From assembly GCA_009841105.1 (NCBI GenBank), contig VXMM01000013.1, positions 1 to 63,719 of the forward strand: a stretch of 63,719 nucleotides of DNA, written 5' to 3'. This document shows positions 1-63,719 of the stretch, piece by piece; position 1 is the first letter of the stretch; every line of letters begins with the position of its first letter. Below the pieces are notes generated by a model that saw only the letters and a program-made list of their open reading frames with translations, searched no databases and was not told the DNA's origin. Origin of the DNA: Acidimicrobiia bacterium (GTDB lineage: Bacteria; Actinomycetota; Acidimicrobiia; Spongiisociales; Spongiisociaceae). The position numbers and the translations under genes were made by a program.

Positions 1-1
1 C

Positions 2-106
2 CACTTCTACACCTACACCCCACCCCGCCCCCTCCACCAAATCGACAACGAAATCAAAACTCTCGAGACCGAAATCCAAGGCCTCCTCGCCGAGGTCACT
101 GAGTGA
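2..106 (+). CDS. hsdM: Type I restriction-modification methyltransferase subunit, C-terminal end (partial)
   Basis: Only the last 34 codons are in the window, read in frame from base 2 to the TGA at 104-106. The peptide has the aromatic FYTYTPPRPL motif followed by a charged helical tail (EIKTLETEIQGLLAEV), which is how HsdM N6-adenine methyltransferases typically end. The stop overlaps the GTG start of hsdS, so the two are translationally coupled. The catalytic NPPF region lies outside the window. The assignment rests on this tail plus the adjacent hsdS. Confidence 0.72.
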   Translation, partial: HFYTYTPPRPLHQIDNEIKTLETEIQGLLAEVTE

Positions 107-1353
107 GGCGGACGCGGTTGCGATTTGTGGCTGAGGTCAATCCACCTGTACACGGTTGGGAGGCAATCCCCGAGGACCAGCCGCTGACTTTCTTGCCTCT
201 TGAAGCCGTGTGGCCCAGACGGATGGACTACTCGCGCCAGAGACCTAAGGCCAAGGTCGCCTCTGGCTACACGCGGTTCTGCGAGGGGGACGTAATTGTT
301 CCCAAGATCACACCAACGTTCCAAGCAGATAGATCCACCTTGATCAGAGGAATGCCCACTGCGGTCGGGACCGGAACGACCGAATTGCATGTAATACGCC
401 CATCCTCTGCGATTGATCCCCGCTACTTGGACTATCTCATGTCCTCACGACCCTTTTTGCTGGGAGGCGAGGCCTGGATGATCGGGGTAGCGGGACAGAA
501 GCGAGTCCCTGATCAGTGGATCCGAGACTTCCCAATACCTGTGACTGACCCAGCGGAGCAACGGGCGATCGCTGACTACCTCGACACCGAAGCCAGCCGC
601 ATCGACACCCTCATCACCAAGAAACGCCGCATGATCGAACTCCTCGAAGAACGTCTGCGGCGCATGGCGCTTGGGCTGCTCACAGGGGAGGGCGTCGCAA
701 AGCGCTGGAGCGTTGGGCCGTACTGGCTTGGATCCGTACCACGAACATGGATGCCACACAAGGTTGCCTGGGCTAAGAAGACAGCGAGTGGCACAACACC
801 TGAAAGCGGTAGCCCCGTCTACTACGACAGTGAAGGTATTCCCTGGATCACAACGTCCGAACTGCGGGAAGCAACGATTGTGGATTCAGAAAAGCGAGTA
901 ACGAACGCTGCGTTCGAGGACTATTCAGCCCTCAAAGTCTTCCCTGTCGGCACAATCCTGGTCGCGATGTATGGCGCAACCGTGGGTCGCTTGGGAATAC
1001 TCGGGACTCCGGCGGCTACAAACCAAGCATGCTGTGCGGTGTATGGAAGCGGCACCCTCGATCAACAGTTCCTCTACTGGTGGCTTTGGGCAAATAGAGG
1101 ACCTGTCGTCTCGATGGCATACGGATCCGGTCAGCCGAATATCAGCCAAGAGCTCATTCGCGGCCTGAGGGTCCCCGCTCCCGATGTGGAGGAGCAACGG
1201 CAAATCGCGGATCGTATCGAACGCGAGGCTGCAGGAACTGAGCGCGCGACGGCGAGACTAAGCCGCCTCATCGAACTCCTCGCGGAGCGTCGCCAAGCTC
1301 TCATCACAACCGCGGTCACCGGCGAGCTGGCTGTTTCAGCAGGCGTAGCATGA
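103..1353 (+). CDS. hsdS: Type I restriction-modification specificity subunit
   Basis: The 416-aa product has the HsdS layout: a first target-recognition domain (about residues 1-150), a conserved helical spacer starting at EQRAIADYLD (about 155-195), a second target-recognition domain, and a second helical repeat starting at EEQRQIADRI (about 365-405). The two helical repeats would form the antiparallel coiled coil that docks two HsdM subunits. The GTG start at 103 overlaps the hsdM stop. The stop at 1351-1353 overlaps the ATG of a 54-codon ORF. Length is normal for the family. The target sequence cannot be read from the protein. Confidence 0.9.
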   Translation: MRRTRLRFVAEVNPPVHGWEAIPEDQPLTFLPLEAVWPRRMDYSRQRPKAKVASGYTRFCEGDVIVPKITPTFQADRSTLIRGMPTAVGTGTTELHVIRPSSAIDPRYLDYLMSSRPFLLGGEAWMIGVAGQKRVPDQWIRDFPIPVTDPAEQRAIADYLDTEASRIDTLITKKRRMIELLEERLRRMALGLLTGEGVAKRWSVGPYWLGSVPRTWMPHKVAWAKKTASGTTPESGSPVYYDSEGIPWITTSELREATIVDSEKRVTNAAFEDYSALKVFPVGTILVAMYGATVGRLGILGTPAATNQACCAVYGSGTLDQQFLYWWLWANRGPVVSMAYGSGQPNISQELIRGLRVPAPDVEEQRQIADRIEREAAGTERATARLSRLIELLAERRQALITTAVTGELAVSAGVA

Positions 1354-1514
1354 CCCTTCGAGACAAGCCGAATCTGTCCAACCTCGCCGACGCCCCAACT
1401 CAGGCTGTCGCCGCATACCACCGGATCGGTCAGAGGGCCGGGCTCGTGCTTGATCGGGCTCGACGCGCGATGCAACGCTGCCTCGCTGAAGGACATGCGC
1501 CCGAGGAGGAATGA
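1350..1514 (+). CDS. Small hypothetical protein (54 aa) between hsdS and an XRE regulator
   Basis: An ATG at 1350 overlaps the hsdS stop (ATGA), and the TGA at 1512-1514 overlaps the ATG of the next gene (1511). The ORF is therefore stitched into the operon at both ends, which is the main argument that it is translated. The product is short, rich in Ala, Arg and Glu and probably helical (AVAAYHRIGQRAGLVLDRAR), with no recognised domain. It could be a small regulator or antitoxin-like partner of the following HTH protein. That role is inferred from position alone. Confidence 0.45.
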   Translation: MTLRDKPNLSNLADAPTQAVAAYHRIGQRAGLVLDRARRAMQRCLAEGHAPEEE

Positions 1515-1903
1515 TGGCCCGCCCGACGATCGAAGAGTTGCGAGACAGACGTCTCAACACGATGAGTGCAGACGAGCGTGTCGAGTTCGACGAGGCCCTC
1601 GCTGCGGCTCGCCTTGCTCTGGAAGTGGGGCAGAAGATCCGCGACGCGCGAGTGGCCGCGGGGCTGACCCAGCGCGACCTTGCCACGCTCATGTCGACGA
1701 GTCAGGCCGCGGTTGCCCGCCTCGAGGCCGGAGGCGCGAGCGCCACGCTCACGACCCTCAACAAAGCCGCTGCTGCGCTCAACATGACGCTGACTGTCAA
1801 CCTGGCTCGGGGTGGCCTGACTCCAGCCTGGCCTTCCGACCGAGGGAACCCTTGTACGGCGCTTAGCGAGCCTCGCCGGTTGTCTGGTCGCGCAGGACGG
1901 TGA
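1511..1903 (+). CDS. XRE-family HTH regulator / antitoxin-like protein
   Basis: The 130-aa protein has a helical N-terminus and a Cro/C1-type HTH at about residues 45-100 (IRDARVAAGLTQRDLATLMS, then SQAAVARLE), the arrangement seen in HigA-type antitoxins and R-M controller proteins. After about residue 105 the sequence looks degenerate and overlaps the 3' end of the convergent AbiEii-like gene by about 40 bp, so the natural stop may once have been earlier. ATGA coupling to the 54-aa ORF and hsdS suggests it controls or accompanies the R-M operon. Starting at the second ATG (1514) is equally possible. Confidence 0.75.
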   Translation: MMARPTIEELRDRRLNTMSADERVEFDEALAAARLALEVGQKIRDARVAAGLTQRDLATLMSTSQAAVARLEAGGASATLTTLNKAAAALNMTLTVNLARGGLTPAWPSDRGNPCTALSEPRRLSGRAGR

Positions 1904-2567
1904 GGCGTTCCCACAGGTCGGGAGCCCGACCTCGTAAGTAGCTCAGTGAAGGCTCGCTCCGTGCTTCGTAGTCAGGGTCGGCCGGTAACGTGCCGGGGTT
2001 CTCGAGTAGCCGAATGATCCGCTCGAGCACAGGCGGCGGATAGTGATAGCCGAACCGCCGGCAGTAGTAGCCCAGGCCGGCTTCGAGGCTGCATGCGCCG
2101 GAACGGTCCAGTTCGGCAAGGTCGAGGTAGTCCCGCAGCTTCGCTCTATACATGATCGTGTCGAGTTTGGTGGCCATCAGGTCCGGGATCGAGCCGATCT
2201 CCATACCGCTGATCCTGGTACCGGGACATATCCATCGCATCTGCTCCGGCGCTACGCCGTCGGTCGGCAGGGCGCGGAACACATCGACCTTCACGCCGTC
2301 CACGAAGCCGTGGAACATGTTGCCGGACACCTCGATCGGTTCGACAGAGCTTGCCGTTTCCCGCAGTCGCTCCTCCACGTCGCTGCCCGAGAAGCTCCGC
2401 AGCGTCATCACATCCAGGTCCTCCGAGACGCGGTGCCTCAGGTGGATGGCGACCGCGGTGCCGCCCATTAGGACGCCTCCGACCCCTCGAGCACAGCCGG
2501 CGACAGGCGTCCAGACCAGCCGGAGACTGCCGGGGAGGACGTCGCGAAAGTCGTGGACGTCCATCAT
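1863..2567 (-). CDS. AbiEii/AbiGii-type nucleotidyltransferase (toxin-like)
   Basis: From the ATG at 2567 the product is 234 aa. The nucleotidyltransferase signature is clear: MGGTAVAIHLRHRVSEDLD (glycine motif and DLD metal-binding acidic pair), followed further on by the K-x4-R/RDYLDL segment typical of AbiEii toxins of type IV abortive-infection systems. The frame is open further upstream, but the ATG at 2567 overlaps the stop of the preceding gene (ATGA), so that start was chosen. Its partner would be the antitoxin, which here is an unusual zinc-ribbon protein rather than a plain AbiEi. The substrate is not predictable from sequence. Confidence 0.82.
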   Translation of the reverse strand: MMDVHDFRDVLPGSLRLVWTPVAGCARGVGGVLMGGTAVAIHLRHRVSEDLDVMTLRSFSGSDVEERLRETASSVEPIEVSGNMFHGFVDGVKVDVFRALPTDGVAPEQMRWICPGTRISGMEIGSIPDLMATKLDTIMYRAKLRDYLDLAELDRSGACSLEAGLGYYCRRFGYHYPPPVLERIIRLLENPGTLPADPDYEARSEPSLSYLRGRAPDLWERLTVLRDQTTGEAR

Positions 2568-3550
2568 GCCTCCGCTGCTCGACGGGCGATCTCGGCGTCC
2601 AGCAGCACGGCGCGCAGCCCCGTGTCGCAGCCTCGAAGGGTCCGGCATTCCTCCAGGACCCTGGTCGGTAGGTTCCGGAGTGCCCAGGCGCGCGCACAAG
2701 GGTCCCGACCGCCGACGAGGGCCTCTGCGATGTGCAGTCCGTGCTCGGAGATCCTGAGGGTGTCAGCGGTGGCGCCGGACCAGAAGAACCTCCAGAATCT
2801 GGGCGGAACGCGATCTCCCGTGTCCGTGGGCGGGGTGGTCGGGCGGTCGCGGAGAAAGGCCAGCGCCCGTATGCAGTCGTCGGACCACGACAGAGTCCAC
2901 AGGGTCACCCGCTTCAGCTCGTAACCGACCTGTACGGTCGTCCTTGCCCGCTCGGCCCAGCCGCGGAGCGCAAGAACGCCGAGGCATCGAAGGGTCTGCG
3001 AGTAGGACAGTCCCGACAGGAGGGCCAGCTTGGCCGCGGTGGCGCCGAACGGCCGGGCGCGCAGAGCATTCAGGGTCGCCTTGGCACCGGGGCTCAACCC
3101 ACCGAGGGGGCTGACTTCGGCGCGCAACGTCGCCGGCAGCGGATCGAGTTGCCAGGGATCTCGGTCTGGCACCGACTCCTGCCGGTCCCGCAGAAGGCAC
3201 CGGAGCCGCTCCGCGGGAACTCGATCGCGCGCCGGACGGAGCAGGACGGAAATCCTGCGCGCCGTCACCTGCGAGACACCGAGGGTCCGGGCTATCAGGG
3301 CGGTCTCGGGCGATTCCAGCTCGACGGCTGCGATCCAGCGCTCGGGCGGCAGTTTGGTCGCGTGGATAGCGGTACCGGTCGTGACCGCATAGCGCTTGCG
3401 GCAATCCCGACAACGCCACCGACGCCATGGCCCGCTGGTGGTTCTGATCGGCGCGGCCCGACCGCTCCCACAGCCCGGGCATGCGGGCGTCCCCAGCCAT
3501 CTCGCCAGGATCAACCGCTCCTCGGAGGCCTCCCTGGTAATGCTCGTCAT
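2564..3550 (-). CDS. Zinc-ribbon plus winged-helix protein, putative antitoxin partner of the AbiEii-like gene
   Basis: The 328-aa product starts with a four-cysteine zinc ribbon (CPGCGSG, then CRDCRKRYAV) followed by TGTAIHATKLP, which resembles the N-terminal ribbon of IS1595-type transposases. No transposase DDE core follows. The middle contains an HTH-like segment (ALIARTLGVSQVTARRI), and residues about 165-225 look like a winged helix (AKLALLSGLSYSQTLRCLGVLALRGW). The C-terminal part is unassigned. The TGA overlaps the AbiEii-like ATG, so the pair is co-translated. A GTG at 3556 is an alternative start. The antitoxin role is inferred from gene order. Confidence 0.6.
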   Translation of the reverse strand: MTSITREASEERLILARWLGTPACPGCGSGRAAPIRTTSGPWRRWRCRDCRKRYAVTTGTAIHATKLPPERWIAAVELESPETALIARTLGVSQVTARRISVLLRPARDRVPAERLRCLLRDRQESVPDRDPWQLDPLPATLRAEVSPLGGLSPGAKATLNALRARPFGATAAKLALLSGLSYSQTLRCLGVLALRGWAERARTTVQVGYELKRVTLWTLSWSDDCIRALAFLRDRPTTPPTDTGDRVPPRFWRFFWSGATADTLRISEHGLHIAEALVGGRDPCARAWALRNLPTRVLEECRTLRGCDTGLRAVLLDAEIARRAAEA

Positions 3551-3665
3551 GGACACAGGGTAGTCCCGTGCGGGCCTTTTGCCTTCGCATGCGAATCACC
3601 GTTCGTATCACTTGCTCCCCTTAAGATGCCCGGATCATGAACTTCTGCGAGATGGTGATTGACGG

Positions 3666-6600
3666 ATGAGTAGTTCTATTCACGAGGCTGCGTTCGAGGC
3701 TCACATCGCCGGGATCCTGGTAGAGCATGGCGGCTACCGGCGGGTGAAGACCACCAGCGAGGGTTACGAGTCTGACTTCGACGGCATTGCCGGTGTGGAC
3801 ACGGCCGATCTGTTCGAGTTCATCAAAGCCACGCAGGCAGCGCGGTGGGACAGGCTGGTCGACTCGGGCTACGGCGGGGATCCGGTCAAGGCCCGGGCCG
3901 GTTTCGTCCAGCGGCTGGCTTCGCAACTCGACAAGCGGAGCACGGTGGACGTTTTGCGTCGGGGCGTTACCGATTACAACGTGACGTTCCGCCTGGCCTA
4001 CTTCAAGCCGGGCCACGGGCTCGCTCCGGAGCTAGTGCAGCGGTACGAGGCGAACATCCTGTCGGTGACCCGCCAGTTGCGCTACGAGCCGGGGAGCAGC
4101 AAGACCATCGACCTGGGCCTGTTTGTGAACGGGATCCCGGTGGCGACCGCCGAGTTGAAGAACCCGCTGACTGGCCAGAGCGTCGAGCATGCGATGGCGC
4201 AGTACCGCAAGGACCGCGATCCCAAGAACCGGACGCTCAAGCGAGTGGGGATGGTCCACTTCGCGGTCGATCCGTACTCGGTGGCAATGACCACCAACCT
4301 GGCGGGCAAGCGGACTCGGTTCCTGCCCTTCAACCAGGGCCACGATCTGGGAGCGGGGAACCCGCCAAACCCGGATGGACACCGGACCGCGTACCTGTGG
4401 GAGCGGGTGTGGTCCCGGGACGCGTGGATGGACATCCTGGGCCGTTTCATCCATGTCGAGAAGCTTTCCAAGGGTTCCAAGGCCCGTCCTACGGTGATCT
4501 TCCCGCGGTTCCACCAGTGGGACGCTGTGTGCCGGCTGGAGGCCGATGCCAAGGTCGCCGGGGCGGGTAGTAACTATCTGGTACAGCACTCGGCGGGGTC
4601 GGGCAAGTCCAACTCGATCGCCTGGCTGGCGCACCGGTTCTCCTCGCTTCACGACGCTGACGACAACAAGGTGTTCGACAAGGTGGTGGTGATCACCGAC
4701 CGGATCATCCTGGACCGCCAGCTCCAGGACACGATCGGCCAGTTCGAGCACGCCATCGGCGTCGTGCAGTCGATAGACAAGGATGCCGGCCAGTTGGCCG
4801 AAGCGCTGAAAGGTGAGCAGGCCCGGATCATCGTCACCACCCTCCAGAAATTCCCGTTCGTGTTCAATCACGTCCTGTCGTTGCCGGAGCGCACCTATGC
4901 GGTGATCGTGGACGAGGCCCATTCCTCGCAGACCGGTGAAGCCGCCAAGGACCTCCGCCGGGCTCTGGGAACCGCCGAGGTCGATATCGACGCCGAAGCC
5001 ACCGACGCTGAGACATTGCTGGCCGACGCCGTGGCGGCTCGGGGTCGCCAACCGAACCTGTCGTTCTTCGCGTTCACCGCCACTCCCAAGGGTCGCACCC
5101 TTGAGTTGTTCGGCCGGCACGGTCCGGACGGAAAGCACCATCCCTTCCACCTGTACCCGATGCGCCAGGCCATCGAGGAGCGCTTCATCGAGGACGTTCT
5201 GGCCAACTACCTCACCTACAACCGCTACTACCACCTCGAGAAGACCCTTCTCGATGACCCCAAATACGAGACGGCGAAGGCCCGGGCAGCCCTAGCCCGT
5301 TTCGTCAACCTCCACCCCGACAACCTGGGTCAGAGGGCCGACATCGTCGTCGAGCACTTCCTGGACAAGATCGCGCAGCGGATGAAAGGCAAGGCAAAGG
5401 CCATGGTGGTCTGCTCCTCCCGGCCTCACGCGGTGGCCATGTGGGAAGCACTCCGCAAGCACATCAACAACAACGGCCACGACCTAGGCGTCCTGGTGGC
5501 ATTCTCCGGAGAGGTGCAGGGTCTAACCGAGACCAAGGCCAACGGGTTCCCCGAATCCGAGACCGCTACCCGCTTCGACGGCGACGAGTACCGGATCATG
5601 GTGGTGGCCGAGAAGTTCCAGACCGGTTTCGACCAGCCCAAGCTAGTGGCAATGTATGTCGACAAGACCCTGACCGGCCTAGCTGCGGTGCAGGCGTTGT
5701 CCCGCCTCAACCGGACCCACCCGGACAAGGACGGTACGTTCGTCCTCGATTTCGTCAACGACACCGACGACATCCGTGACGCCTTCGCGGTGTACCACGG
5801 CAAGACGGTGGCGCCGCCCACCGACCCGAACCTGATGTTCGACACCCGCGACGAGCTGAACGACTTCAACATCCTGGACCCCGGCGAGATGCAACAGGTC
5901 GCGGCGCTCATCCTGAACGAGGAAGACAACCACGACCAGGTCCACGCCGCCATGCAGCCCGCCGTCGAACGCTTCAAAGCCCTGAACGAAGACGACCGGG
6001 ACATGTTCCGGGACGCCCTAACCCGCTTCGTCCGCGTCTACGGCTTCCTCGCCCAGATCGTGAAGTTCGCCAACCCGACCCTCGAAGGCGACTACATCTA
6101 CTGCCGCGCCCTTGCGAGGCTCATCCGCGGCAAGCCTGGCGACAGCATCGACTTGGACTCCGAGGTCGAACTCACCCACCTCCGCCACGACAAGATCTTC
6201 GATGGGTCCATCTCGCTCCCCGGCGACGAAGGCGTGGTCAAGACGATCTACTCCGGCGCCGGACGCCTCGGCGACCCCGATGAGGAACTCCTCTCCGAGA
6301 TCATCGCCCGCATCAACGAACGCTTCGGCACCGACTGGACCGACGAAGACCGGCTCGTGTTCGACGCTGCCGCCCAGGATCTCGTCAAAGACGAGCAGAT
6401 CCAGAACCAGGCCGTCAACAACGACCCGGCCACCTTCCGCGACCACGTCTTCGTCGAGCAGTTCCAGAAGGCGCTGGTGGCCCGGCTCGACCGCAACGAG
6501 AAAGTCGTGATCGACTACCTCGACAACAAGGAAATGCAGGTCGCCGTCGTCGAGGTCTACGCGGCCAAGGTCCAGAAGCAGGCCATCGTTGCGAAGCAAC

Positions 6601-7118
6601 AGACCTGCCCCATCGGCGACCTGCTGGGACCTGACCACGAATCCCAGTACCTCGAGTACAAGTCCACCCTCCGCTGGGACATCAAGCAACAGCACAAGTC
6701 CAAGCTCATCGAGACCGCCGCCATCAAGACCATCGCCGGCTTCGCCAACTCGTGGTACGGAGGCACCCTCTTAATCGGCGTAGCCGACGACGGCACCGTC
6801 CACGGCCTAGAAGACGACTACAACACCTTCTCCAAACGAGGCCAGGTAGGCGACCACGACCTCTGGGGCCAACACCTCCAGAACCTCATCCACCACCGCC
6901 TAGGCGACTATGCCCTCTCCCTCGTCGACTGGCACTTCCACAAAGTCAACGGCCAAGACCTAGCCCGCATCCACGTCGACCCATCAGCCCACCCCATCTA
7001 CGACCACAAAGGCCAAGAGGAGACCTTCTGGCACCGCACCCCCGTAAGCACCCTCGCCATCACCGACGAGAAGGAACGCGCCCAAATCATCGCCACCCGC
7101 TGGACCCGGAGCGTTTGA
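3666..7118 (+). CDS. hsdR: Type I restriction endonuclease R subunit with C-terminal AlbA_2 domain
   Basis: The 1150-aa protein combines three parts. An N-terminal endonuclease domain has the PD-(D/E)XK residues around IDLGLFVNGIPVATAELKN (about 142-165). An SF2 translocase has Walker A SAGSGKS near 310, a VDEAH box near 415, FTATP, and a motif VI-like QALSRLNR. A C-terminal module from about 985 to 1145 is an AlbA_2/Schlafen-type domain (LEYKSTLRWD near 997, then GFANSWYGGTLLIGVADDG). HsdR would translocate and cut DNA with HsdM/HsdS. The AlbA_2 end is an addition to the standard architecture. hsdR is separated from hsdM/S by the antisense AbiEii pair. Part of its 3' end recurs at 11186-11223. 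Confidence 0.9.
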   Translation: MSSSIHEAAFEAHIAGILVEHGGYRRVKTTSEGYESDFDGIAGVDTADLFEFIKATQAARWDRLVDSGYGGDPVKARAGFVQRLASQLDKRSTVDVLRRGVTDYNVTFRLAYFKPGHGLAPELVQRYEANILSVTRQLRYEPGSSKTIDLGLFVNGIPVATAELKNPLTGQSVEHAMAQYRKDRDPKNRTLKRVGMVHFAVDPYSVAMTTNLAGKRTRFLPFNQGHDLGAGNPPNPDGHRTAYLWERVWSRDAWMDILGRFIHVEKLSKGSKARPTVIFPRFHQWDAVCRLEADAKVAGAGSNYLVQHSAGSGKSNSIAWLAHRFSSLHDADDNKVFDKVVVITDRIILDRQLQDTIGQFEHAIGVVQSIDKDAGQLAEALKGEQARIIVTTLQKFPFVFNHVLSLPERTYAVIVDEAHSSQTGEAAKDLRRALGTAEVDIDAEATDAETLLADAVAARGRQPNLSFFAFTATPKGRTLELFGRHGPDGKHHPFHLYPMRQAIEERFIEDVLANYLTYNRYYHLEKTLLDDPKYETAKARAALARFVNLHPDNLGQRADIVVEHFLDKIAQRMKGKAKAMVVCSSRPHAVAMWEALRKHINNNGHDLGVLVAFSGEVQGLTETKANGFPESETATRFDGDEYRIMVVAEKFQTGFDQPKLVAMYVDKTLTGLAAVQALSRLNRTHPDKDGTFVLDFVNDTDDIRDAFAVYHGKTVAPPTDPNLMFDTRDELNDFNILDPGEMQQVAALILNEEDNHDQVHAAMQPAVERFKALNEDDRDMFRDALTRFVRVYGFLAQIVKFANPTLEGDYIYCRALARLIRGKPGDSIDLDSEVELTHLRHDKIFDGSISLPGDEGVVKTIYSGAGRLGDPDEELLSEIIARINERFGTDWTDEDRLVFDAAAQDLVKDEQIQNQAVNNDPATFRDHVFVEQFQKALVARLDRNEKVVIDYLDNKEMQVAVVEVYAAKVQKQAIVAKQQTCPIGDLLGPDHESQYLEYKSTLRWDIKQQHKSKLIETAAIKTIAGFANSWYGGTLLIGVADDGTVHGLEDDYNTFSKRGQVGDHDLWGQHLQNLIHHRLGDYALSLVDWHFHKVNGQDLARIHVDPSAHPIYDHKGQEETFWHRTPVSTLAITDEKERAQIIATRWTRSV
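6930..6967 (+). repeat. 38-nt segment of hsdR shared with 11186-11223
   Basis: This stretch, encoding the HFHKVNGQDLAR region of the AlbA_2 domain, matches 11186-11223 at 36 of 38 positions by eye, with weaker similarity continuing upstream. It is the donor side of a duplicated fragment. Confidence 0.8.
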
Positions 7119-7534
7119 CGGGAGGGAGGAATTGGACGGTGTCGCGTTGGGGCCGCTGCGGCCGATACTGCTTACGCGGTCATTGGTGGGCCAGGAATCA
7201 GCTTGCGAGATCGCGGTGCCACCTGGCTGGGTTCAGGTATCAGGAGGCCGTGGAGCCTACGCCGATTGTTGCCGCCGAGATTTCAGAGTCACCGACGGAA
7301 AGCCGCAAGGTCGTGCCGACTCTGTGCTATAAGAAGCTGGGGTTTTGGCGGTCACCGTCTTGTCACCCCACACTCAACTAGCTTCCAACGAGATAGAAAA
7401 TCGTTGATATATGACCAGCAACATTATATTCTCACAAACTATGGCACGGTACCTTCTTCGGATCGGGTCTCCTGTTCAAGCGCTGCCAAGGCTGGTCCGT
7501 TTCCTTAGCGCCAGACTCATCGCAAGGCCCTACG
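7119..7534. other. Intergenic region between hsdR and the helicase gene
   Basis: No convincing gene is seen. A 66-codon frame at 7132-7332 has no recognisable features. Base composition drops sharply after about 7370, with AT-rich runs around 7395-7445, and this AT-rich stretch is where a promoter for the helicase gene would be expected. No clear -35/-10 pair could be fixed by eye. Confidence 0.4.
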
Positions 7535-10075
7535 ATGGTTGACTTCACCCAACGTCTTGCACGGTTCTCTTCCAGAAAGTTCCATAGACTACGTGATGGG
7601 CAGCGCCTTGTGCTCGAAGAGTATTCATCCAACCATCGACAAACCCAGGATCTCGCCATTGAGATGGGAACAGGGGAGGGCAAGACGCTGATTGCCCTCC
7701 TGATTGCTGACTACGCGCTCGACACTCGCCGTTCCGTTGCGTATCTGACTGGTACGCGACAACTGGCCCAATATGTAAGGGAAGAGGCAATTGCCCTAGG
7801 TCTTGACTCTGTCCTTTTCTCAGCTGGTAACTATGGTGGCCAATCTCTGTCTGATTATCATGATGCCCAGACTGTCGGCATTATGAACTACTGGGTATAC
7901 TTCAATTCAAACCCTCGTCCACAACCCGCCGATCTACTCATCCTTGATGATGCTCATCTGGCTGAGCAACCTCTGGTAGGAATGTACAAGCTACGTATTC
8001 CGCGGACACTTGATGACTCAGCTGAGCTGTACACTTCCTTGTGTGACTTGGTCTTGGCTAACACAAATCGCTATCGGAGCCTACAAGCTATGAGGGATGG
8101 TACTGCCGAACTGGGTACGCCACCTGAGCTACTCGCCTTTAGTGATTGGGATGCTGTGGCTGCTCAAGCACAACGAACCATAAACTCATCGATGTGGACC
8201 AACACGAGCAATGCACGGTTCCCCTGGCGGCAGATACGCGACCGACTCCCTCGTTGTGCTGTTCTAGTGGGTCCTTCGGCTATAGAGATCGGTCCCTATC
8301 ATCCACCGACACAACTAAACCCTTGGTACAAGTCTGCTCGGCAACGCATCTATTTATCAGCAACACTTGGAACAATGGATGATCTTCAACGACGCATAGG
8401 TGGAATGCCTATATCACGACTGATGACTCCCGCACAATTCTCTGGTACATCCACCGGTGCACGAAGGCTTGTATTAAACCCAACGGAGTTGCCATTCTTT
8501 GATCCCTCTATTCTTGAATGGGCACTGGCACAGGTTCCTCTGGCTGGAGGAAAAGCTGCGTGGTTGTGCTCAAGCAATGCAGAAGCAAATTTGATCGAAC
8601 AGATTCTAAGGGACTCCGCGCAGAGCGTTTTTCGACTACAAGCTGGCGATGATGACATGATCAATGTGTGGAGGCACGCTCCGCTAGGGCACTTAGTAAC
8701 AGCAGGTCGTTACGACGGGCTCGACTTGGCAGGTGACATATGTAGGCTGGTGATCATTCCGACCGTCCCCAGGGCGAGCACCGAATTCGAGAGGTTCGTT
8801 GTCGCCTACCTCGGCGATGCGGGTTTCATGCGGCATCGGATTGGTCAGCGCATCACACAAGCCATCGGGCGCGCCAATCGCGCACCAGATGATCGAGCCT
8901 TGTATCTGGGGCTTGACCCCAGTTTTGCACAAGTACTCGCGGATCCTTCTGTTCGTCGTCTTGTAACAGCTGAAGCCGAAAGCACCGTCCAGGAAGCACT
9001 CGCCCTACACGAATTCGGGTTGGAACAGGCTGTTCAGGCCTGCACGGCCTTTTGGCAAGGCAAGCCAGATAGCGCGACGACGAGAAAACACCTACGGAAG
9101 CGGCGCCCGGGGCGAACGGTTACGATCAGCAGCAACTCCCAGAGCGCAGATAACGAGGTTAGGGCGTCGACCGAACTCTGGCTAGGCTCGGCCAAGGCCG
9201 CGTCTGCTGCGCGTACCGCAAGCGAGACACTCACCAAGGCGGGCGAAAGTGAGCATGGGGCCTTCTGGCGATATGTTGAAGCTCATTCTCACTACCTAAA
9301 GAGTGATGTACCGGGAGTAAGGTCGGCACGCAAGGCTCTAAATGAGGCAATCGATGACGGTCCAAGAACGGTTTGGTTTCGACGGCTCGAAGGGATTGCC
9401 GCCAGTCTCGCGGGACGGGTCTCCGTGGCCAATCACCTCGATGATCTGTTCTTAAGTTGGGACGAATGGATCCGCGAGAGTGGAAGGCGTACATATCTCC
9501 AACTAGAAGCCACCAGAAACAACCTGGAAGGCACCCACAATGAACGGTGTGAAGGACTCAAGAATATGGCGCGCCTTCTCGGAGTTACAGGTGACAGACC
9601 ACATCGAACCGAACAGAGTGCTCCGGATTGTATCTGGAAGTGGATTTCGCCTCGCGGTGGGGAACGTAGGGTTTGGGAAGTTAAGACCGGAGGACCTCCG
9701 AAAGTACCGCGAGCAGACATCAACCAACTTCTCGGCCAGATTGAGGTTGAGAGGATGCGTTCCACGAATGCACGAATACTAGGATGTTTAATGACACAGG
9801 CTTTAGAGATTGAGGATGATGCAGCTAGAGCCGCGCGCGATAAGATCGCTATAATCCATGAGAGTGCAGTACTAAAGCTCTTTGACATTATCTACAAACA
9901 ATTCACGGCTTACGTGGATTCGTGGGATGGTAGTGATGCTCAAGCTCGGGGCAGAGCCCGTCTCAAGGTCGAGGCCTTCTTGCCTCATCATGCCTCGTGG
10001 ACGAGTCTACTAGTTCCTTCATCTGGAAATGTGCTGCTAGCTGACGATGTCGAGGCTTTGTTTCCACCAGCCTAG
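7535..10075 (+). CDS. SF2 helicase with probable C-terminal PD-(D/E)XK nuclease, putative defence protein
   Basis: The 846-aa protein has Walker A GTGEGKT at residues 45-51, a DDAH box at 138-141, IYLSATLG as motif III, and motif VI QAIGRANR, an XPD/DinG-like helicase set. Near residue 700 a segment reading RRVWEVKTGGPP then INQLLGQIEVER has the E-x-K and following helix expected of a PD-(D/E)XK nuclease core, so the protein probably unwinds and cuts DNA. That nuclease call is an inference. Codon use and base composition are clearly less GC-rich than its neighbours, consistent with transfer. It stands alone, without a recognisable partner gene, between hsdR and a toxin-antitoxin pair. Confidence 0.7.
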   Translation: MVDFTQRLARFSSRKFHRLRDGQRLVLEEYSSNHRQTQDLAIEMGTGEGKTLIALLIADYALDTRRSVAYLTGTRQLAQYVREEAIALGLDSVLFSAGNYGGQSLSDYHDAQTVGIMNYWVYFNSNPRPQPADLLILDDAHLAEQPLVGMYKLRIPRTLDDSAELYTSLCDLVLANTNRYRSLQAMRDGTAELGTPPELLAFSDWDAVAAQAQRTINSSMWTNTSNARFPWRQIRDRLPRCAVLVGPSAIEIGPYHPPTQLNPWYKSARQRIYLSATLGTMDDLQRRIGGMPISRLMTPAQFSGTSTGARRLVLNPTELPFFDPSILEWALAQVPLAGGKAAWLCSSNAEANLIEQILRDSAQSVFRLQAGDDDMINVWRHAPLGHLVTAGRYDGLDLAGDICRLVIIPTVPRASTEFERFVVAYLGDAGFMRHRIGQRITQAIGRANRAPDDRALYLGLDPSFAQVLADPSVRRLVTAEAESTVQEALALHEFGLEQAVQACTAFWQGKPDSATTRKHLRKRRPGRTVTISSNSQSADNEVRASTELWLGSAKAASAARTASETLTKAGESEHGAFWRYVEAHSHYLKSDVPGVRSARKALNEAIDDGPRTVWFRRLEGIAASLAGRVSVANHLDDLFLSWDEWIRESGRRTYLQLEATRNNLEGTHNERCEGLKNMARLLGVTGDRPHRTEQSAPDCIWKWISPRGGERRVWEVKTGGPPKVPRADINQLLGQIEVERMRSTNARILGCLMTQALEIEDDAARAARDKIAIIHESAVLKLFDIIYKQFTAYVDSWDGSDAQARGRARLKVEAFLPHHASWTSLLVPSSGNVLLADDVEALFPPA

Positions 10076-10313
10076 ATCTGAGTTCTTTGACCGTCGCCGC
10101 TCAGGAGCGGATCTTGTCGGCACGTATTGCTCTGGTAACGGCTCCCAGAAGTAACCCTCGGAAGATACTAGTAATCGCTTTGGTGATGCCGTTGAGTGCG
10201 ATCGTGAGGGCCTCAGATTCGTTGAGGATCTCTAGAATGAGCGTCTCAGCACACGTCTTGGAAGCGCCGGTGCGACGGCAGACCGATGTCCATTCTCGCT
10301 TCCTAGAAGAGGG

Positions 10314-10736
10314 TCACCGACGAAGGTTGTGGCGACGGACGTCGACGCGGTGCAGCTCGCCAGGCCAGGCGAGAATCTCTCGGTCAGTTGTCATCAGAGT
10401 GTGACCGCCGAGCAAGGCCGTCGCCACGATGAACCGGTCTGCGGGATCTCTGTGGAAGCCCTCGCGTTCCAACGCGACGGCGCGTACTGCCTCAGTGCCA
10501 TGAAGCGGCAACTCCCGCAGCCCGTCGGCGATCCTGTCGGAACGCCACTGGGCCGGGTCACAACCCAGTACGAGGCTATTCCTCTCCGCCAGGATCGCTA
10601 TCTCCCAGAATGTCACGGCCGAAACGGCCACCGAGCCCACCGACCATCCATCGGTGATCATGTCGCGAGCTTGGGAACTGAGCCGTGGGTTGTCCTGCAA
10701 GGCCCACAGCAGGGCGTTCGTGTCCAGCAGCAGCAT
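10314..10736 (-). CDS. vapC: PIN-domain toxin, VapC-like
   Basis: From the ATG at 10736 the protein is 140 aa and begins MLLLDTNALLWAL, the N-terminal Asp motif of PIN ribonucleases. The other acidic residues follow in order: the Glu in FWEIAIL, the Asp in HRDPADRFIVATA, and a final Asp in LMTTDREIL. Together they make up the metal site. The start overlaps the antitoxin stop (TGATG). The open frame extends 19 codons further upstream, but only into the antitoxin gene. The expected role is toxic RNA cleavage held in check by the adjacent Phd-type antitoxin. Confidence 0.87.
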   Translation of the reverse strand: MLLLDTNALLWALQDNPRLSSQARDMITDGWSVGSVAVSAVTFWEIAILAERNSLVLGCDPAQWRSDRIADGLRELPLHGTEAVRAVALEREGFHRDPADRFIVATALLGGHTLMTTDREILAWPGELHRVDVRRHNLRR

Positions 10737-11026
10737 CAGAGGGAGAGAGCGCCGTCGGGACCCTGCTCTACCTTGGCCTCCCAGTCGGTCCACTCGTCCG
10801 CAGTCGAAGGAACGAGATCATCATCGTCGAGGATGATGAGGGAACCCTTGCAAGAGCCGAGGAGTGGAGGCCGGCTGACCTGGGCGGTGACCGGTACCAG
10901 CTTCGCCACGGGATGACCGTGTTTGGTGATGGTCACCTCGGCGCCGGTTTCCTTAACCTGGTCCATGATCTGGAGGCACCGCGCCTTGAACTCCGCGGCG
11001 CCGACAGGCGCGTGCAAGGGGTTCAT
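10736..11026 (-). CDS. Phd/YefM-family antitoxin
   Basis: The 96-aa product begins MNPLHAPVGAAEFKARCLQI and contains ITKHGHPVAKLVPV at about residues 33-46, the conserved Phd/YefM N-terminal DNA-binding fold. The C-terminal half is acidic (ILDDDD) and would wrap the PIN toxin. An AGGA sequence six bases upstream supports the ATG at 11026 over the longer frame. The gene overlaps the downstream toxin start by one base. Confidence 0.85.
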   Translation of the reverse strand: MNPLHAPVGAAEFKARCLQIMDQVKETGAEVTITKHGHPVAKLVPVTAQVSRPPLLGSCKGSLIILDDDDLVPSTADEWTDWEAKVEQGPDGALSL

Positions 11027-11185
11027 CGGTTCCTGTCCCCGGTCTGGCCGGATGTTGGACGTTGAGACACTCACTCCCTGGGTTTGTCCTGACTGGTCAC
11101 AGTCTAGTCATATCTGGACCATGTTCGGCACATGCATGTGCTGCATGGGGCCGTCGGCCTGCCTACGCCCGCTCCACTTGTAACC

Positions 11186-11223
11186 TGGCAGTTCCACAGA
11201 GTCAACGGCCAAGACCTAGCCCG
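11186..11223 (+). repeat. Remnant copy of an hsdR 3' fragment
   Basis: It matches 6930-6967 at 36 of 38 positions and keeps the same reading frame (TWQFHRVNGQDLAR against DWHFHKVNGQDLAR). There is no gene around it. The similarity ends close to the 3' end of the following permease gene. It looks like a scar of duplication, or of insertion of the 7.1-11.1 kb segment. Confidence 0.75.
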
Positions 11224-12430
11224 AGCGGTGAACTCGGCGATTAAGGGCCTTTTGAGCTCCGGCGACCTTTTCGATGTCTGTTTCGCCGGGGGCTTGTTGG
11301 GGCATCCAGTTGACGAGCTTCTTGAATCCCTCGTTGAGCAGGAAGAAGGTCGTAAGAGAGTAGAAAGCGACGATGAACGCGACTATCAATAGGCGGGCGG
11401 TGTTGGTTTGCTGTACCGCTGCGTCGGCCAGGTAGCCCAGGCCGGAGGAGTAACCGAGGAACTCGGCGGCGATCGCCAGTGACCAACCCCCTCCCATGGC
11501 GAGCAGCAAGGCGGAGCGCATTTCCGGGATCGACGCCGGCACTATCACTCTGTAGTAGGTCTGCCGCCGGGAGGCGCCCAGGGTGCGGGCCCTTTCGATG
11601 TACAGGTCGGGCACGTTGGCCACCGCATTCATGGTGGCCACCACGAGCACCGTCCACGCTCCGAAGGCAATGTAGAGGGTGATGCCGGAGAAGGTGTTGC
11701 CCGCGACGAACTGCAGCCACGGAGCCGCCACCAGGAGGGGGATCATCCTCAGGAAGTTCATGGGCGCCCACGCGGTCCGGCCCACCGCCGGCCAGTAGGG
11801 AAGGGCTAGTCCGGTCAGGACACCGAGCGTGATGCCGCCCACCAGGCCACACAGCAGCCTGAAGAGGGTAACAGCGGAGTGATAGGCGATTGCGAGGAAC
11901 ACGGCCAGCCAGGTTGGCTCCCCACCATGAGTGGGAAAAGGCGCCAGCGCTTCGAAATTGAAGGTCGCTAACCCGAAATTCAACTCGCGGATGGCCCAGT
12001 ATCTGGACATTCCGAACAAGGTCTCGCCGAACACGTAGTCCCAACCCGGAACCAGGGGCTGCTCAAGGGTTCCCGCAGGCACGATGTAGGACGCCACCTG
12101 CCACGCCACCAGTAGCACCGCCCACGAGACGAAGAAGAACGGGCTACGGCGCATACCGGCCCAGAGCGTCCGCGGCGCGGCCGCTATCCCCCGTCCCGCC
12201 CTGACCAGGCAGTCCTTGACCCGGGTCGGGCGGAGCACCACCGGCCAGGCCCACAACAGCACCAACCAGGAGACGATCAAGGACCACGTGACCTCGATCA
12301 CACCCTCACGATACGTCCAGGTAACGAAGGGCAGGCTCTCAGGCAGCCGAAGGAGCAGCCTCGTGGCCAGGACGGCCCAGATCAACCATCCAATCCAGTA
12401 GAGGCTTCGGAAGGGGGCAGGCTGGTTCAA
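11216..12430 (-). CDS. ABC transporter permease, SsuC/TauC type (module A, second gene)
   Basis: The 404-aa integral membrane protein has the binding-protein-dependent transport domain in its C-terminal half. The ATPase-coupling loop reads RARTLGASRRQTYYRVIVPASIPEM, the EAA motif. Two or three additional membrane spans precede the domain, making it longer than a usual SsuC (about 260 aa). The start is a TTG with GGGGAGGAG upstream. It lies 25 bp after the other permease of the pair. No binding protein or ATPase is adjacent, so it may use the ATPase at 32199. The substrate is unknown; related systems carry sulfonates, nitrate or pyrimidine-like compounds. Confidence 0.85.
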   Translation of the reverse strand: MNQPAPFRSLYWIGWLIWAVLATRLLLRLPESLPFVTWTYREGVIEVTWSLIVSWLVLLWAWPVVLRPTRVKDCLVRAGRGIAAAPRTLWAGMRRSPFFFVSWAVLLVAWQVASYIVPAGTLEQPLVPGWDYVFGETLFGMSRYWAIRELNFGLATFNFEALAPFPTHGGEPTWLAVFLAIAYHSAVTLFRLLCGLVGGITLGVLTGLALPYWPAVGRTAWAPMNFLRMIPLLVAAPWLQFVAGNTFSGITLYIAFGAWTVLVVATMNAVANVPDLYIERARTLGASRRQTYYRVIVPASIPEMRSALLLAMGGGWSLAIAAEFLGYSSGLGYLADAAVQQTNTARLLIVAFIVAFYSLTTFFLLNEGFKKLVNWMPQQAPGETDIEKVAGAQKALNRRVHRSG

Positions 12431-12455
12431 ACCGTCGTCACTCCTCCCCGCGTCC

Positions 12456-13406
12456 CTACAGGCCCAGCCGGCGACCGGCCTCGGACCATCCGGTGAATGA
12501 ACGTATTACCAGTACCAGGATCCCGTCGACCACCACAGCCAGAACGCCGAAGAACAGGATTAGGGAGATCATCCCGGTCGGCCCCTCCGAAAGGCCCGCC
12601 GCGTGGCTCCACATGCGGATCAGGAATCCTCCTCCCATCTGCGATCCCATCACCTCCACCAGCGTCCCCAAACCCCAAGCCAGTCCCATAGTGATCCGGA
12701 GACCTCCCGCGATCTCCGGGATCGTTCCCCGCAGATAGACCCATCGGAACATGGTGCGGCGGTCCCCTCCTCTGGTGAGGGCTGATTCAATGATCTCCAC
12801 CGGTATGTTCTGCGCCGCCCGGCGGCTGAAGAAGTACATGAGCAGGGTGGTATGGAAGGAAACAACCCCGATGGTGGCCAGCAACGGATGGCCGATCCCG
12901 AACCAGATCACGAAGAACGGCGCAATCATGAAAATCGGGAGAGTCCCGAAGAAGCCGGCTACCGGTGTGACCAGATCGGCAATCCGCGGTGAGAGCAGAC
13001 TGCCCAGCCCAACCCCCAAGCCGATCACCGTCCCCAGCGCAACCGCCGCCAGGATGTTGCGGATGGTCCACAACAGATGGAGCGTGTACCCGAAGCAGTA
13101 GTCGGGGAGAGCGGACATCCTGCCCCTTCTGAACTCCACGTCCTGCGCCAGGTCCGGACAGGCGTGGATGAACCGCCCCATCATCGGCTCGCTGAACAGC
13201 AGGTTCTCTCCGAAATGGGCGACGGTGGCGATCGGCGTCGGGAAGAGAACAAAAAGGGACGAGAAGGGCGGGGCTAACAACTGCCAGAACAGCAGGAAGA
13301 GCACTATCCCCGAAACCAGGTAGACGACGTAGGAGACCTGGCGGCGCCGCCTGTCTCGGCGTGCCGCCGCTCTTACCTCGAGAACGTCGGTGCTAGTCGT
13401 GGTCAC
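12456..13406 (-). CDS. ABC transporter permease, SsuC/TauC type (module A, first gene)
   Basis: An integral membrane permease with an N-terminal hydrophobic anchor (YVVYLVSGIVLFLLFWQLL), a periplasmic insert containing three cysteines, and the transport domain with the coupling segment ESALTRGGDRRTMFRWVYLRGTIPEI. A GTG at 13406 with AAGAGGT upstream is preferred; a TTG at 13490 gives a longer frame. It forms a two-gene unit with the permease at 11216-12430 and probably builds a heterodimeric channel with it. Confidence 0.8.
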   Translation of the reverse strand: MTTTSTDVLEVRAAARRDRRRRQVSYVVYLVSGIVLFLLFWQLLAPPFSSLFVLFPTPIATVAHFGENLLFSEPMMGRFIHACPDLAQDVEFRRGRMSALPDYCFGYTLHLLWTIRNILAAVALGTVIGLGVGLGSLLSPRIADLVTPVAGFFGTLPIFMIAPFFVIWFGIGHPLLATIGVVSFHTTLLMYFFSRRAAQNIPVEIIESALTRGGDRRTMFRWVYLRGTIPEIAGGLRITMGLAWGLGTLVEVMGSQMGGGFLIRMWSHAAGLSEGPTGMISLILFFGVLAVVVDGILVLVIRSFTGWSEAGRRLGL

Positions 13407-13553
13407 GGTACCTCTTGTAGACCTCGTGGCTTTGGGATCCTCCCGCACGACGATGCCCGCGCGGCGCCCCTCTGTTTGCTTGGTAGGCAAACGCTACCGG
13501 AAACCTATCCGACAGGGGTGGGTCTCCAGATTGTCGGCAACTGAATGACCCCG

Positions 13554-14234
13554 TTACCGGGTGGTCCAGATAGCGGCATCGACCGCCACGGGGGCGCCGT
13601 TCTCCTGGAGTAGGAGGGGGTTGACGTCGATCGCGTCGATGCTGTCGTTCTCAAGGCCGATGCGGCCTAGGGATATCAGGACTCTTGACAGGGCGGAGCG
13701 GTCTGCGGGGGCGGTGCCGCGGACGGGGCCGAGGATTGCCGAGCCTCGGATGCTGTCCATCATCGCCAGTGCGTCGCGTTCCTCTAACGGGGCTATCCGG
13801 AAGCAGGCGTCGTCCAGGACCTCGGTGAAGATGCCGCCCAGGCCGAACATCACACAGGGGCCGAACTGGGGGTCCCGGATCATGCCGGCCACCAACTCAC
13901 GGGTTCCTTTGATCTGGGGCTGCACCAGGATGCCGTCCAGCGCTCCGGCTGCGGCGGCCTCGATGGCTGTGAACGCGGATGCGACTTCGGCGCTGGTGGT
14001 GAGGTTCAGCTTGACTGCGCCGGCCTCGGACTTGTGCGTCAGGTCGGCGCTGCATCCCTTCAGCACCACGGGGTGTCCGGTGCTGGCGGCCGCTTCCACG
14101 GCCTCTTGCCGGGTGGTGGCGAGAGTGGTAGCCACCACGGGGATGACGTAGCTCTCGAGGATCTTCCCGCTCTCGAACTCCGACAGCGATCGCAGCTCGC
14201 CGTCTCGGCTCGACAGGCCGGCTTTGGGCTGCAT
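13554..14234 (-). CDS. Acyl-CoA synthetase (NDP-forming), beta/ATP-grasp subunit
   Basis: From the ATG at 14234 the product is 226 aa. It is an ATP-grasp_5 domain with the lysine strand GHPVVLKGCSADLTHKSEAGAV, the segment GILVQPQIKGTRELVAGM, the metal-binding region PCVMFGLGGIFTEVLDD, and the closing DVNPLLL. It would take the phosphoryl group from the alpha-subunit histidine to make ATP, or run the reverse reaction forming an acyl-CoA. The frame is open further upstream, but only across the alpha gene. Its ATG overlaps the alpha stop (ATGA). Confidence 0.88.
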   Translation of the reverse strand: MQPKAGLSSRDGELRSLSEFESGKILESYVIPVVATTLATTRQEAVEAAASTGHPVVLKGCSADLTHKSEAGAVKLNLTTSAEVASAFTAIEAAAAGALDGILVQPQIKGTRELVAGMIRDPQFGPCVMFGLGGIFTEVLDDACFRIAPLEERDALAMMDSIRGSAILGPVRGTAPADRSALSRVLISLGRIGLENDSIDAIDVNPLLLQENGAPVAVDAAIWTTR

Positions 14235-15670
14235 CACGTTGCCTTCGCCGAGGCCAGGAAGCCCGAGTAATCGGCCAGCCGGGCCAGGGTTCGTGCGGTG
14301 GAGTCGATGTCCGGGAAGAGGGGGATGCCTCCGTCGACCAGTATTTCCCGCATCTGCTGGATGACCTTGCGGTACTGGGGCCCCGAGCGGTAGGACCGCC
14401 ACGTCGCGACCAGGGGCTTGCCGTTCATGTGCGCGGCTCCCGACTCGGCGAGGAAGGAGGCCAGCGCGGCTATGCGGTCGGGCGCCACGTCGTACATCCA
14501 GTCGACGTGGAAGTACACGACCACCATGTCGAGGTAATCCTGGGAACTGAGCACCTCCAGTACGGGCGGCATCTGGGCGGGATCGGTCATGACATCGTGG
14601 GCGTCGACCGGATTCGTGATGATGTTGCCGGCCGCGGGAATGGTCTCGCGGAGTCCGGCCCGGGCATCGGCGGAGAGCGGCGGAACGTCGAGGCCGGCTC
14701 GGCTGCATGAATCGGCCGCCACCACGCTGCTGCCGCCTCCGGTCCCGATGATGGCGACCCTGTTGCCGGCCGGGCGTGGGAGGCGTCTCAGGGCGTCGAT
14801 CGTGTGAGCCATGTCCTGGACCGAGTCGACCCGGATCGCACCGGTCTGGGCGAAGAACCCCTGCCAGATGCGGTCATCGCCCGCCAGGGAGCCCGTGTGG
14901 GAGGCGGCCGTCCGGCGGGCGGCCCGGCTGGCGCCCGGCTTCACCATGACAACCGGCTTGTCCGGGGTCGTCCGTCTGACGGCATCGAAGAGCCGGCGGC
15001 CATCGGCGACCCCTTCGAGGTACACGCCGATCGTGTCCGTCTCTGGATCCTCCGAGAGGTACTCCACCAGATCCGAGGCATCGACCGTCAGGCCCGTCCC
15101 GTAGTTGACCACGGTGCTGAACGACAGCCCGATCTGGGATCCGTAGCCGAGGATCCCGTCGGCGAAGCCCCCGCTCTGCGTGAGGATCCCGACCGATCCG
15201 ACCGCCTCGGGCGCCCCCGCCCATGTAACCAAGCGGAGCCTCGGCGAGAAGACACCCATGCTGTTGGGACCGATCACCCGCAGCCCGCCCTCGACCGCGA
15301 TCTTGGTGATCTCCTCCTGCAGTGCTTTGCCCTGGTCCTCACCCGTCTCGCCGAATCCGGCCGAGAAGATGTGGACGTTGCGATTCCCGGTGGCGACGCA
15401 GTCGCGGAGGATCCAGGGGACGATCGGGGCCGAGAGACCGATGATCACCAGATCCACCGGCTCCGGGAGGTCCGGTAGGCCGGCGTAGGCCTTATGGCCA
15501 CGGATTACGTCGGCCTTCGGGTTGATCGGGTAGAGGCGGCCCCGGTAGCCGAACTCGACCAGCTGGCCGAACATGTCCACCCAGCTCGCGCCGGGCTTGT
15601 CGCGGGAGGCGCCGACCACCGCTATCGACTCGGGTTTGAGCATCGCGTCGAGCCCGCGTGAGCGTTGCAC
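14234..15670 (-). CDS. Acyl-CoA synthetase (NDP-forming), alpha subunit
   Basis: The 478-aa protein has an N-terminal CoA-binding Rossmann domain (SIAVVGASRDKPGASW), a succinyl-CoA-synthetase-like flavodoxin domain (VIGPNSMGV, then GILTQSGGFAD) and the phosphohistidine loop RTAASHTGSLAG near residue 270. Together with the small beta subunit this is an ADP-forming acetate- or acyl-CoA ligase split into two chains. It starts with GTG at 15670. The acyl substrate is not known. The neighbouring dioxygenase and CoA-ester enzymes suggest use in side-chain catabolism. Confidence 0.88.
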   Translation of the reverse strand: MQRSRGLDAMLKPESIAVVGASRDKPGASWVDMFGQLVEFGYRGRLYPINPKADVIRGHKAYAGLPDLPEPVDLVIIGLSAPIVPWILRDCVATGNRNVHIFSAGFGETGEDQGKALQEEITKIAVEGGLRVIGPNSMGVFSPRLRLVTWAGAPEAVGSVGILTQSGGFADGILGYGSQIGLSFSTVVNYGTGLTVDASDLVEYLSEDPETDTIGVYLEGVADGRRLFDAVRRTTPDKPVVMVKPGASRAARRTAASHTGSLAGDDRIWQGFFAQTGAIRVDSVQDMAHTIDALRRLPRPAGNRVAIIGTGGGSSVVAADSCSRAGLDVPPLSADARAGLRETIPAAGNIITNPVDAHDVMTDPAQMPPVLEVLSSQDYLDMVVVYFHVDWMYDVAPDRIAALASFLAESGAAHMNGKPLVATWRSYRSGPQYRKVIQQMREILVDGGIPLFPDIDSTARTLARLADYSGFLASAKAT

Positions 15671-15762
15671 CTATCTATCCCCTACTGGATCGAGTGCCGG
15701 CGGGAACATGCCCACGGCCACCGGCATGGCGGGCGTTCGCACCACCCCGGCCTCGAGCCGTC

Positions 15763-16635
15763 CTACTCGGAGAATGCGGAGGACGACAGGCTCTCCTGGA
15801 GGGCGTAGATCGAACCCGGCCACGGCCGGGACGGATGGGGCAGCCGCACCGGAACGTCAGCTATCCGCGGCTCCACCACCGGGTCTCCCCGCAACAGGCA
15901 CGCGTTGTACTCGTCCCAGGTACTCCAGGTGTCCCAGTCGCCGAGGCCGAACAGCGGCCAGGCGTCCGCGGCCGCCAGCTCGAGGAACAGCACGCGCCGG
16001 GGCAGGTCGGAGGTGTTGGGCGGCGACCCGTGCAGCATCCGGATGTGATGGATGGATATCCCGCCGGCCGGGACCTCGACCGGCACCGCGTCCGCCGGGT
16101 CGAAATGCTCACGGCCCACCGCGCCGACAAAGTAGCCGTCCTCGTGGTGGTCGTAGACGGGCTGGTGGTGGGAACCCGGGATCACGAGCAGGGCGCCGTT
16201 CTCCGTGGTCGTATCGTCGATGGCGATGCCCACGGCCAGGAGGTCGTCATTGGTGTGGGGCATGAAACCCCAGTCCTGGTGCCACTCCACGACGCTGCCG
16301 AACTCGGCGGACTTCATGTTCAGCTTCTCGCCCGTGAACCGGATGGACGGGCCGATCAGCTGCGCGACCATGTCGAGGATGGCGTCGTGATGCAGCATCG
16401 ACATGTACAGGTCGTGGTGCAGCGAGGGGCGTTTGATCCGGCGCACCCGGACATCATCGGCGGTGTGGCCGGGCTCCAGGTCGAACCTCTCATCGCTCTC
16501 GGTCATGAACCGGGTGCTCTCGACCAACTCGTCGGTCACCCGTTGCAACTCGCTGACCTCCGCGGGCGACAGGACATCGCTCACCGCGACGTAACCGTTC
16601 TCGTTGTAGAAGTCGATCTCCGCCCGGGACAGCAT
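15763..16635 (-). CDS. Phytanoyl-CoA dioxygenase (PhyH) family protein
   Basis: The 290-aa protein has the Fe(II)/2-oxoglutarate dioxygenase facial triad: the HxD pair in VVEWHQDWGF near residue 117, and a distal His in HHIRMLHGSPPN. LPRRVLFLEL carries the arginine likely to hold 2-oxoglutarate. The N-terminal YNENGYVAV is also typical. It would hydroxylate a small molecule or acyl-CoA. It sits 18 bp from the amidohydrolase paralogue at 16656, which lies upstream on the same strand, so the two are probably co-transcribed. Confidence 0.88.
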   Translation of the reverse strand: MLSRAEIDFYNENGYVAVSDVLSPAEVSELQRVTDELVESTRFMTESDERFDLEPGHTADDVRVRRIKRPSLHHDLYMSMLHHDAILDMVAQLIGPSIRFTGEKLNMKSAEFGSVVEWHQDWGFMPHTNDDLLAVGIAIDDTTTENGALLVIPGSHHQPVYDHHEDGYFVGAVGREHFDPADAVPVEVPAGGISIHHIRMLHGSPPNTSDLPRRVLFLELAAADAWPLFGLGDWDTWSTWDEYNACLLRGDPVVEPRIADVPVRLPHPSRPWPGSIYALQESLSSSAFSE

Positions 16636-16655
16636 GCTCCGCCTACCTAAGTGCG

Positions 16656-17558
16656 TTAGGCATCGAGCTTGTAGAGGCTGGCAGCGGTACCTCCCATAAT
16701 CGCGGCCAGTTCCTCGTCCGAGAAGGGTTCGGAGCCCTGCTGCTCGGCGACATCGTTGACCCTCCGGTAGAGCTCCGGCACCGCCGCGAAGTCCCTGTCG
16801 ATGCGGACCTTGTCGCTGTTGCCCGAGCCGTACATGGCCCGGTCGGTCGCCACGTACGACCTGAGCATGGCGAGGGCGTCATGAAGCGGCTCGGGCGCTC
16901 CGCCGGCGAAGTGGCAGAGATCGGCATGGAAGTTGGGATGCTTCGCCACCATCAGGATCCCCTTGGTCACCCAGGGCCAGTTGATGACGACGATGACCTT
17001 CATATCGCGGAAGCGCCGTCCGATACCGTCCAGCAGGAACGGATCGCCCAACTCCAGTGACGCGTTGATGATGGGGGTCCATCCCGTGAAGAAATGCACC
17101 GGGATGTCCAGTTCGATGGCCTTCTCGTATAGCGGGTCCAGGGTGCGGTCGTTCGGGGAGTAGAGCTGGTAGCTGGGAACGAGCTTGAGGGCCCGGAAGT
17201 CCAGTTCCTGCACGCACCGCTCCAGTTCCTCGACCGCCCAGGGGATGCCCCGCATCGGATCGATGCAGGCAACGCCCTTCAGCCGGTCCGGGTACTTGGC
17301 GACCTGGTCGGCCGTGTAGTCGTTCGGTACGTACACCTCATACTCGTCGGGATGGTCGGGATGGAAGGTGGTCCGACGGATGTCGCTCCCCTGGACCATC
17401 CCGATGTCGATGCCCGAACTGTCGAGCAGGTCCACCATCCACTCCCCATCGGTGGTGCCGTACTCGACCCCGTACGGCCTGTACAACTCCTGCATCCACC
17501 AATGGGGAACCTGCTCCGGCACCTCGGTGAGGTGTAGATGGCAATCTACGGTGACCAT
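16656..17558 (-). CDS. Amidohydrolase_2 family protein, paralogue 1 (variant metal site)
   Basis: This 300-aa TIM-barrel protein is one of five close paralogues in the window. It starts MVTVDCHLHL, with the HxH pair at 7 and 9. The later ligands differ from the family: the position of the third His (about 157) is Phe in HFFTGW, the fourth (about 192) is Ile in VIVVINWPW, and the GSD aspartate is Gly in YGSGNSD. The HPDHP segment (66-70) and AKHPNF are conserved among paralogues. The ATG at 17558 was chosen because it aligns with the other copies. It lies just upstream of the PhyH gene on the same strand, and divergent from permease module B. Confidence 0.85.
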   Translation of the reverse strand: MVTVDCHLHLTEVPEQVPHWWMQELYRPYGVEYGTTDGEWMVDLLDSSGIDIGMVQGSDIRRTTFHPDHPDEYEVYVPNDYTADQVAKYPDRLKGVACIDPMRGIPWAVEELERCVQELDFRALKLVPSYQLYSPNDRTLDPLYEKAIELDIPVHFFTGWTPIINASLELGDPFLLDGIGRRFRDMKVIVVINWPWVTKGILMVAKHPNFHADLCHFAGGAPEPLHDALAMLRSYVATDRAMYGSGNSDKVRIDRDFAAVPELYRRVNDVAEQQGSEPFSDEELAAIMGGTAASLYKLDA

Positions 17559-17729
17559 GGGCTCTCCTGCGGGTGTCGGGCGGGATCGGAGCGGGCGTAC
17601 CGGTAGGAGAATAGACAGGGATCGGACGACGGACACCGACGGTCTGGCACGTGGCGCGCTGTGGCGGAGGCCACAAGGGATGGATACACTCGACGGCCGG
17701 CGGGCAGCCGAGGCGTGAGGAGACCTGTC

Positions 17730-17816
17730 GTGCCGCAGACGAACGAGGCTCAGTTTCCTACGCCGCCGCCGTCAGGCCGGTCCGGAGCCGCGGGCACTCG
17801 AGCCTCGGTCCGTTGA
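17730..17816 (+). CDS. Possible 28-aa leader peptide before the permease
   Basis: A GTG at 17730 is preceded by GTGAGGAGA and opens a 28-codon frame ending in a TGA that overlaps the ATG of the permease (TGATG). The permease ATG itself has no good ribosome-binding site, so coupling through this short ORF would explain its translation. The peptide, rich in Pro, Ala and Gly, has no recognisable feature. Confidence 0.3.
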   Translation: MPQTNEAQFPTPPPSGRSGAAGTRASVR

Positions 17817-18583
17817 TGTCATCGAACCCGGCGAGGGCGTCCTCTCAAGCCTCCATGGTCCTGCTCGGCGCCGTGGGCGTCCTGCTCATGATGGGCGTCT
17901 GGGAACTGGTGGGCCGGCTCGAGCTCCTTGGACGCAACTGGCAACCCCTCTCGACCGTGGTCCGGGCGTTCCTGGACAACCTTCCTGTCTTCGGCAGGGC
18001 CACCAGGGCCACCACCATCGACGCAGGCAAGGGATTCGTCGCCGGGATCCTGCTGGGACTGGCGCTCGCGGTGCTCGGGCTGCTCGCGCCGGCGCTGAAT
18101 CGCGGTATCGGCCGGATGGCGACCCTGGTCAACTCGATACCGTGGATCGCTCTCGGGCCCGTCCTGGTGATGGTCGTGTCGCAGGAGACCGTGCCCTTCA
18201 CGTTCGCCTTGCTGGCCGTCTTCTTCGCCAGCTTCATCGCCATCACCTCGGGCTTCTATCTCGCCCGCCAGGCTCACCATGACCTCCTAACCAGCCTGGG
18301 ATCGTCCCGCTGGACCAGATTCCGGCGGTTGCAGCTCCCGGTCGCGGTGCCGTCGCTGATCTATGCCGCCAAACTCGGGGCGCCCGCGGCGATGTTCGGC
18401 GTGGTCTTCGGAGAGTGGTTCGGCTCATCGCGTCCGGGACTCGGCGCCCTGATAGTCACCTCGATGCGGAGTCTCCGCGCCGACCGCCTGTGGGCGGCGG
18501 CTGCTCTCACGTCCCTGATCGCCATCACGGTGTTCGCGGTCTTCGCCGCCCTCGAGAGGGCCGCGCTCAACCGGTTCCGCTGA
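17816..18583 (+). CDS. ABC transporter permease, SsuC/TauC type (module B, first gene)
   Basis: The 255-aa integral membrane protein has about six hydrophobic spans and the coupling motif LTSLGSSRWTRFRRLQLPVAVPSL, preceded by VNSIPWIALGPVLVMV. Its length is that of a standard SsuC. It is strongly similar to the first half of the fused permease at 34414-36009 (shared VNSIPWIALGP and AKLGAPAAMFGVVFGEWFG). The stop overlaps the ATG of the second permease. Confidence 0.88.
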   Translation: MSSNPARASSQASMVLLGAVGVLLMMGVWELVGRLELLGRNWQPLSTVVRAFLDNLPVFGRATRATTIDAGKGFVAGILLGLALAVLGLLAPALNRGIGRMATLVNSIPWIALGPVLVMVVSQETVPFTFALLAVFFASFIAITSGFYLARQAHHDLLTSLGSSRWTRFRRLQLPVAVPSLIYAAKLGAPAAMFGVVFGEWFGSSRPGLGALIVTSMRSLRADRLWAAAALTSLIAITVFAVFAALERAALNRFR

Positions 18584-19413
18584 TGCCCACCGATCGGACA
18601 CCCGCCGCCGTCAAGGATCCGTCGACCCGGACGGGCCTCGATGGTGGCTCCCGGTTGCCGGCCGTTCGGTCGCTGGCGCGCCGCTTCCTGGTCGCAATCT
18701 GGCCTTACGCGCTGGTGATCGCCGCCTGGCAGGCATGGGTGACCATCGGTGGTGTGCACCGGCTCGTGATCCCGCCGCCGGGCTCCGTGGCATTCGACAT
18801 CTGGTCGGCCCCGGGCGAGTACTGGTCCTACGGTTGGCGGACCGTCCTCGAAGCCGCTGCCGGTCTCGCCATCGGGACCGCCATCGGAGTGGCCGCCGCC
18901 ATCGCCGTGTGGTTCTCCCAGGTGCTCCGCGGCCTGCTGACGACCTCCATGATCCTGCTCTACTCCGCTCCCATCGTGGCCACGATTCCAATCATGGCGA
19001 AGGTGCTGGGCTACACCCCCACCACGGTTCTCGCCATTGCGGCCATCGTGTCGATGTTCCCCACGTTCGTTCTCGTCAACTCCGGCCTGCTGGACCTGCC
19101 TGCGGGTTCGTCGGACGTCTTCCGGAGTCTCGGGGCACCGCGCAAGGTGCAGCTGCTGAGGCTGGCCTTACCTGCCGCGATGCCGAACTTCCTGGTCGCC
19201 TTCCGCCTCAACGCGGCGGTCGCGTTCATCGCGGCGGTCATCGGTGAGTACCTGACCGGCGTCCGGGGCCTGGGCTGGTTGTTCGCGCTCTCGTTCAGCC
19301 GGTTCGATGTCGACCGGGCCTGGGGTGCGGCGATGGTCATCATCGCCCTGTCGATCCTCTCCTACGCAGCCGCCAGCCGGGTCGAGGAACGGGGTATCGA
19401 GCGCTGGACCTGA
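18583..19413 (+). CDS. ABC transporter permease, SsuC/TauC type (module B, second gene)
   Basis: The 276-aa permease has a hydrophilic 40-residue N-terminus and the coupling motif VFRSLGAPRKVQLLRLALPAAM. It parallels the second half of the fused permease at 34414-36009 (shared SMFPTFVLV, IGEYLTG/LGEYLTG and GLGWLFALS). The start overlaps the first permease stop (TGATG), so the two are made together, presumably as a heterodimer. The binding-protein gene follows about 195 bp later. Confidence 0.88.
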   Translation: MPTDRTPAAVKDPSTRTGLDGGSRLPAVRSLARRFLVAIWPYALVIAAWQAWVTIGGVHRLVIPPPGSVAFDIWSAPGEYWSYGWRTVLEAAAGLAIGTAIGVAAAIAVWFSQVLRGLLTTSMILLYSAPIVATIPIMAKVLGYTPTTVLAIAAIVSMFPTFVLVNSGLLDLPAGSSDVFRSLGAPRKVQLLRLALPAAMPNFLVAFRLNAAVAFIAAVIGEYLTGVRGLGWLFALSFSRFDVDRAWGAAMVIIALSILSYAAASRVEERGIERWT

Positions 19414-19609
19414 GCGGGGCGCGGTCTCGGCGTCCTCACCAGCCGGATGTATTCATGGGACACCCTCGTTCGTGCCGTGTGCCGGGCTCTCCAAGTTGGC
19501 GGCGAACCCGCATCGGTATGCTTACCCGAGCCCGCGGATCGGCTCGTCCCGAATCCGCGCACGTAACGGACCATGAAATGTCGAAGTGCGACTACCAGGA
19601 GGAGGACGC

Positions 19610-20785
19610 ATGATCACCCAGAGAAGACGGGTCAAGTGGATATCGGTAGTTGCGCTCCTCGCGCTGTTGGCAGCCGCCTGCGGAGGCGACGAGACTGCCG
19701 AGACGCAGGCAACGCAGGCCACGGCCGCGCCAACCACCACCGCCGCGCCGACCACGACCGAGGCGGCTCCGGCTACAACCGAGGCTCCGACCACCACGGC
19801 CGCGCCAACCACCACCGCGGCGCCCGCGCCCGCCGAGCCGACCGACATCAGGCTGAGGCTCAGCTGGATCGCCGACCCCGGCTTCATGGGGCTCTACGAG
19901 GCCGTCGAGCAGGGCTTCTTCGATGACGAGAATATCCACGTCACGATCGAGCATGGCGGCCCGAACGTGCCCAACTCGACCCAGGTGGTTGCGGGCGGAG
20001 CAGCCGATATCGGCGTCACCGATCCGTTCTCGCTCGCTCTGGCCATGTCTGAGGGGGCCGACTTCGTGGTGTTCGGCGTCAGGATGCAGTCCGACCCGAC
20101 CGGCATCGGCTCGCTCTGCGACAACCCGATCAACTCGCCGGCCGACATCGCCGGAAAGAAGATCGCAGGTGGTACCACCGACGGATTCCTGATCGATGCG
20201 CTGCTGGTCGCCAACGGGCTCGAGCCCGGTACCTACGAGCTGATTCCGGCCGGCTGGGACATGTCGCCGGTGGTCGACGGAACGGTCGACGGCATGCTGA
20301 TCTGGGTCAACAGCCATCCGCTCCCGCTGAACGCGCAGGGGATCTGCAACGTCAGCTGGACGTTCAGCGAGATGGGCCTGCCCGCCTACCAGGACCTGTT
20401 CTTCACGACTAGGGAGTTCATGGACGACAACCGGGACGCTATCGTGGGCTTCCTCCGGGCCAACATCAGAGGCTGGGAATACGCCTTCAACGATCCTGCC
20501 CACGCCATCGATCTGGTGATGAACACGTGGGGCGGAGTCGACCTCGGCTTGGTCCTCGAGGACCAGTTCCCGATCCACGAAGCACAGATCCCCCTGATGA
20601 CCAGTCCCCTCACCGATGAGAAGGGCCTGTTCTGGTTCGATCTCGACCAGATCCAGAACATCCAGAACGGTTACGTCATAACGGCTACCGGGCTCGAGTC
20701 GGTTCCGGACGCGGCCGACGTCTACGACATATCGATCCTCGAGGATGCTTACGCGGGCTGCGGATCTTCGCTGCTCGACTGCTAG
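19610..20785 (+). CDS. ABC transporter substrate-binding lipoprotein, NMT1/THI5-like (module B)
   Basis: From the ATG at 19610 (AGGAGGAGG upstream) the product is 391 aa. A lipoprotein signal ends in LAAACGG, with the lipidated Cys at about residue 23. It is followed by a flexible Thr/Ala/Pro/Glu linker of about 45 residues and then the periplasmic-binding fold: LRLSWIADPGFMGLYEA, a GGAADIGVTD hinge region, and a C-terminal disulfide-like C-x6-C. This is the NMT1/THI5/SsuA-like family that binds pyrimidines, riboflavin-like compounds, sulfonates or nitrate; the ligand here is not known. A strong terminator hairpin follows the gene. Confidence 0.87.
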   Translation: MITQRRRVKWISVVALLALLAAACGGDETAETQATQATAAPTTTAAPTTTEAAPATTEAPTTTAAPTTTAAPAPAEPTDIRLRLSWIADPGFMGLYEAVEQGFFDDENIHVTIEHGGPNVPNSTQVVAGGAADIGVTDPFSLALAMSEGADFVVFGVRMQSDPTGIGSLCDNPINSPADIAGKKIAGGTTDGFLIDALLVANGLEPGTYELIPAGWDMSPVVDGTVDGMLIWVNSHPLPLNAQGICNVSWTFSEMGLPAYQDLFFTTREFMDDNRDAIVGFLRANIRGWEYAFNDPAHAIDLVMNTWGGVDLGLVLEDQFPIHEAQIPLMTSPLTDEKGLFWFDLDQIQNIQNGYVITATGLESVPDAADVYDISILEDAYAGCGSSLLDC

Positions 20786-20811
20786 AAGCGAGTTCTCGAC
20801 CAGATAGAAGA

Positions 20812-20856
20812 GCGCTGCCTCTCCGAGAGGAGAGGCAGCGCCTCTTTCTCCTATTT
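20812..20856 (+). terminator. Rho-independent terminator after the module B binding protein
   Basis: A 13-bp perfect stem, GCGCTGCCTCTCC paired with its complement around a GAGA loop (20812-20841), is followed by a pyrimidine tract, CTCTTTCTCC. It separates the binding-protein gene from the convergent amidohydrolase paralogue 2. Confidence 0.85.
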
Positions 20857-20878
20857 ACCGGGGCCGGCTAGGCCTGAT

Positions 20879-21781
20879 CTACAGACCGAGCTTGTACAGC
20901 CGGTTGGCGGTACCTCCCATGATGGCGTCCATCTCGTCGTCTGAGATCTCGGCCGTGCCCCGCCTGGCGGCGACCTCGTTCACGGCGTGGAACAGCTCGG
21001 GGACGGTCGCCACGTTCTTGCCGATCCTGATCTTGTCGTTCCCGTCCGATCCGTACAGGGCCCGGTCGATGCAGCCGAAGTCCTTGATCTTCAGCAGAGC
21101 GTCGTAGAGCTGCTCCGCGCTCCCCCCGCCGAACCACGCCAGGTCCATGTAGAAGTTCGGATGGCGGGCAGCAACGGCGATCCCCTCATCGATCCAAGGA
21201 AAGGCCAGGTAGAAAACGACCTTCAGGTCGCGGAGCTCCCTACCCACGTCGTCCAGCAGGATCGGATTCGAGTACTTGAGCGGAGCGTTGATGATCGGCG
21301 TCCACCCCGTGAAGAGATCCACGGGGACGTCTAGCTCGATGCACTTCTCGTAGAACGGATACACCCTGCGGTCGTTGATGGCGTGGTCGTGGTAGGCGGT
21401 CTTGAGAGCGAGGGCCACGAACCCGTGCTCCCTGATGAAGTACTCGGTCTCGGCCAGGGCATCCTGCGGATCACGCAAAGGATCGACCGCCACCTGGCCC
21501 CGGAGCCGGTCCGGGTGCTTCGCCACCTCTTGGGCAATCCACTCGTTGGGGATGTAGACGCCGTGGTCGCCGGGATGGTCCGGATGCGAGGTGGTGCGCC
21601 GGATGTCGCCGCCCTGAACGATCGCTATGTCGACTCCGGCGGCGTCGATCATGTCCACGATGTCCTGGCCATACCGGGAGACCCCCGTGCCTCCGTACGG
21701 CAGGTACATCTCCTCCATCCACCACTTGGGGACCTGGCTCGGCGTCAAACCGATGTACTGGTGGCAGTCGACGGTAACCAT
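20879..21781 (-). CDS. Amidohydrolase_2 family protein, paralogue 2 (variant metal site)
   Basis: The protein is 300 aa, the same length as paralogues 1 and 5. It begins MVTVDCHQYIG, so the usual HxH pair is His7-Gln-Tyr9 with only one histidine left. The third and fourth metal-site histidines are also absent (DLFTGW, and VVFYLAFPW). The later aspartate is retained in YGSDGNDK. The ATG at 21781 aligns with the other copies; the frame is open upstream. It is convergent with module B across the terminator. It is either an enzyme with a rearranged metal site or a non-catalytic relative. Confidence 0.83.
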   Translation of the reverse strand: MVTVDCHQYIGLTPSQVPKWWMEEMYLPYGGTGVSRYGQDIVDMIDAAGVDIAIVQGGDIRRTTSHPDHPGDHGVYIPNEWIAQEVAKHPDRLRGQVAVDPLRDPQDALAETEYFIREHGFVALALKTAYHDHAINDRRVYPFYEKCIELDVPVDLFTGWTPIINAPLKYSNPILLDDVGRELRDLKVVFYLAFPWIDEGIAVAARHPNFYMDLAWFGGGSAEQLYDALLKIKDFGCIDRALYGSDGNDKIRIGKNVATVPELFHAVNEVAARRGTAEISDDEMDAIMGGTANRLYKLGL

Positions 21782-21926
21782 GGTCGCTCCTAGTGGTAGA
21801 TTGCCTGCCGCCTGCGGCGTGGGCTTGATCCGGCACAGTACTAGCCGAGACCGGCCGGCCGGGACCAGACCCGGCCAGCGAGTGGCATAGAATCCGGCCA
21901 CGCGCACCGGTCTGACCGTCGAGGAC

Positions 21927-22316
21927 GTGGGTGACCTGCTCGACCGCCCGCTCCTGGCGACGCTCGCCACCTACCGCCGGGACGGTCTGGTCCTCCTCTC
22001 GCCCGTGTGGTTCGAATGGAGGGAGGGCGGGTTCAACATCGGTATCGGCCGCAACGACGTGAAGGCGAGGCACCTGAGGCGTGACCCGCGGGCGTCGGTC
22101 GTGGTGGCGGAGGCCGAACCGCCGCTCCGCGGCCTCGAGATAAGGGGTCGCGCTCGGCTGCTGCCCCAGAGTCGGGAGGTCGATCGCCGGATCGTCGAGC
22201 GCTACATCGGCGCGGCGAAGGCAGACGAGTACCTGGCCACGCTACCTCCGGGAACGCTCGTCCGGCTCGAACCCGGCGAGTTCAGAGCCTGGGACTACGC
22301 TGACGAGCATCACTGA
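21927..22316 (+). CDS. PPOX-class (pyridoxamine 5'-phosphate oxidase-like) flavin/F420-binding protein
   Basis: The 129-aa single-domain split-barrel protein has LLDRPLLATLATYRRDGLVLLSPVWFEW at the start (the dimeric FMN/F420-binding strand pair) and later VKARHLRRDPRASVVV and RARLLPQ, as in PPOX-family F420-dependent reductases. An in-frame stop lies about 40 bases upstream, so the GTG at 21927 is the most likely start. The substrate is not predictable. It lies upstream of the ABC-2 exporter genes on the same strand. Confidence 0.78.
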   Translation: MGDLLDRPLLATLATYRRDGLVLLSPVWFEWREGGFNIGIGRNDVKARHLRRDPRASVVVAEAEPPLRGLEIRGRARLLPQSREVDRRIVERYIGAAKADEYLATLPPGTLVRLEPGEFRAWDYADEHH

Positions 22317-22382
22317 ACCGGAGCCCGGCCATCCGCTGATCCGCTCGAGACCGGTTCGTGCGCCCCCTACACTACGCCGCCG

Positions 22383-23168
22383 ATGGTCACCAACAGTCCT
22401 TCGACCCATCTCGCTCACGAGGACTCGGGTTTCCTCACCGCTAGGGGCCTCAGCAGGAGCTTCGATGGCGCGCTGGTGGTCGACGACGTCTCTTTCTCCA
22501 TCGGACGGCAGGAGATATTCGGGTTGCTAGGCCCCAACGGGGCCGGCAAGACGACCACGATCAGAATGCTCTCCACCGTGCTGGCGCCCGACGCGGGCGA
22601 CGTGACCATCGGCGGCCACTCGGTGCTGCGGGAGGCGGACGAGGTGCGGAAGATCATCGGCGTCTGCCCCCAGGAACTCGCCCTCTACGAGGAGTTATCG
22701 GCCCGGGACAATCTCGTCTTCTTCGGACGGATGGCGGGACTCGGTCGTAGGGAGGCGAAGGATGCCGCCGCCGAGAACCTGGGGTTCGTCGGGCTGCTCG
22801 ACCGCGCGTCGGACGCGGTTCGGAAGTTCTCTGGGGGCATGAAGCGGCGTGTCAACATCGCGGTGGCCCTGATGAGCAGGCCGCAACTCCTGTTCCTGGA
22901 CGAGCCCACGGTTGGAGTCGACCCGCAGTCCCGCAACCACATCTTCGAGACGATCCTGCGGCTCCGGGACGAGGGCATGACCCTGCTCTATACCACGCAC
23001 TACATGGAGGAGGCCGACCGGCTGTGCGACAACATCGGCGTGATGGACCACGGCCGGCTCATCGCGCTGGACACACCCGTAGGGCTCAAGTCCGCGATCG
23101 GCGATCCCGACGAAGTCACGCTGGAACAGGTCTTCCTCAACCTCACGGGCCGCAGTCTCCGCGACTGA
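22383..23168 (+). CDS. ABC-2 type exporter ATP-binding protein (DrrA/CcmA-like)
   Basis: The 261-aa ATPase has Walker A GPNGAGKTT near residue 50, a Q-loop CPQELALYEEL, signature FSGGMKRR, Walker B LLFLDEPTVGVDP and the switch His in LLYTTHYMEEAD, all in the expected order for daunorubicin-type exporters. It ends one base before the ATG of the first of two ABC-2 permeases, forming a three-gene export operon. The cargo is unknown. Confidence 0.9.
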   Translation: MVTNSPSTHLAHEDSGFLTARGLSRSFDGALVVDDVSFSIGRQEIFGLLGPNGAGKTTTIRMLSTVLAPDAGDVTIGGHSVLREADEVRKIIGVCPQELALYEELSARDNLVFFGRMAGLGRREAKDAAAENLGFVGLLDRASDAVRKFSGGMKRRVNIAVALMSRPQLLFLDEPTVGVDPQSRNHIFETILRLRDEGMTLLYTTHYMEEADRLCDNIGVMDHGRLIALDTPVGLKSAIGDPDEVTLEQVFLNLTGRSLRD

Positions 23169-23169
23169 C

Positions 23170-24339
23170 ATGCTCCGGCCACTTTCCATTGCCTGGATCG
23201 AGCTGAAAAGGTTCGGCGCGGACCGTGGCGCCCTCGCATTCGGCATAGCCCTCCCCATAGCCCTCTTCGCATTGATGTACGGCGCCTTCGGCCAGGGCGT
23301 GTCCTTCAGCGCGACGGCGAACATGGTCGACCTGGACGGCGGCCCCGTTGCCGCCGAGCTGATCGACCGTGTCTCCGCCTTCGACGGGTTGGAGGTGGAG
23401 ATGCTCACCGAAGCGGGGGCCGACGCGGCACTGGACCGCTCGCAGATCCTGACGGCGGTGTTCATCCCCGCCGGGTTCTCGGACAGGCTGGAGGCAGGCG
23501 AGCCGGCGTCCGTACTCTTCAAGCGGCGCGGCTCCGGGGGAGACTCGGGCCAGGTCGCCTCGCAGATCGTGCAGGGCCTGGCGCAGGACATCGCCGCCGA
23601 GTTCGAGATACGCGAGCTGGTGCGCAGCCGGCTCGACGGCAGGGACGTCCCGGAGGCCGAGATCGTGGCGACTGTCGGGGCTCTAATGGAACAGGCCGGC
23701 GTTGCTCCCGCCGTCGCGGTCGAGGTCCGGGCTGTGGGCGAGGAACAGAACGTGCTGGACAGGCTCATCCCGGGCGTGCTGACGATGTTCCTGATGTTCG
23801 CCGCCACCATCTCCGCCGCATCGATCATAACGGAGCGCAATGCGGGGACGCTGGAGCGTCTCCTCACGACCCGGCTCTCGGTGAACCAGCTCTTCGTGGG
23901 CAAGTTCCTGGCGAGCTCCGGAAGAGCGATGGTCCAGGCCCTGATACTTCTCTCCCTGGCTTTTGCCGTCCTCAGGGTGGGCGACGCCGCCACGTTCGCG
24001 CAGGTGGTGGCATTCAGCCTGCTCATCTCCGCGGCGGTCAGCTCGCTCGGTCTGGTGGTGGCGGGCCTGGCCCGGACCGAGGACCAGGCGACATGGGGGT
24101 CGGTCTTCCTGACCATGACCCTGACCGTCTTCAGCGGCACCTTCGTCAGTGTGGGAGAGACGGGGGTTTTGGCGTTCCTAAGCAAGCTCACCCCGAACAA
24201 GTACGCCATCGACGCCATAGGCGACATCCTGGCGGGCAGCGGCGGGCTGGTCGGACAGGGACCGGAAGCCGCCATCCTGGGAGGCATCGCGGTGGTCGGC
24301 GTCCTCGTGGCCCGTGTGGCCTTCCGCACGGCGCAGTAG
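23170..24339 (+). CDS. ABC-2 type transporter permease
   Basis: The 389-aa membrane protein has an N-terminal span after SIAWIELKRFGADRGAL, a large extracellular domain, and five C-terminal spans. The ABC-2 motif ERNAGTLERLLTTRLSVNQLFVGKFL precedes the spans. Near the C-terminus, LSKLTPNKYAIDAI is typical of YhgE/Pip-like and DrrB-like permeases. It pairs with the following permease. Confidence 0.87.
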   Translation: MLRPLSIAWIELKRFGADRGALAFGIALPIALFALMYGAFGQGVSFSATANMVDLDGGPVAAELIDRVSAFDGLEVEMLTEAGADAALDRSQILTAVFIPAGFSDRLEAGEPASVLFKRRGSGGDSGQVASQIVQGLAQDIAAEFEIRELVRSRLDGRDVPEAEIVATVGALMEQAGVAPAVAVEVRAVGEEQNVLDRLIPGVLTMFLMFAATISAASIITERNAGTLERLLTTRLSVNQLFVGKFLASSGRAMVQALILLSLAFAVLRVGDAATFAQVVAFSLLISAAVSSLGLVVAGLARTEDQATWGSVFLTMTLTVFSGTFVSVGETGVLAFLSKLTPNKYAIDAIGDILAGSGGLVGQGPEAAILGGIAVVGVLVARVAFRTAQ

Positions 24340-24352
24340 GGGGAACGTCGAC

Positions 24353-25534
24353 TTGAGACTCGTGCTGAGGCAGTCGCTCATCATCGCCGCGAAGGACACG
24401 CGGGTGTTCCTCAAGGATTGGTTCGGACTCGGGTTCGCCCTGCTCTTCCCGCTCATGTTCGTGCTCGGCTTCTCCCTCGCGCTGCGCAACATCGGCCCCG
24501 GAGACGAGCGGCTCACGATCACTGTCGCGACCCAGGAGGAGGAAGGGGTAAGCCACCAGATCATCGGGGCACTCGCCGAGGAGAGCATCGTCGACCTGAC
24601 CGTGATGGAGTACGGCGCGGCCGTCCGGGCCGTGGAGGATGGGGACATCGGAGGGTTCGTCGCGTTTCCCGCCGACTTCACATCCGACCTGCAAGGAGGC
24701 CTTCCCACGAAGCTGGAGGTCGTCGCGCAGATCGGTGACCCGGAGACGGAAGCCGCGATCCTCGGGTTCGCGAACGCCGTAGCTGTGGCCTCCTCCAACA
24801 CGAGGACCGCCGTCCAGGCCATCGTGCAGCTTGCCGGCGAGGAGGCCTTGCCCCAGGACATGGCGGCCTTCGGACGGGACAGCGACCTGCTCCGCTTCGA
24901 GACCGAGCAGATCGGCCCCGTGGAGGCGTTCAACGCCGGTGACTTCACCGTGCCCGGCTACCTCACGATGTTCGTGTTCTTCGCCGCGGCCCTGGCCGCC
25001 GAGGCGATCACGAGGGAGCGGGCGAACCACACGATGGAGCGGCTCATGGCCAACGGCACCCGGCGGGAGTCGGTCGTGGTCGGCAAGTACCTGGGCTCCG
25101 TCTACCGCGGTGCCATGCAACTCGCCGTGCTCTGGGGAGTCGGCCTCGTCGCCTTCCGCATCGACCTCGGCTTCTCCCCCGCCACCGTCATCATGGTCTC
25201 CGTGCTGATGGTGCTGACCTCGGCAGCCTTCGGTGTGATGCTGGCAGGCCTGGTGCGCACTACGGCCAGCGCCAGTTCGGCGGCCGTGCTGGCTTCGCTG
25301 GTGCTCGCCCCCGTCGGGGGCTGCTGGTGGCCGCTGTTCGTCACGCCCGAGTGGATGCAGACCCTCGCGAGGATCACGCCGCACGGCTGGGCGAACTCGG
25401 CCTTCAACAAGCTGATGCTCTTCGGTGCCGGAGGCGGCGACGTGGTCCTGGAAATGGCGGCTCTGGCCGCTTTCGGCGTGGGCTTCCTGGTCATAGCTTT
25501 CGCTCGGTTCCGCCTGTCACCACACGCGTCCTGA
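24353..25534 (+). CDS. ABC-2 type transporter permease (second)
   Basis: The 393-aa membrane protein is homologous to the preceding gene, with the motif ERANHTMERLMANGTRRESVVVGKYL followed by five C-terminal spans and ITPHGWANSAFNKL. A TTG at 24353 with GGGGGAA upstream gives a natural start directly before RLVLRQSLIIAAKD. The open frame begins further back, within the previous gene. Together the ATPase and two permeases form a heteromeric exporter. Confidence 0.85.
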   Translation: MRLVLRQSLIIAAKDTRVFLKDWFGLGFALLFPLMFVLGFSLALRNIGPGDERLTITVATQEEEGVSHQIIGALAEESIVDLTVMEYGAAVRAVEDGDIGGFVAFPADFTSDLQGGLPTKLEVVAQIGDPETEAAILGFANAVAVASSNTRTAVQAIVQLAGEEALPQDMAAFGRDSDLLRFETEQIGPVEAFNAGDFTVPGYLTMFVFFAAALAAEAITRERANHTMERLMANGTRRESVVVGKYLGSVYRGAMQLAVLWGVGLVAFRIDLGFSPATVIMVSVLMVLTSAAFGVMLAGLVRTTASASSAAVLASLVLAPVGGCWWPLFVTPEWMQTLARITPHGWANSAFNKLMLFGAGGGDVVLEMAALAAFGVGFLVIAFARFRLSPHAS

Positions 25535-25706
25535 CCGCCCTACTCGACCAGGACTAACGCATAACAACCCAACCTCCCGGCTGCGAAACCCTCCACACAC
25601 ACCTCCGCATCGTCTTCCCAAGTTCGAGGCCGGACCTGCCCTGATCGGCATGGCCACCCCGCCGCGAAGACCGAGGCGCCTTCGCGCCGGCGGTACGTGC
25701 AGTCTC

Positions 25707-25963
25707 CTACGTCTGGCCGCCGTGCTTGTCGCCACCGTCGACACGGACCTCGCAGCCGGTCATGAAGCTCGCGAGGTCCGATGCGCAGAACAAGGCAACC
25801 CTCGCAACGTCGTCTGGCATGCCGACGCGGCCCAGCGGTAGCTCCCGGCTCATCTGCTCGGCCAGGTCGTCCAGGGCCCAGCCGCCGTCCGCGGCCGACT
25901 CCCGTGACCACCGCGGTGCGCCCACCAGAGTTACGAGTCCCTCGATTCGTCCCGTCGCTCCAT
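25707..25963 (-). pseudogene. Short-chain dehydrogenase remnant
   Basis: Pieces of an SDR remain in different frames. Reading from an ATG at 25963, MERRDESRDS is followed after a one-base shift by GGRTAVVTGVGRG, the cofactor glycine motif. This runs directly into the C-terminal LGRVGMPDDVARVALFCASD and a VDGG end in another frame, stopping at 25707. The central catalytic region with YxxxK (about 150-170 residues) is missing. The flanking 25535-25706 holds no gene that I can see. Confidence 0.55.
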
Positions 25964-26032
25964 GTCCGCGACGGCCACATCCACTTCCTTCGTCTTGTAC
26001 GGATCCGGCGCGCGAGCGACCGACGGTGGCGT

Positions 26033-26905
26033 CTACGCGCTGATTCCGAAGAGTCCCGCCGCCGTACCGCCCATGATCCCGGCCATCTCCTCTTCGGTGA
26101 TCTCGGTTCCCTGGCTTCGGGCGATCTCACGGGCGTCACGGTAGAGATCCCTGGCGTCCGTGTTGTCGGATCCGAAGACCACCCGGTCGACAGCCCCGAG
26201 TTCCTTCAGCTTCATAAGGGCGCCAGCCAGGACTTCGGGTCCCCAGGCGGTCCATCCCGCCATCTCGGCGTAGAAGTTGGGGTGTTTGGCGACCACCGCC
26301 GCCCCTTCATCCACCCACGGATAACCGAGATGCGCCACGATGACCTTCAGATCCCGGTAGCGGCGTCCGACGTCGTCCAGCTGGATCGGATCCTGGAACT
26401 CCATCGCCGAGTTGATGGTGGCCGTCCAGCCCATGTGGATCATCACCGGTATGTCCAACTCGAGACACTTCTCGTAAAGCGGGTCCAGCCGCCGGTCCTT
26501 CGGGGAGTAGTGGTGATAGGTCGGTACGAGCTTGAGCAGCCGGAAATCCAGTTCCTTGACGCATCTCTCCAACTCGAGCACCGCCGCCGGGATGTCCCGG
26601 AGCGGATCCATCGCCGCCACGCCATAGAGTCGCCCCCCGGACAGGGCGACTTGGTGAGCGACGTAGTCGTTGGGAACGAAGACGCGGTGGTCGCCAGGAT
26701 GATCGGGGTGGTAGGTCGTGCGGCGGATATCTCCACCCTGGATCATGCCGATATCGAATCCGGTGGCATCCAGGTGTTCGACAATATCTGAACCGTCCAC
26801 GGAACCGACGTCCCATCCCCATGGCGCGTACATCTCCCGTACCCACCACTCGGGGGCGTGCTCGGGAACCTCGGTGACGTGCAGGTGACAGTCGATCGTT
26901 ACCAT
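26033..26905 (-). CDS. Amidohydrolase_2 family protein, paralogue 3 (canonical metal site)
   Basis: The 290-aa protein is the only one of the five paralogues that keeps the full set of ligands: His7-x-His9 in VTIDCHLHV, His157 in VMIHMGW, His192 in VIVAHLGYPW and Asp247 in VFGSDNTD. It is therefore the best candidate for a working hydrolase or decarboxylase of the amidohydrolase_2/ACMSD type. It begins three bases after the stop of paralogue 4, so they are one transcript. The SDR remnant lies just downstream. Confidence 0.88.
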   Translation of the reverse strand: MVTIDCHLHVTEVPEHAPEWWVREMYAPWGWDVGSVDGSDIVEHLDATGFDIGMIQGGDIRRTTYHPDHPGDHRVFVPNDYVAHQVALSGGRLYGVAAMDPLRDIPAAVLELERCVKELDFRLLKLVPTYHHYSPKDRRLDPLYEKCLELDIPVMIHMGWTATINSAMEFQDPIQLDDVGRRYRDLKVIVAHLGYPWVDEGAAVVAKHPNFYAEMAGWTAWGPEVLAGALMKLKELGAVDRVVFGSDNTDARDLYRDAREIARSQGTEITEEEMAGIMGGTAAGLFGISA

Positions 26906-26908
26906 TGG

Positions 26909-27814
26909 TCAGTCCCCCAATCTGTACAGGCGCGCCGCGCTACCACCCAGTATCGCCGCCATCTCCTCGTCCGTGAACGGCTCGGCCCCTCTCTCCCGGG
27001 CAACCCGGTTCACGCTGCGATAGACGTCCGGCACCGTGGCTTCCTCCCGGCCGACCCGCACCTTGTCGCTGTTGTTCGATCCGTACAACACCCGGTCGAG
27101 CGCCGACAGCGACCGGACCCGGTCCAGGGTCTCGAACAGAGCCTCGGGCCCGAGTTCGGCGTAGTGATACAGGTCGCCGTGGAAATTGGGGTGTTTCGCC
27201 ACCAGCAGGAGGCACTGGTCGATCCAAGGATCGGCCATCGAGATGATCACCTTGAGGTCGCGGAAGCGACGGCCGACCTCGTCGAGTTGCACCGGATCGG
27301 CGTTTTCGAGCCTGGCCATGATGATCGGGGTCCATCCGGTGAAGATGTGGGCGGGGATATCCAACTCGATGCACTTCTCGTAAATCGGATCCAGGCGCCG
27401 GTCGTTGGGCGAGAAGTGAAGGTACGAACCGAGCAGCTTGAGGGAGCGGAAGTCCAACTCGTTGACACATCGGTCCAGTTCTTCCACTGCGGCACCCACA
27501 TCCCGGATCGGGTCGATACATGCAACGCCCTTCAACCTGTCCGGAAAGAGAGCGACCTGGCGGGCCGTGTAGTCGTTGGGAACGAATACCTCGTGTTCGG
27601 CGGGATGATCGGGATGGTAGGTCGTCCGCCGCATGTCTCCACCCTGGACCAGACCGACGTCGACTCCGGAGCGATCCAAGAGGTCGACGATCCACTGCCC
27701 GTCATAGCTGGCGAGAGCTCCACCCCCGTACGGTCGGTACATCTCGGTCAACCACCACTCGGGTATGTGGTCCGGGACCACGCCGAGGTGCAAATGACAG
27801 TCGACGCTGACCAA
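26909..27814 (-). CDS. Amidohydrolase_2 family protein, paralogue 4 (variant metal site)
   Basis: A TTG at 27814 starts a 301-aa protein, M(L)VSVDCHLHLG, which aligns with the ATG starts of the other copies. The frame is open further upstream, but that part overlaps the divergent SDR gene and has no similarity to the family. The HxH pair is kept, while the third His is Phe (HIFTGW), the fourth is Met (VIISMADPW) and the Asp is Asn (YGSNNSDK). It is nearly contiguous with paralogue 3, the intact member. Confidence 0.85.
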   Translation of the reverse strand: MVSVDCHLHLGVVPDHIPEWWLTEMYRPYGGGALASYDGQWIVDLLDRSGVDVGLVQGGDMRRTTYHPDHPAEHEVFVPNDYTARQVALFPDRLKGVACIDPIRDVGAAVEELDRCVNELDFRSLKLLGSYLHFSPNDRRLDPIYEKCIELDIPAHIFTGWTPIIMARLENADPVQLDEVGRRFRDLKVIISMADPWIDQCLLLVAKHPNFHGDLYHYAELGPEALFETLDRVRSLSALDRVLYGSNNSDKVRVGREEATVPDVYRSVNRVARERGAEPFTDEEMAAILGGSAARLYRLGD

Positions 27815-27982
27815 CGAGGCCTCCCATCGTGGATAGTGTGATACGGCGGTTGGGCGGTCATTGTACAGAGCGGCCCAGGCGAGACTGCCCGGCGCCACCG
27901 GGATGTAGGCTGGCGCCGGCTGGATCTCACGAGACGTTCTTGAGCATCCCTCCGTTGCCGGCGCCACACGGGAGGACTTGGA

Positions 27983-28759
27983 ATGATGGGGTTGTCGGGT
28001 TCGAGGGTTGTCATAACCGGCGCGGCGACCGGGATCGGCCGCACGGTGGCCGGGAGGTTCGTCGAGGCCGGCGCCCGAGTGCACATTTGCGACATCGACA
28101 CCGATGCCTTGGCAGCGGCCCGGGAAGAAGTGCCCGGTGTGTCCGTAACCCTGGCCGATGTCGGATCGGAAAGGGACATCGACCGGTTGTTCGCCGAAGC
28201 GGTGGAGCGACTCGGAGGGCTGGATGTCCTGGTGAACAACGCCGGGCCGAGCGGCCCCACGGTCCCGGTCGACGAACTTACTTACGAGGATTGGCGCGCC
28301 TGCATCAGCGGGAACCTCGACGGCGCCTTTCTCAGCACGCGGGCCGCCGCGCCGCACCTCAAGAAGGCCGGAGCGGGGGCCATCGTCAACATGTCGTCCG
28401 TCTCGGGACTCTTCGGTTCCCCGCTACGGAGCCCGTACGCGGCGGCCAAGTGGGCGTTGCTGGGTCTGACCAAGACCTGGGCTGCCGAACTCGGACCGTA
28501 CGGCATCCGGGTGAACGCGGTATGTCCGGGAGGCGTGGCCGGTCCCCGGCTCGACCGGGTCATGCAGGAACTGGCCGACGAACGAGGCGTTCCCTTCCAG
28601 GAGGTGTCCGACGAATGGAAGATGCAAGCCTCTCTCCGGACCTTCATCGAACCTGACGAGATCGCGAACCTGGTCCTGTACCTGTGCTCCCCCCTGAGCG
28701 CCGGTATCACGGGAGCGGTCATCCCCATCGACGGTCACCTCGAGACCCTGATCGGCTAG
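27983..28759 (+). CDS. Short-chain dehydrogenase/reductase (SDR)
   Basis: The 258-aa classical SDR has the cofactor motif TGAATGIGR near residue 12, NNAGPSG, the catalytic Ser in NMSSVSG and YAAAKWALLG (YxxxK), then the C-terminal AGITGAVIPIDG. It would oxidise a secondary alcohol or reduce a ketone using NAD(P). The start ATG at 27983 is followed by a second at 27986. It is divergent from the amidohydrolase pair. Confidence 0.9.
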   Translation: MMGLSGSRVVITGAATGIGRTVAGRFVEAGARVHICDIDTDALAAAREEVPGVSVTLADVGSERDIDRLFAEAVERLGGLDVLVNNAGPSGPTVPVDELTYEDWRACISGNLDGAFLSTRAAAPHLKKAGAGAIVNMSSVSGLFGSPLRSPYAAAKWALLGLTKTWAAELGPYGIRVNAVCPGGVAGPRLDRVMQELADERGVPFQEVSDEWKMQASLRTFIEPDEIANLVLYLCSPLSAGITGAVIPIDGHLETLIG

Positions 28760-29016
28760 TCGCGGGCGTCTTCGGGCCCGGCGTTCGGTGGGTCCGGTTG
28801 TAGGTACTGCGCCCCGAACTGTGTTCTGTCTGTGGAACGGCGGTGTGGTATGGCGTCGGCAGCGGTGTTCCTCGCAAGGCCCGCTGACGAAGGCGTGCCC
28901 GCAGCGGCACGTTGAGGAAGCGGAACGCAGCGACGGGACGCCGATGACCGCCAGAACACGCCAAGTCGTTTCGCAGACAGATCACTATGGTGGCGCGCCA
29001 GATAACTAGGAGGGTG

Positions 29017-29967
29017 ATGCGAGCTAGCCCGGATGAAGTACAGCGAATCACCGTGGTGGGCGCGGGGACGATGGGGCATTCGATCGCCCAGGTCTTCGCC
29101 CAGGCCGGCATCGACGTGGACCTGGTGGATCTTGACGAGACAGCTCTGGCGAGGGCGCCCCGGTTGGTGGAGGCCAACCTGCGCGTGCTGGTCGACGGAG
29201 GCCGTCTGGATCCCGGAGAGATCCCTTCGATCCTGGGGCGCATTCATCCCACCACGTCGCTGGCCGAAGCGGCGGCCCGGGCCGACTTCGCGATGGAGGT
29301 GGTCAGCGAGACCATCGCCGCCAAGCAGGCCGTCGTCAACGCGTTCGAGGATGCGGCCGCGCCCGATGTGGTGATGGCCAGCAACACCTCGGCCCTGGAC
29401 TTGTTCGCCCAGGTGACAGCGGCCAGACCCGAGCGGTTCGTCTGCGCGCACTGGTTCATGCCCCCGTACATCGTCCCCCTGGTGGAGGTCGCCGGCGGGC
29501 CCGACTCGTCAAGCGAATCCCTCGAGTGGACCGCCGACCTGCTCCGGCGGATCGGGAAGCAGCCTCTCGTGATGAAGCAGTTCGCGATCGGCTTTATCGC
29601 CAACAAGATCATGATGGCGATGGGAGCTGCGGCGGAGGAACTGATGGACGACGGCGCCGCGACCTTGGAGGACATCGACTTCGTACTGAAGACCAGCGTC
29701 GGCGTGCGGCTTGGGCTGGTGGGCATCTTCCAGAGTCTGGATTTCAACGGACTCGACCTGATCGCCGAAGGCACGGCGGAGATGGGTCTCGCAGTACCGC
29801 CCTACCTCAAAGAGGTCGTCGACCAGGGCTTCTACGGACCGAAGACGGGCCGGGGCTTCTACGACTACGGTGGACGCTCCGAGCGAGAGGTCGTCCGCAA
29901 ACGGGACCTGGCCTACCTGGCGGTACTGGACGCCCTGGAAGAGGCAGACGCCTTCTCACCGCTGTAG
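29017..29967 (+). CDS. 3-hydroxyacyl-CoA dehydrogenase family protein
   Basis: The protein of about 316 aa has the NAD motif ITVVGAGTMGHSIAQVF at its start, the substrate-domain SNTSALDLFAQVT and a catalytic-region His in FVCAHWFMPPYIVPLVEV. Further on it has PLVMKQFAIGFIANKI and the C-terminal FYGPKTGRGFYDY. This is the HBDH/FadB-like family acting on 3-hydroxyacyl-CoA or related hydroxy acids. AGGAGG lies very close to the ATG at 29017, and 28987 is an alternative start, so the N-terminus is uncertain by ten residues. Confidence 0.88.
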   Translation: MRASPDEVQRITVVGAGTMGHSIAQVFAQAGIDVDLVDLDETALARAPRLVEANLRVLVDGGRLDPGEIPSILGRIHPTTSLAEAAARADFAMEVVSETIAAKQAVVNAFEDAAAPDVVMASNTSALDLFAQVTAARPERFVCAHWFMPPYIVPLVEVAGGPDSSSESLEWTADLLRRIGKQPLVMKQFAIGFIANKIMMAMGAAAEELMDDGAATLEDIDFVLKTSVGVRLGLVGIFQSLDFNGLDLIAEGTAEMGLAVPPYLKEVVDQGFYGPKTGRGFYDYGGRSEREVVRKRDLAYLAVLDALEEADAFSPL

Positions 29968-29988
29968 AAAGGCGCTGGCTCCCGGCCT

Positions 29989-31152
29989 CTAGAGCCGTCC
30001 GGCGCCGTGCTCGGGGTAGAGCTCTTGGTAGAGCTTCCCGCGCTCGTACGGGTAGGCGTCCAGGACGGTCTCGTCGATCTCGATCCCCAGCCCCGGACCG
30101 GTGGGGACCGCCATGCGGCCGTCCTCGACTCGGTCCATGCCAAAGATGGGGTCGGCCAGCAACTCGTCCCGTAGCGGCTGGTACGGATCGGGGTCGTACT
30201 CGAGCACCTCCGGCTCGATGGCGGCCGCGAGATGGAGACCGGCGGCGAATCCCACGGCGGTCAGGCCTCCGATGTGGGGGACCACGGCGAGATCGTGCGC
30301 CTTCGCCAGGGCCGCCACCTCCATGCAGGCGAGTATGCCTCCGCAAACCGTCGGGTCCGGCTGGAGAACGTCCGCGGCGCGATGATGCACCACGTTCGTG
30401 AATCCAGCCAGGGAGAAGACGCGCTCGCCAACCGCGATGCGGACCGGCGACTCTGCCCGGAGCTCGGCAAGGGCCCCGATCATGTACTGGGGAAGGGGTT
30501 CCTCGTAGAAGCTCACGTTGTACGGTTCCATCCTCCGGGCCAGGCAGATCGCCTCCCGGAGCGTGTACGTCCAGTAGCCGTCGGCCATTAGCAGGCAGTC
30601 GTCGCCGATGGCGCGCCTGGTCCGGGCGATCAACTCAAGGTCCCGATCCGGGTCGTTGCCCAGCCGCACCTTGATGGCTCTGATCCCGACGTCGAGGACA
30701 TCATCGAAATACGTCTCATGCCAGCCGAGGTCCGCATCGAACGAAGTCGTTCCCGTGGCGTACAGGGGCAAGCTGTCCACGCCGGCGCCGAGTACGGCCG
30801 CGAGGGAGACATCGTGCTCCTGCCCGAAGATGTCCCAGAGAGCGATCTCGATGGCGCCGATGACCTGCGCCGAGACGCCGTCCCATCCGAGGTAGCCGTC
30901 CAGCCACAGGTGCATCTCGGCCAGGCGGGCCCTGATCGCCAGCGGGTTCTTGCCTACCAGCACGCCGGCGAGCACATCATCGACGATGGTCTCCACGACC
31001 GTGGGGTACGAGTGCCCGTAGGACGAGCTCGCCTCACCCCATCCGATGTGCCCGGCGTCCGTGTCGATCCTGACGAGCGAGAAGCCGCGATGCATCTCCG
31101 GATCGACCTTCATGTAGCCGGCCGAGAAGGCCTTGATCCGGGTGATCTTCAC
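29989..31152 (-). CDS. Mandelate racemase/muconate lactonizing enzyme (enolase superfamily)
   Basis: The 387-aa protein has the enolase-superfamily capping domain (IDTDAGHIGWGEASSSYGHSY) and a barrel with the KxR acid/base lysine in IRAIKVRLG. Metal ligands are the Asp of LLMADGYW, the Glu of VSFYEEPL and the Glu of IAVGERVF, and the His base of VVPHIGG matches the mandelate racemase subgroup. It probably dehydrates or racemises a hydroxy acid. It starts with GTG at 31152. The small ABM-like gene immediately upstream on the same strand may be in the same transcript. Confidence 0.88.
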   Translation of the reverse strand: MKITRIKAFSAGYMKVDPEMHRGFSLVRIDTDAGHIGWGEASSSYGHSYPTVVETIVDDVLAGVLVGKNPLAIRARLAEMHLWLDGYLGWDGVSAQVIGAIEIALWDIFGQEHDVSLAAVLGAGVDSLPLYATGTTSFDADLGWHETYFDDVLDVGIRAIKVRLGNDPDRDLELIARTRRAIGDDCLLMADGYWTYTLREAICLARRMEPYNVSFYEEPLPQYMIGALAELRAESPVRIAVGERVFSLAGFTNVVHHRAADVLQPDPTVCGGILACMEVAALAKAHDLAVVPHIGGLTAVGFAAGLHLAAAIEPEVLEYDPDPYQPLRDELLADPIFGMDRVEDGRMAVPTGPGLGIEIDETVLDAYPYERGKLYQELYPEHGAGRL

Positions 31153-31182
31153 GCGATCACCGCCGACATCCGGGCCGGACTG

Positions 31183-31548
31183 TCATCGCTGTGTCCCGGC
31201 CTCGAACTTGCCCACGAGCGTTGGAGCGGGAACCTCCTCCGGCGCGTCCTCCAGATACCCGGTGACGCTGATGATGGTGTCTCTGAACCAGATGTCGAAG
31301 GGATGATCTGAAGCGGTCATCTTGTCGAGGATGTCCTGGGGGTCGACGCCGTCGATGGCGACGATGGCCAGATCCATCCCGGGGAGGCGCTGCTCCCAGA
31401 CCACCTCGCGCGAGACGCCCATCCGCCGGTGATGGTCGGCCCACTCGGCGTACCAGGGTCCGGTGACCTCTCGCATCATCTGGCGCCACGCCTCCCTCTT
31501 ACCCGGAAGGATCGGTGCCACTATCAAGAACTCGGTCGTCTCCGCCAA
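31183..31548 (-). CDS. Small protein of possible ABM/dimeric alpha-beta barrel type
   Basis: The 121-aa protein begins TEFLIVAPILPGKREAWRQM and has a Trp/Tyr-rich centre (GPWYAEWADHHRRMGVSREVVW), as in ferredoxin-like dimeric proteins of the antibiotic-biosynthesis-monooxygenase or DUF6176 kind. The TTG start at 31548 has AGGAGACC upstream. It lies 30 bp upstream of the enolase-superfamily gene. No catalytic residues can be named and the family assignment is tentative. Confidence 0.6.
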   Translation of the reverse strand: MAETTEFLIVAPILPGKREAWRQMMREVTGPWYAEWADHHRRMGVSREVVWEQRLPGMDLAIVAIDGVDPQDILDKMTASDHPFDIWFRDTIISVTGYLEDAPEEVPAPTLVGKFEAGTQR

Positions 31549-31685
31549 CGAGGTCTCCTATCCTCTGGCAGGCCCGGAGTGTATCCATCCGCCAGGTCGC
31601 CCACCCGCGCCCCCTCGCAGCGGTGCTCCTAGAATCGCCCGGTGCGGTTGTTGCCGACCTTTCGACCCGACCGGAGTGCTTTGGT

Positions 31686-32087
31686 GTGAAAGAGTTCAAC
31701 TTCGATCCGGGCAGGAACCACCTGTTGAGCTTGAGCCAGGGGGATGACCTGCTGGACTCGTTGACGAGCTTCGCGCGATCCAATGGCATCCTGGCCGCGA
31801 CAATCACCTTTCTCGGCTCGGTTAGCCACGCCGACCTGTCCTGGTACGACCCGGACTTGGGTGACTACCGCACCTTCGTCCGGGACGAGCAACTGGAGGT
31901 CGCGAGCGGAACAGGCAACATCTCCCTGCACGAGGGCCAGCCGCTGGTGCACCTACACGCGGTGTTCGCCGACTCGACCGGCCAGACGGTCGGCGGCCAC
32001 ATCAACCAGGGAACCACGGTGTTCGCGATTGAGGCCACCGTCCAGCAGCTGGTGGGCGATCCGCCGGAGTTCTGGGGGACCCTATGA
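31686..32087 (+). CDS. PPC/DUF296 domain protein
   Basis: From the GTG at 31686 the product is 133 aa, a normal length for a single PCC/PPC (DUF296) domain. It includes the typical hydrophobic core ATITFLGSVSHADLSWYD, followed by PLVHLHAVFADSTGQTVGGH and TVFAIEATVQQL. Bacterial members are often trimeric proteins of unknown function; plant relatives carry this domain next to AT-hooks. The frame is open further upstream, but that part has no family similarity. Confidence 0.78.
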   Translation: MKEFNFDPGRNHLLSLSQGDDLLDSLTSFARSNGILAATITFLGSVSHADLSWYDPDLGDYRTFVRDEQLEVASGTGNISLHEGQPLVHLHAVFADSTGQTVGGHINQGTTVFAIEATVQQLVGDPPEFWGTL

Positions 32088-32198
32088 ACCGGCACCGGTC
32101 TCCGAGCGCCGTGCTCTACCCGGCCGCGACGGCGGGCAGTCACCTCCATATACAGACCGCTAGTCTCCGTTTCCCCGGAACCCCGTAAGGAGGCGCCA

Positions 32199-33011
32199 TT
32201 GACTGACCGCACCGACGGTACCGAGGGCGGAGAGAGGGCGGACGGGTCACCGGTCATCTCGCTGCGGGATGTGAGCAAGGAGTTCAAGCTGCGGAGGGGC
32301 GAGTCGTTGCTGGCGGTCTCCGACGTCAGCTTCGATGTGGCGGCCGGGGAGTTCGTGGCGCTCATCGGTCCTTCCGGCTGTGGCAAGTCGACCTTGCTGC
32401 GTCTGGTCGGGTCGCTGGAGGTGCCATCGGAAGGGACGGTGGTCGTGAACGGGCGCCAGCCCGCCGAGTTGGCGGCCGCGCATCGCCTCGGAGTGGCGTT
32501 CCAGGATCACGCGCTGCTTCCCTGGCTCAGTTCGTGGGACAACATCGCGCTGCCCTTCCAGGTGGCCGGGATGAAACCGGACCGGGGGCGGATCGACGAT
32601 CTCATCTCGCTGGTCGGTATGGCTGGATTCGAGAAGGCGAGGCCGAAACAGCTCTCCGGCGGGATGCGCCAGCGTGTCGCCATCGCCCGCGCCCTCGCCC
32701 TGAACCCGGAAGTGCTGCTTCTCGACGAGCCGTTCGGGGCTCTTGATGCGGTGACCCGTCGGCAGATGAACATGGAGCTGCAGCGGATCTGGTCCGCTCA
32801 ACAACACACCACGATTCTCGTGACCCACTCGGTGGATGAGGCCCTGTTCCTCGCCGACCGAGTCATCGTCCTGACCGAGCGTCCCGGGCAGGTGAAGCTG
32901 GTGCAGGAAGTGGATTTCGAGAGACCTCGAACACGGGAACTGGCAACCACGGCGGAGTTCCACGCCATTGCCGACGAACTCACCCTGGCCCTGGACTCGA
33001 CGGAGACCTGA
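32199..33011 (+). CDS. ABC transporter ATP-binding protein, SsuB/TauB type
   Basis: The 270-aa ATPase has Walker A GPSGCGKST, a Q-loop FQDHALLPWL, signature LSGGMRQR, Walker B LLLDEPFGALD and the switch His in LVTHSVDEAL. The sequence is characteristic of nitrate/sulfonate/taurine importers. It starts with TTG at 32199 behind AAGGAGG. It is the only ATPase of this class in the window, against three permease sets and two binding proteins, so it may serve several of them. It is convergent with the module C binding protein. Confidence 0.9.
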   Translation: MTDRTDGTEGGERADGSPVISLRDVSKEFKLRRGESLLAVSDVSFDVAAGEFVALIGPSGCGKSTLLRLVGSLEVPSEGTVVVNGRQPAELAAAHRLGVAFQDHALLPWLSSWDNIALPFQVAGMKPDRGRIDDLISLVGMAGFEKARPKQLSGGMRQRVAIARALALNPEVLLLDEPFGALDAVTRRQMNMELQRIWSAQQHTTILVTHSVDEALFLADRVIVLTERPGQVKLVQEVDFERPRTRELATTAEFHAIADELTLALDSTET

Positions 33012-33077
33012 GAGCCACTTCCGGCAGTTAGTCCGCGGCCGCGGATCAACCGCCTTTCTGTTCAGTATCCATAAAGA

Positions 33078-33111
33078 GAAGTGACGCTCCGCTAGGCGGG
33101 AGCGCCACTTC
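33078..33111. terminator. Bidirectional hairpin between convergent transport genes
   Basis: GAAGTG-A-CGCTC pairs with GGAGCG-C-CACTTC around a short loop, with one mismatch in the stem. It lies midway between the ATPase and the convergent binding-protein gene, the expected place for a shared terminator. There is no strong U-tract. Confidence 0.55.
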
Positions 33112-33134
33112 CGTTGAAACGAAAACCCGAGTGA

Positions 33135-34313
33135 TCAGCAGTCCAGGAGCGAAGCCCCGCAGCCGGCGAACGCATCATCGAGCAAGCTGGTATCGATCAT
33201 CGACTCGGCACTGGGAAGGTTCTCGATCCCCGTCAGGGCCAGGACGTCCCACATGGTGGACGCCATGAGATCGAAGTCCATCTGGAACAGACCCTTCTCA
33301 TCGGTGAGGCTGCTCGTCATCAAAGGTACCTGAGCGTCATGGACGGGCCGCTGGAACGAGATGTCCATGCCGATCTCGGCCCCTCCCCACTTGTTCATCA
33401 TGAGGTCGATGGCGGCATCCGGATCGGCGAAGGCCGCTTCCCAGCCCTTGATCATCGCCCGCAGGAATCCCACCATCGCATCGCGGTTGGCGTCCAGGAA
33501 GCTTCGGTTGACGAACGCCAGGTCGTGATACATCTGCATGCCCAGGTCGGCATAGGATACGGCGACGTTGTCGATACCCATGAAGTCGAGAATGACAGGG
33601 TGGCTGTTCATGTAGTTGATCTGGCCGCGCACCAAGCCTTCAGCGACCGGTGACGGGTCGTAACCAACCGGGACCATGTCGTAGCACCCGGGCTCCAGCC
33701 CGTTGAGGGTCAGCAGGGCATCGAGTTGGACTATGTCACCAGGGGTGGCCCCGATCTTGCTGCCGCATATGTCGCTCGCAGCCAGGATCGGGTCGGAGGC
33801 AAGGGAACTGATCCCGAGGATGCCTTCCTGCAGTCTCGTGCCGAAGATCACGAATTCATCGCCCTGTGACACCGCATCAGCGATGATGGCCAGACCGCCG
33901 AAGCCGATGTCCGCAGCGCCCCCGGCAAGGATCTGCACGGGATGCGGCACGTTGGGGCCGCCGTACTCGAACTCGGCTACTACGTTCTCCTCGGTGAAGA
34001 ACCCCAGTTCGTCCGCCATGTACAGCCCCAGGAATCCTGGATCCGCCGTCCAGTTCAGCCGGACACGGATAACGGTCGGCTCCATGGGAGCCTCGGTGGT
34101 CGGCGCCGCCGTAGTGGTGGGCGCCGCGGTTGTATCCGGCGCGGCTGTCGTGGCGGGCGCGGCCGTCGTCGCGGGCGCGGCCGTCGTGGCGGGTGCCGCC
34201 GTGGTTGCGGGCGCCGCCGTCGTGGCGGCAGGCTCGTCATCCCCGCACGCGGCCGCCAGCAAGGCCAATACGAGAATCATCCCGCCTAGTCGTGATCTAC
34301 GTGAGTACCGCAA
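33135..34313 (-). CDS. ABC transporter substrate-binding lipoprotein, NMT1/THI5-like (module C)
   Basis: From a TTG at 34313 (AGGAGGAG upstream) the protein is 392 aa. It has an Arg-rich start, a short lipoprotein signal ending LLAAACGDD, and a linker made of a repeated AAPATT hexapeptide. The binding fold follows (RLNWTADPGFLGLYMADELG and AGGAADIGFGG). It is a clear paralogue of the module B binding protein (shared W-ADPGF-GLY and CGSSLLDC/CGASLLDC termini). It is encoded about 100 bp downstream of the fused permease and probably feeds it. The ligand is unknown. Confidence 0.87.
   Translation of the reverse strand: MRYSRRSRLGGMILVLALLAAACGDDEPAATTAAPATTAAPATTAAPATTAAPATTAAPDTTAAPTTTAAPTTEAPMEPTVIRVRLNWTADPGFLGLYMADELGFFTEENVVAEFEYGGPNVPHPVQILAGGAADIGFGGLAIIADAVSQGDEFVIFGTRLQEGILGISSLASDPILAASDICGSKIGATPGDIVQLDALLTLNGLEPGCYDMVPVGYDPSPVAEGLVRGQINYMNSHPVILDFMGIDNVAVSYADLGMQMYHDLAFVNRSFLDANRDAMVGFLRAMIKGWEAAFADPDAAIDLMMNKWGGAEIGMDISFQRPVHDAQVPLMTSSLTDEKGLFQMDFDLMASTMWDVLALTGIENLPSAESMIDTSLLDDAFAGCGASLLDC
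34093..34230 (-). repeat. Hexapeptide-encoding repeat (AAPATT) in the lipoprotein linker
   Basis: About six to seven consecutive 18-bp units encode AAPATT and close variants (AAPDTT, AAPTTT). They form a flexible tether between the lipidated Cys and the binding domain. A less regular version is present in the module B binding protein around 19717-19840. Boundaries are approximate. Confidence 0.7.
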
Positions 34314-34413
34314 TGGTCTCCTCCTACTTCGCCTTCGGTGCCTCAGTCTGCCACCCGCACCCCCGGAATGCACCTGGTTTTCCGCGGCGAGTGCCGCAGG
34401 AGGCCGGTACGGC

Positions 34414-36009
34414 CTAGAGCATCCGCTGCTGCCCGCGCTCCTCAAGCCGGCTCGCACCGACGTATACGACAACCGACAGGACGACTATCACCACGGCGGA
34501 ACCCCAGGCCCGAGCCATTTCGAGACCGCCGTACGAGAGAGCGAAGAGCCACCCGAGGCCGTCGCGGCCGGTGAGGTACTCGCCCAGGATCGCGGCGACG
34601 ATCGCCAGCGCCCCGTTCAGCCGGAGCGCCGTGAGGAAGTCGGGCACTGCCGAGGGCAGCGCCAGGTGACGCAATCTGGCGCGGCGCCGTGCGCCCATGA
34701 CCGAGAACACATCGTCGGCGCCGGGGGGTGTGGAACGAAAACCGGAACTGACCAGCACGAAGGTCGGGAACATCGAGACCAGGGCGGCGACCGCCACAAC
34801 CGTGGTCCGCGTGTAACCGATCACCCTCGCCATGATCGGGACGGTCGCTACCAGCGGAACGGAGTACATGATGATCATGGGTGTGGTGAGCATGCCCCTC
34901 AGCACCGGAGACAGCCAACTCGCCAGTGCCGCCACCAGCCCGATGAGGCTGCCGACCGCCAGGCCCACCGCAGCCATCTGCAGCGTGTTGAACGTGTACG
35001 AGAGATAGGTTCCGGGATCGCCGGCGATATCGCTCACCACCGATTCGGGGGTGGGGGCCACGATGGGGCTGACGTCCCAGACCGTGACCGCGAACTGCCA
35101 GAAGCCGATGACCAAGACGAAGGGCCACACCGTGAGAGCAATGTCCACCAGTCGGCTGCGCCAGGAAGCGGGCTCCCTCTCCCCCTCCTTCGATCGGCCG
35201 GAGCCGGCCAGTTCCCGCACGTCCTGGCGGACCGAGAAGTCGCGACGCCGGACTAGTTCTTCCACCAGGGCGAAGAGGCCGAAAGCCACGATCGCTATGA
35301 AGGCCGTCAGCCCAGCGGCGGCCCAGAGCCGGGCGGTGAAGAACTGCTGGAGGGCCACGACCATCACCAGGCCCAATCCCGGCTCGGTCGTGCCGAACCA
35401 TTCGCCGAAGACCACGCCGAACATGGCGGCGGGAGCGCCGAGCTTGGCCGCGTACACGATCGAAGGCAGCACCGCCGGTATCTCGAGCCGCCAGAAGCGG
35501 CTGGTCCTGGACGCCCCCAGAACGGTGAACACGTCCTGATGGGATGCGCTGACGAGGTTGAAACCGGAACTCACCGCGATGAAGCTCGAGAAGAACACGG
35601 CCAGGCTCGCGAAGACCACCGGAGTCGCCGACGACGACACCACCATGACGATGAGCGGGCCCAGGGCGATCCAGGGGATGGAATTGACAACGGTGGCCAG
35701 GCGCCCGATGCCCCGGCGGAGCGGGATGATGACCAGCCCGACGAGGGCCAGAGAGATTCCCAGCGCCATCCCGGCGGCAAATCCCCGCACCGCGTCCCGG
35801 ATCGTGCCTGCGGCGGCCCGACGCAGGATCTCCCTGTCCTTGGAGAGAGACTCGAGAACATCCGTGAAGGGCGGCCAACCCCTACCGAACACCTCGAATT
35901 GGCCGACCAATTCCCATCCCGCGAGGAGGACTCCAACGCCTGCAACCCCCAGGGCGGCCGATCGCCAACCGAAAACTCCCCTTGCGGAGATAGCCCCTCC
36001 GGTTGCCAT
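34414..36009 (-). CDS. Fused double ABC permease (two SsuC-like domains in one chain, module C)
   Basis: From the ATG at 36009 the product is 531 aa, about twice a normal SsuC, with two complete transport domains. The first (about 1-265) has VNSIPWIALGPLIVMV and VFTVLGASRTSRFWRLEIPAVL. The second (about 295-531) has VFSVMGARRRARLRHLALPSAV. The two halves correspond to the separate, overlapping permease genes of module B. The charged joint VRELAGSGRSKEGEREP near residue 275 is the linker. The open frame continues upstream to 36741, but only as a shadow of the gene on the other strand. Confidence 0.87.
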   Translation of the reverse strand: MATGGAISARGVFGWRSAALGVAGVGVLLAGWELVGQFEVFGRGWPPFTDVLESLSKDREILRRAAAGTIRDAVRGFAAGMALGISLALVGLVIIPLRRGIGRLATVVNSIPWIALGPLIVMVVSSSATPVVFASLAVFFSSFIAVSSGFNLVSASHQDVFTVLGASRTSRFWRLEIPAVLPSIVYAAKLGAPAAMFGVVFGEWFGTTEPGLGLVMVVALQQFFTARLWAAAGLTAFIAIVAFGLFALVEELVRRRDFSVRQDVRELAGSGRSKEGEREPASWRSRLVDIALTVWPFVLVIGFWQFAVTVWDVSPIVAPTPESVVSDIAGDPGTYLSYTFNTLQMAAVGLAVGSLIGLVAALASWLSPVLRGMLTTPMIIMYSVPLVATVPIMARVIGYTRTTVVAVAALVSMFPTFVLVSSGFRSTPPGADDVFSVMGARRRARLRHLALPSAVPDFLTALRLNGALAIVAAILGEYLTGRDGLGWLFALSYGGLEMARAWGSAVVIVVLSVVVYVGASRLEERGQQRML

Positions 36010-36165
36010 ATTCCATCGTCCCTTCGGGAGCCGGTTAGTGGTCTGCCTGCGGCGGCACACCATCTCGAAAAATCTTACCCGCCGGTCCTGGCCGCCGAAC
36101 GGCTGAATCCGACGATGCGGGAAGGCGTGGACCGCTAGCGTTGTAACGCACCCGACGGGAACGAC

Positions 36166-36828
36166 ATGAGAACCATCACTGTTCAGGCCACCATCCGCCA
36201 GGATCACCTGGAAAGGTTCCTGACGGCGTCGATCGCCAACGCCCGTGCGTCTGTGGCGACCGAGCCAGGGTGCCGCCGTTTCGACATCTTCGGTGACGAC
36301 ACAGACCCGGCCAGGGTGGGATTCAACGAGGTCTACGACGATGACGGCGCGGTCGAAGCCCACGGCGAGTCGGCGCACTTCGCAGCCTGGTTTGCGGCTA
36401 CCGATGGAATGGCGGATCAACTGGTCTGGGCGACGTGTCGCAGCCTCTACAGCACCGCCAAGGCGCGCCGTGACGCGACCGGGGAGCGATCCGAAGATCC
36501 TCCATCCACCGGGGGGATGGTGGTCTACCAGGCGCGCATCTCCGTGCGACCCGAGGACACGGACGGCTTCATCGCCTCTGTAACGGAGCAGGCCCGTGCG
36601 GCCGCAGCAGCGGAACAGGGGCTGCTCCGCTTCGACATCAACCAGAATCTCGACCTCGCCACCGAGTTCTGGCTCTATCGGGTCCACACCGATGCCGCCG
36701 CGGCGGGCGACCACGCGGCCGCGCCCTACACAGCTGCCCATCTCGATCGGTACGGGGGGTACTACTCGGACGGAGCCCTAGAGCCCATCTCCGGACCGAA
36801 CATCTGGCCACCTGACGCCGAATGGTGA
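36166..36828 (+). CDS. Tandem antibiotic-biosynthesis-monooxygenase (ABM) domain protein
   Basis: The 220-aa protein contains two copies of the dimeric ferredoxin-like ABM fold. The first begins ITVQATIRQDHLERFLTA and includes EPGCRRFDIFGD and VGFNEVY. The second begins VVYQARISVRPEDTDGFIAS and includes EQGLLRFDINQN and FWLYRVH. Such proteins are cofactor-poor monooxygenases or isomerases of the YgiN/LsrG kind. The stop overlaps the ATG of the following amidohydrolase by seven bases, so the two are coupled and probably act in one pathway. Confidence 0.85.
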   Translation: MRTITVQATIRQDHLERFLTASIANARASVATEPGCRRFDIFGDDTDPARVGFNEVYDDDGAVEAHGESAHFAAWFAATDGMADQLVWATCRSLYSTAKARRDATGERSEDPPSTGGMVVYQARISVRPEDTDGFIASVTEQARAAAAAEQGLLRFDINQNLDLATEFWLYRVHTDAAAAGDHAAAPYTAAHLDRYGGYYSDGALEPISGPNIWPPDAEW

Positions 36829-38285
36829 CCCCACCTGCCGGAGGCTCCTCGCAGGATCCGAGCACTTCGAAGCCCGTCACTTGCGACCTGCTGGTCACCG
36901 GTGGGACGGTGGTCACGGTGGACGACCGGCGCCGGGTCATCGATCGGGGAGCGGTGGCAATCACCGGGGACCGTATCGCGGCGGTCGGCGCCGCTCGTGA
37001 TCTGGGTCACTACCGGGCCGACCGGGTCATCGACGCCACCGGAAGCGCGGTCCTGCCCGGGCTGGTGGACACCCACCAGCACCTGTTCCAGTACCTGACG
37101 CGGGGTCTCGGGGAAGGCTTGGAGCTGTGGCCGTGGTTGTCGGACTTCATGTGGCCGGTCACCACTGCCATCTCCATCGAGGAGGCCAGGATCGGTGCTC
37201 AGCTCGGAGCGGTGGAGGCCGCCCGCTCCGGTGTCACCACCCTGCTCGACAACCACTACGCCCCCACCGACTTCGCATCCACTCTCGCCGTGGCGGACGC
37301 CATCGCCGCGGTCGGGCTGCGGGGTGCCGTTGCCAGGGGCATGACCGGGGAACTGACCCCGATGGCGGCCAAACACGGCCTGGCGGGCGAGTTGTTCCGC
37401 TACTCCAACCAGGAGGAGATAGACATTACCCGGGCCTGTATCGAGGCTCGCCCTCCCGGCGCACGGGTGGGGGTCTGGCCGGCGCCCCTCAACATCATCT
37501 ATGTCGACCAAGAACTCGTGGTCGAAGCGGTCGGCCTGGCGCACGAGAAGGGCGTCGGCTGGCATTCCCACTGTTCGGAGGCGGCGAACGACCCCGTCTT
37601 CTATCTCGAGGAGTACGACCGCAGGCCGGTGGTGTGGCTGGCCGAACAGGGCCTCCTGGGCCGGGGCGCCACCCTGGCCCACGGGATCTTCCTCGACGAC
37701 CGCGAGGTCGAGTTGGTCGGAGGTTCCCGGACCGGTATCGCCTACTGCCCCATCTCCCATCAGTACATTGCCTTGGGGGTGATGCGCCTCCGCGACCTGC
37801 GCGGCGCAGGCGCCACCGTCGCGCTCGGTCTGGACGGAGGCAGCGGACACCGGCTGGACATGTTCTCCTGCATGAAACAGGCGGTCCTCCTCCAGCGCGT
37901 CCATACCCGGAATCCCACCGAGTCGAACGGTGAAGAGGCGATCGAGCTGGCTACCCGCGCCGGCGCCGAGTACATGGGGATCGAGGCCGGCGTCATCGCG
38001 CCGGGCAAGCTGGCGGACCTGGTGATCGTCGACCAGTCCGCTCCCCACCATTCACCGCTTCACCGCACGGTGGCGTCCGTCGTCTACTCGACCGGCCCCT
38101 CCGATGTGACCCACACGATCGTCGGCGGCGATGTCATCTTCGAGAGCGACAGGTGCACGATGGTTGACGAAGCGGCAATAGTCGAAGAAGCGAACGGTCG
38201 GGCCGCAGACCTCGTGGCCCGGGCCGGGCTCAGTCCCCTGCTCGAACCGTGGCGAACGACCGCAACGCCCTCTGACGGGGCCTGA
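36822..38285 (+). CDS. TRZ/ATZ-type amidohydrolase (8-oxoguanine/s-triazine deaminase-like)
   Basis: The 487-aa metal-dependent hydrolase has the small beta-sandwich flanks and a barrel with HxH in VDTHQHLFQYL, a metal His and Glu-like pair in WHSHCSEAAND, the fourth His in LAHGIFLDD and Asp in LGLDGGSGH, and a C-terminal GVIAPGKLADLVIVD. The family deaminates or dechlorinates N-heterocycles such as guanine analogues. The presence of HSHCSE favours a deaminase. The exact substrate is unknown. It is coupled to the ABM gene upstream. Confidence 0.87.
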   Translation: MVTPPAGGSSQDPSTSKPVTCDLLVTGGTVVTVDDRRRVIDRGAVAITGDRIAAVGAARDLGHYRADRVIDATGSAVLPGLVDTHQHLFQYLTRGLGEGLELWPWLSDFMWPVTTAISIEEARIGAQLGAVEAARSGVTTLLDNHYAPTDFASTLAVADAIAAVGLRGAVARGMTGELTPMAAKHGLAGELFRYSNQEEIDITRACIEARPPGARVGVWPAPLNIIYVDQELVVEAVGLAHEKGVGWHSHCSEAANDPVFYLEEYDRRPVVWLAEQGLLGRGATLAHGIFLDDREVELVGGSRTGIAYCPISHQYIALGVMRLRDLRGAGATVALGLDGGSGHRLDMFSCMKQAVLLQRVHTRNPTESNGEEAIELATRAGAEYMGIEAGVIAPGKLADLVIVDQSAPHHSPLHRTVASVVYSTGPSDVTHTIVGGDVIFESDRCTMVDEAAIVEEANGRAADLVARAGLSPLLEPWRTTATPSDGA

Positions 38286-38370
38286 GTCCCGGCCGATACT
38301 GCGGGAGGCCAGGCTACGCCTGATCGGTTGGAGCGGTTAGGTTCTATATGATCCAGGCCTCGTAAGGTGA

Positions 38371-38416
38371 TCCGTCGGCAGCAAGACGGGGCGCCGCCTA
38401 GGGGTGATAGCCGTCT
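38371..38416 (+). promoter_or_regulatory. Candidate 5'-leader switch with two mutually exclusive hairpins
   Basis: CCGTC (38372-38376) can pair with GACGG (38385-38389) around an 8-nt loop. The same strand, extended to AGACGG (38384-38389), can pair instead with CCGTCT at 38411-38416. The second hairpin ends four bases before the AAAGGA ribosome-binding site of the BKACE gene. This competing-stem layout resembles attenuators and riboswitches, but it does not match any riboswitch class I recognise. Confidence 0.3.
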
Positions 38417-38430
38417 CGAAAGGAACACCG

Positions 38431-39396
38431 ATGGGCGAAATCGAAGCGACTTGGGACTTTCGCGACCCGTACCTCTGGATGCGGAAGACAGCCAGGAGTG
38501 CTATGCCGCCCCTGATCATCACGGCGGCCATCAGCGGCGGCGGCCACGGCAAAGAGTCGAATGCCGCCCTTCCGGAGACACCGGAGGAGCAGGCCCAGGA
38601 GGCCCGGCGGGCATACGAGGCCGGCGCGTCGCAGATACACGTTCACGTTCGGGATCCCGACGACTGGAGCCAGTGCACCGGCAACCCCGACGACTACGGG
38701 AAGGTGAACGGGATGATCCGGGACCTGTGCCCGGACGTGATCATCAACAACAGCACGGGAGGCGGGCCCACCCTGACCACGGAGGAACAGTTCTCGCCAC
38801 TGTTCGCCGACCCCGCCCCGGACGTGGCCACCCTCAACCTGGGTCCGTTCATGTCGAAGTTCACCATGCCCGAGCGACCCTCCCACCTTCCGCATCCCCG
38901 CGGGCCGGTTGACTACGACATGTGCAGCGGCACAACCTACGGCGAGCTGAACCACTACGCGTCGGTGATCGCCGCGCGCGGGATGAAGCCGGAGTTGGAG
39001 ATCTACGACCCGGGCCAGTACTGGGTGCTCCGCGATCTCATCTACAACGAGAACGTGACACCTCCTTACATGGTGCAGTTCGTCCTGGGTGGGCAGACCG
39101 CCTCGTTCCCGACCCCCGCCAACCTCATGTCGCTCATCAGCGAGCTGCCGGCGGGTGCGCTGTACTCGGTGATCGGCACGGGGCCGTTCCAGATCCCGAT
39201 GAACGTCCTCGGGATCCTGCTCGGAGGCCATGTGCGGGTGGGGCTGGAGGACAACATCTACTACCGGCGAGGCGAGAAGGCCACCGGGAACGCCCAGCTG
39301 GTGAGCCGTATCCGACGGATCGCCGAGGAGATGAACCGCGAGATCGCCACCCCTGCCCAGGCCCGCCAGATGCTGGGCCTCCCGCAAGTCGCATGA
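38431..39396 (+). CDS. BKACE family protein (beta-keto acid cleavage enzyme, DUF849)
   Basis: The 321-aa protein has the BKACE hallmarks: PLIITAAISGGGHGKE near the N-terminus, the zinc-binding HxH in GASQIHVHVRDPDD, and the C-terminal Glu ligand in HVRVGLEDNIYY. The family condenses a beta-keto acid with acetyl-CoA to give acetoacetate and a new CoA ester, as in 3-keto-5-aminohexanoate cleavage. The ATG at 38431 with AAAGGA upstream is preferred to the GTG at 38404. The GrdE-like gene begins 58 bp downstream, so the two are probably co-transcribed. Confidence 0.9.
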   Translation: MGEIEATWDFRDPYLWMRKTARSAMPPLIITAAISGGGHGKESNAALPETPEEQAQEARRAYEAGASQIHVHVRDPDDWSQCTGNPDDYGKVNGMIRDLCPDVIINNSTGGGPTLTTEEQFSPLFADPAPDVATLNLGPFMSKFTMPERPSHLPHPRGPVDYDMCSGTTYGELNHYASVIAARGMKPELEIYDPGQYWVLRDLIYNENVTPPYMVQFVLGGQTASFPTPANLMSLISELPAGALYSVIGTGPFQIPMNVLGILLGGHVRVGLEDNIYYRRGEKATGNAQLVSRIRRIAEEMNREIATPAQARQMLGLPQVA

Positions 39397-39454
39397 AGCC
39401 CGGGTGTCGGCAGGAGGATTCCGGCCCCCCCGCGAGGCGCGGGAGGGTGCAGGC

Positions 39455-40789
39455 ATGAACTCCGGTCCGGGCCGCCAGATCCTGGAGGTCGGCGCCTTCG
39501 ACGTGTCCGACGTCCGGGCAGGTCCCGAAACAGCCTTCGCCGACGGCATCCTCACCATCGACATCGGGGAACTGGAGGAGCTGCTGGCCGCGGATCCCGA
39601 CCTGGCCGCCGTCTCGGTGGAGATCATCAGGCCGGGGGAGTCGGTCAGGGTGGTAAACGCGATCGACGCGGTGGAGCCGCGAATCAAGGTTGACCCTCCC
39701 GGCGCGGACTTCTCGGGACTCCTCACCCGGCCGAGGCTGGTGGGCACCGGCACCACCCACGCCCTGAAAGGGGTGGCGGTGGTGGAGACCGCCCTTCCGG
39801 TACCAGGGGAACCGCGCTACTGGCGGGAGGCCGTCTTCGACATGGCCGGGTCCACCGCCGGATACTCGCCTCTTTCGGAACTCATCAACGTCGTGGTCTC
39901 GTGCGAGCCGACCACCGCGCTGCTGGAGAGTGAGGACCGCCCCACCAACGTCTTCGAGGGAACCCCGGAGGCGGTGGAGTACAACAAGGCAGTCCGGCTG
40001 GCCGGCCTAAAGGCGGCCCGATACCTGGCGGAGACCACCCTCGGGCAGGAACCCGACCGGGTGGACACCTACGACCTGGCCCCGTCGCCCGTCAACGGGC
40101 TACCGGCGGTCGTCTACCTGTACCAGTTGGCCATCCCGTTCCTGCATGGCGAGATCGCTCCCGGCGCCGGGGCGATCGGCGGCGCCGCCCACCTGCCCAC
40201 GCCGATCCACCCGAACGAGTTGCTCGACGGAGCTCTGGTGTGCGGCTGGAACGCCATCGCGTGCATGAGGGAACTCACCTACACGGTGCAGAACCACCCG
40301 ATCATCGAGGACCTCTACGCCCGCCACGGCCAAGACATCGATTTCCGGGGCGTGGTCCTCTTCACCAACGGAGACACCCGGGCCGCCAAGGAGCGCCTCG
40401 CCAACCACGCGGCCAACCTGGCGATCATGATGGGCGCCGAAGGGGCATTGATCAACTACGCCGGCGGCGGGCATCCCGCTGTCGACGCCATGATGATATG
40501 CAGGAATCTGGAGCGGCGGGGAGTGACGACGACGATGCTGTCGATGGAGATGGCGGCCAACCCGGGCGAGTCCGGCTTCGTCCACTTCGTCCAGGAAGCC
40601 GATGCCATCGTGAGCACCGGGAACTACGAGGAGACCGTTCTCTTCGAGCCCGTGGAGCGGGTGATCGGTGGTGACGAACTGATCCGGATCGAGAGCGACC
40701 CGTCCGGTGCGTTCGAGGCCCCGCTGGCGATCGTGATGGCCAGCACCCACCAGTTCGGCGGGACACGTATACGCGGCGAGGAGTACTGA
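39455..40789 (+). CDS. GrdE-like glycine/betaine/sarcosine reductase component B, alpha/beta proprotein
   Basis: The 444-aa protein matches the component B proprotein family in its first half (VRVVNAIDAVEPRIKVDPPG, YNKAVRLAGLKAARYLA) and in the diagnostic TPIHPNELLDGALVCGWNAI stretch, followed by a cysteine at residue 270 and YTVQNHPII. In known GrdE proteins cleavage before a cysteine in this region yields two subunits with a pyruvoyl group that forms a Schiff base with the amine substrate. Cys270, encoded at 40262-40264, is the likely equivalent, though its immediate context (Ala-Cys-Met) should be compared with known sites. GGGAGGG precedes the ATG. Confidence 0.85.
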   Translation: MNSGPGRQILEVGAFDVSDVRAGPETAFADGILTIDIGELEELLAADPDLAAVSVEIIRPGESVRVVNAIDAVEPRIKVDPPGADFSGLLTRPRLVGTGTTHALKGVAVVETALPVPGEPRYWREAVFDMAGSTAGYSPLSELINVVVSCEPTTALLESEDRPTNVFEGTPEAVEYNKAVRLAGLKAARYLAETTLGQEPDRVDTYDLAPSPVNGLPAVVYLYQLAIPFLHGEIAPGAGAIGGAAHLPTPIHPNELLDGALVCGWNAIACMRELTYTVQNHPIIEDLYARHGQDIDFRGVVLFTNGDTRAAKERLANHAANLAIMMGAEGALINYAGGGHPAVDAMMICRNLERRGVTTTMLSMEMAANPGESGFVHFVQEADAIVSTGNYEETVLFEPVERVIGGDELIRIESDPSGAFEAPLAIVMASTHQFGGTRIRGEEY

Positions 40790-40799
40790 GAGGCAACCG

Positions 40800-42113
40800 A
40801 TGGTGAGAATCGTCCACTATCTCAACCAGTTCTTCGGGGGACTGGGAGGCGAGGACCAGGCAGGCATGGCCCCGGTCTCCGAACCGGGCCCGGTGGGGAC
40901 GGGTCGGGGGTTGACCCGATTCCTGGGAGGCGACGACCGGATCGTGGGGACGGTCGTCGGGGGCGACAACTACATGGCGCAAGGTGGGAACGGCGCGGTG
41001 GAGGAGGTTGTCGGGTTGATCTCCCGGTTCGATCCGGACGTCGTGGTGGCCGGACCGGCCTTCGGGTCCGGGCGGTACGGCCTGGCCTGCGGCGCGGTCT
41101 GTGCGGCGGTGATCGAACAACTCGGCGTGCCCGCGCTCACCGGACTCCATCCTGACAGCCCGGGCGCCGCCGAGTACCGGGCATGGGTCCCGATCCTCGC
41201 CACCGCCGAGACGGCCGCCGGCATGGGTGCGGCACTTGAGCGCCTCGCGCCCCTGGCGTCCAGGCTGGCACGGGGTGAGGCACTCGGCAGCGCCGCGGAG
41301 GAAGGCACCCTTACCAAGGGTCTCCGTCGTAATACGTTCGAGGACGTTCGGGGCTCCACCCGGGCGATCGACATGCTGCTGGCGAAGATGCGCGGAGAGT
41401 CCTTCACAACGGAGTGGCCGCTCCCCAGCTATGAGCCCGCTGAGGCCTCCGAGCCGATCTCGAGCGGCGCCTCCTTCCGGTTGGCCCTGGTGACCGAGGC
41501 GGGGATCGTCCCGGCGGGCAACCCCGACCGGCTGCCATCGGGATGGGCTACCGACTGGATGACATACCCGATCCAGGACCGGGACGGCTTCGCGGAGGGC
41601 GAGTTCGAATCGGTGCATGGTGGTATCGATACCAGCTTCGCCAACCAGGACCCTGACCGCCAGGTGCCGCTCGACGCCGCCCGATCCATTGAGCAGGAGG
41701 GCCGGCTGAGCCTCCACCCCGACCTGCTCAGCACGACGGGCAACATGGGCACCCTGCGCGACATGACCCGCATCGGCGCCGAGATGGGACGCGCCCTGAT
41801 CGCCGACGGGGTTCAGGCCGTGATCGTGGGTTCGACCTGAGGAACGGGGACGCGTAGCGGGTCTACGCTCGCCAAGTCGATCGAGAACCAGGGCATTCCG
41901 GCGGCCCTGGTTACCGCGCTGGTTCCTCTGGCCGAATCGGTAGGCGTTCTCCGGATCGTCCAGGGCAAGGCCGTAACCCATCCCTTCGGGGACCCCGAAC
42001 TCGACGTGGACGACGAGTTGAGGTATCGCCGGCGGGTCGTGGAGACCGCCATCTCGGCACTCGAGGCCGAGGTCTCGGAGCCCACGGTCTTCGACGTCCA
42101 GGCAGTGTCCTAG
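40800..42113 (+). CDS. GrdB-like selenoprotein, reductase component B gamma subunit (in-frame TGA read as Sec347)
   Basis: The family start VRIVHYLNQFFGGLGGED and the segments VVGGDNYM and FGSGRYGLACG identify a GrdB/GrdF/GrdH-type subunit. The frame meets TGA at 41838-41840 directly after VIVGST, which is exactly where family members have selenocysteine (ST-U-GT). Translation in frame continues GTGTRSGSTLAKSIENQGIP for a total of 90 further codons to TAG at 42111-42113. Reading through gives 437 aa with Sec at 347, close to the 436 aa and Sec350 I recall for clostridial GrdB. The usual cysteines after Sec are Gly and Ser here. It probably makes the Se-carboxymethyl-type intermediate with the GrdE-like partner encoded 10 bp upstream. 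Confidence 0.87.
41841..41870 (+). promoter_or_regulatory. Candidate bacterial SECIS element
   Basis: Immediately after the TGA, a perfect 6-bp stem, GCGTAG (41852-41857) with CTACGC (41863-41868), closes a 5-nt loop CGGGT. The loop begins 17 nt after the TGA and has G as its second base, in line with the spacing and loop-G rule described for bacterial SECIS hairpins read by SelB. It lies within the coding sequence, as bacterial SECIS elements do. Confidence 0.72.
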
Positions 42114-42136
42114 GACCGTCGCGTCTCACGGCTCGT

Positions 42137-42392
42137 GTCCTGAATCCTTGGTTCGTCCGGTTGTGGCCAGGTGAAGGGCGCATCGACCGATCCGGATGGA
42201 TCTTGATACACCAGCGGGCCATTATCCGCCACAAGAGTGTTGAACATGTCACACCCCCGCTATAGGTTGCTGGATAACCGTAATTACCAGCGGTTCCGAG
42301 TCGACCGGGCCGTGTGAGGGATCAATTTCGTTCGAGGCGCCCCATCCGGGCACGGCGGGACGCGCCTCAGACCAAGGTGGTGGCGGAGGGGG
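42137..42392. repeat. Dispersed intergenic repeat, copy A
   Basis: About 256 bp, clearly related to 63453-63719. Shared blocks include GGCGCATCGACCGA, GTTCGAGGCGCCCCATCC and GACCAAGGTGGTGGCGG. Near its right end GAGGCGC (42334-42340) and GCGCCTC (42362-42368) form an inverted repeat present in both copies. On the minus strand a 45-codon frame (MFNTLVADNG..., from 42247) crosses the left part, but it is not preserved in copy B. The surrounding 42114-42451 contains no other gene that I can see. Confidence 0.75.
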
Positions 42393-42451
42393 CGGGCCCT
42401 GCGGGGTGGCCGCTTGCCGCGATTTTCGCGGTCTCTTCCCGACACAGGGCG

Positions 42452-43354
42452 CTAGGCGCCGATCTTGTAGATCCTCGCGGCGGAACCGCCCAGGATCGCT
42501 TCCATCTCGTCGTCCGAGAACGGAGGTGCGCCCCGCCGCTCAGCCACCTCGTTGACGCTCCGGTACACATCGGGGACGGTTGACTCCTCCCGACCTACCC
42601 GGACCTTGTCGCTGTTGTTGGACCCGTACAGCACCCTGTCGAGCGCGGACAGCGACCGGAACTTCTCCAGCGCCCCGTAGAGAGGCTCCGGCCCCATCTC
42701 TGAATAGTGGTACAGGTCCGCGTAGAAGTTGGGATGCTTCGCGACCATGAGAGTGCTTTGGTCGATCCACGGCACCCCGAGCGCCACAATGAGTTTCAGG
42801 TCGCGGTAGCGGCGGCCGACCTCGTCGATGAGCACCGGATCGGCGTGGACCAACTTGGCGGTGATGGTCGGGGTCCAACCCGTGAAAATGTGCACCGGGA
42901 CGTCCAGGTCGATACACCGCTCGTAGATCGGGTCGAGCCGGCGGTCGTTCGGCGAGTAGTGCTGGTAGGCGGCCACCAGCTTGACCGCGCGGAAGTCCAG
43001 TTCCAGGACGCAACGGTCGATCTCCTCCAACGCTGCCGCGACGTCACGGATCGGGTCCACGCAGACGACCCCCTTGAGCCGATCCGGGAAAAGCGCGACC
43101 TGCTCGGCGGTGTAGTCGTTGGGGACGAACACCTCATGCTCCTCGGGGAAGTCCGGATGCCACGTAGTTCGGCGGATATCGGCGCCCTGCACCAGGCCCA
43201 CGTCGACACCGGAGCGGTCCAGCAAGTCGACCATCCAGGCCCCGTCGGTCGACCCGAAGACGCCCCCGAACGGGCGGTACATCTCGGTCATCCACCAGTC
43301 GGGAACCTGGCTGGGCGTCTCGGTCAGATGAAGATGACAATCAACCGTGACCAT
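42452..43354 (-). CDS. Amidohydrolase_2 family protein, paralogue 5 (variant metal site)
   Basis: The 300-aa protein is closest in sequence to paralogue 4 (shared YGSNNSDKVRVGREE and TVPDVYRSVN). It starts MVTVDCHLHLTE with the HxH pair. The third His is Phe (VHIFTGW), the fourth His is Gly/Leu (LIVALGVPW) and the Asp is Asn (YGSNNSD). The HPDFP segment lacks the second His kept by the other copies. It lies downstream of the VOC gene on the same strand and convergent with the GrdB-like operon across repeat copy A. Confidence 0.86.
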   Translation of the reverse strand: MVTVDCHLHLTETPSQVPDWWMTEMYRPFGGVFGSTDGAWMVDLLDRSGVDVGLVQGADIRRTTWHPDFPEEHEVFVPNDYTAEQVALFPDRLKGVVCVDPIRDVAAALEEIDRCVLELDFRAVKLVAAYQHYSPNDRRLDPIYERCIDLDVPVHIFTGWTPTITAKLVHADPVLIDEVGRRYRDLKLIVALGVPWIDQSTLMVAKHPNFYADLYHYSEMGPEPLYGALEKFRSLSALDRVLYGSNNSDKVRVGREESTVPDVYRSVNEVAERRGAPPFSDDEMEAILGGSAARIYKIGA

Positions 43355-43418
43355 CTATGCCTCTCCTGTGCAATGACCGGTTCGTCGAGCATCCACCGCT
43401 CCAGCATCTGTAAACGAC

Positions 43419-43856
43419 CTAGACCTGGATGAACTCGAGCCAGTTTCCCTCCGGATCCTGGAAGTAGACGACACCCCAATCGTCACCCTCCGGGGTCCTG
43501 GAGAAGACCGGGTCCGTGACGAAGGAGACCCCTTTGCCAGCCAGTTCCTCGTGGGCCTTGTGGAGGTCGTCCACCAGGAAGCAGACGTGGGTGGCACCCA
43601 GGTTGTTCAGTTCGACATGGCCGTCGCTCGAGACGGGTTCCAGATACTGGATGAGTTCCAGCATGTGGCCGTCATCCCCGAGACCGAGGAACAACTCGAT
43701 CCGGCGCGCCCCCGGAATCCCGGCGTGATCACCTTCGGGCCCCGCGTCCATCTCGTAGCGTTCGAGGACGATCAGGCCGAGATCCTCCGTGTAGAACCGC
43801 AACATCTCGTCGAGATCCCGGACCACGATTCCCGAGTGGTTGAGGCTGGTGATCAC
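43419..43856 (-). CDS. VOC/glyoxalase family protein
   Basis: The 145-aa protein has two beta-alpha-beta-beta-beta units. The first starts LNHSGIVVRDLDEMLRFYTE with a metal His; the second starts THVCFLVDDLHKAHEEL with a second His and ends DPEGNWLEFIQV with a metal Glu. A Glu in MLELIQY completes the usual four-ligand site. The family includes epimerases, lyases and extradiol dioxygenases. The specific reaction is not evident. It begins with GTG, about 65 bp upstream of amidohydrolase paralogue 5. Confidence 0.87.
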   Translation of the reverse strand: MITSLNHSGIVVRDLDEMLRFYTEDLGLIVLERYEMDAGPEGDHAGIPGARRIELFLGLGDDGHMLELIQYLEPVSSDGHVELNNLGATHVCFLVDDLHKAHEELAGKGVSFVTDPVFSRTPEGDDWGVVYFQDPEGNWLEFIQV

Positions 43857-43919
43857 GGCGCGCCCTTCGATCGTGGTAACGCTGCGGATGCTAGTTCGGG
43901 GCTGGGCGGCGTGACCGGA

Positions 43920-44789
43920 TCACCCGTCCTGGCGGGACCGGGGCCCTCCCGGCTCGGGTTGGAACGGACCGTCACGAGCTTCGAGAAACGCCCTGATCCC
44001 TCCCCGGCGGTATGCCTCGTGGAGGTGCCGGACCTCGGACGAATCGCCGGAAGCGTGGGCGATGGTCGCGAGGAACGCCATGACGTTGTGAGCGTTGCGC
44101 AGTCCCATCGCCTCCAGGCCGTAGGTGGTGATCGCCTTGTTGAGGCGCACCGAGTCGGCCGGCACCATGGCGATCCTCGCGGCCAGGGCGTGGGCCCGAT
44201 CCAGTAGCTCGCCGGCCGGCACCACCTCGTTCACGATCCCCATCCGCAGCGCCTCCGCGGCGTCGAAGTGGTCGCCCGTGAGCGTGTAGCGGTGGGCGTT
44301 CTTCCACCCGGCCAGCAGGGCGAAGAGGATGGACGAACTCGAGATCCCCCGGACCTCCGGCTGGCCGAAGGTCGCGTCCTCGGCGGCGATCGTGATGTCC
44401 GAACACAACGCGTACCAGAACCCCCCGCCGAGGCACCATCCGTTGACCGCGGCGATCACCGGGGTCGAGAGCTCCATCACATGCATGAAACCCTCGACGC
44501 TTCTCTGATTGGTGTCGAGCCATCGGCGCAACGTGGCCGCAGCGGTGGCATCGTCTCCTGGGATGTCCTCGCCGAAGTCGTAGCCGGCGGAGAACGCCCG
44601 TCCTGCTCCGGTCAGGACGATCGCCCTGACCGCCGGATCGGCGTCGGCCTCGTCGAGCGCCTGATGGAGTTCCCGTTCGAGCCTGTCAGACAGCGCGTTC
44701 ATCGTATCCGCACGGTTGAGGGTGATGGTGGCCACGGCATCGTCCTGGCTGAACCTGACGAACTCGTAGTCCAACTCGGCGCCTTCCAT
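43920..44789 (-). CDS. Enoyl-CoA hydratase/isomerase family protein
   Basis: From the ATG at 44789 the protein is 289 aa. The crotonase motifs are present: RADTMNALSDRL, the oxyanion-hole region AFSAGYDFGED and NGWCLGGGFWYALCSDI, and the Glu of FGQPEVRGISS, which corresponds to one of the two catalytic glutamates. The other is not conserved by eye, so dehydratase activity is not certain. The open frame extends further upstream, but that part overlaps the divergent gene and was excluded. Confidence 0.87.
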   Translation of the reverse strand: MEGAELDYEFVRFSQDDAVATITLNRADTMNALSDRLERELHQALDEADADPAVRAIVLTGAGRAFSAGYDFGEDIPGDDATAAATLRRWLDTNQRSVEGFMHVMELSTPVIAAVNGWCLGGGFWYALCSDITIAAEDATFGQPEVRGISSSSILFALLAGWKNAHRYTLTGDHFDAAEALRMGIVNEVVPAGELLDRAHALAARIAMVPADSVRLNKAITTYGLEAMGLRNAHNVMAFLATIAHASGDSSEVRHLHEAYRRGGIRAFLEARDGPFQPEPGGPRSRQDG

Positions 44790-44955
44790 TCGAGAGACCC
44801 GCCTCCCCACAACGTGAGACACGCCAACGGGGCAGATGAAGCGACCCGCCGTACATGCAGGGCAGGCGGTTGTTCGATGTTCCTCAACATTATCAGCGGA
44901 GCCGCTACGACCGCCGACTGTACACTCGCCACGATCGCGGCAGGGAGCAGACGGA

Positions 44956-46179
44956 GTGCTGGAAGAGTTGGGTGTCGAGGGGTACATCGGGACGCCGTTC
45001 CACAAGCGGACGGCAGCAGCCGTCGAGACAACTTGCTGGTACGTCTGGACGCCGTACGTAGTGCCCGACATCTATACCGACTTCAGGGAGGAACTGGCGG
45101 CGATGCGAACGGCCGCCACCCTCAACGAGATGTCTCCACTGTCGAAGATCCGCATGAGGGGCCCCGATGCTGCGCGGCTGGCGAACCGGATCCTCACCCG
45201 GAACGCCGTCGCGCAGGACGTGGGTCAGATCCTCTACTCACCGTGGTGCAACGAAGAGGGGAAGATGGTCGCCGACGGCCTCGTCTTCCGATTCGGCGAG
45301 GAGGAGTACGTGTTCGTGGCCGGACCCCAGGAACAGTGGTTCACGATGAACGCCGACGGGCTCGACGTTGAGATCGAGGACATCACTCCGTCTATCGGCA
45401 TCCTCGCCGTTCAAGGACCCGAGTCGACCAACGTCCTCGAGCGTGCCACCGGGCAGGAATGGTCCTCCCTGGGCTTTTCCCGGATGAGGAAGGCCGACAT
45501 CGGTGGAACGAGCGTCAATGTGAGCCGGCAAGGCTTCACGGGCGAGGTCGGCTACGAGCTATGGGTGTCGCCGGAGGGTGCCTGCGCGATGTGGGACGCC
45601 CTGATGGAGGCAGGAGCGGATTACGGCCTTCGGCCCGCCGGGGAGTACGCGATCGACATCGCTCGGGTGGAAGCCGGTCTGCTGATCATCGGGGCCGACT
45701 ACCGGGGGGCCGGTCCTGATCCGGCTCCGCCCGTCGGTGACCCTACCCAGATGCGCGAGGTCTCCCCGTTCGAGCTCCGCTTGGGTCGTTTCGTAGACTT
45801 CGACAAGCCGGACTTCGTAGGACGGCAGGCCCTTCTGGACGAGCAGGCCGCCGGGGGCGCCCCTCGCCGGATGGTCGGGCTCCGAATCGACTGGCGAGCG
45901 ATGCTGGAGCACCAACTCGAACGGGACGAGTTCGTGGAGATGTTTCCCAGGGTTCACTACATGCCCCTCCCCGTGATCGACTCGGGCCGGCGGGTGGGAT
46001 ACGCCACCAGCGTCACTTGGGGACCGTCGGTCGGGATGCTCATCGGTCTCGGCCACATCGACAGGGAATCGGCAAGCCTGGGTGCGCAACACACGGTGCT
46101 GTGGTCGGCCGGTGGTCAGACGGTCGAGATCGCCGCCGAGGTCGTCCCCCTGCCGTTCAGACCCCACCGGCGCGCCTGA
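44956..46179 (+). CDS. GcvT/DmdA-like tetrahydrofolate-dependent methyltransferase
   Basis: From a GTG at 44956 with GGAG upstream the product is 407 aa. The GcvT fold is recognised by the early YTDFREELAAMRTAATLNEMS, ILAVQGPES, the folate-binding RQGFTGEVGYELWV, AIDIARVEAGL and PDFVGRQALL. The family covers the glycine-cleavage T-protein, sarcosine/dimethylglycine demethylases and the DMSP demethylase DmdA. No glycine-cleavage genes are adjacent, so demethylation of an osmolyte is more likely. Given the GrdE/GrdB-like and BKACE enzymes nearby, a methylated amine is plausible. The substrate is an inference. Confidence 0.83.
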   Translation: MLEELGVEGYIGTPFHKRTAAAVETTCWYVWTPYVVPDIYTDFREELAAMRTAATLNEMSPLSKIRMRGPDAARLANRILTRNAVAQDVGQILYSPWCNEEGKMVADGLVFRFGEEEYVFVAGPQEQWFTMNADGLDVEIEDITPSIGILAVQGPESTNVLERATGQEWSSLGFSRMRKADIGGTSVNVSRQGFTGEVGYELWVSPEGACAMWDALMEAGADYGLRPAGEYAIDIARVEAGLLIIGADYRGAGPDPAPPVGDPTQMREVSPFELRLGRFVDFDKPDFVGRQALLDEQAAGGAPRRMVGLRIDWRAMLEHQLERDEFVEMFPRVHYMPLPVIDSGRRVGYATSVTWGPSVGMLIGLGHIDRESASLGAQHTVLWSAGGQTVEIAAEVVPLPFRPHRRA

Positions 46180-46262
46180 CCAGAGGACCGGAAGGCCTGT
46201 GGAAATGGTTCCAGGATCTTGCGAAACGTCAGCTTCCTCTCGCTATCGGGATCGCGCCCTGT

Positions 46263-46913
46263 CTAACAAGCGGACTCCATGACGTCGACGGTTTCGCCCA
46301 GACGTTGAATCACTTCGGTTAGTCGATCCGATGCTGACCAGAACTCTCCGAGAGCCCGCCGGATATGGAAACCTGCATCGGGCGAGCGGAACCCTGCAAG
46401 GACTTCATCCGCAGCGTCCGAGAGGTGCCCGACCGCTTCCACAAACGTCCCATGCGGCTGCACCAGCCCAACCGGCGGAGGATGCATCCGCCTAACAGCT
46501 GCCTCTAACTCCCGCACCCCCGCCAAAACATCATCCAACAACCCAGGTGCCCGCGGGGGATCCCTAACAGCTTCCTTTGGATCGACCCGAGCTGTCTCGA
46601 ACTCCATCATGCCCACCAATATCCCACCAAACGTCTCCTTGGCGGCAGCCAAGCCGGTCACATACGCCAAGACCTCATCACATACCCCGACCGGTGCTCT
46701 AGCCGTTGTCGTAGTGGACAGGGGAACGGAGGTGGTGCCGGTCGGAGGAACCGTCGTCGTCACCTCCGAAACAAGGGTGTGGGACGGGGCAACGGTCACA
46801 ACCAGGGTTGTTGCCGTGCCCGGCTGTGGCACACCAGACTCAGCCGAACAAGACACAGCAAGCAGCGAAACCACCACTGCAAGAACCGGACCCGCCGCAT
46901 GCAACCTTACCAT
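46263..46913 (-). CDS. Putative lipoprotein of unknown function
   Basis: From the ATG at 46913 the product is 216 aa, with a lipoprotein signal peptide (MVRLHAAGPVLAVVVSLLAVSC, lipobox LAVSC). A Thr/Val/Pro-rich linker covers about residues 30-70, and a helical domain follows with a conserved-looking CDEVLAYVTGLAAAKETFGG start and a C-terminal Cys. I recognise no family. The frame is open further upstream, but the signal peptide fixes the start. Confidence 0.65.
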   Translation of the reverse strand: MVRLHAAGPVLAVVVSLLAVSCSAESGVPQPGTATTLVVTVAPSHTLVSEVTTTVPPTGTTSVPLSTTTTARAPVGVCDEVLAYVTGLAAAKETFGGILVGMMEFETARVDPKEAVRDPPRAPGLLDDVLAGVRELEAAVRRMHPPPVGLVQPHGTFVEAVGHLSDAADEVLAGFRSPDAGFHIRRALGEFWSASDRLTEVIQRLGETVDVMESAC

Positions 46914-47277
46914 ACCCACAGAAGGTTTGTCCCAACTTCGCGGTCCACGCCTAGCGGTTCGCCAACCGCGCACGCCTGCACAGACCATACCGACCCACCA
47001 CCGCACCGGTGCGGCAAGCCAAAGCCACAGTGACACCGGGCAGGAAACACCCCCAGGCATCCGATGGGAGAACGAAACCCTCGCCTAGCATCGGCGCAGG
47101 CGCGCATCCGAGGGCCGCCTCGAAGGAGCCAATAGCTCTTCCAGGTTTAGGCCGCGTCGCTCACGGGCTCACCAAACCCGACAACTACGCAGCCGGAGGG
47201 ATTCTCGTAAACATGAGCCCCACGCCGACCCCCGTAACACCCAACCCCGCAAGTACGCGCAGCCTCAGAATCCCGTC
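46914..47277. other. Intergenic region upstream of two divergent genes
   Basis: No gene, RNA or repeat is evident in these 360 bases. Both flanking genes start from it, so it should hold their promoters. No convincing promoter pair could be fixed by eye. Confidence 0.4.
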
Positions 47278-47811
47278 GTGCGCGTCGTGATCTCGAGAAG
47301 CACCGCGGAACTGACCCCGTCGGAAGCCACCCGGATTAGGAGCCTCCTTGACGGGGCATTCGAGGGAAGGTTCACGGATGCGCTCTGGGGCCAGGCGCTC
47401 GGAGGAGTGCACTTCTTCATAGAGGAGGACGGCGTCCCGATCTCCCATGCCTCGGTCGTTCCCCGCCTCCTCGCGGTTCGAGACCGTGAGATCAACACCG
47501 GGTACGTCGAAGCGGTCGGCACGCGGCATCGCGACCGGGGCAAGGGCCTGGCGCGGAGCGTTCTCGCATCTGCCCAACGTCACATTGAGGACTCGTACGA
47601 GCTCGGAGCCCTCCATTCCGTGCTGCCCACCTTCTACGAGCATCTGGGATGGGAGCGCTGGCGCGGCCCCACCTTCGTGCGGACGGATTCGGGTCTGAGG
47701 CGGACTCGGACGGACGACGGTTGCATCCACATCTGGCGCGCCGGGGCCGTGCCTACCCTCGACCTCAATGATCCGATCAGCTGCGAGTGGCGTCCCGGCT
47801 TCGTCTGGTAG
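47278..47811 (+). CDS. AAC(2')-I-like GNAT acetyltransferase
   Basis: The 177-aa protein follows the aminoglycoside 2'-N-acetyltransferase pattern closely. It has GAFEGRFTDALWGQALGGVH at the start, then ISHASVVPR, GYVEAVGTRHRDRGKGLA with the acetyl-CoA R-x-x-G-x-G/A loop, and YELGALHSV. It also has HLGWERWRGPT, TRTDDGCIHI, and the C-terminal ISCEWRPGFVW. Mycobacterial AAC(2')-I enzymes have these same blocks. It starts with GTG at 47278. It may confer aminoglycoside tolerance or modify another amine; activity is unproven. Confidence 0.85.
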   Translation: MRVVISRSTAELTPSEATRIRSLLDGAFEGRFTDALWGQALGGVHFFIEEDGVPISHASVVPRLLAVRDREINTGYVEAVGTRHRDRGKGLARSVLASAQRHIEDSYELGALHSVLPTFYEHLGWERWRGPTFVRTDSGLRRTRTDDGCIHIWRAGAVPTLDLNDPISCEWRPGFVW

Positions 47812-47848
47812 CGGGGCCCGGGTGTCGCCATAAGTAAGGTTCGAGCCG

Positions 47849-48775
47849 ATGGATGATCGATCGGCGTCGCAGGCGCCTCTCTTCGGGATTGTGGTGCCTT
47901 CCAGCGGGGCCCTGGCCCAGCCGGAATCCATAGTCACTGTTGCCCGCCGGGCGGACGAGGCCGGATTCGATTCGATCTGGGCGATCGACCACATCGTCAT
48001 CCCGGCCTCCGGCGTCTACGTCTTCGGCGAAGACGTCTACGAGCAGCTGGTGGTGCTCGCCCATCTGGCAGCGGTCACCGAGCGGGTCCGGCTCGGCACG
48101 AGCGTCATGGTGGTGCCCTACCGCAACCCCATCGTCGCGGCCAAGATGCTCGCCACCATCGACGCGTTGTCCGGCGGGAGGCTGATACTCGGAGTGGGGT
48201 CGGGGTGGCTCGAGGAGGAGTTCGATGCGCTCGGCGTCGACTACCCATCCCGCGGTGCGGCAACCGATGAGGCGCTGGACACGGTCGTCAGCTTGTGGAC
48301 GCGCCGCGACGAAGGCAGGTCGGCAAGGTTCGAGGATATCCGGTTCGCGCCGGCGCCGGTCCAGGATCCCCATCCCCCCATCCTCATCGGGGGCAACAGC
48401 CGCCGCGCCATCCGGCGGGCGGTGGAACTGGGACAGGGTTGGCACCCCACCACGGTTCTCGGCGAGGCTGAGCTCGTCGCCCTCGCCGACCATCTACAAA
48501 CGAGTTGGGCGGCCGCGGGACGCCGGGGGAAGCCTGAGATCGCGCTGGGGATCCCCGTTTTCGTGACGGAGACGCCGCCTGATCCCGAGGAGACCTGGCT
48601 GGGAGCGCGGATGGTGGCGGGATCGCCGGAGGAAGTCGTTGCGGAGCTCCGGAGGCTCGCCGCGTTCGTGACACACTTCGTCATCCACGTGGTGGCTCAC
48701 ACCCAAGAAGAGCTGTTCGCCCAGCTCGAGCTGATAGGCCGGGAGGTTCTTCCAAGCGCTCGGCTACGCTCGTAG
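47849..48775 (+). CDS. LLM-class (luciferase-like) flavin/F420-dependent oxidoreductase
   Basis: The 308-aa TIM-barrel protein has the LLM signature: FDSIWAIDHIVIP near residue 40, VRLGTSVMVVPYRNPIVAAKMLATIDALSGGR, LGVGSGWLEEEF and PPILIGGNSRRAIRRAVE. Many actinobacterial members use F420 rather than FMN. The gene sits 30 bp upstream of the PLP decarboxylase gene and may share its transcript. The substrate is unknown. Confidence 0.88.
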   Translation: MDDRSASQAPLFGIVVPSSGALAQPESIVTVARRADEAGFDSIWAIDHIVIPASGVYVFGEDVYEQLVVLAHLAAVTERVRLGTSVMVVPYRNPIVAAKMLATIDALSGGRLILGVGSGWLEEEFDALGVDYPSRGAATDEALDTVVSLWTRRDEGRSARFEDIRFAPAPVQDPHPPILIGGNSRRAIRRAVELGQGWHPTTVLGEAELVALADHLQTSWAAAGRRGKPEIALGIPVFVTETPPDPEETWLGARMVAGSPEEVVAELRRLAAFVTHFVIHVVAHTQEELFAQLELIGREVLPSARLRS

Positions 48776-48802
48776 ACCGGAGCGGTTAGGAGGAGAGGAC
48801 CG

Positions 48803-50209
48803 ATGGCTCGGGATTTCGTTCGTGCCTTCAACGAGAACATCGGCGTGAACACATCGGGCCGGCTCCAGGTCGAGGACGTGGACGCCACCGAACTCGCCGA
48901 GAGGTTCGGAACGCCGCTCTACGTCATCTCGGAGAGCCAGATCTACGCCAACGTCAAGAAGTGGCACGACGCGTTCGCGTCGCGGTATCCCCGGTCTGAG
49001 ATCCTCTTCGCCACCAAGGCCAACAACAACCTCAGCGTGAGGCGCATCTTCACCCTGGCCGGAGCCGGAGGAGACGCGTTCGGTCCGGGTGAGCTGTACC
49101 TCACGCTGCTCGCCGGAACCGATGCCGATCGGGTCGTCCTCAACGGATTCAACAAGCGGGATGAGGAGATCCGGATGGCCATCGAGGCCGGCGTCGCTAT
49201 CCATCTCGATGCCCCCGACGAGCTCGATGACGTGATCCGAGTGGCGCGCGACCTCGGGATTAGAGCGCGCATCGGGATGCGGACGAGGTTGTTGCTGCAC
49301 GACCTCGACGACATGGAGGCGGACTGGCCGCCCGGGATCAAGATCGGGCCGGGGGTTCGCGAGATCAACAAGTTCGGGATCGCCCTCGACGATCTCGAGA
49401 CAGTATGCCGCCACGCCCTCCGGGAGCCCGACGTCGAGCTCGTCGGATTCCATCACCACGTCGGTCGCTGGGCGCCCGACCTGAGGGTCCATGAGGCAGT
49501 CGTGAAGGACCAGATGGAGGCCGCCGGAGTGCTCAAGGACCGGTTCGGATGGGTACCCGAGTACTTCGACTTCGGCGGCGGCTTCGCTTGGGGAAGGCCG
49601 GAGGGTCACGGGCCCATGGGATTCGACCGCGGCTCTCCGACCGCAGAGGAGTTCGCCGAGGTGATGACGGCGCGCTTCCGTGAGGGACTCGACGCCCACG
49701 GCTTCGGTGAGCCCCGGCTGATGATCGAGCCCGGACGCGGGATTTCGTCCGACATAGGCATTCTCCTGTCCCGTGTCGGCATCAGGAAGTCGTTCTCCGA
49801 TGTGGGCCAGACCTGGATCGGACTGGATGCGAGCGAGAACCACCTGCTCAACATCCTGTCGGGCGGCTTCTACTACCACCCGGTCGTGACGGATCGGGTC
49901 AACGAGACGCCCACCGAGACGGTCAACTTGGGGGATCCGCTGTGCTGGTTCGGCAACCTCGCGCTCAACGTCCAGCTTCCACACGTGGAGCGTGGCGACG
50001 TCGTGGCGTTCCTGGACACCGGTGCGTACTGCGAGAGCAAGAGCCTGCAGTTCAACTCGATGCCCCGTCCGGGAACCGTGCTGGTCTCGGGCTCGAAGAC
50101 GGAGCTCATCACCGAGCCGGAGGTGCTCCAGGACGTCACGAGGCGCTTCCGCCTGCCTGCCCGGCTGATGCCCGAGCCGACCTCGCCCAGCGAGCCGAGC
50201 ACGACCTGA
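48803..50209 (+). CDS. Diaminopimelate/ornithine-type PLP decarboxylase (LysA-like)
   Basis: The 468-aa group IV decarboxylase has the PLP lysine in ILFATKANNN near residue 72, HHHVGRW, a phosphate-binding YFDFGGGFAWG, MIEPGRGI and the active-site Cys region DTGAYCES. It is longer than typical LysA and lies among catabolic genes. It is followed by a peptide-binding-type protein rather than lysine-biosynthesis genes. It may therefore act on another amino acid. Confidence 0.85.
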   Translation: MARDFVRAFNENIGVNTSGRLQVEDVDATELAERFGTPLYVISESQIYANVKKWHDAFASRYPRSEILFATKANNNLSVRRIFTLAGAGGDAFGPGELYLTLLAGTDADRVVLNGFNKRDEEIRMAIEAGVAIHLDAPDELDDVIRVARDLGIRARIGMRTRLLLHDLDDMEADWPPGIKIGPGVREINKFGIALDDLETVCRHALREPDVELVGFHHHVGRWAPDLRVHEAVVKDQMEAAGVLKDRFGWVPEYFDFGGGFAWGRPEGHGPMGFDRGSPTAEEFAEVMTARFREGLDAHGFGEPRLMIEPGRGISSDIGILLSRVGIRKSFSDVGQTWIGLDASENHLLNILSGGFYYHPVVTDRVNETPTETVNLGDPLCWFGNLALNVQLPHVERGDVVAFLDTGAYCESKSLQFNSMPRPGTVLVSGSKTELITEPEVLQDVTRRFRLPARLMPEPTSPSEPSTT

Positions 50210-50242
50210 CAACCGCCCTTCATGCTATGAAAGAGAGAGCCC

Positions 50243-51790
50243 ATGCCCACCAATGGCCCCCGCTCCGAGTTGGTTCTCCACTGGCCCGGTAGTCCGCCGT
50301 CCTTCAACCCGTTCTCCAATCTGTCGATGCCGAGCTGGTTCCCCATCTGGTTCATCTTCGACCAGCTCGTGAACCTCGACGGGGAGGCTCGGGTCGGTCC
50401 CCAGCTCGCCGAGAGCTGGGACGTCTCGGCAGACGGGCGCCGATACACCTTTCACCTTCGCCGTGACGTGACCTGGCACGACGGCACCCCCTTCAGCGCG
50501 GAGGACGTGGCCTTCACCTACACGATGCTCGTCGATCCCAGGTCGACGAGCAGGTACCAATCTCTGGCGCTTCCGATCAAGGGCGCCGAGGCGTACGCCG
50601 CCGGAGACGCCGCGACGGTCGAGGGCATCAGCGTCGCCGACGACTACACGGTCGTGATGGAGCTCGCCGAACCGCACTTCGGTTTCCTCGCGACCATGGC
50701 ATTTCCGATCGTCCCGAAGCACATCCTCGAGCACGTCGCGGCGGGCGAACGGGTCGAGGACACGGAATGGTCCCTCCGGTCACCGGTCGGAACCGGGCCT
50801 TTCCGGATCTCTTCGTTCGAGCCCGGAGGCGACGCCGTCTTCGTCGCCAACGAGGCGTACTGGGGCGGGGCTCCGAATCTCGACGGCCTGGTGCTTCGCA
50901 GGCTCGACGACGAGGCCGCTCTCGTGGCGTTCGCCGCCGGGGACATCGACGTGATGTTCATCGACGCACTCGATGCCGACCGGGTGAGAGAGCGTCCGGG
51001 CGCCAGGGTCGAGGCCTTCCGAACGTGCGAATGGCGGACGATCATCTTCAACCACAGCCATCCGGCGCTGGGCGACCGGAGGGTCCGGGAAGCGGTCGTC
51101 CGTGCCATCGACCGCGAGGCCATCGTCCGCGACGTGTACCAGGGAATGGGCGAGGTGATCGGCTCGCCGCTCATCATGCCCGAGTGGGCCGTGAACCACC
51201 GCCTCGACTCGCAATATCCGTACGACCCGGAGGGCGCCAGGGCGCTGCTCGCCGAAGCCGGGTTCGCCGAGGGTTTCAGGGTCGATCTGGTCACGGGTCC
51301 GGGCGCCATCCCGGCTCGTCACAATGCTCCGTTCCTGGGGGAGGTTCAGCGCTACCTCGCCGACGTGGGCATAGACCTCGTGCTCAACATCAAGCCGATC
51401 GTGGAGTACGTAGAGGACTACGAGAACTCCCGTTTCGACGTGTACACCTGCTGCGGTGCCTCCGGTCCCGATCCGGACTTCACCGCCATCTACTTCCACT
51501 CGTCGTCGATGCCGCCCAAGGGATCCAACGGCGCCCGCTATGTCAGCGCAGAAGCCGACGAACTGCTGCTACGCGGCCGGGCGGCCGCCGATCCCGAGGA
51601 GCGAGCCGCCGTGTACCACCGTTACGCCGAGGTGCTGACCCACGATCTGCCGTGGGCGGCGCTGTGGCACGAGAACCGGGTCCTGGCCCTGGCCGAGGGC
51701 GTCGGCGGGGACTTCACCGAGCTGGGCATGTCGTGGCTTCCCGGGACGATTCCAGGATCGTGGCAATGGACCAAGAACGGGGCCGGCTAG
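50243..51790 (+). CDS. Family 5 (Opp/Dpp-type) extracellular solute-binding protein without signal peptide
   Basis: The 515-aa protein has the SBP_bac_5 fold: LAESWDVSADGRRYTFHLRRDVTWHDG and FSAEDVAFTYTMLVD. It then has PVGTGPFRI, ALGDRRVREAVVRAIDRE and ARYVSAEADELL. It begins MPTNGPRSELVLHW directly at the mature fold. No secretion signal or lipobox is present, and no Dpp/Opp permease genes are nearby. It is therefore orphaned and possibly cytoplasmic, unless an upstream start was missed. The stop overlaps the convergent gene by four bases at CTAG. Confidence 0.82.
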   Translation: MPTNGPRSELVLHWPGSPPSFNPFSNLSMPSWFPIWFIFDQLVNLDGEARVGPQLAESWDVSADGRRYTFHLRRDVTWHDGTPFSAEDVAFTYTMLVDPRSTSRYQSLALPIKGAEAYAAGDAATVEGISVADDYTVVMELAEPHFGFLATMAFPIVPKHILEHVAAGERVEDTEWSLRSPVGTGPFRISSFEPGGDAVFVANEAYWGGAPNLDGLVLRRLDDEAALVAFAAGDIDVMFIDALDADRVRERPGARVEAFRTCEWRTIIFNHSHPALGDRRVREAVVRAIDREAIVRDVYQGMGEVIGSPLIMPEWAVNHRLDSQYPYDPEGARALLAEAGFAEGFRVDLVTGPGAIPARHNAPFLGEVQRYLADVGIDLVLNIKPIVEYVEDYENSRFDVYTCCGASGPDPDFTAIYFHSSSMPPKGSNGARYVSAEADELLLRGRAAADPEERAAVYHRYAEVLTHDLPWAALWHENRVLALAEGVGGDFTELGMSWLPGTIPGSWQWTKNGAG

Positions 51791-53334
51791 CGAGCACCCT
51801 CCTTCCTATCGGCCAGGATCGCCGCCGCGCAGTTGTAGCCGGGCGCCCCGGTCACCTCGCCACCGGGATGCGTGCCGGCGCCGCACAGGTACAGCCCGGC
51901 GATGGGGCTCCGCCATCCGCCCGAGCCCGGGAACGGTCGTCCGGTGAAGAACTGGCCGGGGAGATGGTCACCGTGATGGATGTCCCCGGCCGGCATGCCC
52001 AACCTGTGCTCCAAGTCGGTCGGGGTGAAGAGGACGTAGTCGACGAGAGCCCTGCGGAAATTGGGCACGTATTCGGTGATCCGATCGATCAGGTCCTCCG
52101 CGACAGAGGTGCGGAGCTCGTCCCACGTTCCGCTCTTGGGAACCGGTGGTGCGTACAGGACGAGGGCCGATACCGCGTGACCTCCCGGTGGCGCGCTGGC
52201 CGGGTCGAGGGCGGTGTGCGTTCCCAGCTGGATGACGGGGTCCTTTGCCGGCCGGCCGGCGGCACAGTCCTCCCAGGCCGAGATGTAGTGGTCGATCGAC
52301 CGGGTGATCCTCATGTACGAGCCCGCCACCGGATCGTGGTCGGGACCCAGATAGCGTGAGAGGTCCATCGGTTCTCGTAGGCCGGCGTGCAGCTTGAGGT
52401 AGCCGATCGTGCTCGAGATCCCCTCCACTCTGCCGAGAAACGACGGGTCCAACACGCCGGGGTCGACGAGCCACCTGTAGGTCGCCCGCGGACTCAGGTT
52501 GGACACGACGATGCCGGCATCGAGACGGCTCCCATTCCCCAACTCGACCCCTACCGCTCCCTGATCGCCCACCAGGATGCGTTTCACCGGGGCATCGGTG
52601 GTGATCTCCGCCCCTGCCCGGGCTGCCGCCTCGGCCATCGCCGTAGAGAGAGCGCCCATGCCGCCGACCGGAAGCCCGGCCCAGTCCGGCTCCAGCGGAA
52701 CCGAGGCCCAAGCCGCTTCGAGCGTTGATCCGGGCTGCCGCGGATCGGCGGGCGCCGCTATGTAGGCGCCCTGGACGGCCTCGTCGGCGAAGTGATCCCG
52801 CACGAGCGATGCCATGTCCGCGGTCCGGAGGGTGTCATACAGGGCGGGATCGCCCAGTAAGGCGGATCGAGCACGCAACTCCGACTCGGATGGAGGTTCG
52901 CGCAACACGAACGGCTCGTAGAGCACACCCGCCAGCTCCCACAATGCCGACCAATCCCCTAGGCGAGCCGAGGACCCCGGGGAGAAGGACTCCAGCTCGG
53001 CGGCGGTGCGCCGCAGGTCGCTCCACTGCTTGAGGGAGCGGCCGTCGGGATAGAGCCGAAGCACGGTCGGCTCCGGCTTTCGCACGGTGACACGTCCGGC
53101 GAGCCCCATGTCCCGGATCACCGGTCGTTGCAGGCCCCACAGCCGGAACGCGCACGTGGAGAAGCGAAACCCGTCGATGAGTTCTTCCGTGGCGAGAGCG
53201 CCGCCCACGAGGCTGCGCGCTTCGAGAACCTGCACTCGGAGTCCGGCGCGCGCCAGGTAGAACGCCGTCACCAACCCGTTATGCCCGGCTCCGACGATGA
53301 CGACATCTATGTCCGTCCGCCCCGAGCCCCTCAC
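51787..53334 (-). CDS. PYROXD2/phytoene-desaturase-like FAD-dependent oxidoreductase
   Basis: The 515-aa flavoprotein has the dinucleotide motif VVIVGAGHNGLVTAFYLARAG, then VLEARSLVGGALATEE, LPVGGMGALSTAMAEAAARAGAEI, and the C-terminal FAD motif LYLCGAGTHPGGEVTGAPGY. This matches NAD(P)/FAD-dependent oxidoreductases of the PYROXD2/CrtI-like group. No carotenoid genes are adjacent, so a role in pigment synthesis is not indicated. It starts with GTG and ends 5 bp after the start of the TRZ/ATZ amidohydrolase region on the same strand. Confidence 0.85.
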   Translation of the reverse strand: MRGSGRTDIDVVIVGAGHNGLVTAFYLARAGLRVQVLEARSLVGGALATEELIDGFRFSTCAFRLWGLQRPVIRDMGLAGRVTVRKPEPTVLRLYPDGRSLKQWSDLRRTAAELESFSPGSSARLGDWSALWELAGVLYEPFVLREPPSESELRARSALLGDPALYDTLRTADMASLVRDHFADEAVQGAYIAAPADPRQPGSTLEAAWASVPLEPDWAGLPVGGMGALSTAMAEAAARAGAEITTDAPVKRILVGDQGAVGVELGNGSRLDAGIVVSNLSPRATYRWLVDPGVLDPSFLGRVEGISSTIGYLKLHAGLREPMDLSRYLGPDHDPVAGSYMRITRSIDHYISAWEDCAAGRPAKDPVIQLGTHTALDPASAPPGGHAVSALVLYAPPVPKSGTWDELRTSVAEDLIDRITEYVPNFRRALVDYVLFTPTDLEHRLGMPAGDIHHGDHLPGQFFTGRPFPGSGGWRSPIAGLYLCGAGTHPGGEVTGAPGYNCAAAILADRKEGAR

Positions 53335-53339
53335 GGGCG

Positions 53340-54794
53340 TCAGCCCACGATCGTCCAGGGGGTGAAGCTTCCCGGACCCACTCCCCTCTCGAAGCGGGAA
53401 GCGGCTGCATCGATCTCCCGATACGCCTCCGCCGTGTCGAAGCGGGTGAAACGACCCCTGTCGTAGACGGCTTCCCCGTCGATGATGACCGTATCGACCG
53501 TCCGGGTTTGCCGGTAGAACACCAGGCTGTCGACGGGATCCTGGAACCGTGGGTGAGCCTCGGGCCGATCCAGGGAATGGATCACGATGTCGGCGCGCTT
53601 ACCGACTTCCAGCGACCCGATCTCGTCTGCCATGCCCACAGCCGCCGCGCCGTGCAGTGTCGCCATCTCGAGGATCGTTTCCCCCGTGAAGACCGGCATC
53701 TGGTTTCGGACTTCGCGGAATCCGACCGCGGCGAGGTACATTTGCCGGCCTACGTCGCGCCGTGCGCTCACTCCGTCGGACCCGAGCCCGACCGTCAAAC
53801 CGGCACCCACCATCTCCGGGAACCGGCCCATCCGCAGGGCGCCCATACCGCGGCGGACCGAGGCGGTCGGGCAGTGGACCACGTGGGTACCCGACTCGAT
53901 CGTGATCTCCAACTCACGATCGTCGAGGTGGATCATGTGCACGAGCGTGAGCCCGGGTCCGAGGATGCCGAGGTCGGCGAGGTGTTCGAGGGGCCGCTTT
54001 CCGTGGTCGTCAAGCGAGGCGCTGACCTCCTCGGGTCCCCAGGACTGATGCATCATCATGGGCACCCGGTGCTCGCTCGCCAACTCCCTGGCGCGGACCA
54101 ACAGCTCGTCGGTGTTCCGTCCGCTGCCGAACAGGTTGACGACGCCCCGCACCCGTCGCTCGCTGTGGAATGGGTGACTCTCGACCTGGCGCTGCAATCG
54201 TTCGAGCGCGACATCGGTGGTCACCCCGAGGATGTCGATCTCCGACTGCGGCATCGAACCGAACCGCGGGTCCTGGAGCTCGTCGGCATCGATCTCGAGG
54301 TTGCCGTCGATGAGAAAGTGCCCGGGGATGCCCCGGATACCGACCATCTCGAGGGCGCGAACCTCGTCGTCCAGCCAGAATGCGCTCCCGGTGTCAGCGA
54401 ACATCGTCGTGCCGCTGGCGACCATCTCCATAGACGAGATGAGAGTGCCGAGGTAGTCCATTTCCGGTGAGCGGACATCCCACAGGGCCAGTTCAAGATC
54501 GCTCCAGTCGGCGGTGTCCTTGGGCGCGAACCCGCGGATCAGCTCCTGGCTATTGACGTGAACGTGGGCATCGATGAATCCGGGGTGAACGAGGGCGCCC
54601 CGCAGATCTCGTTCCGCTGCGCCGTTGGGCACCGTGACCTCGTCGTCCGGTCCGATGTCGACGATCCGGCCGTTGCCGATCGCAATCGCTCCGTCCAGCA
54701 GGATACGGCGATCGGGGTCCATCGTGATGATGTGACCGTGCCGCAGCACGGTGTCCACCCCCGCGGCCGGACGCTCTTCGCCGGCAGTGGTCAT
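53340..54794 (-). CDS. TRZ/ATZ-type amidohydrolase, tandem copy 1
   Basis: The 484-aa protein has HxH in FIDAHVHVNSQEL, a His in VPMMMHQSWGPEEV, two His in TLVHMIHLDD and an Asp in VGLGSDGVSARR, consistent with a mononuclear cytosine-deaminase-like site. A C-terminal SLEVGKRADIVIHSLDRPEAHPRF is shared almost word for word with the adjacent copy. Its ATG overlaps the stop of tandem copy 2 (ATGA). The expected role is deamination or hydrolysis of a cyclic amine or nucleobase analogue. Confidence 0.87.
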   Translation of the reverse strand: MTTAGEERPAAGVDTVLRHGHIITMDPDRRILLDGAIAIGNGRIVDIGPDDEVTVPNGAAERDLRGALVHPGFIDAHVHVNSQELIRGFAPKDTADWSDLELALWDVRSPEMDYLGTLISSMEMVASGTTMFADTGSAFWLDDEVRALEMVGIRGIPGHFLIDGNLEIDADELQDPRFGSMPQSEIDILGVTTDVALERLQRQVESHPFHSERRVRGVVNLFGSGRNTDELLVRARELASEHRVPMMMHQSWGPEEVSASLDDHGKRPLEHLADLGILGPGLTLVHMIHLDDRELEITIESGTHVVHCPTASVRRGMGALRMGRFPEMVGAGLTVGLGSDGVSARRDVGRQMYLAAVGFREVRNQMPVFTGETILEMATLHGAAAVGMADEIGSLEVGKRADIVIHSLDRPEAHPRFQDPVDSLVFYRQTRTVDTVIIDGEAVYDRGRFTRFDTAEAYREIDAAASRFERGVGPGSFTPWTIVG

Positions 54795-56227
54795 GTCACG
54801 AGGGGCCAGCTCGTAAAGCGAGAGGGCCCAACGATGGCTTCGAACTTTGCCGCCATCGCATCGATGGCGGTATAGGCGTCGGCCGGATCAAAGCGGGTGA
54901 ACTTGCCGTCTTCGAGCACCGCCTCGCCGTCGATGTACACCGCGTCGACCGTTGCCGACTGCCTGTAGAAGATCAGGTTGTCGACGGGATCCTGGAACCG
55001 CGGGTGAGCTTCGGGCCGGTCCACCGTGTGAATGACGATGTCGGCGCGCTTGCCGGGCTCGATCGATCCGACCTCGTCGCCCATCCCGAGTGCCGCCGCG
55101 CCGTGGATCGTCGCCATCTCGAGAACCGTCTCACCGGTGAGCACCGGAATGTCGTCTCGCGTTTCGCGAAACCCGACTGCGGCCAGGTACGCCTGGCGCA
55201 GCACATCGCGTTTTCCACTGTATCCGTCCGAGCCGAGGGCCACCGGCACGCCGGCGGCGATCATCTCCGGATGCATTCCCACTCGCAGCGCGCCCATACC
55301 TCTGCGCACGGATGCCGCGGGGCAATGCACCACCGCGCTCCCTGAGCCGATGATGAGCTCCAGCTCCTTCTCGTCGAGGTGGATCATGTGGACCAGGGTA
55401 AGGCCGGGTCCGAGCATGCCGAGGTCGGCAAGGTGTTCGATCGGCCGCTTCCCATGGACGCGCAGTGACCCCGTGACCTCTTCGGGGCCCCACGACTGGT
55501 GCATGATGATCGGTACCCGATACTCCTCGGCCAGTTGCATGCATTCACCGTAGAGCCGATCGGTGATCCTCCCCGAGCCGAACAACGTGATGGCGCAACG
55601 CACCCGCCCCCCGCCGGCGAAGGGGTAGGCCTCGAGTTGGCGCCGCAGCATCACCAGCGCCTCGTCCGTCGGGGTCGAGAGCATCTCGATCTCCGACGGA
55701 GGCATCGAACCGAAGCGGGGATCGGCAAGCTCCTCCTCGTCCACTGCCAGGTATCCGTCGAGGATCGAATAACCCGGAAGCCCCCGGAGGCCGACTGTCT
55801 TCAGAGCTCGGACGGTCTCACCGAGCCATTTCGAGCCCCCCGTGTCCGAATAGAGGGTCGTCCCGTTGGCGACCATCTCCATGGCATCCAGCAAGGTGCC
55901 CAGGTAGTCGGTTTCGGGTGACCGGAAGGGCCAGAGAGCGTGCTCCACGACCTCCCAGTTCGCAGTGTCCTTCGGAGTGAACCCGCGGATCGCCTCCATG
56001 GAGCTGGCATGAGCGTGTGCGTCGATGAGGCCGGGATGGACCAGCCCGGCGCGCAGATCCTTCACGACTGGCGCCGTGTACTCAGGGGCCAAATCCCGGT
56101 CCGGCCCTACAGCCACGATCCGGTCGCCGCGAATGGCGATGGAACCGTCGGTGAGGATACGTCGCTTCGGGTCGATCGTCAGGATGTGACCGTGGCGCAA
56201 CAGCAGATCGACTCGCTCTGGCTCCAC
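54791..56227 (-). CDS. TRZ/ATZ-type amidohydrolase, tandem copy 2
   Basis: The 478-aa paralogue of the adjacent amidohydrolase has LIDAHAHASSMEAI (HxH), MHQSWGPEEV, LVHMIHLDEKE and LGSDGYSGKR. It starts with GTG and overlaps copy 1 by four bases, so both are produced from one message. The retention of all ligands in both copies suggests two working enzymes with different specificity. Confidence 0.87.
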   Translation of the reverse strand: MEPERVDLLLRHGHILTIDPKRRILTDGSIAIRGDRIVAVGPDRDLAPEYTAPVVKDLRAGLVHPGLIDAHAHASSMEAIRGFTPKDTANWEVVEHALWPFRSPETDYLGTLLDAMEMVANGTTLYSDTGGSKWLGETVRALKTVGLRGLPGYSILDGYLAVDEEELADPRFGSMPPSEIEMLSTPTDEALVMLRRQLEAYPFAGGGRVRCAITLFGSGRITDRLYGECMQLAEEYRVPIIMHQSWGPEEVTGSLRVHGKRPIEHLADLGMLGPGLTLVHMIHLDEKELELIIGSGSAVVHCPAASVRRGMGALRVGMHPEMIAAGVPVALGSDGYSGKRDVLRQAYLAAVGFRETRDDIPVLTGETVLEMATIHGAAALGMGDEVGSIEPGKRADIVIHTVDRPEAHPRFQDPVDNLIFYRQSATVDAVYIDGEAVLEDGKFTRFDPADAYTAIDAMAAKFEAIVGPSRFTSWPLVT

Positions 56228-56254
56228 GGCCCTTCCCTTCGCCCCGCCCGCCGC

Positions 56255-57196
56255 CTACGACCCGACGAGCCAGCGGCGGGGGTTGTCCCTGATGATCTTG
56301 TTGATCGTCTCCTCCGTAATGCCCAGGTTGCGCAGCGTCGGGATGACCGTCTCGGAGATGTACACGAAACCCGGACCGCCGTGGATCTTGAACTGGGGGA
56401 ACTTACATGTGTCGTGGGAGAGCAGGATGTAGTCCTCGAGTCCTTTGTCGACCAACTCCTTCACGGTGTTCATGATGTGCTCCTCGAAGGTCTTCAGAGC
56501 ACCGTACTGTCCACAGTTGTCGAACATGATGAGGGCCCCTCGTGCGATGAGGCCTTCGAGGAATTCCATGTGGGGATAGGAATCGCAATGGCCGACCGCC
56601 ACCCGCGACATGTCCACATCCTCTTCCTCGAAGATCGTCAGGATGTCGGGTGCGACCGGGCCGATGGCGTGGATCGCGCCTAGGGCGAGTCCGGTCTCCT
56701 TGTGGGCCCGCGCCGCCGCCCGCAGCACCCTCTCCTCCGCCGGGGCGACCCAGGTCTTCTCCACACCGATCTCGCCGATCACTCCGGGCTTGATACCGGT
56801 CCCGTCGACTCCCTCGGTGATCTCTGCGATTAGTTGGTCGGCAAGCGATCCGGCCGTGCGTTTCTCGATGACATCCTCGGCCCGGTAGTAATTGCCCCGA
56901 TACCACCCGCAGCCCATCACGACCTGGACGCCCGTGTTCTGAGACAGCTTCCGCAGGCGCTCCGGCGACCTGCCGATGTCCGGTACAGTCAGGTCGACGA
57001 GAGTGGTTCCGCCCAGTTCTCCGAACGCCGCGACCTCGGCCGTGACGACGCGGTCGTCATCGAACTGATCGGGGAAGTCGTAGCGGTAGGGCGCCTGGCG
57101 CAGTTGGCAAAAGGGATGCTCATGGGGAAGCACGTAGCCGAGTTGGTCTGCTGGTATGGGCCCCAGCACGGTCATCACGGTCCCCGGATCCGACAT
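56255..57196 (-). CDS. Phosphotriesterase-family (PTE-like) hydrolase
   Basis: The 313-aa TIM-barrel protein has the N-terminal HxH in GYVLPHEHPF and GVIGEIGVEK, where the bridging residue is Glu rather than carbamylated Lys. The later ligands are seen in GAIHAIG, VGHCDSYPH and LLSHDTCKF (metal Asp). The family includes lactonases and true phosphotriesterases; lactone or ester hydrolysis is the more likely native activity. It precedes the two TRZ/ATZ amidohydrolases by 28 bp on the same strand. Confidence 0.87.
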   Translation of the reverse strand: MSDPGTVMTVLGPIPADQLGYVLPHEHPFCQLRQAPYRYDFPDQFDDDRVVTAEVAAFGELGGTTLVDLTVPDIGRSPERLRKLSQNTGVQVVMGCGWYRGNYYRAEDVIEKRTAGSLADQLIAEITEGVDGTGIKPGVIGEIGVEKTWVAPAEERVLRAAARAHKETGLALGAIHAIGPVAPDILTIFEEEDVDMSRVAVGHCDSYPHMEFLEGLIARGALIMFDNCGQYGALKTFEEHIMNTVKELVDKGLEDYILLSHDTCKFPQFKIHGGPGFVYISETVIPTLRNLGITEETINKIIRDNPRRWLVGS

Positions 57197-57345
57197 GATC
57201 CCTCTCCTCCTGCGTTTCCGCTCGACACCGCGACAGTAACCCGGCCCGAGTCAGGGAGTCAACCGGTTCCGCACGCCGGCATCACGGGCTCGCTTGGTCG
57301 CGTTCGTCGTGTTTCCGGGCAGCACGGCGGCATGGAAGGATCGGC

Positions 57346-58350
57346 ATGACGGGCCAGCTCGTGGTGGGTGTCGACGATCCCGGAACGCCTGCTCGCGACT
57401 GGTCCATCGAGCGCGACCTGCTCGATGCGGCGGGCGCCTCCCTTGCGACATCCACTTGCGCGAGCGAGGAGGAAGCGGCAGAAGCCTTGCGCGATGCCGA
57501 CGCCGGACTCGTCCACACGGCCCCGATCACCCAGGTAGTCCTGGAAGCTGCCCCGAATTGTCGCGCTCTGATCCTGGGTGGCGTCGGCCACGAACACGTC
57601 GATCTGGAGCTGGCCGCCGAGCGCGGCATCGCGGTAGCCAACGTGCCGGACTACTGCGTCGAGGAGGTGTCGGATCACGCCCTGGCGCTGCTTCTGGCCC
57701 TCGCCAGAGGCCTGATCCCTTTGCATGCGAGCAGCCGTCGGGGCGAATGGGACCATCTGGGCGGGGGCAGGCTCACCCGCACTCGGGGATGCAGGCTCGG
57801 TCTCTACGGATTCGGCCGTATCGCTCGCCGGCTCGCGGGCAAGGCACGCGGTATCGGACTCGCGGTCATGGCGTTCGACCCGTACGTGGACGGCTCCGAG
57901 ATGGAAGACGCCTCGGTGATGCCGGCGGAGAGCCTGGCTCAACTCCTCAGCTCTTCGGACTTCGTGTCGCTGCACACCCATCAGACCCCGGAGACGGAGA
58001 ACGTGATCAACGCCGATTCGATCCGGCTGATGAAACCGGGCGCCCGGCTCGTCAACGTGTCGCGCGGCGCCTTGATCGAGGAGGGGGCGCTCTACGAGGC
58101 CCTCCGCTCCGGGCACCTCGCCGGGGCGGCTCTCGACGTCATGGCGGTGGAGCCGTTCGACACGCGCAGCCCGCTCCTGGGACTCGACAACCTGGTCGTC
58201 ACACCACACGCCGCGTGGTACTCGGAGCAGTCGGAACGCGAGCTGAGCAGGAAGATGGCCGGCGCAGCGATCCAGGCGCTGCGAGGGGAGCTTCCCGACC
58301 ACACGATCAACACGCAGGCAGCGCCACGTTTCCCGTGGCTCGATTCGTGA
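57346..58350 (+). CDS. D-isomer-specific 2-hydroxyacid dehydrogenase (CtBP/SerA-like)
   Basis: The 334-aa protein has the NAD-binding GLYGFGRIARRLA in its centre and the catalytic triad: Arg in VNVSRGALIEE, Glu in VMAVEPFD, and His in VVTPHAAWYSEQS. It also has the N-terminal catalytic-lobe motif ALILGGVGHEHVDLELA. It would interconvert a 2-keto acid and a D-2-hydroxy acid. It is divergent from the phosphotriesterase-like gene. Confidence 0.9.
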   Translation: MTGQLVVGVDDPGTPARDWSIERDLLDAAGASLATSTCASEEEAAEALRDADAGLVHTAPITQVVLEAAPNCRALILGGVGHEHVDLELAAERGIAVANVPDYCVEEVSDHALALLLALARGLIPLHASSRRGEWDHLGGGRLTRTRGCRLGLYGFGRIARRLAGKARGIGLAVMAFDPYVDGSEMEDASVMPAESLAQLLSSSDFVSLHTHQTPETENVINADSIRLMKPGARLVNVSRGALIEEGALYEALRSGHLAGAALDVMAVEPFDTRSPLLGLDNLVVTPHAAWYSEQSERELSRKMAGAAIQALRGELPDHTINTQAAPRFPWLDS

Positions 58351-58494
58351 GCTCCCGGTAGCAGACAGTGGCTACTGCTGCACCACTTCGGGTGCGGGGC
58401 AAAGGGTGTCGGCAGGTGTGTCGTGGACCACGGATCGACCAGTAAACCCGGAAATACTTCGTCAGAGGGGTTTCGTGGGATCGCGAACGTGGGG

Positions 58495-58568
58495 TGGAGC
58501 TGAGGGGATTTGAACCCCTGACCCCCTCGTTGCGAACGAGGTGCTCTGCCGAACTGAGCTACAGCCCC
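58495..58568 (-). tRNA. tRNA-Ala (anticodon CGC)
   Basis: The minus strand folds into a complete cloverleaf. The acceptor GGGGCTG pairs with CAGCTCC (one G-U), the D arm contains TAGCTCAG...GAGC, and the anticodon stem CCTCG/CGAGG closes the loop TTCGCAA with anticodon CGC. The T arm contains GGTTCAAATCC. The discriminator is A, and CCA is not encoded. Confidence 0.93.
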
Positions 58569-58627
58569 TGGAGGACGACCCATTCTACCCGCCTGCACGG
58601 CGCGGTAGACGCAACCGGGAGGTCGGT

Positions 58628-59266
58628 TCAGCCGGGCTCCGGCAGGGTACGGACGGCCGCTATGTCCTGGCGGAGGCGGTCGGCGATCAGGGCGGAGGTC
58701 AGATCGGCCCGGCTTCGTTCGGTGAGGCTGCGGGCGATGTCGGTGGTGCGGCGCAGCCCGCCTGTCATACCGTCGGGATAGTCGAGCGAGGCCAGCAGGT
58801 CCACCACCTCGTCCATGATCTCCAGCAACCGCTCCGCCCCGGCGAAGTCCTCGCTCCTCAGTTGATCGAGGAGGCTTCGCCTCAACTCCCCCACGGCTTC
58901 GCCCAAGCCGTTGAGGTAGGGCGCCATCCGGGTTCCGAGATCCGCGGCCGCCGGGAGCTCATCTCCCCTGGCCATGGCCAGGAACAGATGGGCCTCGGCG
59001 TACTCCTTGGCCGCGTCGTTGAGGATCCCGATCTTGATGTCGGGATGACCCGCTATGGCCGCGGTCGATTCGGCTAGTAGCTCTCCGGCCTCGGCCAGTA
59101 AGGCCCCGGCTTCCTTCAACTCGCCCCGATGACCTGCCCGGATCGCCTTGGCGGAGAACCGGATGACCTGCCGCCCGTTGGTTATGGCCACCTCGCGGGC
59201 AGCGAACTTGGGATCCAATTCGGCTCGCGCCGCACCTTCGATCGAGGACAGGTCCGGCTTGCTCAC
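58628..59266 (-). CDS. Translin family protein
   Basis: The 212-aa all-helical protein has the translin pattern: an early REVAITNGRQVIRFSAKAIRAGHRGE, then DAAKEYAEAHLFLAMARG. It then has the C-terminal YPDGMTGGLRRTTDIARSLTERSRADL, close to the conserved end of translin/TRAX proteins. Eukaryotic relatives bind and cleave single-stranded nucleic acid as ring oligomers; the prokaryotic role is poorly known. It starts with GTG. Confidence 0.85.
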   Translation of the reverse strand: MSKPDLSSIEGAARAELDPKFAAREVAITNGRQVIRFSAKAIRAGHRGELKEAGALLAEAGELLAESTAAIAGHPDIKIGILNDAAKEYAEAHLFLAMARGDELPAAADLGTRMAPYLNGLGEAVGELRRSLLDQLRSEDFAGAERLLEIMDEVVDLLASLDYPDGMTGGLRRTTDIARSLTERSRADLTSALIADRLRQDIAAVRTLPEPG

Positions 59267-59342
59267 CAGGATGTGGCGGTCTGCCGAGGAATTACTGGTG
59301 TGCTCTGGCGGTCATCCACACCGCCATCTCACAGACAGACCA

Positions 59343-59807
59343 CTAGCGCTGCACGACCTTTATGGCCGAGTAGTCGCGGGCGGGGGCAACGTATTCATGG
59401 TCGGCGGAGAACAGAGCGTTCACATCTTCACGGAATGCCCGTATCCGGCGCAGCATCATGACATACCAGACAAACACCGCATCCACTACGACATGGACCA
59501 GGATCATCCAAAGGCTGTTGACAACGAACCAGCCGGCCAGGCTGGCCACAGCCGCGCTCAGGAGGATCAGCGCCACCCGGCGCCGACGGGCCAGCACCGC
59601 TTCCCGATGGGAGACGACTTTGGCTGTCTCGCCCGACCGGGCCAGGACCCGGTTGATCGCCCCACCTAGTCCGGCTTCGGAGTTCGATGGCCGGAGGGAT
59701 CTGAAGTCCGGGCGGGCGGGGTTATTGGTGGCGCGATCAGCAACCCATCTCGGTATGAGGAACATGGCCCATACAGCCGCAACCGCTAGAAAGAGAGCCC
59801 AGGGCAT
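59343..59807 (-). CDS. GlpR/SepX-like membrane protein
   Basis: The 154-aa protein starts with a single membrane span followed by a basic residue (MPWALFLAVAAVWAMFLIPRWV), a hydrophilic middle, and a pair of spans (VALILLSAAVASLAGWFVV and MILVHVVVDAVFVWYVMML) before a cytoplasmic tail. This layout and its place beside glp, moaC and galU match the actinobacterial GlpR/SepX protein, a membrane receptor for the gephyrin-like Glp that links it to the division machinery. The call depends strongly on gene order. Confidence 0.65.
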   Translation of the reverse strand: MPWALFLAVAAVWAMFLIPRWVADRATNNPARPDFRSLRPSNSEAGLGGAINRVLARSGETAKVVSHREAVLARRRRVALILLSAAVASLAGWFVVNSLWMILVHVVVDAVFVWYVMMLRRIRAFREDVNALFSADHEYVAPARDYSAIKVVQR

Positions 59808-59916
59808 CTCCGTGGCACCTCCCCGATCCGCTACCGGGAGGGAGCTTATATTCGGGTATTACCAATGCCAAGGATTTCGGGACCGGTCTCCCGCGCTATT
59901 GAGGGACGACGGCGAG

Positions 59917-60405
59917 CTAATCGCCGAGCCCGGGGGCCGACCACTCTCCCGAGCGTCCGCCCGCCTTGTGCCGCAGATGGACACTCTCGATCCGGGCGCC
60001 CCGCTCCACCCCTTTGATCATGTCGTACAGGGTCAGCGCCGCCACGGCCGCCGCGGTCATGGCCTCCATCTCCACCCCGGTCCGGTCGGCGTTGCGCACT
60101 GTGGTCCGGATCCGGGCCGTCGAGGAGACCCTCTCTATCTCGACCGCCACCTCGGACAGCGAGATCGGATGGCACAGCGGGATGAGGTCCGAGGTCCTCT
60201 TGGCGCCCATGATTCCGGCGAGGCGGGCCGTACCGATGGCGTCGCCCTTGGGCAGAGCGCCCTCGAAGATCAGGTCCAGCGTGGCATCCGACATGGACAC
60301 CAGGGCTTCGGCCGTAGCCCGGCGTTCTGTTACCGGCTTGCCCCCCACATCCACCATCTTGACCCGGCCTCGGGCGTCGGCATGGGTCAGGCCGCCCTCA
60401 CTCAT
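59917..60405 (-). CDS. moaC: Cyclic pyranopterin monophosphate synthase
   Basis: The 162-aa MoaC has VKMVDVGGKPVTERRA, the active-site region KRTSDLIPLCHPISLS, the central GVEMEAMTAAAVAALTLYDM and MIKGVERGARIE. It converts the MoaA product to cyclic pyranopterin monophosphate for molybdenum cofactor synthesis. Its ATG overlaps the end of the glp/moeA gene by eight bases. Confidence 0.95.
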   Translation of the reverse strand: MSEGGLTHADARGRVKMVDVGGKPVTERRATAEALVSMSDATLDLIFEGALPKGDAIGTARLAGIMGAKRTSDLIPLCHPISLSEVAVEIERVSSTARIRTTVRNADRTGVEMEAMTAAAVAALTLYDMIKGVERGARIESVHLRHKAGGRSGEWSAPGLGD

Positions 60406-61630
60406 CGAGAACCTCCGAAGCGGTCCGAGCCTCCGGCGACCGGAACAACTCTATGGCGACCGCGTCACCGGGATGCACCCATCCGGTGCCCACGGGAATG
60501 ACCGCGAAGGCATCGGCCCGGGCCAGCGCCGAGAGAACGTTGGACGACTGCCCGCCACTGCTTCGCACCAGCGTCACCCCGTCCTCGACCTCGGTAGCCA
60601 CCCTGACGAAGACCGTTTTGGCCGGATTGGTCCGCCAGGTCTCGGCGGACCGGGCCATGGCATGGGCTCGGAACAAGGCCCGGCAGCCCATCATCTTCAA
60701 CAGAGCCGGGCGGGCGAACTGCTCGAACGCCACCATCACCGACACCGGGTTGCCGGGCAGACCCAGAAGCGGCGTCCCCTCGATGTGGCCGAAGGCGAAG
60801 GGTTTGGCGGGCTGCATCGCCACCTTCCAGAATTCGACGGTGCCGAGTTCCCGGAGGATGATCTTCACGAGGTCGTACTCCCCCATCGAGACACCGCCCG
60901 ACGTCAGCACCATGTCGGCTTCAGCGGCGCCCTGCTCCAGGGTGTTGCGGAGCACGTCGGCATCATCGCCCACGATGCCCAGGTCGACGATCTCGACCCC
61001 CAACTCGTCCAGCATGGCGGCCAGGAGCGGCCGGTTGGTGTCCCGGATCTGACCGGGACCAAGGTTGGCGGTCTCCGGTGGCAGGACCTCGTCGCCTGTG
61101 GACAGCATCGCCACCCTGGGCCGCCGATGGACCCGCGGGCTCACTCCGAACGACGCCAGCACGGCCAGATGCGGGGCCGTGAGCCGCTCGCCGGCGGGGA
61201 ACACCGGATCCCCGGCTTCCAGGTCTCCCCCGGCGAGCCGCACCGCCGTGCCGGTCGGCGTGGCCGCCATGATCCGTACTCCGTCCGGCAGGGGCTCTGT
61301 GTCCTCGACCTTGACCACCGTATCGGCGCCCTCCGGCATGGGCGCGCCGGTCATGATCTTGATGGCCGCGCCGGGCCGGAGCGCTTGCTGCGCCACATGG
61401 CCCGCCGGGACATCCTCGAGCAGCTTCAGGGTCACCGGCCCTTCCTCGACATCGGCGCCCAGCACCGCGTAACCGTCCATGGCCGAGTTGGTGAAGGGGG
61501 GAACGTCGTGGGGCGCAACCACCGGGCCCGCCAGGGCCAGCCCCAGGGCCTCCCACACGGGAACCTCGGTCACCTGTAGGAGGGATACTGCGGCCAGCAC
61601 GTCTCGCTGGGCCTGTTCTAGAGAGCGCAT
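60398..61630 (-). CDS. glp: Gephyrin-like molybdotransferase Glp / MoeA
   Basis: The 410-aa protein has the MoeA domains: PPFTNSAMDGYAV near residue 45, PGAAIKIMTGAPMPEGADTVV, VAMLSTGDEVL, the MoeA/MogA active site VLTSGGVSMGEYDLV, and PLLGLPGNPVSV. Actinobacteria often use this MoeA paralogue, Glp, in cell division, encoded between galU and a GlpR/SepX gene as here. A molybdenum-cofactor role cannot be excluded because moaC overlaps it. It begins 5 bp after galU. Confidence 0.9.
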   Translation of the reverse strand: MRSLEQAQRDVLAAVSLLQVTEVPVWEALGLALAGPVVAPHDVPPFTNSAMDGYAVLGADVEEGPVTLKLLEDVPAGHVAQQALRPGAAIKIMTGAPMPEGADTVVKVEDTEPLPDGVRIMAATPTGTAVRLAGGDLEAGDPVFPAGERLTAPHLAVLASFGVSPRVHRRPRVAMLSTGDEVLPPETANLGPGQIRDTNRPLLAAMLDELGVEIVDLGIVGDDADVLRNTLEQGAAEADMVLTSGGVSMGEYDLVKIILRELGTVEFWKVAMQPAKPFAFGHIEGTPLLGLPGNPVSVMVAFEQFARPALLKMMGCRALFRAHAMARSAETWRTNPAKTVFVRVATEVEDGVTLVRSSGGQSSNVLSALARADAFAVIPVGTGWVHPGDAVAIELFRSPEARTASEVLDE

Positions 61631-61634
61631 GGGA

Positions 61635-62453
61635 TCACTTCCCCAAAAGTTCGTCGACTATGGAACGGTAAGGCTCACCGTAGGCGGGGTCGGTCAGACC
61701 GAGCAAGGTGTTCGCCCGCAGGTATCCCAGCGGGTTCCCGACATCGAGCAGCTCGACGTCGGCCACATAGGCCCGGCACCGGCCCGCCCGGCCCAGCGAA
61801 TCGACGGCATCGGTGAGCTGTATCTCGCCGCCGTAGCCCGGGCCGATGCCCGACAGGTGATCGAACACCTCGGGCATGAACAGGTAGCGGCCCGCAATGG
61901 CGTAGTTCGAGGGAGCCCGGGCCGCACCCGGTTTCTCCACCGCCCCCCCGATCTCCATCACCGAATCGGACACCGTGGAGACCGGAACGACCACGCCCTT
62001 CGCGCCCAGCATCTCGCCGGACAGCCTCCTGACGTACACCACGGAGGTCTCCGGGTCGGCGGCTCGGGCCAGCGGGCCCAGCAGGTCCTCCTGGGGACGG
62101 ATCAGGTCGTCGGCCAGCATCACGAAGAAGGGTCGCAGGCCGATGGCCTCCCGGCCGGCCAGCACCGCATGGCCCAGCCCCTTCGCCTCCTCCTGGACGA
62201 CGGCTCGCACCTTGACGCCGGAGAGGCCGGGCAGGAATCGTGACTCCTCGAAGTGCCGCTCGATGATCGCTCCCCCGTCGGGATCGACCACCACCACCAC
62301 CTCGGTGACCCCGGCCCGGGCAGCCTCCTCGACCACCCACTGGATGCTGGGACGGTCCACGACCGTCAGGAGGGCCTTGGGTATGGCGTTGGTGGCGGGC
62401 CTCATCCGCGTACCGCGACCGGCCGCCGGAACCAGCGCCACGTCCACCTTCAT
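61635..62453 (-). CDS. galU: UTP-glucose-1-phosphate uridylyltransferase
   Basis: The 272-aa nucleotidyltransferase has the start motif LVPAAGRGTRMRPATNAIPKALL, VVQEEAKGLGHAVLAG, MLADDLI with metal-binding Asp residues, and NYAIAGRYLFMPEVF followed by GGEIQLTDAV. It makes UDP-glucose for cell-wall and exopolysaccharide precursors. It is followed almost immediately by glp and lies 22 bp after plsY. Confidence 0.93.
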   Translation of the reverse strand: MKVDVALVPAAGRGTRMRPATNAIPKALLTVVDRPSIQWVVEEAARAGVTEVVVVVDPDGGAIIERHFEESRFLPGLSGVKVRAVVQEEAKGLGHAVLAGREAIGLRPFFVMLADDLIRPQEDLLGPLARAADPETSVVYVRRLSGEMLGAKGVVVPVSTVSDSVMEIGGAVEKPGAARAPSNYAIAGRYLFMPEVFDHLSGIGPGYGGEIQLTDAVDSLGRAGRCRAYVADVELLDVGNPLGYLRANTLLGLTDPAYGEPYRSIVDELLGK

Positions 62454-62475
62454 AGCGGCTTGACCCTATGACGCA

Positions 62476-63057
62476 TCAGGCGAGCCGGTTCTCGGTGCCG
62501 GAGCGGATCCGGGCAAGGTTGGAGCGATGCCGGAAGACGATGAGCACCATCATCAATGCGAACCAGGCCACCGTCCGGCCTTCCTGACCGGAGAGCAGCA
62601 AAGCCGGGATGGAGATCACCGCCGCCGCCAGCGACCCGAGCGCCGAGATACGCGAGAACGCCAGCGTCACCCCGTACACGATCACCATGGCCACCATAAC
62701 CAGGGGCTCCACGGCCAGCATCACTCCTCCGGCCGTTGCCACTCCCTTCCCTCCCCGGAACCGGTGCTGGATCGGATAGCAGTGGCCGATCACCGCCCCC
62801 AGGCCGGCCACGGTTCCGATGGTGGGCGACCAGGCGAGCGACCCCACCACGGCGGGCAGGAAACCCTTCGCCAGATCGACCAGGTAGACGATGGCCGCCG
62901 GCCCCTTACCGACCGCTCGTAGCACGTTGGATGCGCCCGGATTGCCGCTCCCGACCTGCCGGATGTCCACTCCCCTGGCGCGCGACACGACCACCGCCAT
63001 GTTGACTCCACCCAGCAGGTAGGCTCCGAGGAAAAGGGCAATAGCACCGATCAGCAT
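62476..63057 (-). CDS. plsY: Acyl phosphate:glycerol-3-phosphate acyltransferase
   Basis: The 193-aa polytopic membrane protein has the three PlsY motifs: the first loop VGSGNPGASNVLR, the second GHCYPIQHRFRGGKGVAT, and FRHRSNLARIRSGTE near the end. It starts phospholipid synthesis by acylating glycerol 3-phosphate from acyl-phosphate. It heads the minus-strand group plsY-galU-glp-moaC and is divergent from the FmdB gene. Confidence 0.95.
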   Translation of the reverse strand: MLIGAIALFLGAYLLGGVNMAVVVSRARGVDIRQVGSGNPGASNVLRAVGKGPAAIVYLVDLAKGFLPAVVGSLAWSPTIGTVAGLGAVIGHCYPIQHRFRGGKGVATAGGVMLAVEPLVMVAMVIVYGVTLAFSRISALGSLAAAVISIPALLLSGQEGRTVAWFALMMVLIVFRHRSNLARIRSGTENRLA

Positions 63058-63151
63058 CTCCGGGTGAGTTTAGGAGCGTGCTGGTATGATCCCGCCGGCA
63101 CGGTCCGGCGTCGTGGGCCGTGCTCCCCAGCCCCGACCGGAGTAGCTGCGA

Positions 63152-63451
63152 ATGCCCACGTATGTGTATGAGTGCAAGGAATGCGGCCACCGGTTCGAGA
63201 TCTTCCAGAGCTTCTCAGCGGACGCGCTCGACACCTGCCCGGAGTGCCGGGAGGTCGCCCTGCGCAAGGTACTGTTTCCCGCCGGAGTGGTCTTCAAGGG
63301 GTCCGGCTTCTACGTCACCGACTCTCGGCGGGCGCAGCCTTCCACCGCCGGGAAGAAGAAAGAGTCCGGCGACGAGAAGCCGGACACTTCCTCCAACGGC
63401 GGAGCATCGAAGAAGGAGCCCGCTAAGGCGGGCGCCAAGAACGAATGCTAG
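63152..63451 (+). CDS. FmdB-family zinc ribbon protein
   Basis: The 99-aa protein begins PTYVYECKECGHRFEIFQSF and has a second cysteine pair in TCPECREVALRKVLFPAG, the zinc ribbon of the FmdB regulatory protein family, followed by FKGSGFYVTDSR. The last 40 residues are a Lys/Glu/Ser-rich tail. FmdB proteins are small regulators or hibernation-related proteins in actinobacteria; no target is evident here. Repeat copy B begins directly after its stop. Confidence 0.9.
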   Translation: MPTYVYECKECGHRFEIFQSFSADALDTCPECREVALRKVLFPAGVVFKGSGFYVTDSRRAQPSTAGKKKESGDEKPDTSSNGGASKKEPAKAGAKNEC

Positions 63452-63452
63452 C

Positions 63453-63719
63453 GTCCTGAAACGTTAGTTCGTCGGGTTTGTAACCAGGTGAACGGCGCAT
63501 CGACCGACCCGGATCGACCTTGACCTCCGCCCCGCGCGGCTGTCTTCCAACAAGGGGGTTGAAACTGTCATACCCCCGCCATATGTTATTGGATTGCCAG
63601 AATCACCAACGGTCCGACTCCGACGTCGACCGGACCGCTCAAAGGGATCAAATCGTTCGAGGCGCCCCATCCCGGGGCCGGGCGGGACGCGCCTCGGACC
63701 AAGGTGGTGGCGGTGGGGG
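63453..63719. repeat. Dispersed intergenic repeat, copy B (cut by the window end)
   Basis: This matches 42137-42392 along its whole length, with many substitutions and small indels. Its GAGGCGC (63659-63665) and GCGCCTC (63689-63695) inverted repeat is preserved. It starts two bases after the FmdB stop codon and continues at least to the window edge, so its true right end is unknown. Confidence 0.75.

Follow-up and report, generated by a model that had tools for sequence, protein, structure and literature searches.

The window analysed here, 63,719 nucleotides of DNA corresponding to contig C51 of a 3.05 Mb draft genome (97.5% complete), contains a forward frame that stops at a TGA and then carries on in the same phase. 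This raises the question of whether the TGA ends the gene or is read as selenocysteine (Sec) and, if the latter, in what kind of reaction the product would take part. The two features concerned are:

40800..42113 (+): predicted grdB-like selenoprotein gene (component B, beta-type subunit), 437 aa with Sec347; TIGR01918 417 bits, PF07355 380 bits
41838..41840 (+): in-frame TGA, predicted to be read as selenocysteine; present in 37/37 distinct actinobacterial homologues and 26/26 full-length class-level matches

From the ATG at 40800 the frame runs for 346 codons up to ...VIVGST, reaches the TGA, continues for 90 sense codons (GTGTRSGSTLAKSIENQGIP...) and ends at a TAG (42111-42113). The TGA is the sole interruption between 40800 and 42113 and would place Sec at residue 347 of 437. 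Re-reading the frame confirmed the TGA coordinates and the VIVGST motif given in a first-pass annotation of this DNA. The 90 open codons are weak evidence alone because such runs are common in GC-rich DNA: the window is 66% GC, and 17 of its 47 long frames ending in TGA are followed by at least 90 open codons. Other evidence is therefore required, and what rises above chance is an end-to-end family match, the conservation of the TGA and of a hairpin in every homologue compared, and the pattern of selection. The read-through product matches TIGR01918 (GrdB/GrdF/GrdH) from residue 3 to residue 432 with a score of 417 bits against a cut-off of 65.45, bearing out the proposed GrdB-family membership, and the PF07355 match (380 bits) reaches up to the Sec site. 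The TGA was likewise correctly placed at the family's ST-U-GT site, being kept in all 37 distinct sequences. The size of the protein and its Sec position, which that annotation described as agreeing with clostridial GrdB, fall within a few residues of Clostridium sticklandii GrdB (Sec 350 of 436) and GrdH (Sec 352 of 440; PMC3091704). Moreover, pN/pS is 0.08-0.16 downstream of the TGA against 0.18-0.30 upstream, which points to purifying selection on the 90 codons.

Immediately after the TGA lies the following element:

41852..41868 (+): bacterial SECIS-type hairpin; stem 41852-41857 with 41863-41868, loop CGGGT at 41858-41862, G at second loop base

Bacterial SECIS elements are hairpins close after the UGA with a G near the start of the loop. 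The window hairpin has six base pairs, starts 11 bases past the TGA and carries a G as the second base of its loop. Its DNA is identical in the 12 members of the window's clade, whilst 70% of the codons for invariant residues elsewhere vary synonymously; nowhere in the clade is a longer stretch free of synonymous change than codons 351-356 (TRSGST), and rare codons are used there (TCT, 6 of 138 Ser codons; CGT, 18 of 186 Arg codons). Among 26 distinct sequences the pairing is kept in 100% of cells, with double-sided changes at two pairs; the covariation amounts mainly to one evolutionary event (T-A to A-T in the 12 sequences of the window's clade) and a second in locus L116 (T-A to C-G). The A-T swap is a Cys (TGC) to Ser (AGC) replacement matched by a silent TCA to TCT change that restores the pair, and illustrates clearly how a SECIS can limit protein sequence and codon choice alike. 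The energy of the hairpin is reached by 0.6% of synonymous recodings; this signal is weak (10%) in the clade representative L106, and the energy of the full 45-base segment past the TGA is not unusual against synonymous recodings. The SECIS case therefore rests on conservation and covariation.

We then judged the presence of other genes in the genome from profile searches and selected stretches. The first-pass annotation had named two grounds for doubting a Sec codon, a complete genome devoid of selenocysteine machinery and relatives in which the downstream codons were lost or frameshifted. The genome instead encodes a tRNA-Sec (77 bits, cut-off 47), SelA and SelB side by side (435 bits, cut-off 268; 320 bits, cut-off 242) and SelD (372 bits, cut-off 125), and the second ground does not hold either in the homologues compared, all 37 of which keep the TGA. 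The SelD gene (locus L031, G000 C50:4322-5248) itself has an in-frame TGA near the N-terminus (SPGGG-U-ASK), as in a Sec-containing selenophosphate synthetase. Judged by homology and conservation, the TGA-containing grdB-like gene is a firm selenoprotein prediction. Standard gene calling truncates it, as had been foreseen, and does the same to the GrdA, SelD and PrdB-like genes of this genome, all of which have an in-frame TGA; selenium use in Acidimicrobiia is therefore easily underestimated.

The gene has a partner directly upstream and a set of recurring neighbours:

36822..38285 (+): TRZ/ATZ-type amidohydrolase or deaminase, conserved neighbour; PF01979 156 bits; 64% identical paralogue beside grdC-grdA
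38404..39396 (+): BKACE (beta-keto acid cleavage) family enzyme; PF05853 272 bits
39404..40789 (+): grdE/grdG-like partner (component B, alpha-type subunit, probable proprotein); PF09338 327 bits; GrdG 238.6 bits, below the equivalog cut-off
40262..40264 (+): codon of partner Cys287, putatively at the position of the GrdE pyruvoyl-forming Cys242; invariant in the clade
42452..43354 (-): amidohydrolase-2 family protein, convergent neighbour; PF04909 108 bits; 53% identical paralogue beside grdC-grdA

The partner gene (alternative start ATG 39455) stops 10 bases before grdB and adjoins it in 12/12 clade members. Cys287 aligns with a Cys at about 244-245 of most sarcosine-like homologues; the pyruvoyl peptide of GrdE begins at residue 242 (PMC9908766). 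The BKACE gene lies next to grdE in 11 of the 12 clade loci and likely belongs to the same operon as grdEB, and its product reached no substrate-specific NCBIfam model at cut-off. The amidohydrolase-2-like proteins are an expanded family, with three paralogues in the window (16656-17636, 26033-26905 and 42452-43354, all on the minus strand) that share an MVTxDCHLHxTE start.

A single-copy GrdA (199.6 bits, cut-off 130; TGA in a CFV-U motif) adjoins the one copy of GrdC (587 bits, cut-off 450). PF09338 and full-length PF07355 genes each occur once in the genome, which leaves the window's grdEB as the sole component B available to this GrdA and GrdC. The two gene pairs are on different contigs. 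The grdC-grdA locus (L030, G000 C68 ~22465-28500) has no grdEB, and on its flanks lie paralogues of the two amidohydrolases that neighbour the window's grdEB. This arrangement is suggestive of one functional unit split in two. The best GrdD (component C alpha) score in this 97.5% complete assembly was 23.8 bits against a cut-off of 350; canonical acetyl-phosphate formation is thus unsupported, although acetate kinase is present. The genome also has a COX1 match (PF00115, 517 bits), which we take to be the subunit of an aa3-type oxidase.

None of the substrate-specific models was reached. The window protein scored 393.7 bits with the glycine reductase GrdB equivalog TIGR01917 (cut-off 602.2), 417.5 with sarcosine GrdF (800) and 370.4 with betaine GrdH (775); its partner scored 238.6 with sarcosine GrdG (780) and 127.4 with fluoroacetate reductase FarE (675). 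Published GrdB and GrdF motifs (PMC9751293) are absent from the window protein, an absence that carries less weight than the scores, since the motifs come from other phyla and are not fully matched by any actinobacterial homologue in this set. The UxxCxxC motif of GrdB (PMC13188914) has become UGTGTRS (UxxGxxS), leaving no Cys, in 12/12 members of the window's clade; other actinobacterial homologues have it reduced to a single Cys (UxxxxxC). On these scores and motifs the protein is not assignable as a glycine, sarcosine, betaine or fluoroacetate reductase. An AlphaFold2 model from 8 close sequences was unusable (mean pLDDT 39), and no solved structure matched either subunit by sequence. The locus resembles GrdB/GrdF/GrdH systems in full-length homology, the ST-U-GT site, length, a grdE-type partner directly upstream and the presence of GrdA and GrdC in the genome, but differs in falling below every substrate-specific cut-off, in the missing glycine and sarcosine motifs and in UxxGxxS replacing UxxCxxC. 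It also shares a related Sec domain with D-proline reductase PrdB and PrdB-like proteins (59 bits to TIGR04483), but scores well below cut-off with proline reductase subunit models, is of full GrdB length, has a GrdG-type rather than PrdA-type partner and coexists with a separate PrdB-like TGA gene on contig C38. That gene (locus L026, G000 C38:3474-4310, minus strand) encodes a short protein with an in-frame TGA in a UxxC motif (V-U-PVC) and scores 153 bits with PrdB (cut-off 300).

Our main reading, to which we give a probability of about 0.82 with the proposed mechanism included, is that the locus encodes component B, which binds the substrate, of a selenoenzyme complex of the glycine-reductase type. 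SelB and Sec-tRNA would read the UGA, aided by the hairpin just downstream, and the GrdE-like partner would probably be processed at Cys287 to its pyruvoyl form. By analogy with the glycine reductase reaction model (PMC13188914, PMC10838667), Sec347 would attack a small substrate of the amine or acid type at its alpha carbon; the leaving group would depart and a carboxyalkyl-selenoether would form. The carboxyalkyl group would then move in trans to the one GrdA selenoprotein (CFVU motif), and transfer from GrdA to GrdC would yield an acetyl-type thioester. This reading is supported by the read-through family match, the Sec machinery, the conserved TGA and hairpin and the co-occurrence of one component B, one A and one C-beta. 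Against it stand the missing GrdD, the separation of grdEB from the grdCA contig and the loss of the resolving cysteines of UxxCxxC; by the first two, and by the aa3-type oxidase, the genome departs from known GrdB/GrdF/GrdH systems. The COX1 match, moreover, is at odds with an oxygen-sensitive fermentative role.

The substrate would be none of those with curated models. An amine-containing one seems favoured, because the partner keeps Cys287 at the pyruvoyl position, unlike FarE and GrdI, which lack that cysteine (PMC10838667), and unlike the partners in the largest actinobacterial clade. The closest rival, itself unlikely, is a lineage-diverged component B of sarcosine (N-methylglycine) reductase fed by an amidohydrolase route, for instance creatinine or hydantoin breakdown. 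GrdF and GrdG are indeed the top-scoring substrate-named models, the pyruvoyl-position Cys is kept and an amidohydrolase adjoins the locus; however, the GrdF score is about half its cut-off, the published GrdF motif is absent, and sister lineages have a separate, better-scoring GrdF-like clade, with genome G270 carrying both. We consider it improbable, more so than sarcosine, that the enzyme reduces betaine and that the adjoining BKACE frees betainyl-CoA from dehydrocarnitine. A BKACE acting on dehydrocarnitine is known and BKACE is a conserved neighbour here, but the GrdH score (370 against 775 bits) is low, this BKACE fits no substrate-specific model, and the partner retains the Cys absent from GrdI (PMC10838667). 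The nearest 3-hydroxyacyl-CoA dehydrogenase, besides, scored only weakly as a carnitine dehydrogenase. A carnitine route through this nearby gene was rejected, finding no support beyond generic family similarity.

There is very little chance of a reductive dehalogenase acting on a halogenated marine metabolite, of the type of the fluoroacetate reductase FarEB of Cloacibacillus (PMC10838667). The window shares with FarEB a component B recruited to a common GrdA/GrdC and, as in FarB, has no CxxC after Sec (PMC10838667), and the partner matches FarE weakly (127 bits). That score is far below the cut-off of 675, however, and equalled or bettered by sarcosine-like and other GrdG-type partners; FarE is without the pyruvoyl cysteines whereas the window partner keeps Cys280 and the presumptive pyruvoyl Cys287, and neither a FarA transporter nor a FarC radical-SAM gene was recognised next to the window grdB. 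Least credible of all, with a negligible chance of being right, is that the TGA is a true stop (a truncation or pseudogene) followed by 90 codons of leftover sequence: TGA is a common ordinary stop in this genome, as in the upstream grdE-like and BKACE genes, and open runs of that length are not rare in the window, but the identical TGA in 37/37 homologues across the phylum, the purifying selection past it, the constrained, covarying hairpin and the complete Sec machinery all speak against it.

Returning to component B of a glycine-reductase-type complex, we sought its distribution. Glycine-reductase-type enzymes are described from anaerobic fermenters, and the first-pass annotation had called a Stickland-type selenoprotein unexpected in an actinomycete. 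Homology and surprise both stand; amino-acid fermentation, however, is not shown, because an aa3-type cytochrome oxidase is present, GrdD was undetected and all substrate-specific models failed. Nor is the case isolated, since 24 of 395 sampled genomes of the class carry 26 full-length copies, each with exactly one TGA, and full-length GrdB genes with the TGA also occur in other classes of the phylum. In the window's genus, 9 of 10 sampled genomes have a full-length TGA-containing gene. A phylum-wide sample had the partner subunit in 16 of 396 genomes, and the neighbouring grdB has the TGA wherever it was retrieved. Seven MAG relatives (five labelled Acidimicrobiia bacterium, two only bacterium) all keep both TGA and hairpin; their names presumably come from sponge projects, and the source organism is probably a marine-sponge symbiont. 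When 37 proteins were placed in a tree, the window's clade (12 rows, one family only) stood apart from a sarcosine-like clade, from a large one spanning other families and classes, and from small groups; the deep branching order is unsure. Several distinct component-B clades occur within one actinobacterial class.

In the open-licence papers searched, glycine-reductase-type selenoproteins are not described for Acidimicrobiia; earlier reports elsewhere, or automatic annotation of these MAGs, may exist. Neither selenoproteins nor glycine-reductase-type enzymes are mentioned in a paper on UBA5794, an uncultured order that includes sponge lineages; that the window belongs to this order is a guess. 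Here an aerobically equipped actinobacterium encodes such an enzyme with an altered active site. At slightly under even odds, we propose that oxygen-respiring Acidimicrobiia of one family-level lineage, probably associated with sponges, adapted glycine-reductase chemistry to a new substrate, using a component B without either Sec-protecting cysteine, without GrdD, and coupled to BKACE and amidohydrolases. If true, an aerobe would possess a new selenium-dependent pathway for reductive bond cleavage. The several component-B clades in one class, together with a genome carrying an aa3-type oxidase, open the way to testing which substrates this chemistry accepts and how well it tolerates oxygen.

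Lastly, partial PrdB-like matches with a TGA occur in about 100 of the 395 class genomes, some in multiple copies, and a few copies are without the TGA (G227:C14, G394:C62). In the largest actinobacterial clade (L101-L114) the GrdE-type partner has no Cys at the pyruvoyl position, and at several of its loci (L101, L102, L104, L108 and L113) grdC-grdA has a thioredoxin-like gene close by.
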